IMG/VR virus record: IMGVR_UViG_3300032278_000149
Location: 1 to 20,978 of that record
Source of the DNA: a virus
Reading direction: 5' to 3' (one strand)
DNA length: 20,978 bases
Of this stretch, positions 1 to 20,978 are shown piece by piece. The notes under the pieces are model-generated. The model saw only the letters and a list, made by a program, of their open reading frames with translations, was not told the origin of the DNA and made no database searches. The position numbers and the translations under genes are program-made. Positions within the stretch are counted from its first letter, which is position 1. Each line of letters opens with the position of its first letter.

Positions 1-113
1 GTGCCTCCGGGGTCGTCGGTGGTATCACTGACGTCCGCCGAAATGAATTGATCGTCGGCTGACAAATTGCCGCTAGTTAGTTCGTCTAGTTCTTCAATTT
101 GTTGGTCTGCCAC
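1..113 (-). CDS. Probable phage tail-fibre/adhesin-type protein, N-terminus only (cut by left edge)
   Basis: A leftward frame stays open to the left edge, so only about 37 residues are visible. The GTG at 113 is the preferred start because GGAGG lies six bases upstream; the ATG at 119 directly abuts that GGAGG and is too close. The acidic N-terminus reads IEELDEL and then VSDTTDDPGG. This resembles phage surface or tail proteins that open with an I-x-E-L-x-E-L segment, an acidic patch and a VDVSDTT-type segment (family pattern from memory). Its start overlaps the end of the upstream membrane-protein gene by 20 bases, which suggests translational coupling. The function rests on a short N-terminal pattern and is tentative. 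Confidence 0.5.
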   Translation of the reverse strand, partial: MADQQIEELDELTSGNLSADDQFISADVSDTTDDPGG

Positions 114-474
114 GTGCATCCTCCGGACGATATATTTCAATGTCGCCAATATTATCAACTGCATCGACGTCAGGGGATGACACGCGCGACACGTTGGATA
201 AATGCGGCCACGCCAACGCACCACCGGCCCCGATCAGCGCTGCTATTGCCAGTTGGGCCAGGCCGTTTACCATCGGCTGTGCAACGTGATGGTGTATTTC
301 GTCCCCAACTCTCACGCCCATGTCCGAATCGTCAAGAATACCCAGCTCGCTATTGACCCCGAATGTTTTGTTTTGGAGTCGGCTAACCAGGTTTCTGACG
401 CTTTTCCGTTGGGCCTGTAGATGATCCAGCGCCGCCGCGCGGTCCGCTATTTCGAGCTGTTTCGAGGTCGACAT
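94..474 (-). CDS. Small single-pass membrane protein, unknown (holin-like possible)
   Basis: A protein of about 126 residues from the ATG at 474; a GTG at 480 would add two residues and neither start has a good ribosome site. The first half is charged and probably helical (KQLEIADRAAALDHLQAQRK). An acidic GDEIHHH segment follows, then one hydrophobic stretch (LAQLAIAALIGAGGALAW) that should span a membrane, and an acidic tail. Position next to the secreted protease and a probable surface protein would suit a lysis or virion-associated role, but no family is recognised. Its first 92 bases overlap the end of the preceding gene in another frame, so the exact start is uncertain. Confidence 0.5.
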   Translation of the reverse strand: MSTSKQLEIADRAAALDHLQAQRKSVRNLVSRLQNKTFGVNSELGILDDSDMGVRVGDEIHHHVAQPMVNGLAQLAIAALIGAGGALAWPHLSNVSRVSSPDVDAVDNIGDIEIYRPEDARGRPTN

Positions 475-622
475 ACGCACCGTCTACCAGCCGGATATCT
501 GCAAGCCGTTGCGCGGCCCATTGGGTGACGTTTGGTCGTGGAGTTTGGTCGAGAAATGCGGACTCCGCCACGAATTGATCTTGTGCCTGCGCGCTATACA
601 ACAATAGCTCATCCCACGTCAC
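383..622 (-). CDS. Small hypothetical protein
   Basis: A frame of 79 residues starting with GTG at 622, three bases after the upstream stop, with a GGGG tract about nine bases upstream. The first 50 residues (TWDELLLYSAQAQDQF and onward) have an ordinary soluble composition. The last 30 are rich in Gly, Ser, Pro and Arg and overlap the start of the next gene. That low-complexity tail may exist only because the next gene is encoded in the other frame. No family is recognised; the tight spacing supports real translation. Confidence 0.4.
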   Translation of the reverse strand: MTWDELLLYSAQAQDQFVAESAFLDQTPRPNVTQWAAQRLADIRLVDGAYVDLETARNSGPRGGAGSSTGPTEKRQKPG

Positions 623-625
623 CTA

Positions 626-826
626 CTACGTCCCCACGGGTGGTTGCAGCGGTCCGCGCACCTCACGCGCACCGAGGCTTTCCTCTAGGCTGACGCCACC
701 GGCTAGATGGTCGTAGTCTTGCGCTTTAGAAATCGTGATAAAATTATTCTGTGCGATCGCGCCGGACTGCGCAATCTGGCCCATGTTTTGTTCCATGAGT
801 AGTTGAAATTTTGACGATTCTGGCAT
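626..826 (-). CDS. Small hypothetical protein with Gln/Asn-rich helix
   Basis: A protein of about 66 residues. The ATG at 826 is chosen because GGAG stands eight bases before it. A GTG at 925 in the same frame would add 33 residues but overlaps the protease gene and has no clear ribosome site. The protein has a helical, Gln/Asn-rich stretch (LLMEQNMGQIAQSGAIAQNN) and ends in SLEESLGAREVRG. I do not recognise the family. It lies between the secreted protease and two further small genes in a leftward operon. Confidence 0.45.
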   Translation of the reverse strand: MPESSKFQLLMEQNMGQIAQSGAIAQNNFITISKAQDYDHLAGGVSLEESLGAREVRGPLQPPVGT

Positions 827-884
827 GCTTGTGACTCCATCTAGTTCGATTTCTATAAACCCATTCCCGACGGTGGCCACAAAT

Positions 885-1823
885 TTATTCGCCTCTTGTG
901 AATTTACGAATGCGGAACGTGCCACCGGGACTCACATATTCACTATCGATCAGTTTCCCGTCACGGTCGTACACCTCGACAGTATGACCCTTTGGCGGTG
1001 GCAGCGCGGCCACTACCTGTGCCACGATAGCCGACAACTGATCTGTCGTAATCTCGCCGGGTCGTCCCTGTGGGCCTATTGGTCCAACCGGTCCACGTAT
1101 TGTACTGGGGGGGACATCCGCCGGCGGCGCAATGATCTGTTTTTTGGGGGGGTAATCGAGGCGCGGAGTACACTGGCGGCAAGAGTCGGTCAGGTCATAG
1201 CTATGCCGGCCGGCCCATGTTTCCAAAAGCCGGCGCACGTGCCGCACTGGTGTTGAGGCTGATGCGCCGCGCGCATCAGCTCCCCAGTTTAGGCCGACCA
1301 ATCGTCCCCGCAAAAATAGGCCCGCACCGCTATCACCACTCACGCTGCGGATACCAACTGCAAACACCTCAACAGATCCGTTGCGGCCGGTATCAGACAT
1401 TAGCTGGCCGCGGCCCAGTTTGGCACGTCCGGAGCCACCATATCCTATCATTGTCAGTACCTCACCCACGTCCGGCGGGATGTCCGACATCTGAACATAC
1501 GGCACCTCCCCTGATTGGACGTAGCACAGCGCCACATCCGCCGGCCGGTCAAACGCGATCACGTGAGCAGCCCACTGCTGGCCGTCATCACTCACAACCT
1601 GAAGGTCATCGGCCAGTCTGTGGCCGACGACATGGCTATTAGTAGCCACAATCCTGGGGTGTATGCCGACCGCAGTACCTCCTGAGCGCTCACCGTTATG
1701 AAACGAGGTCCAGATCCGAAAACTGGCGGCGGCTGGTGTGTGGGCCTGAACATGATTGCACCTACCCAACACAACACACATAGCCATTACGACCGCGGAT
1801 ATTAATAGACTATTTTTTTGCAT
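885..1823 (-). CDS. Secreted trypsin-like serine protease with collagen-like segment
   Basis: This 312-residue protein has an N-terminal signal peptide (charged start, hydrophobic residues 5-20, possible cleavage after VQA at 25-27). A trypsin-type domain follows with the full triad visible: His64 in ATNSHVV, Asp96 in PADVAL and Ser165 in SGDSGAG. A CxxC lies at 215-218. A short collagen-like run (GPVGPIGPQGRPGE, 244-257) precedes a C-terminal domain of about 55 residues. The product should be an exported or virion-surface peptidase; Gly-X-Y runs in phage proteins often form trimeric stalks. The gene overlaps the nuclease gene by 14 bases and may be coupled to it. Alternatives are an accessory envelope protease or a virion entry protein. 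The fold and catalytic residues are clear, the role is not. Confidence 0.8.
   Translation of the reverse strand: MQKNSLLISAVVMAMCVVLGRCNHVQAHTPAAASFRIWTSFHNGERSGGTAVGIHPRIVATNSHVVGHRLADDLQVVSDDGQQWAAHVIAFDRPADVALCYVQSGEVPYVQMSDIPPDVGEVLTMIGYGGSGRAKLGRGQLMSDTGRNGSVEVFAVGIRSVSGDSGAGLFLRGRLVGLNWGADARGASASTPVRHVRRLLETWAGRHSYDLTDSCRQCTPRLDYPPKKQIIAPPADVPPSTIRGPVGPIGPQGRPGEITTDQLSAIVAQVVAALPPPKGHTVEVYDRDGKLIDSEYVSPGGTFRIRKFTRGE
1788..1810. repeat. 23-bp imperfect direct repeat, copy 1
   Basis: A 23-bp sequence inside the first codons of the serine protease gene recurs at 2157-2179 with a single mismatch (position 17 of the repeat, A here and C in copy 2). The two copies are read in different frames, so protein similarity does not explain the match. 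Copy 1 lies just inside the protease start, where the upstream nuclease gene ends. Confidence 0.6.
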
Positions 1824-2175
1824 CGAATATCTCGTCTAAAAGTTTCCATGCGAGGCCGTTGTTCCACCACTCGCTAGGCACCCAATAGCACCTCCATCCC
1901 AATAGTTGTGCGGAATTGAGTTTCTCGCAGTCGGCAGCATATCCCAGTCCTCGCGTATGACGGCCAGATGTGAACGTGCCTCCCTGTATTTCGATGGCGA
2001 TCTTTTCATTGGGCCAGGCCAGATCGTATCGCCATTTACGCTTAGAGTGGAAGCGGTATTCGCACTCCGGAGCTGGGTAACCCATCAGGGCAATCAATTT
2101 TGCCACCTGTTCCGAGTTGCCGCTAGTTAGTCGGCAGGCTCCCTCAGTAGCGCGACTACGACCGCGGATATTCAT
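1810..2175 (-). CDS. Phage endonuclease, PD-(D/E)XK-like
   Basis: A protein of about 121 residues from the ATG at 2175; longer starts would overlap the upstream gene by up to 149 bases. The core reads WRYDLAWP, then IAIEIQGGTF, SGRHTRGLGY, DCEKLN and LGWRCYWV. The Asp, then Glu-x-Gln arrangement and the following GRHTRG/GW motifs match a small phage nuclease family with the restriction-endonuclease fold, related to Vsr/DUF559-type enzymes (established pattern). Such proteins are usually found among phage replication and recombination genes, where they may resolve branched DNA. It overlaps the upstream gene by 20 bases. The nuclease fold is likely; the substrate is unknown. Confidence 0.7.
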   Translation of the reverse strand: MNIRGRSRATEGACRLTSGNSEQVAKLIALMGYPAPECEYRFHSKRKWRYDLAWPNEKIAIEIQGGTFTSGRHTRGLGYAADCEKLNSAQLLGWRCYWVPSEWWNNGLAWKLLDEIFDAKK

Positions 2176-2647
2176 AGACCAGATCCCGCGCTGAGGCTTC
2201 CGACTTCCACGCTTCGTAGCCCTCCACAGACTGCCAACGGCCGGAGGCATGCTGTGGAGGCCGGCTTGGGACAGTTTGGCCTGGGTATCTGCTCGCGAAA
2301 TCACGCGCCACCAATGGGTACAACTCAGACTCGGAAATCTTACAGCTACCTGTCTGAGTCTTCAGCCGCGAAAACCATACGGCCCGGAGCCTCTCCCATT
2401 CGAGCGAATAGTCAGTCCTAGATTTGTTTCCAACTGTTTCGCGCAGCGCCGACAAAATCTCAGATACGCTGGGGAAATAACGGTTTTGTCTGATTATTCT
2501 ATCAACCGCTGCCAACGTCTCTTCACAGCTCGCACCCGTCCTGTTTACTTCTTGAAAGTAAAGATTCTGTCGGCTGGGAGCTAGGTTAGACTTTCCGAAC
2601 GCGTCACATAGACGACCAAGAAATGGCGTGAAATCACTTTTCCTCAT
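2156..2647 (-). CDS. Replicative helicase loader-like protein (G39P/DnaI type)
   Basis: A protein of about 163 residues from the ATG at 2647, with GGAG about ten bases upstream; an earlier start at 2686 is less likely. The N-terminal half (FTPFLGRLCDAFG, then YFQEVNRTGASCEETLAAVDRI and RYFPSVSEIL) follows the helical pattern of phage helicase loader/inhibitor proteins such as G39P: a Y-F-x-x-L-type helix, a run of short helices and a FP-S-x-x-E-I motif. The C-terminal half is charged and unassigned. Its position beside a nuclease and a probable recombination protein supports a role in replication initiation. The assignment is by pattern only. Confidence 0.5.
   Translation of the reverse strand: MRKSDFTPFLGRLCDAFGKSNLAPSRQNLYFQEVNRTGASCEETLAAVDRIIRQNRYFPSVSEILSALRETVGNKSRTDYSLEWERLRAVWFSRLKTQTGSCKISESELYPLVARDFASRYPGQTVPSRPPQHASGRWQSVEGYEAWKSEASARDLVYEYPRS
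2157..2179. repeat. 23-bp imperfect direct repeat, copy 2
   Basis: The partner of 1788-1810, 22 of 23 bases identical. This copy spans the start codon of the nuclease gene and the last codons of the helicase-loader-like gene. The two copies thus bracket the nuclease gene. Confidence 0.6.
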
Positions 2648-2798
2648 TTTGCGCGCACTCCGGGTGCATACAACCGCTAAGGTCACCCCCGCCCGCAGTG
2701 CGCCTTAGCACCATCACCACCACCGGAGGCATCTGAACGGATACGATCCGAACATAAGGGGTCAAGCCGACTCAAACTACCACCAGGGGCTGTAAGCG
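2648..2798. other. Intergenic stretch, small palindrome only
   Basis: There is no credible gene here. One short hairpin (CGGAT-acg-ATCCG, 2738-2750) is visible, without a T-run on either side. The strand read by the flanking genes has a TTGACC followed at a suitable distance by TATCCG, which is too weak to call a promoter. Confidence 0.4.
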
Positions 2799-3134
2799 CT
2801 AGCCGGCAATGCGCACTGCATGTCCACCCGCAATCATTTTTTGCGACACGCTCTCACTATCACCATCAACATAAAAATCAGCCAGCCACCTGCCGAAAGA
2901 ATCCGACTTTTCCGTCCGAACGATAAGCCGCGCACCCTTGAGGCAGGCGGTCAAATAATCCGTCGCTGCCAGTCCTCGCGACCTATCGGCACCCCGTGGC
3001 TCAGCTGCGTCTATACCCAGTAGCCGAAATCGCTGTCGGGTTTGGATCCTGAATCCCAAGTCAACAACACAATCAACGGTATCACCGTCTACGACCCGCT
3101 CGAGCGAGCAATTGTATTCGTAATTAAAACCCAT
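2799..3134 (-). CDS. Staphylococcal-nuclease-like endonuclease
   Basis: A 111-residue protein of the thermonuclease (SNase) family, which cleaves DNA or RNA at exposed strands with calcium. Catalytic positions align well: VVDGDTV (14-20), Arg37 in FRLLGID, Asp42 and Glu45 in DAAEPRG (spacing as in DTPE of nuclease A), and Arg82 in FGRWLAD. It is shorter than secreted nucleases and has no signal peptide, so it is a compact intracellular phage form. It overlaps the end of the upstream gene by 11 bases, so the two are probably co-translated. It probably acts in DNA processing or host DNA breakdown. Confidence 0.85.
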   Translation of the reverse strand: MGFNYEYNCSLERVVDGDTVDCVVDLGFRIQTRQRFRLLGIDAAEPRGADRSRGLAATDYLTACLKGARLIVRTEKSDSFGRWLADFYVDGDSESVSQKMIAGGHAVRIAG

Positions 3135-3861
3135 CAGATTCTCGGGTCAGTTCATCGCGCCTCGATTTCCCACACGCTATTATTTTCGTTTGCTCAGCTG
3201 CGTCTATTTTATTTCGCATCGATTTAAAATCCGACATGACTGCGTCCAGCGCGTCATCATCCTCGGAATCCCCTATGCGTTTGCCCCACCACTCGGAATG
3301 CGTCAACGTCCGCACGTCGGCCAGCTCCCTCAGTTCACGGGCGGTCGTAACGTCGGACCTGATCTGGCTGGCCGTTTCTGCCAACTGCGCGGTGGCAGGC
3401 ATTTCTTCAAATGGAGTTACCTCAAATCCTGCTAAGGACATCACCCAACTCAGGCACAACCTGAACGACTTTCCGGTGGCGCGAGTTACGGCCATGCTAC
3501 GCCTCGCGTAGCGGGGCCGGCGCGCCCAGTCCGGTTCATCGGCCCCGACCAAACTCGATGCGCCGCTGACCACTGAGCCATCGCTGAGTCGTATTATCTC
3601 GACGCGCGCGTGAATCGAGCCATCTTGATCTTCTGTTATTTCTTTCTCTCGGGGCATTAGGCCGCACATATTACCAAGCAAGACCCATCCCTCCACGTGC
3701 ACGTAATCCCGCGACGAAATTTTCGTGAATAGCCGCTGCTTGATTATCACGGCCTTGAGCTGATCGGCCAGAGACGTAGCCACCTCGATACGGTGCAACG
3801 TCGGCACGTCCAAAAGTCCCTCCCCTGAGCGCTGCCGGTCAATTATCTCACCATCAGTCAT
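3124..3861 (-). CDS. Conserved phage early protein, possibly recombination/ssDNA-related
   Basis: A 245-residue soluble protein, first in the leftward early operon. It contains DYVHVEGWVLLGNMCGLMP (about 53-71), a stretch on a modified or dosed ligand (LSDGSVVSGASSLVG) and the signature YARRSMAVTRATGKSFRLCLSW followed by LAGFEVTPFEEMP. I recall this signature from a widespread phage family found beside replication and recombination genes, but its biochemical activity is not known to me; a Rad52/ERF-like annealing role is a guess. The gene lies only 12 bases after a hairpin plus T10, so its expression should depend on read-through of that element. It is followed by an overlapping nuclease gene. 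Confidence 0.6.
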   Translation of the reverse strand: MTDGEIIDRQRSGEGLLDVPTLHRIEVATSLADQLKAVIIKQRLFTKISSRDYVHVEGWVLLGNMCGLMPREKEITEDQDGSIHARVEIIRLSDGSVVSGASSLVGADEPDWARRPRYARRSMAVTRATGKSFRLCLSWVMSLAGFEVTPFEEMPATAQLAETASQIRSDVTTARELRELADVRTLTHSEWWGKRIGDSEDDDALDAVMSDFKSMRNKIDAAEQTKIIACGKSRRDELTRESDGF

Positions 3862-3873
3862 ACTTGCTCGCGC

Positions 3874-3924
3874 AAAAAAAAAATCGGTGGTGTGGCCCCT
3901 CGCTACAAGAGATTACACCACCGA
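3874..3924 (-). terminator. Intrinsic terminator-like hairpin with T10, in leader of early operon
   Basis: Read on the minus strand, TCGGTGGTGT (3924-3915) can pair perfectly over ten bases with ACACCACCGA (3893-3884), leaving a 21-nt loop, and is followed at once by ten T (3883-3874). This is the form of a rho-independent terminator. It lies between a strong promoter and the first gene, with only 12 bases to the ATG, so it cannot be just the end of an upstream operon. It must control the operon's own leader. Confidence 0.75.
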
Positions 3925-3952
3925 CCGTAATCGGTTTTTGTTAGCGAGGGGC
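3895..3952 (-). promoter_or_regulatory. Competing antiterminator hairpin in the same leader
   Basis: On the minus strand GCCCCTCGCTA (3952-3942) pairs over 11 bases with TAGCGAGGGGC (3905-3895), and can extend by three pairs past one bulge. Inside it, GATTAC and GTAATC (3932-3927 with 3916-3911) can form a second 6-bp stem. The loop holds the left arm of the terminator hairpin. Only one base separates the end of this stem from the right terminator arm, so the two complete structures should exclude each other. That is the layout of an attenuator or riboswitch expression platform. No known riboswitch aptamer is recognised. Confidence 0.65.
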
Positions 3953-3959
3953 GGGTCCA

Positions 3960-3987
3960 ACTATACCCAGCGCCAAAATCGTGTCAA
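3960..3987 (-). promoter_or_regulatory. Strong sigma-70-type promoter for early operon
   Basis: On the minus strand a perfect TTGACA (3987-3982), a 16-bp spacer and TATAGT (3965-3960, one mismatch to consensus) are present. Transcription should begin near 3953, at the first base of the antiterminator stem, giving a leader of roughly 90 nt before the ATG at 3861. Confidence 0.75.
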
Positions 3988-4008
3988 TGTCATAACGTTA
4001 CTACGTGG

Positions 4009-4227
4009 TCATTCTGCCGGCGTCAGCAGCCGATCCTCGAGCGCGGCAATCCTGGCCTGGTAAGTCTCGCGCTCGGCTCGCCAATGGGCCTCTCGAACCC
4101 AGGACTGCCAAACAAAAAATGCGACCAAAAGCGCCATCGGCCCGGCGCTCGAGAACAATCCCGCCCAATCGGTGAGCGCCACCGCGGCCAGGCTGGTAGA
4201 GCAAATTGCCAAGCTTGTTGGGTGCAT
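4009..4227 (-). CDS. Small membrane protein, holin-like
   Basis: A 72-residue protein. A moderately hydrophobic N-terminus (LAICSTSLAAVALTDWAGLF) leads into a clear transmembrane segment (GPMALLVAFFVWQSWV, 29-44), then a charged helical tail (REAHWRAERETYQARIAALEDRLL). This organisation is common in small phage membrane proteins of the holin or lysis-accessory type, but the sequence matches no family I can name. It lies alone on the minus strand between a terminator-like hairpin and the early promoter. The ribosome site is weak. Confidence 0.5.
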   Translation of the reverse strand: MHPTSLAICSTSLAAVALTDWAGLFSSAGPMALLVAFFVWQSWVREAHWRAERETYQARIAALEDRLLTPAE

Positions 4228-4261
4228 GTCGGATCCGGAGGGCGTACTGGGGGTTCAAAAG

Positions 4262-4296
4262 GCAGGGGGTGACGCGCGATGAACGTCACCCCCTGC
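4262..4296 (-). terminator. Leftward terminator-like hairpin
   Basis: GCAGGGGGTGACG (4262-4274) and CGTCACCCCCTGC (4284-4296) form a perfect 13-bp stem with a 9-nt loop. On the minus strand it is followed by CTTTTG, a short T-run, so it could end leftward transcription. It lies just upstream of the small membrane protein gene and could block late or antisense transcripts arriving from the right. On the plus strand no T-run follows. Confidence 0.6.
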
Positions 4297-4372
4297 TGCT
4301 GCAACATCATCACCGGCATCATCGTACCACCCCACCGGCAATCGGGACGACCCGGAATAATAATATGTTGTG

Positions 4373-4385
4373 GTGTTGACAACAC
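4373..4385. promoter_or_regulatory. Palindromic operator candidate overlapping -35 box
   Basis: GTGTTG-A-CAACAC is a perfect 6-bp-half-site palindrome that covers the -35 element of the rightward promoter. A protein bound here would block RNA polymerase. The HTH protein encoded at the end of the same operon is the obvious candidate. A second, looser inverted repeat (GTGGTG/CACCAC) flanks the -10 region. Confidence 0.55.
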
Positions 4386-4404
4386 TATATGGTGGTGGTA
4401 CATT
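4376..4404 (+). promoter_or_regulatory. Rightward promoter for the regulatory operon
   Basis: A perfect TTGACA (4376-4381), a 17-bp spacer and TACATT (4399-4404, four of six consensus bases). The start point should lie near 4411, giving a leader of about 45 nt before the ATG at 4455. Confidence 0.6.
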
Positions 4405-4454
4405 TACACCACTGAAGTACACGGCATCATCACCACCACCACGGAGTCGAAGCA

Positions 4455-4883
4455 ATGACATTTTGTGAACCACGAGTCGTCAACGGAACGAGCTACGAGA
4501 ACCACGTCGGCGGACCGATCACATGGGACATTCAAGCGAGGTTGTCGGCAACGGCTCTCGTCGAGGTACGATCGCAACACGCAAAGGGGTCTGGGTGGCA
4601 GTCAGGACCGGACCGGTATGTTGCTGTCCAGATCGTACCGGCCGGCCAAGATCCGCTATTGTCCCTAAATTCGCGCGTTGCAAAATGCCGCGGGATCGAA
4701 ATCAGGCAATTCGGTGAGGGCTATTCGAATCGGACCGGACCGCGATCGTCACTAGGTATGGCGATTGCCGATGCAGAGGAATTCGCCGCCGCGCACAACG
4801 CATTGGTGGCGCGTGATTTCTCGAGCAAGACGGCGCGGGCGTATCTCCGGCACAATGGCGAAGGGCCGGCGGAAAGAAGCTAG
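4455..4883 (+). CDS. Small conserved phage protein, unknown function
   Basis: A 142-residue protein starting at ATG 4455, with GGAG eight bases upstream. The central part reads DRYVAVQIVPAG, LNSRVAKCRGIEIRQFGEGY and RTGPRSSLGMAIADAEEF. I recall similar short proteins in environmental phages, without an assigned function. The fold looks like a small alpha/beta domain with a C-terminal helix. It is the first gene of the rightward operon that ends with an HTH regulator, so a role in early regulation or host takeover is plausible but unproven. A hairpin with a T-run follows directly. Confidence 0.6.
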   Translation: MTFCEPRVVNGTSYENHVGGPITWDIQARLSATALVEVRSQHAKGSGWQSGPDRYVAVQIVPAGQDPLLSLNSRVAKCRGIEIRQFGEGYSNRTGPRSSLGMAIADAEEFAAAHNALVARDFSSKTARAYLRHNGEGPAERS

Positions 4884-4898
4884 TCGCTCGACTACGTA

Positions 4899-4924
4899 GC
4901 CGCGCAAGGAGGCGCGGCAGTTTT
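4899..4924 (+). terminator. Terminator-like hairpin inside the rightward operon
   Basis: GCCGCGC (4899-4905) pairs with GCGCGGC (4912-4918) around the loop AAGGAG, followed by AG and TTTT (4921-4924). It could be a partial terminator that lowers expression of the two downstream genes. The loop itself is a ribosome-binding-site consensus. Confidence 0.55.
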
Positions 4925-4951
4925 CCGCATACTCACTATTTCAAGGCGATC

Positions 4952-5323
4952 ATGATGACAAACAACGAAAAGCAGGTTGCCAGCTATTTACGCGATCACG
5001 GTAGTAGATTCGATGGTGGCGGCAAAGCCAGCCGCGCGGAACTGGCCACACAGTGGATGGATTGTTTTTCCGATCCGTTCGAGTGCGCAGACTGGATGGC
5101 CGCAGGTTTTTGGTGCCCGCAAACCGCGTGCGCTGTGTCGTATCTTGGGATACGTCCAGCCGACGTTGCCGCGCTTTGCGCCAACCTGAGCGATCATGTG
5201 CTCGACGGAATAGAAACGGATCCGGTATACGCATTCTGCAACGGCGATCTCGATGAAGACGTGCTAAGGGACAACGACGACGCAAGGTCTGACGACGATT
5301 GGCCGGATGACTCATCCCATTAG
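4952..5323 (+). CDS. Acidic hypothetical protein
   Basis: A 123-residue protein from the ATG at 4952, with AAGG five bases upstream. The N-terminal part (EKQVASYLRDHGSRFDGGGKASRAELATQW) looks like a helical domain. The middle is rich in Cys and Trp (MDCFSDPFECADWMAAGFWC). The last 35 residues are dominated by Asp (DGDLDEDVLRDNDDARSDDDWPDDSS). Such acidic tails occur in DNA mimics and protein inhibitors, but no family is recognised. It lies between two hairpins and upstream of the HTH gene. Confidence 0.5.
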   Translation: MMTNNEKQVASYLRDHGSRFDGGGKASRAELATQWMDCFSDPFECADWMAAGFWCPQTACAVSYLGIRPADVAALCANLSDHVLDGIETDPVYAFCNGDLDEDVLRDNDDARSDDDWPDDSSH

Positions 5324-5341
5324 AACGAAGTGGCACCGCCG

Positions 5342-5366
5342 ACCGGCCCTGCGAACCAGGGCCGGT
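5342..5366 (+). promoter_or_regulatory. Perfect 10-bp hairpin before the HTH gene
   Basis: ACCGGCCCTG (5342-5351) and CAGGGCCGGT (5357-5366) form a perfect, GC-rich stem with a 5-nt loop. No T-run follows on the plus strand. It may stabilise the upstream message, reduce read-through into the HTH gene, or serve as a protein-binding site. Confidence 0.5.
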
Positions 5367-5397
5367 TAACAGTTCCACCAGAATTGGAGGATGTGTA

Positions 5398-5616
5398 ATG
5401 CTAGAACACGACTTGCGGGATGCTATCCGGGAAGCGCACAGAACCATATCACTGAGAAAACTGGGGCGGGAAGCCAATGTCGATCACGCCCGGCTCTCGA
5501 GATTTTTGGCGCGAAAAGCACCTCTCACGCTCGCGCAGGCCGGCGCTCTTGCCGAACACCCATTGTTGTCGCTGCAATTGACGCAGGTGCCTCACGTCGA
5601 TACCGGCCCCACGTGA
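5398..5616 (+). CDS. Small HTH DNA-binding protein, probable repressor
   Basis: A 72-residue protein with an excellent start: GGAGG seven bases before the ATG at 5398. Residues 18-39 (SLRKLGREANV then DHARLSRFLAR) form a helix-turn-helix of the XRE/Cro type, followed by a conserved-looking helix (LTLAQAGALAEHP). Proteins of this size and fold are usually Cro-like regulators. The palindrome over its own operon's -35 box suggests autoregulation. Its end overlaps, head-on, the last 25 bases of the late operon. Confidence 0.7.
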   Translation: MLEHDLRDAIREAHRTISLRKLGREANVDHARLSRFLARKAPLTLAQAGALAEHPLLSLQLTQVPHVDTGPT

Positions 5617-5618
5617 GG
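5590..5618. terminator. Hairpin between convergent operons
   Basis: CCTCACGT (5590-5597) and ACGTGAGG (5611-5618) form an 8-bp stem with a 13-nt loop, centred on the point where the rightward regulatory operon and the leftward late operon collide. It could slow or stop transcription in both directions. Neither side has a clear T-run. Confidence 0.4.
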
Positions 5619-6089
5619 TCGGACGGTTAGACTCGTCCCGGACCAATCCCCAGTCGTATTGTCGGTGACGTAGTGCAGGTTCCGCGATGCGTAGCACGTG
5701 TCAATTGTGCCGGGGTCGATTGGATTTTCCTCGGGATCGCTGCGCCACTCGACGGTAAACCGCGGCGAAATAAAGCCGCCAATGATTCTGTATTTCGCGC
5801 GCATGCACACAGTTTCATTGGCCGTCGAGAAAAAATCTAGCTGGATATCGTAAAGACCAAAATCGGACGACATAGACCACGTGCACGACCCAATCTGATC
5901 CATCGTCCGTTCACCGGCCCACCAATCCCCGAATAGTGATGATGGGAATGGCGTAGAGCCGGCACCGGATTGATGCAGATACGCTGGAGTATCTCCGTGT
6001 CGACACACATCGCATTGCAGACCAGAAGGGAACCCCCCCTGAACTTCGCCAGGTCAGTGGCACCCCGGATTATTTTTCTTGAACGGCAT
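5592..6089 (-). CDS. Cys-rich distal tail protein with in-frame UGA at codon 12
   Basis: From the ATG at 6089 the frame reads MPFKKNNPGCH, then TGA (6056-6054), then continues without a stop for 153 codons: LQCDVCRHGDTPAYL, GSTPFPSSLFGDWW, CTWSMSSDFGLYDIQLDFF, VCMRAKYRIIGG, and onward. Without read-through, translation would have to begin near the GTG at 6008, which has no ribosome site and would lose the first Cys motif. The MPF..NNPGC start resembles N-termini of Cys-rich tail proteins I associate with planctomycete phages. TGA is the normal stop of many genes here, so general recoding is excluded. Options are selenocysteine, a point mutation, a sequencing error or a downstream start. Confidence 0.55.
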
Positions 6090-6097
6090 ATCAAATA

Positions 6098-6460
6098 TCA
6101 GGTGGTGCAGCTCTCGACATCAACCCACAACGTGCCGCGCGTGTCTTGTTTGGCCTGGATCCACGTCTGCGAATTTATGGCATGTGTCGTCATATTTTTG
6201 ACAGTAACTGGGCTAGTGCTACCCGGCGTGAGCAGATTTGCCGTGGTGCAGTAGTGTATCAGCATACTGCCCGTCCCAGCTGTATCAGTGCTTCTGGCTG
6301 TGATAGATCCTGAGGTTTTACCGACATATACCAGAGCCGGCGTATCGTGCTGACGGCCTGCATCCTGTGATTTGTGCGCACGCTCTTCGCGCAGTACCCG
6401 CCGCGCAATTTCCCGCAGCTCCGCAATCGCCAGCGCGCTGAAAGTGTGTAGTGTGGGCAT
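6098..6460 (-). CDS. Putative tail protein
   Basis: A 120-residue protein from the ATG at 6460, which shares one base with the upstream stop (TGATG); a longer start would overlap the upstream gene further. A helical charged N-terminus (FSALAIAELREIARRVLREER) is followed by a beta-rich part (VYVGKTSGSITARS, PVTVKNMT, SQTWIQAKQDTRGTLWVDVESC). The last motif, a Gly/Trp strand ending in the Cys of V-E-S-C, is typical of small minor tail proteins in this kind of phage. Position between the distal tail protein and the Cys-rich protein supports a virion role. Confidence 0.5.
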   Translation of the reverse strand: MPTLHTFSALAIAELREIARRVLREERAHKSQDAGRQHDTPALVYVGKTSGSITARSTDTAGTGSMLIHYCTTANLLTPGSTSPVTVKNMTTHAINSQTWIQAKQDTRGTLWVDVESCTT

Positions 6461-7368
6461 CAGGTGCTCGGTGCGCCGAGGGTCGCCGGCAGGCCAAGTG
6501 TTGCGTAATCCTTTTCGCGGTAGCAACGGAACGCGCCGTAAACTTCAGAATCGGTGTCGATTTCGGCCTGCGTTAATTTCGAGCCATCCGAATTCAACGG
6601 CCAGGGGACGGCGACCGGCGCGCCGTACTTATCGAGGATTCTCGCGCGGTCACCGGTGCCGCCCTCGAGTTCATAAAATCCGGCGTGCAATGGCTTGATA
6701 TCCCAGTTTTCAAAATCCACCAAAAAGTGAAAGTCGACGCGATAGAACGCCACAGAACCGAAAAAAAACTGATCCCATTCAATTGACTGGACTTTTATTT
6801 TTCTCGAACCGAATCCCCACCAGGCATCGTCGTTCACTGAATTCACAAACGTGGCCCAATCAGGCATGTCGGCCTCGGCATAATTTTTCGACGCGATGAT
6901 CGACAGTTTGGAGTCATCCATTGTGATCGGCGGATCTATAAACGCGTCGCCAGCGGTGTTTTTTATCTGAGTACCGTCTTTATCGTGTGTAACTGATCGC
7001 AGAAATTGAACGAATGACCCGCGCCACTTAGTCGGTTGAAGAAGTGGGTCATCCACGATGGTAGGATCTATTGAGCTGTACTGACCCGGAGTGGGCGTCT
7101 TAAACCCACACGTAACCACCCAGCGGTTGTAGGAGTCTCGAGCCTTGACCAGCTTCACTTTCTTAGTCAGCAACACTGCGTTGTCGTCTGAGTCGTTGCC
7201 GTGCGAAAACGTCGACAGCCTAGACGGCACACCGGACGCTAGGCGCGCTGTAATCGCGCTATCTGCAACGTCGTCGGTATCGACCTCGTAAACCAACGTG
7301 TAGTTGCGTTCGGCCATTTCACCGATGGTGTGATCGATCGATATTAAACGTGTGGCGGTTACAGTCAA
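6460..7368 (-). CDS. Putative distal tail/baseplate protein
   Basis: A 302-residue protein encoded directly after the tape measure. The start is a TTG that overlaps the tape measure stop (TTGA), so it probably relies on coupling. The sequence is rich in beta strands and aromatic residues (NYTLVYEV, WVVTCGFKTPTPG, WWGFGSRKIKVQSIEWDQFFF, YRVDFHFLVDFENWDIKP), as expected of a tail-tip or distal tail protein. No named family is recognised; gene order is the main evidence. Confidence 0.55.
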   Translation of the reverse strand: MTVTATRLISIDHTIGEMAERNYTLVYEVDTDDVADSAITARLASGVPSRLSTFSHGNDSDDNAVLLTKKVKLVKARDSYNRWVVTCGFKTPTPGQYSSIDPTIVDDPLLQPTKWRGSFVQFLRSVTHDKDGTQIKNTAGDAFIDPPITMDDSKLSIIASKNYAEADMPDWATFVNSVNDDAWWGFGSRKIKVQSIEWDQFFFGSVAFYRVDFHFLVDFENWDIKPLHAGFYELEGGTGDRARILDKYGAPVAVPWPLNSDGSKLTQAEIDTDSEVYGAFRCYREKDYATLGLPATLGAPST

Positions 7369-8705
7369 AATGCTAGCCTATCGATAGCCGCAATCGCGAA
7401 ATCGGCGTCAATTTTCGCCTCGATGCTCCGAAGATAATCGGCGCTCTCACGTTCCAATCGCAGTTTCTCGCGCTCGGATGATCCGTGCTTTAACTTGCCG
7501 AGAATCTTTATTGCCTCGGCGGAACCTCGCATCATTGCGCCCGCGCCTGTGGGTCCGGTTACGGCCGCCGCCTTAAATGGTTCGGGATCGTCGGTTTCTA
7601 TCATCCGGCGCACGTCAGGAAAAAACTCATCGAAGCTCATCGTACGCTCGAGGCCGTCCTTGAATGCTTCGGCGAACGTCAGGCCGGCCGTTGCAACAGG
7701 ATCTACCTCACCGCCCAGCGCTGCTACGGTAGACACAGCGCCGGCCTTGCCGACCGGCGCTGTGGCGCGAGGCGAGTTGCCGGTGGCCATTGTGGCTTGA
7801 TCGCGTTTTATGGCAACGCGGAGGTTGTCAACCATAGCCTCCGAAAACGTGTCTGCGCGCCCAACGACTTTATTCATTGCGATTGATAGCTGGAAATAAC
7901 TTATTAGCGCACCATTGATAGCCGACCGAACGGCGAGAAACGCATCCCGAATGCCGTTGATGATCACGCGAGCGCCACCCATCTCGGCAAGCGCTGTACT
8001 GAAATCGTCAAGAGCAGGCGCAATTCCCACCGCAAACTCGCGCGTCAGCCCGGTGGTGGTGGCCCGGAATCGTGCCATGGCGTCGTTAGCTGCTTCAATC
8101 GCTGGGACGTCGGATTGTCGTACGGTGTTGCCAAACTTGTCACTTTCTTCCGCCATGGCCTCCAACCCAGACCTACCTAAATCCAGCGTATTCACCAGGT
8201 CGAGATTCGACCTACTGAATATGTTTGCTGCCACGCCAGTTTTTTCGGCCTGCGTCCCAAGCTGGCTGACACGGTCGGCAATTAACTTAAATTGATCAGC
8301 TGGGCTAAGAGTCAATAATTCCTTAATGGGCAGGTTGAGTTTTTTGAGCGCGGCCACCGCAGCTCCGCCGCCTCGTTCCGCCTCGCCGAGTCGTTTACTC
8401 ATCACGTCGAGCGCGCCCGCAAGGTTGCTCGCGCCGGTCAAGTCCGCAGCGAATTGCAACCGACTTATTTCGTCGGTCGTTTCGCCTATCCGAGCAGATA
8501 GTTTCGCTATGTCATCCAGTGCCGAAAATTGTTCCTTAATGGCCGAAATTCCCCGTGATATGCCAACCATCGACGTGATGGCAGCGCCGGCCTTAATCAC
8601 GGTTCCGCGGAACCTATCCGCGGCACCTCGGCTTTCTTTCATTCCGCGCATAAATGGGGCAGTTTTCGCGGTAATTAGCGTAGCTAGTTCGCCGATGACG
8701 GCCAT
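7365..8705 (-). CDS. Tail tape measure protein (short)
   Basis: A 446-residue, mainly helical protein placed after the two-frame chaperones, the standard position of the tape measure. The N-terminus (MAVIGELATLITAKTAPFMRGMKESRGAADRF) and following helices (KLSARIGETTDEISRLQFAADLTG) are typical of siphophage tape measures; there is an amphipathic central region (ISYFQLSIAMNKVVG). At about 0.15 nm per residue it predicts a tail near 65-70 nm, which is short for a siphophage. The ATG lies two bases after the stop of the fused chaperone frame. Confidence 0.85.
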   Translation of the reverse strand: MAVIGELATLITAKTAPFMRGMKESRGAADRFRGTVIKAGAAITSMVGISRGISAIKEQFSALDDIAKLSARIGETTDEISRLQFAADLTGASNLAGALDVMSKRLGEAERGGGAAVAALKKLNLPIKELLTLSPADQFKLIADRVSQLGTQAEKTGVAANIFSRSNLDLVNTLDLGRSGLEAMAEESDKFGNTVRQSDVPAIEAANDAMARFRATTTGLTREFAVGIAPALDDFSTALAEMGGARVIINGIRDAFLAVRSAINGALISYFQLSIAMNKVVGRADTFSEAMVDNLRVAIKRDQATMATGNSPRATAPVGKAGAVSTVAALGGEVDPVATAGLTFAEAFKDGLERTMSFDEFFPDVRRMIETDDPEPFKAAAVTGPTGAGAMMRGSAEAIKILGKLKHGSSEREKLRLERESADYLRSIEAKIDADFAIAAIDRLAF

Positions 8706-8707
8706 AT

Positions 8708-9315
8708 TTATCGATTCCTAATCAGGAAGTCGTCCGGCGAATACGCTTTTGAATCTGCTTCGCGATGCAGGTTAGCGAGCACAGCGCATATCATAGATGT
8801 TTGGCGCTGTGGGTCAGGCAACAGGCCCTCTGAATAGGCGGCTTGCAGTAGCGTAACGTCTTCACTGGTGAACATCCTTTTCACGCGTCTGGGTGGGATC
8901 CCATAAGCCAGGGAGACTAAGAACCAGAATCGCTCTCGGCCTCCGTTGGCAAGTTTTTTGCGATGTCATCCATCTGCTCTGGCCGCATGCCATTGATTCT
9001 TTGCGCCACGCCGAACAATCTATCGAGCGCTGCCGAGGACTTTCGGCCCAGCGCACAAACCTCAGACTCGGACGGCGCGCAAAACACGCCGGCGGAATCG
9101 CACAGGCACACACCAACAAAACAACGGCGCATGCCGATGAGGCTCTTACCGGCGGTAAATTTTTCGTCAAACGCATCGCGTTGGTCGCCTGTAATAGTCC
9201 GTAGATATACGGTGCCTCCCCACTGGGGAACGTCTACTGATTCTATTTTGATATCATCCGCGGCAAGAATATCATCCAGGTTGAGTGCCGGACCATTCTC
9301 TCTGTTCGTCGTCAT
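8708..9315 (-). CDS. Fused tail assembly chaperone (G-T type) made by -1 frameshift
   Basis: If ribosomes slip at 8959-8953, the chaperone's first 121 residues are joined to 81 residues of the -1 frame, giving about 202 residues in total. The -1 frame is open from the slip site to TAA at 8710-8708 and encodes FWFLVSLAYGIPPRRVKRM, SEDVTLLQAAYSEG and ICAVLANLHREADSKAYSPDDF. These match the conserved C-terminal T-domain (DUF4035-like) of siphophage chaperones, with the W-x-L-A-x-x-L-G-x-P and A-N-x-H-R patterns. Independent translation from the ATG at 8875 is less likely because its AAAAGG has no spacing. The unfused form is listed separately. Confidence 0.75.
8917..9315 (-). CDS. Tail assembly chaperone, unshifted form (G-like)
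   Basis: A 132-residue protein from the ATG at 9315; longer in-frame starts overlap the preceding gene more heavily. The segment SVDVPQWGGTVYLRTITGDQRDAFDEKF is the characteristic opening of phage tail assembly chaperones, which coat the tape measure during tail assembly and are absent from the mature virion. The C-terminal part is helical and the gene ends just after a slippery heptamer, in the style of lambda gpG/gpGT. It lies between the tail tube and tape measure genes, as expected. Confidence 0.8.
   Translation of the reverse strand: MTTNRENGPALNLDDILAADDIKIESVDVPQWGGTVYLRTITGDQRDAFDEKFTAGKSLIGMRRCFVGVCLCDSAGVFCAPSESEVCALGRKSSAALDRLFGVAQRINGMRPEQMDDIAKNLPTEAESDSGS
8953..8959 (-). other. 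-1 programmed frameshift site A AAA AAC
   Basis: On the minus strand the heptamer A AAA AAC sits in the right register of the chaperone frame (GCA AAA AAC). Both slipped tRNAs can re-pair in the -1 frame. Downstream, GCCA and GGAG (8950-8947, 8944-8941) can pair with CTCC and TGGC (8915-8912, 8910-8907), forming a stem whose loop holds the zero-frame stop. Confidence 0.75.
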
Positions 9316-9544
9316 TTTTCGGCCAATACGGGAATGTTTGTTGAGACTGATTAGCGCCGCCAAGAGTAGCGATAACGTATGCAATTGCATCCGTTTTCTC
9401 GGACGGTGTCAACTTACATTGCTCATCAACAAGAAAGCTGATCGGCTGATCATTCCTGATGCCACAATAGCCGACTCGCCGGCCGTGGTGATTGATGTTT
9501 TGCTGATCGGCCCAATGGGGTGTAATCGTGAAACCACCGCTCAT
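9272..9544 (-). CDS. Small protein between tail tube and chaperone
   Basis: A 90-residue protein whose ATG overlaps the tail tube stop as ATGA, a strong sign of real translation. The sequence includes HHGRRVGYCGIRNDQPISFLV and a helical segment (PSEKTDAIAYVIATLGG). It overlaps the chaperone start by 44 bases. I do not recognise the family. Location suggests a minor tail or assembly factor. Confidence 0.5.
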   Translation of the reverse strand: MSGGFTITPHWADQQNINHHGRRVGYCGIRNDQPISFLVDEQCKLTPSEKTDAIAYVIATLGGANQSQQTFPYWPKNDDEQREWSGTQPG

Positions 9545-9945
9545 GTCGTCGCATCCGTGCGCGAAATCGGGCCACTACGTTTTAAAGTCATCGTAGACTG
9601 CATCACCGAATCTATCTCCAGCGGTGGGCCGTCCCAGGTTTCAACAAACGCGCTGGTTGCGGCTGTAGCGCCGTTGTTTTTTCCTGTTGGAACAGGATAC
9701 GTAACGGTAACTGTTTCGGCAGGCCCCTCGGGAGGCTGTGTGTCGGGGTCGTAGTAAAAATCTACTTGTAATCCTCCTGGATCCTTGAAGTCAGCCGGCG
9801 CAAAAACTTTGTAGCCGCCGGTGGTGCCGTGGTGAGTTTGATCCAAGACCGCGCGCGTTAAACCCACCTCCTGAATCCGTATAGCGGCAATCGTCGTTGC
9901 AGAAGTACCGAACGTAATAGATGCGCCTGCGCCGTCATCGGCCAT
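9541..9945 (-). CDS. Major tail tube protein
   Basis: A 134-residue beta-rich protein: SITFGTSATTIAAIRIQEVGLTR, DQTHHGTTGGYKVFAPADFKDPGGLQVDFYYD, then AETVTVTYPVP and MTLKRSGPI. The D-x-T-H-x-x-T-x-G and P-A-D-x-x-D-x-G-x-L-x-x-x-x-x-Y-D pattern is characteristic of siphophage tail tube subunits. It sits between the tail terminator and the chaperones, the conserved position. The start is ATG at 9945, one base after the upstream stop. Confidence 0.85.
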   Translation of the reverse strand: MADDGAGASITFGTSATTIAAIRIQEVGLTRAVLDQTHHGTTGGYKVFAPADFKDPGGLQVDFYYDPDTQPPEGPAETVTVTYPVPTGKNNGATAATSAFVETWDGPPLEIDSVMQSTMTLKRSGPISRTDATT

Positions 9946-9946
9946 A

Positions 9947-10357
9947 TTAGGACTCCGTGTGATAGGTGACCACGTCCACCGAACGGACGTGGTTGAAACG
10001 TTGGGAACCGTTTACGGGAGGCTCGGATAGGTCGCGCATCCCCGTGACCATTGCGCTGCGTGTAGTTTCTAGGCCCCACGCTCCGGTGTAATGGTCCGTT
10101 GCGATTCGGACGGCATCACCCACTTCATAAGCGCTGGCGTGGTTGTCTCCGTGGCAGTCTATTTGGATCATCGAGCGTGTTAATCCACTCCGCGCCGTTA
10201 GGTGGTGAGCTGGGTTTGCGTCTATTAGGTTGAGCGCAATTGCAGGATACTCGGGATCCTGCGGCAATTGGCCGTAATATATGCGCGTGCCTGTCAGGCT
10301 GGTAACACTCGTAGTTGCTGCCAGAAAGGTTCTCAGGCCCTTTATTATGTCGGCCAT
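9947..10357 (-). CDS. Tail terminator/completion protein (DUF3168-like)
   Basis: A 136-residue protein with IIKGLRTFLAATTSVTSLTGTRIYYGQLPQDPEYPAIALNLI at the N-terminus, the typical opening of the DUF3168 tail-completion family. It also has a central RSMIQIDCHGDN strand, and helix AYEVGDAVRIATDHY. These proteins cap the tail and join it to the head. The ATG shares one base with the upstream stop (TGATG). Length and order fit well. Confidence 0.8.
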   Translation of the reverse strand: MADIIKGLRTFLAATTSVTSLTGTRIYYGQLPQDPEYPAIALNLIDANPAHHLTARSGLTRSMIQIDCHGDNHASAYEVGDAVRIATDHYTGAWGLETTRSAMVTGMRDLSEPPVNGSQRFNHVRSVDVVTYHTES

Positions 10358-10815
10358 CAGCGCGTTAAACCTGCGATGGCCTGTTTTAGTTTCGCGGATT
10401 GCGCGGCAAGTACTTTTGATCGTGCGCTACGCTGCGCGCTGCGCTGATATGGTATCGGCCTGGCCCTATGACCCGTATCGCGGCCGTGCCTGGTGACTAT
10501 CCTATGACCAAACTCTACCAGGTGGCCATGCGCACCCTCTGGCCATCTCGGACCCACTACACTCCCGATAATACCCCTATGCGGCAAACTCCACGGCCGC
10601 TGGCCAACACTACGTTTGAGGCTAGTTTTTTTGCCGGCGGAGTTGTGGCGCTGTCGGCCTGGCCTGAGCATGCGCCCGATGTTTTGCCGTACCTCTTTAA
10701 TCATGGCACTACCACCAGCGCGGACGCCTTTTCGTATCGCCCCGCGCTGGAGTTTATCGGTGAGGCCGGCGAAAAACCTGTCCAGTTCGCGATCCCCTGT
10801 CATGCGCGCGGTCAT
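10357..10815 (-). CDS. HK97 gp10-like head-tail joining protein
   Basis: A 152-residue basic protein from the ATG at 10815, which overlaps the previous stop (ATGA) and has TTGGAG five bases upstream. Features are RELDRFFAGLTDKLQRGAIRKGVRAGGSAMIKEVR, VGPRWPEGAHGHLVEFGHR and ARPIPYQRSAQRS. The H-L-V-E-F-G-H and A-R-P motif near the C-terminus is the signature of the HK97 gp10 family, which works at the head-tail interface. An upstream ATG at 10836 would overlap further and is not preferred. Confidence 0.8.
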   Translation of the reverse strand: MTARMTGDRELDRFFAGLTDKLQRGAIRKGVRAGGSAMIKEVRQNIGRMLRPGRQRHNSAGKKTSLKRSVGQRPWSLPHRGIIGSVVGPRWPEGAHGHLVEFGHRIVTRHGRDTGHRARPIPYQRSAQRSARSKVLAAQSAKLKQAIAGLTR

Positions 10816-11162
10816 GTGGACTCCAATAGCGTGCACCTCGCCTCGAGCCAGATACGATTCCCCACCGGGTCACCTAAGCTGACTATTTCCAGAACGTTAT
10901 CCAGGCCGGCTGACGTTGAAAATCGAATCCTCATAGTACTGTCGATATCATCACGGTAGTGCATTCGGACAACTTCGGACCCTAGGGCGATGACCTTATC
11001 GGATCCGGCTGATTCTGATCCACCGGTAAACAATCGAGAGCAACCCACGTCCGTTGCCAGGTCGGACCACGTCGGCTTTGTTTCACCGTCCGCCGGAGTA
11101 GCCGGCTTGCGGATAGTTGCCAGGTGGCTCAGCACCGGTATTTTGGATCCGCCACGCCTCAT
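10812..11162 (-). CDS. Head closure/head-tail adaptor protein
   Basis: A protein of about 116 residues from the ATG at 11162, overlapping the previous stop as ATGA and preceded by GGGGCG nine bases away. Earlier in-frame starts (11177, 11249) lie inside the upstream gene. It shows the small beta-barrel pattern of SPP1 gp16/HK97-type stoppers: LSHLATIRKP near the start, DKVIALGSEVVRMHYRDDID in the middle and NVLEIVSLGDPVGNRIWLEA at the end. Its place between connector and gp10-like genes supports this. Confidence 0.7.
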   Translation of the reverse strand: MRRGGSKIPVLSHLATIRKPATPADGETKPTWSDLATDVGCSRLFTGGSESAGSDKVIALGSEVVRMHYRDDIDSTMRIRFSTSAGLDNVLEIVSLGDPVGNRIWLEARCTLLEST

Positions 11163-11734
11163 TGATAATCGCCCCATCTGAGACTGTGTATTAGCGAATT
11201 GTAGTTCTCGCGATTGGCAGGCCCATCGATAGATCGATGGTTGAACCAATCTGACACGAGTAATCTGACAGCCTGTTTTGCCTGATCTGGGACGCTAGCT
11301 GCGGCCGTGGTGTAGCCGGCCTGATACGTCACCGCAACAGCATTTTGGGTGGGCTGTGTGTCTGGCCAATCAGAATCATAAGTCGTCCACACAACACCCG
11401 GTGTGCGGTTTTTGTCAACCTCGTAATTTGTGCTGGACCACGTAACTGAGTTGCCGGTGCTTGCCGTATAGACGATAGAGTCCACCACTGAAAGAGGCGG
11501 TCGTGGAAGCTCCATATACTCCCTGGACCGCGGAAAAGAATCAGCCTTGTAGACCCACGTTTGCACCAAAAACGCGCGCCGTGTGTCCTTCTCGACTTGA
11601 CTCCGCGCGGCCTGTACTAGGCCCGCAACTAGCGTTGTGTGGCCCGTAGATGCGGCCAGGTAGGTCAGCATGTCGGGTGTGCTGACAAACTCGGCGCTAT
11701 TCACGGATCTGACTAGGCTATCGGCCAACGGCAC
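11159..11734 (-). CDS. Head-tail connector (gp6/phiE125 gp8-like)
   Basis: A 191-residue protein. It starts with a helical part (TPDMLTYLAASTGHTTLVAGLVQAARSQVEKDTRRAFLVQTW), then LPRPPLSVVDSIVYT and VDKNRTPGVVW, and ends in helices (PDQAKQAVRLLVSDWFNHR). This is the pattern of the gp6-type adaptor that forms a ring beneath the portal; the P-x-x-P-L-x-x-V-x-S-I-x-Y and L-L-x-x-x-W-x-x-x-R motifs are visible. It overlaps the upstream small gene by 17 bases. Confidence 0.8.
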   Translation of the reverse strand: MPLADSLVRSVNSAEFVSTPDMLTYLAASTGHTTLVAGLVQAARSQVEKDTRRAFLVQTWVYKADSFPRSREYMELPRPPLSVVDSIVYTASTGNSVTWSSTNYEVDKNRTPGVVWTTYDSDWPDTQPTQNAVAVTYQAGYTTAAASVPDQAKQAVRLLVSDWFNHRSIDGPANRENYNSLIHSLRWGDYQ

Positions 11735-11918
11735 GTTTGCGCCCCTTAGGTTTTCGCTTTGTCATTGGCGGGTCTATGGTCGCTGTCTCCGCTAGTCTCT
11801 CTGCCACACCCAACGTTAAGAGGATAGATGCTAGGTGCGGGGCAAGCCGTACTTCCTGTCCACGTTGCAGATAAGATCCACGCCAATACCAGGCGCGTAG
11901 CATTTTTATGTCAACCAT
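11718..11918 (-). CDS. Small head-module protein
   Basis: A 66-residue basic protein: KMLRAWYWRGSYLQRGQEVRLAP, then ILLTLGVAERL, and a Lys/Arg-rich tail (TKRKPKGRKRAVGR). Short proteins with this order, a strand pair with G-x-x-V-x-L-P and an I-x-x-G-x-A-E helix, are common directly upstream of connector genes in HK97-type phages, with no assigned function. The basic tail could touch DNA or RNA. Confidence 0.55.
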   Translation of the reverse strand: MVDIKMLRAWYWRGSYLQRGQEVRLAPHLASILLTLGVAERLAETATIDPPMTKRKPKGRKRAVGR

Positions 11919-11926
11919 ATTCCCAA

Positions 11927-12793
11927 CTAAATAAATTGGCGCTGGTATCGTATTTCTTCGAGCGCACCGGTGTACAACTTCACCTGCTCATCATGCGTTC
12001 GGCTCTGCAAGTCGTAATCCTTCCCGACCTCCACGAGTTGGCCGAGTCTATTTTCAAGTAACGTCTTTATTTCGGGTGCCTGGCCGTTGAGTTGTTTTGC
12101 CACTGCCGATAGTTCGCCATGTGCGGCCGCGCTGCCGACGACCTGTTTTTTTGCGTAGTTAAGTTCATCTAAACTGCGATGCAATCGCGTTTCAATTTCA
12201 TTTTCGTGCGCTGCTAATTTCTGCTCCCACGGCCCGGCATCCTCAATGCCATAGATGCGTTGCGTCTTAAGTAGGTCGCATTGGTGCGGCACATGAACCG
12301 TGATGCCCCGACCAGCTGCGTAGCCTAGCAGCGCCTCACAGGATGGCCGTTGTGTTGAATATTCTGACGTCTGGCACATATCAACACCCCAGATGCCGAT
12401 AGCGTCTGCGCCCTCAAATAATGCATGGCCCAGCATCAAAGATACCGAGTTATTGAAGTACCTGAATGGGTCGGCCCAGCCGGCCGAACATGCCGAGAGA
12501 ACGCCATCAAGTGGATACACGTGCGCGTGGTGACATTGCGCAGATGGTTCGCGGAGCCACAGCTTATCCCCCTGCGCCGCGCACCATTCCTCGTATCCTG
12601 GGTTCTCACACGCCTGGTGCGTTAGGTGGTGTAATTCGTACCACCGGTCCCACCTGGGAAGATCGCAGAAGCGCGGCCCAGTCTGCGGGCTACACGTCCA
12701 CACCTCCCAGGATGGGTCGGCGAAAGGTGCGTGATAACGGCTAGTCGGTGACCTAGCCACTATTGCTACCCTACGACCGGAGGTTAACACGGC
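11927..12793 (-). CDS. Rossmann-like phage protein with C-terminal coiled coil; possible glycosyltransferase-type (DUF115/GT42-like)
   Basis: A protein of about 288 residues. The GTG at 12793 is preferred since GGGAG lies five bases before it; the ATG at 12805 has no ribosome site. The N-terminal domain reads RRVAIVARSPTSR and WEVWTCSPQTG (a Rossmann-type start), then RWDRWYELH, the stretch YFNNSVSLMLGHALFEG (112-128), IGIWGVDM (132-139), EYSTQRPSCE and GRGITVHVPHQCDLLK. The order small-residue helix, then I-x-x-x-G-x-D, recalls GT42 sialyltransferases and DUF115/Maf flagellin glycosyltransferases. Residues from about 185 onward are charged helices, probably a coiled coil. This phage family is known to me without a proven activity. 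It follows the capsid gene by a few bases. Confidence 0.55.
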   Translation of the reverse strand, partial: AVLTSGRRVAIVARSPTSRYHAPFADPSWEVWTCSPQTGPRFCDLPRWDRWYELHHLTHQACENPGYEEWCAAQGDKLWLREPSAQCHHAHVYPLDGVLSACSAGWADPFRYFNNSVSLMLGHALFEGADAIGIWGVDMCQTSEYSTQRPSCEALLGYAAGRGITVHVPHQCDLLKTQRIYGIEDAGPWEQKLAAHENEIETRLHRSLDELNYAKKQVVGSAAAHGELSAVAKQLNGQAPEIKTLLENRLGQLVEVGKDYDLQSRTHDEQVKLYTGALEEIRYQRQFI

Positions 12794-12808
12794 ATCTCCC
12801 GGCATCAG

Positions 12809-14209
12809 TTAGGTGGTGTTTTTGACATGAGCAATTGGTTTAGATGCATTTCGCGTGGAGGCCACGAGAACCTTGCCATCAGTGCGCATGATTCCCAGCC
12901 AACCCACCTGAAGTTTATCCATGAAGCGCTCATCGAAACGAATTACGTCGATGCCGCGGACGTCACGAATATAATATTTCGCGAGATTCCCAAAAAGGAT
13001 AGACTTAGTGCCGCCGGCATCCGTAGAACTAGACGCCAATCGGTTGTTAAGGATGATCGGATAGCCTAATAATTTATCTGGCTCGCCGACTCTCAGAGAA
13101 ACCTGCCACAACGGCTGACCGTTGGAATCTACTAGCTGTCGATACTCCTTAACCATGCCATCGTGATTAAGAAAACCTGTGCCAGGCAGGTTGCGATATT
13201 CGATGTCCACAGAGTGTATCAGAGCGGTTAGCGCGTTGAGGGAAACCTCGAGATTAGCGGTCGTGGCCGCAAACCCCTCGAACGTATCTCGGATGATCCC
13301 ACGTGGCGAAGTCGTCGCCGTGGAGCCGGTCGTATAATCCCGATTTGTGCCGCGTGCCAGGCGTGTTCCCAATGCGCGCCCAACATAGTCGACAAGATCA
13401 GTTGCGGTATCCTCGAGCAGCTCGATGCTGGCAAGCACAACACCTGAGCTGTATTTAGCAGCCCGGAAAGTCTGTTCTGCAAATGGGATATCGCTTACTG
13501 TCGCTACGGTGTTTTCTGCAAGCACCGTAGCCACTGCGGTCGTATCGTCTGCGGTGGCGATGTTTAAATCGTGGCCACCGTCTGTGCGGATTATTGTTGC
13601 GGCCTCGCGCATACCGCCATACCACAACAACGCCTCCTCGACGGTACGCGACAGTTCCGTTGGCACCGTGTAGCCGCCTTGAGAGTCGGTGCCCTTGCTC
13701 TGCGCAGTGGTGGCACGGTATACGATCCCATCGCGCCGAAAATTATCCCTCATCTGCTTATATTCGAGAGAATCAGCAAGATTCACGGTCAGTGTATTAC
13801 GGCCTGTATCCAGGCCCACCTTTTTTGCGGAATCAATAGCTTCGCGGGTCGCATCAGCCCGCAATGCCCAGGCGCGCATAGCCTCATTGACGTCACCGCG
13901 CGTGATGATTTTTTCCGTATCCGCTGGCCTCCTGTCGGTTACGCGCCCGTCATCCAGTAGATAGCGATCACGTGATCGGAATCCGCCGGCCGGCTCATCC
14001 ATTTCGACTTTGAGTTGTTCGGCCTTTTCGGCGAGGTCAATGCGTTCCTTAAGTGCGTCTACATCGTGGTTTAATTGCTCGAATTTACTTCTTTCCTCGG
14101 ACGTAAACGACCGATCTTCTTTATCGATGACGGTGGCTAAGTCTTGAATCTGCTTGGCAGCGGCCGCGCGGTCGTGGCGCAGATCTTTCGCGTGTGAGAA
14201 ATCGGGCAT
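12809..14209 (-). CDS. HK97-fold major capsid protein
   Basis: A 466-residue protein. Residues 1-66 form the charged helical delta/scaffold domain (KQIQDLATVIDKEDRSFTSE, LNHDVDALKERIDLAEK), removed by the prohead protease in this family. The mature part begins around RATTAQSKGTDSQGGYTVP (165-183), followed by strongly conserved HK97-fold stretches: EALLWYGGMREAATIIRT, YSSGVVLASIELLEDTATD, and GFLNHDGMVKEYRQLVDSNGQPLW, LLGYPIILNN, ILFGNLAKYYIRDVRGIDV near the end. The ATG at 14209 has GGAG six bases upstream. Its leader is an unusual nested inverted repeat. Confidence 0.95.
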   Translation of the reverse strand: MPDFSHAKDLRHDRAAAAKQIQDLATVIDKEDRSFTSEERSKFEQLNHDVDALKERIDLAEKAEQLKVEMDEPAGGFRSRDRYLLDDGRVTDRRPADTEKIITRGDVNEAMRAWALRADATREAIDSAKKVGLDTGRNTLTVNLADSLEYKQMRDNFRRDGIVYRATTAQSKGTDSQGGYTVPTELSRTVEEALLWYGGMREAATIIRTDGGHDLNIATADDTTAVATVLAENTVATVSDIPFAEQTFRAAKYSSGVVLASIELLEDTATDLVDYVGRALGTRLARGTNRDYTTGSTATTSPRGIIRDTFEGFAATTANLEVSLNALTALIHSVDIEYRNLPGTGFLNHDGMVKEYRQLVDSNGQPLWQVSLRVGEPDKLLGYPIILNNRLASSSTDAGGTKSILFGNLAKYYIRDVRGIDVIRFDERFMDKLQVGWLGIMRTDGKVLVASTRNASKPIAHVKNTT

Positions 14210-14216
14210 GGGTGCT

Positions 14217-14301
14217 CCGGTAATCTAGTGTGTACGAGGACAGAGCCGGTTAAAATCCGGCGTAATACTGCGTCAAATACTCGTACTGCATCGATTACCG
14301 G
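14217..14301 (-). promoter_or_regulatory. Three-tier nested inverted repeat filling the gap before the capsid gene
   Basis: Three inverted repeats share one axis: CCGGTAATC/GATTACCGG (14217-14225 with 14293-14301), GTACGAG/CTCGTAC (14232-14238 with 14280-14286) and GCCGG/CCGGC (14245-14249 with 14257-14261). The outer two stems are separated by 6-nt strands on both sides, as in a symmetrical internal loop. The element starts one base after the sulfotransferase stop codon. On the message, the last two G of the outer stem belong to the capsid gene's CGGAG ribosome site. It may regulate capsid translation or mark an RNA-processing site. Confidence 0.7.
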
Positions 14302-15054
14302 CTACGCGGTAGATCCCGCAGAGGTTAGCCCAGGCGCTACGGCCTCGGCCTCGCGCATTGTAATGATATCGTCGACCTCTTGCAATATTTCGGGATACCA
14401 GGTGGATAGACTCCAGGCATATTTATCGCGCACCGCGCGAAGTCCATCAGTGCTATAGGCATCCTGCCATCGTTGATGTTCGCTGGTATTCGTCACCTTG
14501 AGGTCGGAGCAGTCTACACCCAGGCACTCCGATAAATTGCCCGGTAAATCCTCGACGCGGAGGATATGCACGTTGCCAGGTATCTCACCGGCCCAATTGG
14601 TGCACCACCAGCGGTACACACCGCCGGCCTCGCGCCACCGGCGGCCACACGTATACACTGGCCCGTTCGACTGCGGGTTCGCGACAAACCTATCAAGCGT
14701 CAAGGAAACCGAACACCGTTCGTCGATATGGTATGCCTCGCCTGCTGCAATCCGGCTCTTAGCGCGCTGCCGCCAAAATGACCATTGGCTTAACTGTTGG
14801 TCGAATGGATTGCGAATCGGCACTATGATTTTTTTCCACCAGTTGAGCGGCTTGCCGGTCAACATTTCGATTGCCCGCACAGGCTGGTGGCCGTTGGGCA
14901 GACCGTCACGCACCCACCCAGGAAGTTTGTCATCGACGAACCGGGCGGACCATAAACCGTCCGATGTTCGTAGCTCGCCCGTGATCGCAGACCCTGCGCA
15001 TTTCGGCACGTGCACAAAAAACAGCCGGTGAACTGGATGATAGCATGTCGTCAC
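14302..15054 (-). CDS. PAPS-dependent sulfotransferase-like protein
   Basis: A 250-residue protein with both sulfotransferase signatures: HVPKCAGSAI (15-24), the 5'-phosphosulfate loop, and IIVPIRNPFDQQLSQW (76-91), the 3'-phosphate motif with Arg81 and Ser89. The family transfers sulfate from PAPS to hydroxyl groups, often of carbohydrates. The length is near the usual 250-300 residues. The GTG start overlaps the protease stop as GTGA without a good ribosome site of its own, so it is translated by coupling with a structural gene. Its substrate cannot be read from sequence; a glycan on the virion or a host glycolipid are the main options. Confidence 0.75.
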   Translation of the reverse strand: MTTCYHPVHRLFFVHVPKCAGSAITGELRTSDGLWSARFVDDKLPGWVRDGLPNGHQPVRAIEMLTGKPLNWWKKIIVPIRNPFDQQLSQWSFWRQRAKSRIAAGEAYHIDERCSVSLTLDRFVANPQSNGPVYTCGRRWREAGGVYRWWCTNWAGEIPGNVHILRVEDLPGNLSECLGVDCSDLKVTNTSEHQRWQDAYSTDGLRAVRDKYAWSLSTWYPEILQEVDDIITMREAEAVAPGLTSAGSTA

Positions 15055-15653
15055 GACAGATCGATCCGCCGCAATGCCGACAATACATCCAACATGTCAT
15101 GGTATTTTTGAAGCGACGACCCGTATTCGCTGCGATCCTCGGAACGCACACCACTCGTCGCGCTATGGTAGGCCGGATAGGTCACCGGCCCCACGTCATA
15201 TAAATCGAGGTCGTCGATATACCTGACCTCTACGTCGTCGCCCTCCACCTCGAAACGGTCGGACGTAGGCACGAACGCAAATGAGCTGCCTGAGATATCC
15301 CCCTTTTCCAGCTTCCTTTTCACGCGCTGGTGATCGGGGTCGTGTTCGTCGTATGGTATTTCGTATCTTAGTCCTCGTTTGTTCACCGTCAATTTCAAAG
15401 TACCTGACGATGTCCGACCAAGCAGATTGTCAGGATCGTGGTTCATCAAGGCGCGTACGTCCTGATGCTCGGATATGGCCCTGTCAAATGCCCCTGGTGT
15501 TATTCGTTCAATGGCCTTAGGCCCTAAAACGAATTGGGTGCCGGGGTCGTCGGCACGCCAATAGACCGCCGCATAACCGCTGATGGTGCGGCCGCCATGG
15601 CTAGTCTCTATGCGTGTTTCGGGTGTTAGTCCGCCCCAACGGGTATCTGCCAC
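15051..15653 (-). CDS. Prohead maturation protease (HK97 family, S78)
   Basis: A 200-residue protein with the U35/S78 fold. ISGYAAVYWR and ERITPGAFDRAI are at the N-terminus, the catalytic His is His72 in MNHDPDNLLGR, the Ser lies in GDISGSSFAF (119-127, probably Ser124), and the third member is probably Asp153 in DLYDVGPVTYPAY, where Glu is usual. It cleaves the capsid delta domain during maturation. The GTG at 15653 is preceded by GGGAGGT at an ideal distance and overlaps the portal gene by 28 bases. Confidence 0.9.
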   Translation of the reverse strand: MADTRWGGLTPETRIETSHGGRTISGYAAVYWRADDPGTQFVLGPKAIERITPGAFDRAISEHQDVRALMNHDPDNLLGRTSSGTLKLTVNKRGLRYEIPYDEHDPDHQRVKRKLEKGDISGSSFAFVPTSDRFEVEGDDVEVRYIDDLDLYDVGPVTYPAYHSATSGVRSEDRSEYGSSLQKYHDMLDVLSALRRIDLS

Positions 15654-17272
15654 GACAGTACCTCCCTCGTAATTAAATCAGGCTTATCTGCTAGTTGTGC
15701 GGCCATCAATTGCCGGATCGTATCCGGCAATTGTGCCGCAGGCACGTCAGCCGCCGATATTAAATCACTGCGGAGAGACGAAAAAAACGCGTCGACAATT
15801 TCTTTCGCTGGTTCCTCTCCGCAAATGGCCGCCAGATCGCGCGTTAGAATCTCGCCATGTTTATCAGGGAGGCAGTCTATCCAGGATCTTAGGTCGGCAT
15901 CTGTTTTTACACCCGCGCGGACAGCTACGGAAGCGCGGTGCGCGTCCTTCTTTAGCCGCACTAAAAATCGAGAGATTTGGTGGCGTGTGGTGGCCTCAAG
16001 CCTGCTCCGGGCGATGTCCTCATTGGGAAATACTGGGGGGGCTTGTTTATTGGGATCTGTACCAGATGGAACCATGTTTGCGGGCTGTAGGTATTCCTCG
16101 AGCGATGCGTCATCAACGTTTAGATTTTCCTTTCGCCGGACGTCGGCTCGGGACATCCACCCGGCTTGGATGGCCTTATTGTAGGCCTCGAATCGTGCGG
16201 AAATATCAGATCGCACAAATGCTGCTCTATTAAACTCGATTGATGTGCCGGCTTGCCATTCCGATAGGCTCAACAACTTGTCAGCCGCAGCAACTTCAAA
16301 CTCGCGCAACCAGGGGTCAATTGCCTCATCGAGATAGCGCTGGTTTTCTTGTTCCAGAGAAGCAAAGCTGGTACGCGAATCATCACCCAGCTTATGGGGC
16401 GGTATCTTCAGCGCCGCGGCTATCTGCCTGACGTCAAATTGCCGACTTTCAATGAATTGAGAATCCTCGTTACTCACTGAGAATGGGGCCACCTCGGCAC
16501 CGCCCTCGAGTATTGCCGGCCGTTGGGAATTGGCAACCCCGGCATGCACCTGCCCCCAGCTTTCGCGGAACCGACGAACAGCCATCTCGTCCTTTAAATA
16601 TCCAGGAAACTTTATTACGACTGACGGCTTTGCATTGTTGGAGAAATAGACAGCCGCATATTGTTGGCTCGCTAGCGCTAGACCAATTGCCTCGCGGAGT
16701 TTGTCGATTAAGCTCCAGCCGGATAAGCCGTCATACCCAAGAGGCTTGATGTGTAGCACCCTATCTGCGGGCAGTAATCGTTCCTCGCCTATGATGCGTG
16801 TTTGGTACAGTAACTCGCCTTCTACGACGATTGGGTACGTTTCCTCCGGGTCTAATAAATCCATAGATTCCGGCCGGCCGGCGGAGTCTCGGAACACCTG
16901 GGCGTATCCGCCACGATGTAATAACGCATGCCCGATAAGGGTCTTAATTAATGTGTGTGAGGTTATCCATTTATTTGACTTTTGGCGTAGCAATCTAGCC
17001 GCCGGATGTGTGCGCAGCTCTTGCTTGTTGCCGCCGGCCGTCCGGCTGAATACTGATATTGGAAGTTTTGCCACATCCGAGGCAATCAGCTCGACGCCAG
17101 CCTTTAGGGCCGGAACGGCCAAGGCGCTATCACGAGTCACATTGATACCTGCGGCGCTGGGTCTATCACTGGCAAGAATCGACCCAATATTAGAACCGGT
17201 TAAGGGAATACTGGGAGATTCAAGTCCTCGATTAAGGACTGCGCAAAGAAATCTACTTGTTAGGCCATGCAT
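15626..17272 (-). CDS. Portal protein (HK97 family)
   Basis: About 548 residues from the ATG at 17272; a TTG at 17287 in the same frame is less likely. Conserved stretches are NVTRDSALAVPALKAGVELIASDVAKLPISVF, HALLHRGGYAQVFRD, PADRVLHIKPLGYDGLSGWSLID, ALASQQYAAVYFSNNAKPSVVIKFPG, FDVRQIAAALKIPPHKLGDDSRTSFASLEQENQRYLDEAIDPWL. The protein is longer than the roughly 400 residues of HK97 portal because of a C-terminal helical extension of about 140 residues. It forms the dodecameric DNA gate. The start overlaps the small membrane-protein gene by 20 bases. Confidence 0.9.
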   Translation of the reverse strand: MHGLTSRFLCAVLNRGLESPSIPLTGSNIGSILASDRPSAAGINVTRDSALAVPALKAGVELIASDVAKLPISVFSRTAGGNKQELRTHPAARLLRQKSNKWITSHTLIKTLIGHALLHRGGYAQVFRDSAGRPESMDLLDPEETYPIVVEGELLYQTRIIGEERLLPADRVLHIKPLGYDGLSGWSLIDKLREAIGLALASQQYAAVYFSNNAKPSVVIKFPGYLKDEMAVRRFRESWGQVHAGVANSQRPAILEGGAEVAPFSVSNEDSQFIESRQFDVRQIAAALKIPPHKLGDDSRTSFASLEQENQRYLDEAIDPWLREFEVAAADKLLSLSEWQAGTSIEFNRAAFVRSDISARFEAYNKAIQAGWMSRADVRRKENLNVDDASLEEYLQPANMVPSGTDPNKQAPPVFPNEDIARSRLEATTRHQISRFLVRLKKDAHRASVAVRAGVKTDADLRSWIDCLPDKHGEILTRDLAAICGEEPAKEIVDAFFSSLRSDLISAADVPAAQLPDTIRQLMAAQLADKPDLITREVLSWQIPVGAD

Positions 17273-17393
17273 AGGTAAGCGCCCCAATGATCAGCATTGC
17301 ACCGGCGACTATCAGCGCGGCCGGTGGTGAAATCCACCACATGCCGGAAAACATTACGCCACACCCGGAAAGAACCGCAAGGTCAGTTCGCAT
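17253..17393 (-). CDS. 46-residue membrane protein between synthase and portal genes
   Basis: A short frame reads MRTDLAVLSGCGVMFSGMWW, then ISPPAALIVAGAMLIIGALT and YAWPNK. It has one long or two short hydrophobic segments split by a Pro-Pro, with a positive end, so it should insert into a membrane. The ATG at 17393 overlaps the end of the synthase gene by 11 bases and its stop lies 20 bases inside the portal gene. It fills what would otherwise be the only gap here. The ribosome site is weak (GGTAGGG close to the ATG). Small membrane proteins beside portals are known in several phages without a firm function. Confidence 0.55.
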   Translation of the reverse strand: MRTDLAVLSGCGVMFSGMWWISPPAALIVAGAMLIIGALTYAWPNK

Positions 17394-18237
17394 GCCCTAC
17401 CATTTTATCGTTATTCGGCATCTGCACACCATAGATAGACCGCCAGGATGCGCGGATATTGCGCGACCATGCGCAGAATAGATCGGGCGTCAAACTGGCC
17501 GCATGGTCGGTGCCCCTCTGCTGCTGGCTAAACGTAATGTGGGATTCAAACACCGACGCCCCCAGAGCTACAGCAGCGCCGCCGAGAGACGTGGTGCCTG
17601 TGTGATCGGACCAGCCTACAGGCTGGTTATACTTGCTTTTCAACGACAACACCTGGAGCAAGTCGACGTTATCCAGTGGCGTGGGGTACACACGGTTACA
17701 GTGCAGCAACACATCAGCCCAATCCGCCGCACAGTCCTTTTCATTATCAGTTGCGCCGCCGGTAGAAACCATAAGTGGCAAACTAGTACTTGTAGCCACC
17801 TCCATTATCAGGTCTATATTTCCGCAATCCTTTGATGCAATCTTGAAAAAGTCGAGGTCCATTTCAATTAATGGCTCGACGCATCGCATGTGGCAGGGCG
17901 TAACGCCAAAATCGAGAGGCCATTGGTTAAATCTTATGCGTTCCCTGATGTGGCGCAATTCAGCAAAGTCGAGGTCCAGGCATGCGCGGTGGTCGCCATA
18001 CGTCGGGCCGAAAGCATGTTCTGGCCGCGGGTGTGGCCTGGCCAGCTGCGCCGGATGATATTCCGCGGCCGCATCACGTGCCTGAAATTTGACGGCGTCT
18101 GCTCCCGATGCCAGCGCGGCCGCGCAAAGGCGTATTGCCGTGTACACATCACCCTGATGGTTTTGGCCTATTTCCGCAATGATATATGGGTGGCGCTGGG
18201 GATCCAGTGGGCCGCCGCGCTTGCTTAAATCAACCAC
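17383..18237 (-). CDS. NeuB/SpsE-like nonulosonic (sialic-type) acid synthase, without SAF domain
   Basis: A 284-residue protein from the GTG at 18237, with AGGGGGA five bases upstream overlapping the stop of the previous gene. It has the full NeuB TIM-barrel signature: AEIGQNHQGD (21-30), SGADAVKFQ (44-52), FFKIASKDCGNIDLI, LMVSTGGA, LHCNRVYPTP, GWSDHTG with metal ligand His212, FESHITF with Glu231 and His233, and RGTDHAASLTPD. The family condenses PEP with an N-acyl hexosamine to give sialic, legionaminic or related acids. Usual enzymes are about 340-350 residues; the C-terminal antifreeze-like SAF domain is missing here. The product cannot be deduced. It is adjacent to a cytidylyltransferase. 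Confidence 0.85.
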   Translation of the reverse strand: MVDLSKRGGPLDPQRHPYIIAEIGQNHQGDVYTAIRLCAAALASGADAVKFQARDAAAEYHPAQLARPHPRPEHAFGPTYGDHRACLDLDFAELRHIRERIRFNQWPLDFGVTPCHMRCVEPLIEMDLDFFKIASKDCGNIDLIMEVATSTSLPLMVSTGGATDNEKDCAADWADVLLHCNRVYPTPLDNVDLLQVLSLKSKYNQPVGWSDHTGTTSLGGAAVALGASVFESHITFSQQQRGTDHAASLTPDLFCAWSRNIRASWRSIYGVQMPNNDKMVGHAN

Positions 18238-18246
18238 GAATCCCCC

Positions 18247-18861
18247 TTAGCACGTGCCGTTATATCGATCACGCATGATTGCTAGATCCGCCTCGGTATC
18301 TAGCGTGTTATCGCCATGATAGTCGGTGCCATCGAGCCAGTGGCCTGCCACCTCGACTCGCTGATGGCATCCCCAGGTGACATGTTCGCAGCTCGCGCGC
18401 GAGAAATCTCGTAAACGTTCCAAACAAATAGTTGTTACCAGCTCAGGCAATCCGGCATGTGTCAAAACGCCAGGCCGGCTTCCCACTCGGAACCCAACAT
18501 AATCCATCCCAGGTTCATATTCCCTCAGCAAGTCGTCAATCCGCCGAGGGTCGATGAACGGACAATCCGCGCAGACCCTGCATATCAGATCGACCCGATG
18601 AAAACGCGCAACGTTTATCAAGCGATCCTGGACATTTTCTTCAGATCCACGTGAGACCACAACGTTGTGTTCCCGGCACCACGCGCAGATCGGGTCATCC
18701 AGCGCAGATACAGTGGTTGCCACGATGACCCTTGCTGCCTGACTTGATTTACAGCGCTCGACAACGTGTTCTAGTATTTGTTTTTTCCCAAGCATTTTTA
18801 GTGCCTTGCCTGGGAGTCGGCTAGATCCCATACGCGCCTGAATTAGCACAGCATTGTTCAC
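18247..18861 (-). CDS. SpsF-like cytidylyltransferase (nonulosonic acid activation)
   Basis: About 204 residues from the GTG at 18861, with AAGGA eight bases upstream; a longer frame to 18963 would overlap terminase. The start MNNAVLIQARMGSSRLPGKAL holds the CMP-sugar transferase P-loop-like motif (8-19). It continues with LEHVVERC, RVIVATTVSALDDPICAWC, VVVSRGSEENVQDRL and RVCADCPFIDP (95-105), all typical of the SpsF/CMP-KDO synthetase fold. Members link CMP to acidic sugars. The stop overlaps the synthase's ribosome site, so the pair forms one translational unit, as SpsE and SpsF do in sporulating bacilli. Confidence 0.8.
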   Translation of the reverse strand: MNNAVLIQARMGSSRLPGKALKMLGKKQILEHVVERCKSSQAARVIVATTVSALDDPICAWCREHNVVVSRGSEENVQDRLINVARFHRVDLICRVCADCPFIDPRRIDDLLREYEPGMDYVGFRVGSRPGVLTHAGLPELVTTICLERLRDFSRASCEHVTWGCHQRVEVAGHWLDGTDYHGDNTLDTEADLAIMRDRYNGTC

Positions 18862-18913
18862 GTGAGGTTCCTTAATGCGGATCAGATTAAATATAGTTGC
18901 TAGTTGATGCCCA

Positions 18914-20530
18914 CTACATCTGTATAACTCCCCTTTCATCGTAAACATTGTCACTGTCGACAACGGCCAGGCCCATCGCCATGACTAGGGCCACCACCCC
19001 GTCAATTTTTCCTTTTGTGCCCCTATCACCGTGGCTACGTTTCTTGCTTGGTTTTCGGTTTCCAGCACCGTCTATTTCAATTACCGTGCTGGCAATCTGC
19101 CAATCAAGGCAGGGGTTTTTGTCATGCAATAGGTTTCTATTTAAGACGGCTTCCTCGACGGCCTTTGTGCCAGGCCATAGGCCGGCATGATTCTGGCTGA
19201 TTTTGACACATTCAATCCCCATGTTCGCGAGGCGCTGCTGTGTGTCCAGCGCTTGCCAGGGGTCGAATGCGATGCGGGTTATCTGATATCGCTGAGAGTC
19301 TATTCTTATTCGCTCGCGTATGAATTCATAATCAGTGGCAGACCCAGGCGTGGCGGTCATATGGCCATCCTGTTTCCACTGTCGGTACTGGCCCTGGTAT
19401 TTTTTTTGGGTCATGCTGATTGTTTCAGCCGGACAAAAAAAATGGCTGAGCACGTAGTAGCGGCCCCCCACAGGGAACACGTATACAAGCGCGCATAAAT
19501 CATCCGTAGATGCCAGGTCGAGGCCCGCTATGCATGGCCTACCTGAAAGATAATCCAGCGCGTTGCCGGCGGGATACTCACCACCGCAAGATGCCCAGGC
19601 GTCTGAGCTGAGCCACCTACTTTCCGACTCTGTCCACATGTTTAGATGCAGATTTTTAAATGTATTCTCGAATGCCGGAACGGTCTGCGCTCGAAAAAAC
19701 ACCTCACGTATATACTCCGGTGGGACACTACGTCCCCAGTTTGGGTTAACCCTTTCCCAGACATCCGGTGACGTCCAATCGTCATTGTCGGTGGCCTCGT
19801 AAATGACAGGCAGGAAGTAGGGATCGGATATGGCACCATCCCGAACCTGCCGCGCATAGTTCCACAGCTCATAGCAAATTGAATCTTGGTCGTGGCCAGC
19901 TGTGGTAATGCTACCGAGGACAGGTTGTAGACGTGCCACCGTGCTAGTTTTCAGGACGTCATATAAGTCACGATTTGGCTGAGCATGAATTTCGTCGATA
20001 ATGACCGCATGACTATTCAAACCGTGCAGGCCTGATGCTTCAGCCGGAATCGTGCGGATAAATGAGTTGGTTGACTGGCACACAATTCGTTTATCCTGGC
20101 GGTATAGTTGGCACATAGACGACAGGTCATCGTTAGACCTGACCATAGCGGCCGCCGGGCGGTAGAGTAGCGATGCCTGTTGAATACCTGACGCCGCCAG
20201 ATATGTCTGCGCGCCTGGCTCGCCATCGCAAAGCGTCAGGTACAGCGCCAGGCCTGCGCACATCGTAGTTTTGTTATTTTTGCGTGGTATGCCCACAAAA
20301 AACTCGCGATAACGGCGAGTACCATCTGGGCGGATCCATCCGAACAACGTTGCTAGAAAGTCGCGTTCCCAGGGGTTAGGCGTGAGTGGCTGTCCAGATA
20401 GTTTTCCCTCGATGTGACAGAGGTACAGCGAAAAAAACTCCAGAACACGTTCCGCGGCGCTGCCGTCCCAAGTGCAATCTGATTTAGTTTCCCAAGGATC
20501 ATAGCCCGCCACGTCGCGTGGCGGATCCAT
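18914..20530 (-). CDS. terL: Terminase large subunit
   Basis: About 538 residues from the ATG at 20530 (TGATG overlap with the small subunit; AAGGTGAT lies upstream). The ATPase domain has a Walker A-like GIPRKNNKTT (80-89) and Walker B HAVIIDE (174-180), followed by ITTAGHDQDSICYE (motif III region). The nuclease domain shows the acidic triad in AGLDLAST (Asp338), AFDPWQ (Asp423) and KGKIDGVVALVMAM (Asp510). It packages DNA into the prohead through the portal. The deviant Walker A is normal for this family. Confidence 0.95.
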   Translation of the reverse strand: MDPPRDVAGYDPWETKSDCTWDGSAAERVLEFFSLYLCHIEGKLSGQPLTPNPWERDFLATLFGWIRPDGTRRYREFFVGIPRKNNKTTMCAGLALYLTLCDGEPGAQTYLAASGIQQASLLYRPAAAMVRSNDDLSSMCQLYRQDKRIVCQSTNSFIRTIPAEASGLHGLNSHAVIIDEIHAQPNRDLYDVLKTSTVARLQPVLGSITTAGHDQDSICYELWNYARQVRDGAISDPYFLPVIYEATDNDDWTSPDVWERVNPNWGRSVPPEYIREVFFRAQTVPAFENTFKNLHLNMWTESESRWLSSDAWASCGGEYPAGNALDYLSGRPCIAGLDLASTDDLCALVYVFPVGGRYYVLSHFFCPAETISMTQKKYQGQYRQWKQDGHMTATPGSATDYEFIRERIRIDSQRYQITRIAFDPWQALDTQQRLANMGIECVKISQNHAGLWPGTKAVEEAVLNRNLLHDKNPCLDWQIASTVIEIDGAGNRKPSKKRSHGDRGTKGKIDGVVALVMAMGLAVVDSDNVYDERGVIQM

Positions 20531-20943
20531 CACGATATCACCTTGAAAAACTTAGCCGCGGCCGCATCAGTTTTGGCTGGGGGTGATTTTATCTTGGCCC
20601 TGTCGCCGGGCGTCCACCCAAACTGCTTGAGGATTTCTTGGGCCTGCTTTAGCGCGGCCATGCCTAGACGCAACTCGCGTGGCTCCGCGGACCCCTTGTG
20701 CTTGGTCCAGACCTGCCACAGTTCACATGCGGCTTTTAGTGCGGCCGTATCTATCTGGCCGAGTACTTGCAGTGGAAGCCCTGTCGTGACCTGATCCCAG
20801 AGCCACCGACCTGATGGGTTTAGTCCGCGGGGGCGCTCCGGTGTGCCTGGCATCTCGCCTGCGTCGAGTCGGTTTGCATGCCGGCAGTTTTCGTAAGTGC
20901 CATCACGCATGTGTTCGCCAGTTGTCTTCAGTCTTCCTCTCAC
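20530..20943 (-). CDS. terS: Terminase small subunit (P27-like)
   Basis: A 137-residue protein from the GTG at 20943, with GAGGGA just upstream. The basic N-terminus (MRGRLKTTGEHMRDGTY and RH..R) is followed by PRGLNPSGRWLWDQVTTGLP, IDTAALKAACELWQVW and AALKQAQEILKQFGWTPGDRAKI, the helical order of P27-type small terminases. The C-terminus is Lys/Ala-rich. It recognises phage DNA and regulates the large subunit, with which it overlaps. It is the rightmost gene; the last 35 bases of the window show nothing else. Confidence 0.8.
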   Translation of the reverse strand: MRGRLKTTGEHMRDGTYENCRHANRLDAGEMPGTPERPRGLNPSGRWLWDQVTTGLPLQVLGQIDTAALKAACELWQVWTKHKGSAEPRELRLGMAALKQAQEILKQFGWTPGDRAKIKSPPAKTDAAAAKFFKVIS

Positions 20944-20978
20944 GTTTCCCTCGAAAGTTCCGTGAATTTATGCGCGGC

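Follow-up and report, generated by a model that had tools for sequence, protein, structure and literature searches.

The question raised by this locus was how two inverted repeats, packed between a strong promoter and the first gene of a viral operon, act on the genes behind them. The original prediction took them for the competing stems of a transcription attenuator or riboswitch-like leader. The window, i.e., the whole stretch of DNA that was analyzed, has 20,978 bases and spans the whole of its source record, a sequence from an uncultured phage. The late genes (terminase, portal, protease, capsid and tail) run leftwards from its right end. A second block, near the left end, opens with an ORF at 3861-3124, followed by a SNase-like nuclease gene and further ORFs. 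The leader sits between a small membrane-protein-like ORF (4227-4009) and the ORF starting at 3861 (ORF 3861), and consists of the following elements.

3960-3987, minus strand: sigma-70-type promoter, TTGACA (3987-3982), a spacer of 16 nt and TATAGT (3965-3960); 11 of 12 consensus matches, the best such site in the window
3942-3952, minus strand: 5' arm of helix A, GCCCCTCGCTA; 11 Watson-Crick pairs with 3905-3895
3925-3941, minus strand: loop 1, 17 nt, A-rich; its ACCGA could pair with arm B as a short alternative
3915-3924, minus strand: 5' arm of helix B, TCGGTGGTGT, the left arm of the terminator; 10 Watson-Crick pairs with 3893-3884
3906-3914, minus strand: loop 2, 9 nt; its UCUCUUG is weakly pairable with A'
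3895-3905, minus strand: 3' arm of helix A (A'), TAGCGAGGGGC, inside the loop of helix B
3884-3893, minus strand: 3' arm of helix B (B'), ACACCACCGA, the right arm of the terminator, one base past A'
3874-3883, minus strand: T10, predicted U-tract of an intrinsic terminator; neither strand of the window has a longer T-run

Each of these parts was present on the minus strand as originally predicted, from TTGACA-16-TATAGT through the 11-bp and 10-bp stems to T10 and the ATG at 3861, 12 nt beyond it. The tail of the leader (3883-3862) is made up of U10 and GCGCGAGCAAGT. The promoter was scored against a sigma-70-like consensus. The first base of helix A coincided with the predicted +1, 7 nt past the -10 box. 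A GC stem of 10 bp followed by T10, standing between TATAGT and the ATG, is the layout of an intrinsic terminator, and termination was predicted from it.

When the 79-nt leader was shuffled with its dinucleotides preserved, none of 20,000 shuffles exceeded 16 bp of summed interleaved perfect stems, against 21 bp observed, and the minimum free energy of the leader had a z-score of -4.1. The two interleaved perfect stems (21 bp in 79 nt) are thus no product of chance.

Several other features were seen in the window. A stretch of 30 bp, GCTCGCGAAATCACGCGCCACCAATG..., occurs in two near-identical copies of opposite orientation 2.5 kb apart (2290-2319, plus strand, and 4827-4798, minus strand), one of which lies at the start of an ORF at 2304. 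The palindrome GTGTTGACAACAC (4373-4404, plus strand) shares bases with the TTGACA of a promoter-like site on the plus strand. Downstream of it lies a small ORF (5398-5616, plus strand) with weak HTH similarity, and the pair may represent an operator and the gene of its repressor. Between the large terminase and portal genes lie genes for a NeuB-like synthase and a cytidylyltransferase, for sugar synthesis of the sialic/legionaminic-acid type (17383-18963, minus strand). By eye only, an ORF at 885-1823 (minus strand) resembled a protease of the trypsin type and showed a collagen-like GPxGPQG segment.

The competition between the stems was the part of the original prediction that did not hold. 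It had been argued that the two cannot both form fully; this does not follow, since no base belongs to both and they are not mutually exclusive by pairing. Helices A and B have zero nucleotides in common and follow each other in the order A-B-A'-B', which is the order of an H-type pseudoknot, here with 11 and 10 Watson-Crick pairs and loops of 17, 9 and 1 nt. The strong promoter, the structured leader and the textbook intrinsic terminator before the first gene of the operon all stood.

The knotted form was estimated at about -37.7 kcal/mol, including two extra pairs flanking B, compared with -29.7 for the best nested fold; the estimate is rough, as it combined ViennaRNA stem energies with simple pseudoknot penalties. 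Rough as it is, it favors the joint formation of A and B. Loops of 17, 9 and 1 nt look feasible only if A' stacks on B'. With a third loop of one base, A' would probably stack straight onto B', and loop 1 would run alongside the two helices.

A classical attenuator would use the same arms differently. The A:A' pairing would be an antiterminator that blocks B:B', and a signal freeing or blocking the 5' arm would decide between read-through and termination. In favor of such a device, A' emerges earlier than B', and, if pseudoknots are disregarded, the A state (-29.7) surpasses the B state (-26.0) in stability; ACCGA of loop 1 pairs with the base of arm B in the former, and UCUCUUG of loop 2 with A' in the latter. 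In a leader of another phage (L097, see below), loop 2 holds an exact second copy (CTTGCGG) of the leader's own 5' arm, which would permit the same exchange. On the other hand, an antiterminator that excludes its terminator overlaps it, and the overlap of A and B was 0 bases. The pseudoknot was also estimated to be more stable than either nested state. Furthermore, loops shuffled with their composition preserved did equally well in the alternative pairings, with p of about 0.39 for ACCGA with arm B and about 0.07 for UCUCUUG with A'. An evolved two-state switch through loop mimics gained no support, since 39% and 7% of the shuffled loops, respectively, matched these pairings, i.e., chance level was not exceeded. 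The arrangement of the leader supports a single knotted fold more than such a switch, and we consider the attenuator unlikely.

Nor did anything point to a metabolite, which had been named among the possible signals. No Rfam family matched the window above its gathering score, and the best sub-threshold scores were far under the cut-offs. This agreed with the original prediction, in which no known riboswitch class was recognized.

We propose, with a probability of roughly 0.45, that the leader is a cis-acting 5'-terminal pseudoknot which ends in an intrinsic terminator and throttles the recombination/replication operon by premature termination. Transcription would start at about 3952, on or beside the first base of helix A. 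Helix A would close when A' leaves the polymerase, which at that point reaches the U-tract, and the terminator helix B would close within a few nucleotides of it. The two would fold jointly into an H-type pseudoknot of about 70 nt with U10 directly behind. Most transcripts would end in the U-tract as a knotted RNA of about 77 nt with its 5' end buried. The operon would be expressed from the read-through fraction, and the leader would thus throttle it right at its own promoter.

Because B alone would enclose a loop of 21 nt, helix A may accelerate or impede its closure. Helix A would set the speed and the quality of closure of this large-loop terminator, and expression would be tuned by whatever acts on the 5' arm, be it a protein, an antisense RNA or the kinetics of RNA polymerase. 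This leads to a simple prediction: breaking helix A should change termination, and restoring the pairing should restore it. If true, knotting the 5' end into the terminator would allow the output of an early operon to be set compactly and without a protein.

A terminator here could also simply shield the operon from leftward transcription, constitutively and with helix A incidental. In favor of this are the compactness of the phage and the late genes located upstream, in the same orientation. On the other hand, the promoter stands between the upstream gene and the terminator, and the perfect 11-bp helix starting from +1 would be left unexplained. A separate hairpin of 13 bp at 4296-4262 may, moreover, already end the upstream stretch. 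These points made an unregulated insulator highly improbable.

The hairpin in question is a perfect 13-bp inverted repeat, GCAGGGGGTGACG/CGTCACCCCCTGC (4262-4296), of about -30 kcal/mol on the minus strand, followed by CTTTTG. It is possibly the end of the upstream transcript.

Whether all transcription of the operon passes the leader depends on the presence of other promoters. The original prediction saw none after the terminator. This is not fully secure, as an extended -10 element, TGAGATAAT, is present at 3850-3842, inside the ORF, where it precedes an in-frame TTG (3813) that has an SD-like, purine-rich stretch. The ATG at 3861 appeared to be the likelier start, because the internal element has no good -35 box and the N-termini of homologues (e.g., MSDEIVV and MSNEIVV) resemble the MTDGEII read from this ATG. 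The extended -10 element and TTG 3813 would nevertheless allow for an internal promoter.

Such a promoter could serve the operon if the leader were a stand-alone gene for an sRNA of about 77 nt acting in trans, with the operon served by it or by read-through. The stretch from the promoter to U10 has the exact layout of an sRNA gene with an intrinsic terminator, and it combines the strongest promoter and the longest T-run of the window. In every other case of the architecture described below, however, a same-strand ORF follows closely, which favors a leader acting in cis. An sRNA gene is in our view quite unlikely.

The genes behind the leader were then of interest for the function of the operon.

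3124-3861, minus strand: first ORF past the leader, phrog_19042 (function unknown), E 3.8e-19
2799-3134, minus strand: second ORF of the operon, SNase-like nuclease, PF00565 / phrog_452
2156-2686, minus strand: further ORF of the operon, possibly replication-related, as judged from sequence character; no family match

The ORF 3861 protein had no sequence match in Pfam, NCBIfam or PDB. Its AlphaFold model had a pLDDT of 82, and Foldseek gave Mgm101 (probability 0.99) and RAD52 (0.89) as the best likenesses, at E of about 0.01. Comparison of the model with RAD52 gave a Z of 7.9 over 89 residues, a value within the range of unrelated folds. We interpreted the protein as a candidate single-strand annealing protein of the Rad52/Mgm101 type, a good guess rather than proof, which is strengthened by the nuclease gene next door.

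Relatives of the leader were sought through its protein, the terminase, the pattern of the arms, and phage DNA and protein searches, and none of these gave a diverged homologue. The sole relative among 2.9 million viral contigs was the same virus (L001/L003/L099), 99.87% identical over 8.9 kb and with an identical leader. Two matches to the arm pattern (L004 and L005) were rejected as unrelated. No description of such leaders was found in the literature.

A degenerate motif scan and a profile scan yielded hundreds of homologues of ORF 3861. About 85 of their upstream regions were inspected, and none had interleaved stems, a GC-rich terminator stem and a T-tract at the strength seen in the window. 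On the basis of these regions, conservation of the leader with the annealase family was rejected.

A different conserved leader was seen upstream of distant ORF 3861 homologues in L017, L041, L062, L039 and L090. It has an invariant TGCGTACGGGGAGCA...TGACCCGACCCC, a terminator-like stem with a T-tract and a second hairpin with a T-tract ahead of the gene. The arms of the terminator-like stem covary, with four pairs changed on both sides. In that other lineage, it is a candidate for an attenuator of the same family of genes.

The architecture, as distinct from the sequence, was looked for in 4.7 Mb of fetched loci, mostly phage, selected for homologues of ORF 3861 or of proteins of the class members. 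The scan required a helix beginning close to +1 behind a -10 box, together with a second helix interleaved with the first, and covered 2,369 promoter-like sites. With a score of at least 48 and helix A starting 6-8 nt past the -10 box, it gave eight cases, distributed over five phages, compared with 0.4 per shuffled set, a ratio that is somewhat optimistic since the threshold and the spacing window were picked after early hits had been seen. Other spacings of helix A gave a thin, even background with no comparable peak. The promoter-anchored architecture thus recurs in other phages.

The window: upstream of the annealase candidate
L144:2216: upstream of a GIY-YIG ORF
L268:330 (phage of L097): upstream of an HNH ORF
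L267:15496/L354 (phage of L097): upstream of a GIY-YIG ORF
L097:7862: upstream of a replication gene, then DnaB
L315/L339:787 (about 780; phage of L315): upstream of an HNH ORF
L339:3375/L391 (phage of L315): upstream of a GIY-YIG ORF
L284/L341: upstream of a small ORF, followed by a replication gene and DnaB

All eight members have a same-strand ORF within about 150-200 nt of the -10 box. The stems keep their pairing although their sequences are wholly different, even between copies in one phage. The window and L144 have a strong U-tract, which is weaker or absent in the other members (e.g., L267, L268 and L315). Termination is therefore not what the group has in common. The likeness of the members could also stem from convergence.

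Possible further cases, L287/L434 (spacing 11) and L389, were not counted. A further 1 Mb or so, including lambda and part of T4, added only another copy of the L287 candidate. A leader common to homing endonucleases in general was rejected, as 80 GIY-YIG loci gave only two clear cases, both already known, and the possible L389. So was a leader conserved at the replication operon, none being present in the region searched of the L340 phage, the DnaB of which is 63% related to that of the L315 phage. The contigs L144, L097 and L037 had no relevant match in Rfam; L037, a phage contig, carries an HDV-like ribozyme (10013-10085, minus strand; RF02682, 49.8 bits, above the cut-off).

Three of the members (L267:15500-15620, L268:330-440 and L339:787-900) have a U-rich loop 1 and a third possible helix of 7 bp between loop 1 and loop 3, with the pairs TTTTGCC/GGCAAAA, TTGCCTA/TAGGCAA and TTTACCG/CGGTAAA, respectively. 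This suggests a more complex fold in these members.

The spacing also bore on a function at the DNA level, in which the inverted repeats would be protein-binding sites or part of a replication origin. They do lie at the start of transcription, beside replication and recombination genes. Outside the stems, however, the window held no copies of the arms beyond chance, apart from a weak excess of arm B copies with one mismatch, and the strand-specific T10 and the spacing of 6-8 nt to the -10 box fit an RNA better. We regard a DNA-level function as scarcely credible.

Our tentative and somewhat doubtful generalization is that phages carry an unreported, sequence-diverse class of leader RNA. In it, the first bases of the transcript would close a long helix interleaved with a terminator-like helix, forming a 5'-terminal pseudoknot shortly before early or mobile genes, i.e., recombination/replication operons and genes for GIY-YIG or HNH endonucleases. 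The member with the strongest terminator would be that of the window, the pseudoknot there acting on termination. With the sequence free and only the pairing kept, such a class would be invisible to sequence searches and missing from the RNA family libraries.

Pseudoknots are known in the control of mRNAs. In T4, gp32 binds a pseudoknot in the leader of its own mRNA and represses its translation (PMC535899, PMC3014915), and according to a review of 2010, the T4-type gene 32 leader was perhaps still the sole viral pseudoknot in translational autoregulation (PMC3014915). Like the gene 32 leaders of T4, T2 and RB69 (PMC535899, PMC3014915), the window has an H-type pseudoknot, here as a predicted fold, in the 5' leader of a phage mRNA for recombination or ssDNA binding, upstream of a less structured stretch. 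It differs in its long perfect stems (11 and 10 bp) from +1, in ending in U10, and in having no UUAAA repeats overlapping the ribosome-binding site. The downstream protein is of a different family, and an annealase only as a candidate.

By analogy to T4, the pseudoknot might be a translational operator or a 5' stabilizer, which would protect the 5' end of the mRNA, bind the annealase as gp32 does, or both. Its position at the mRNA 5' end of a candidate ssDNA-annealing protein is consistent with this, as is the start of helix A near +1 in 8/8 class members. However, the U10 behind B is the hallmark of a terminator, the UUAAA repeats are missing, the other members precede nucleases and replication genes rather than annealases, and the roughly 85 annealase homologues do without the leader. 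We judge this role very unlikely.

A terminator-based leader is closer to other systems. In RCd22-abiF of a C. difficile phage, the bulk of transcription ends at a terminator in front of the gene, and this and type III toxin-antitoxin loci share with the window a promoter, a structured RNA of about 100 nt, a Rho-independent terminator and a gene served by read-through (PMC12373285). The window, on the other hand, has no abiF motif (RF03085) or tandem repeats (no direct repeats were found at 3500-4400), and its downstream gene encodes a candidate annealase and not an RNase toxin. Attenuators and the expression platforms of riboswitches likewise place an intrinsic terminator between promoter and operon, but the helices of the window have no bases in common, and neither an aptamer nor a leader peptide was recognized in it.

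HK022 putL is, like the leader of the window, a structured RNA of about 70 nt right after an early phage promoter, and it affects termination in cis (PMC9378689). The put RNA consists of two stem-loops and a short triplex and makes RNA polymerase ignore terminators (PMC9378689), whereas the leader of the window has interleaved helices and a terminator of its own. It is the nearest case of an RNA that acts on termination from a position directly behind an early promoter, and it does so by a different structure.

Follow-up and report, generated by a model that had tools for sequence, protein, structure and literature searches.

Maf enzymes, as described in two reports, transfer CMP-nonulosonic acids onto flagellin in the cytoplasm, before its export (PMC4065374, PMC11339370). 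In Bacillus subtilis, SpsE and SpsF of the sps system are involved in the legionaminic acid of the spore crust, and the transferase is unknown there (PMC7439481). On the phage side, the genes epaA and epaB of an Acinetobacter prophage act on the host capsular pseudaminic acid (PMC12053666), and in mycobacteriophage Che8 and its relatives, phage glycosyltransferases are reported to decorate the capsid and the tail tube (Freeman et al. 2023, via PMC11256854 and PMC12619734). Covalent virion glycosylation is so far known in few phages, and in the open-access literature we found no report of a virion nonulosonic acid made by phage genes.

We analysed a linear, uncultivated virus record of IMG/VR (IMGVR_UViG_3300032278_000149; 20,978 bases), the whole of which is called here the window. 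Its minus strand carries a head operon with the order terS, terL, SpsF-like, NeuB-like, portal, prohead protease, sulfotransferase, capsid, GTx, a 66-aa ORF, and head-tail adaptor, followed on the same strand by the closure and completion proteins and the tape measure (Table 1). GTx is the name that we give to the GT42/DUF115-like (i.e., sialyltransferase/DUF115-like) protein encoded right after the capsid. The original prediction had placed the four sugar and sulfation genes at these positions, all on one strand and with overlapping or near-overlapping ends. Positions and strand were found as claimed, and the tight ends hold for most junctions: the protease and sulfotransferase genes overlap by 4 nt, the portal and protease genes by 28 nt, and short gaps separate SpsF from NeuB (9 nt), capsid from GTx (3 nt), and the genes of one further junction (8 nt). 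They do not hold for three looser junctions, i.e., terL-SpsF (52 nt), NeuB-portal (95 nt), and sulfotransferase-capsid (92 nt). All four genes are long ORFs with homologues in other genomes. Promoter and terminator scans gave site counts just slightly above those of shuffles and were set aside.

Table 1. Features of the head operon in the window, listed in the direction of the minus strand.
Feature	Position	Strand	Evidence
Terminase small subunit (P27-like), head operon start	20530..20943	-	PHROG 83 E 3e-8; TIGR01558 E 4e-5, below cut-off
Terminase large subunit	18914..20533	-	Pfam TerL nuclease + ATPase models
SpsF-like cytidylyltransferase, 204 aa	18247..18861	-	Pfam CTP_transf_3 E 1e-25
NeuB/SpsE-like nonulosonic acid synthase, 284 aa	17383..18237	-	Pfam NeuB E 1e-44
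Portal protein	15626..17287	-	Phage_portal E 2e-90
Prohead protease S78	15051..15653	-	Peptidase_S78 E 2e-35
PAPS-type sulfotransferase, 250 aa	14302..15054	-	motifs + AF2/Foldseek
Major capsid protein, HK97 fold	12809..14209	-	TIGR01554 E 2e-64
GTx, predicted GT42-like/Maf-like glycosyltransferase	11927..12805	-	AF2/Foldseek, profile search
Head-tail adaptor (gp6-like), end of head block	11159..11734	-	PHROG 442 E 3e-18

The SpsF-like protein reaches 91 bits against PF02348 (CTP_transf_3; cut-off 22.6), carries the signature ARMGSSRLPGK (the nucleotide loop of the class being ARxGSxRLPGK), and has a cytidylyltransferase, 6oew, as its closest solved structure (E 5e-18). We infer for it a role in CMP-sugar synthesis. 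The match of the NeuB-like protein to PF03102 corresponds to the TIM-barrel domain, and its K50, H212, and H233 align with K53, H215, and H236 of N. meningitidis SiaC, which we take to be the PEP-binding lysine and the metal-binding histidines. The window protein is a TIM barrel only: it is missing the C-terminal SAF (antifreeze-like) domain that two other phage copies have (L002, L003). This shorter form is common to its closest relatives (L005, L006, L008, L011, L012, L014, L017), and the chromosomal NeuB of a Bacillota locus (L163; 291 aa) is likewise short. By its sequence, the window NeuB is a member of this short subclass. Moreover, R182 replaces SiaC N184 in the alignment and, together with the missing SAF domain, this suggests that its substrate may differ. 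The protein lies far below the cut-offs of the Neu5Ac and Pse equivalogs (159 vs. 400 bits and 130 vs. 340 bits, respectively), so that its product is not readable from these scores. Both proteins belong to their families and may catalyse the corresponding reactions.

The sulfotransferase stays below the cut-off of Pfam Sulfotransfer_2 (14.3 bits for a cut-off of 22; E 0.046), and a PDB sequence search using a three-member alignment returned no match. Its motifs HVPKCAG and IRNPFDQQLSQW are conserved in relatives. Indeed, in a 31-sequence alignment, the 5'-PSB (PKxGG/PKCAG) and 3'-PB (RxPxxxxxS) motifs are invariant or nearly so, and H15, K18, G21, R81, P83, and S89 are invariant. The solved structures matched by its AF2 model (pLDDT 88) in Foldseek are nearly all sulfotransferases (best E 6e-3). 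At the fold level the protein is a sulfotransferase, and this one enzyme suggests sulfation.

The window GTx has no match in Pfam, PHROG, or NCBIfam. Among 57 members of its family, none is matched by any Pfam model (CST-I, 0/57; MptE-like/DUF115, 0/57), and two match, weakly, PHROGs of unknown function. The Pfam GT42 model found no match in 73 Bacillota-class and 142 G007-class genomes, nor did it in the control genomes. The AF2 model of GTx (pLDDT 87) is composed of a core (residues ~1-190) and a C-terminal coiled-coil hairpin (192-290), and its best 14 Foldseek matches are all to CstII, a GT42 sialyltransferase (probability 0.95-1.00; TM 0.32-0.42, rmsd 7-9 Å, 12% identity). GT42 enzymes also rank first in a sequence profile search of solved proteins (E 0.05-0.27), and some BFVD structural neighbours carry the names MptE-like or DUF115. 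W36, E57, H59, E148, Y149, Q152, and R153 are near-invariant in the family. On the basis of these models, GTx is predicted to be a GT42-like/Maf-like glycosyltransferase of an uncatalogued family. Hydropathy analysis gave no transmembrane segment in any of the four window proteins. A single one of 50,697 named phage records was found to carry GTx (Microcystis phage Mvi-Yong1342-1, upstream of terS); it has this gene alone of the four, and the whole set was found in no named phage.

Structure prediction and profile searches agreed with the functions originally guessed for the four proteins, and none was assigned to an unrelated function. The Pfam matches bear out the SpsF-like and NeuB-like identities (E 1e-25 and E 1e-44), and the conserved PAPS motifs and the AF2/Foldseek folds uphold the PAPS-type sulfotransferase, though it is below the Pfam cut-off. 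The sialyltransferase/DUF115-like guess stands in part: GT42 comes first in both the profile and the Foldseek searches, but Pfam gives no GT42 or DUF115 match.

A search with NeuB as the sole query identified two divergent phages (33-42% identity) whose head operon contains the complete four-gene set. We then used wider scans and iterated local profiles on contigs fetched via conserved-peptide patterns; these contigs are fragments and no random sample, and the counts are not estimates of prevalence. Lineages are defined as capsid clusters at 60% identity. GTx is present in all 19 NeuB-fetched contigs that contain capsid and adaptor, i.e., in 11 of 11 lineages, 10 of which also have SpsF and nine the sulfotransferase. 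Six head-type NeuB contigs have no GTx; each of them is below 8.1 kb in length and breaks off ahead of the region from capsid to adaptor. On the contrary, among 80 control phage contigs fetched by capsid similarity alone, none contains any of the four genes (Fisher p about 1e-10), while their capsids are approximately as close to the window capsid as those of the positives and 62 of them, from 34 lineages, include capsid and adaptor. The four-gene set is thus not due to chance, since it recurs in divergent phages and is absent from the 80 capsid-matched controls. Co-occurrence in related phages had been proposed as a check of the original prediction, and the opposite pattern, a single gene kept at random positions, was not found. 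The argument that interleaving with capsid genes speaks against a cargo island is strengthened by another contrast: of 30 NeuB contigs in which no head gene lies within reach, 1 has GTx. On the other hand, the available stretch of many GTx phages shows neither NeuB nor SpsF, so that GTx may use other CMP-sugars.

Some relatives carry additional genes in or near the block. A NeuC-type epimerase lies between NeuB and SpsF in two of them (L069, above cut-off, and L092). In another (L120), the GTx-adaptor interval contains SpsF, a Gfo/Idh oxidoreductase, a DegT/PseC-like aminotransferase (PseC/LegC-like), and a GNAT acetyltransferase, with a WbuX-type amidotransferase downstream. An APS-kinase-like gene adjoins the sulfotransferase in L036, and four blocks include methyltransferases (L009, L018, L074, L082). 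Extra genes of these kinds are what one would expect in a pathway that modifies sugars. As for the upstream sugar genes that are missing, supply by the host is plausible, and host genes may even be unneeded if the synthase takes a common hexose in a Kdn-type reaction. In many relatives, two families of small Ser/Thr-rich proteins (19-31%) are encoded between capsid and GTx, at about 25 loci each, and such proteins were found in 2 of the 80 controls; a paralogue lies between SpsF and NeuB in L015. These proteins are good candidate acceptors. The window's own clade has none of these candidates, hence the acceptor there must be the capsid or another protein.

With moderate confidence, we propose that the window carries a cytosolic, Maf-like module for glycosylating the virion with nonulosonic acid, embedded within the late head operon. 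NeuB would condense a host hexose, which is phage-modified in some relatives, with PEP into a nonulosonic acid, and the SpsF-like enzyme would convert it into a CMP-sugar. GTx, cytosolic and predicted to have a sialyltransferase fold, would be made directly after the capsid protein and would transfer the sugar to Ser/Thr residues of a head protein or to an existing glycan, by analogy with the action of Maf on flagellin. With PAPS supplied by the host, the sulfotransferase would sulfate either this sugar or a glycan next to it. Such reactions would leave the capsid, or its decoration proteins, covered by a shell of negative charge. The virion as target, the nature of the sugar, its sulfation, and the catalysis are what we infer, and the original prediction is supported in part. 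More broadly, the gene sets suggest that many uncultivated phages coat their own particles with a sialic-acid-like sugar, which is probably often sulfated.

The same enzymes could instead remodel the host surface: in an infected or lysogenic cell, they would attach a (sulfated) nonulosonic acid to envelope glycans and so exclude superinfecting phages or mask the cell, much as epaA/epaB act on capsular pseudaminic acid. Phage genes that change host-surface nonulosonic acids are known (PMC12053666, PMC6586298), and the 30 contigs mentioned above show that NeuB/SpsF islands exist outside head operons in other phages. However, these island-type phages are mostly without GTx. In the phages studied here, the genes belong to the late head operon, with GTx linked to that of the capsid; moreover, no membrane segment is found in the proteins, and no membrane glycosyltransferase or polymerase lies nearby. 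Remodelling of the host surface is therefore unlikely in our view.

GTx is also found in bacterial chromosomes. In Bacillota MAGs, it is often paired and stands head to head with SpsF and NeuB (L157, L159, L161-L164), and in other Bacillota loci it accompanies one of the two. No phage gene, capsid included, was detected in the stretch around these copies. The one SpsF copy that was tested (L163) is a fusion with a KdsC-like phosphatase, and two loci (L159, L162) continue with a YheC/D ATP-grasp gene. The presence of GTx beside NeuB/SpsF without a capsid points to a user of CMP-sugars, and the KdsC fusion is suggestive of Kdn-type chemistry, from a phosphorylated hexose and PEP. We advance, as a tentative view to which we give slightly less than an even chance, that the widespread and uncatalogued GTx family consists of CMP-nonulosonic-acid protein glycosyltransferases, which would sialylate HK97-type heads, sulfated as well in some phages, and whose chromosomal copies would be the missing transferases of the NeuB/SpsF-KdsC (spore-coat-type) loci of some Bacillota. 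These chromosomal copies also bear on the idea that GTx has a structural or assembly role with a GT42 fold, NeuB, SpsF, and the sulfotransferase serving a separate purpose. The long C-terminal coiled-coil hairpin, the position by the capsid, the weak catalytic correspondence to CstII, and the frequent cases in which the available stretch shows GTx but neither NeuB nor SpsF are compatible with such a role. It is nevertheless improbable, given the association in 19/19 head-operon NeuB contigs vs. 0/80 controls and the vicinity of NeuB/SpsF in the bacterial chromosomal loci, in which the analysis detected no capsid gene. Finally, phage glycosyltransferases that hypermodify DNA are known, as cited in PMC12619734, and the sugar could serve against restriction, attached to the DNA of the phage or to some other target inside the cell. 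This is very unlikely, since neither a pyrimidine hydroxymethylase nor any other gene for base hypermodification was recognised in the window; the late head-operon position and the chromosomal homologues beside spore-coat-type sugar genes also argue against it.

The preferred reading, virion glycosylation, also finds a basis in the history of the genes. Of 49 contigs, 44 have GTx in the interval from capsid to adaptor, and all 49 have it on the same strand. The NeuB/SpsF/sulfotransferase block varies in its slot but remains within the head operon: SpsF/NeuB are found between terL and portal (11 contigs), protease and capsid (5), portal and capsid (3), or GTx and adaptor (2-3). When the label "head operon" is mapped onto a maximum-likelihood tree of NeuB, six changes are required, at least three of which are forced by well-supported branches. 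Hence, NeuB seems to have been taken into the head operon separately by several phage groups, losses being an alternative for some of the changes. The head-operon placement first noticed in the window is thus recurrent and was reached more than once. Distance correlations (Mantel) are higher for NeuB-SpsF (0.49) and sulfotransferase-NeuB (0.56) than with the capsid (0.20-0.27), indicating that these three genes move more closely with one another than with that of the capsid. The dN/dS values, from few and partly saturated pairs, are 0.04-0.16 for NeuB, SpsF, and the sulfotransferase (two moderately diverged pairs) and 0.07 for GTx (one close pair), i.e., these genes are under purifying selection in close pairs. 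That unselected cellular sugar genes were captured as cargo, or that the contig is chimeric, is conceivable for an uncultivated linear record but has a negligible probability and was rejected, being largely refuted by the recurrence of the arrangement in many independent contigs, by this purifying selection, and by the several independent entries.

Here, many uncultivated and mutually divergent phages have a set of genes for making and attaching a sugar built into their head operon. If our reading is true, acidic, sulfated coats would alter how virions adhere to surfaces, how they are recognised, and how they are adsorbed. The new family would also offer candidate transferases for bacterial nonulosonic-acid loci such as that of the B. 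subtilis spore crust (PMC7439481), GTx having been seen in Bacillota MAGs, with B. subtilis outside the search. SpsE and SpsF of this species form the closest named pathway pair to the window NeuB and SpsF-like proteins, but they act on a spore coat and within a full six-enzyme pathway, whereas the window is from a phage. CstII of Campylobacter (GT42) is, among solved proteins, the best match of GTx in both fold and profile; yet GTx is just 12% identical to it, has no CST-I match, bears a coiled-coil tail, and its histidine base was not located. For Che8-type systems, we know of no report of nonulosonic-acid synthesis or of a sulfotransferase. Their glycosyltransferase genes lie near the 3' end of the genome, as reported for the relative Maravista (PMC11256854), and not in the head operon as here. 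The Acinetobacter epaA/epaB genes are, like the window set, phage-borne and encode nonulosonic acid enzymes, but these are other enzymes, in another gene place, and they modify the host capsule (PMC12053666). The Maf (DUF115) systems differ in that GTx has no Pfam Maf/DUF115 match, is located in a phage head operon together with a sulfotransferase, and is known here from sequence. Yet the flagellin systems of Aeromonas, Campylobacter, and Clostridium, with their CMP-pseudaminic/legionaminic acid pathways (PMC4065374, PMC9298399, PMC11339370), combine a NeuB-type synthase, a cytidylyltransferase, and a cytosolic sialyltransferase-like enzyme, likewise here, with the transferase gene near that of the abundant target protein and with O-glycosylation of Ser/Thr before assembly, which is what we predict for these phage heads.

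One relative's phage contig (L120) carries, within its structural operon, much of a nonulosonic-acid pathway, and in another (L036) an APS-kinase-like protein may supply PAPS. Between the capsid gene and GTx, the predicted GT42-like/Maf-like glycosyltransferase family, we observed small Ser/Thr-rich proteins of two families (in L002, L003 and L015), both of which are possible candidates for head-decoration proteins and glycan acceptors.

Features in the window and in relatives' phage contigs (L-numbers)
Location	Feature	Remarks
Window 885-1823	Trypsin-like protease	Matches a PHROG protease at E 2e-11
Window 8917-9544	Overlapping pair of ORFs (9272-9544, 8917-9390)	Ahead of tape measure gene
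L036 6551-7282	APS-kinase-like domain joined to nucleotidyltransferase-like part	Adjoins sulfotransferase gene
L120 14849-20692	Gfo/Idh, DegT/PseC-like, GNAT genes; WbuX-type amidotransferase	GTx-adaptor interval; amidotransferase downstream of tail genes
L002 3757-5076	Putative ParB-like and DNA-methyltransferase-like ORFs	NeuB-sulfotransferase gene interval; assigned by eye
L002 9745-10871	Ser/Thr-rich small protein(s)	
L003 9122-9637	Ser/Thr-rich small protein(s)	
L015 3015-3701, 10271-10894	Ser/Thr-rich small protein(s)	

NeuB (synthase) and SpsF (cytidylyltransferase) also occur without GTx, and with no head genes in reach, in phage contigs L019, L024, L026-L035, L039, L040 and L044-L047; this is a separate, island-type use, which probably serves host-surface glycans. 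In Bacillota MAGs (L157, L159-L164, L249-L254), GTx lies on the chromosome, frequently as pairs, head to head with SpsF and NeuB. We confirmed an SpsF–KdsC fusion in L163 and, in L159 and L162, a YheC/D ATP-grasp gene adjoining GTx/SpsF/NeuB. These chromosomal copies are possible candidate transferases for spore-coat-type nonulosonic acids.

In the window itself, the C-terminal part of the protease contains a collagen-like GPxGPxG stretch. An overlapping ORF pair ahead of the tape measure gene is the usual layout for tail assembly chaperones made by frameshifting, and the window's pair matches this arrangement.
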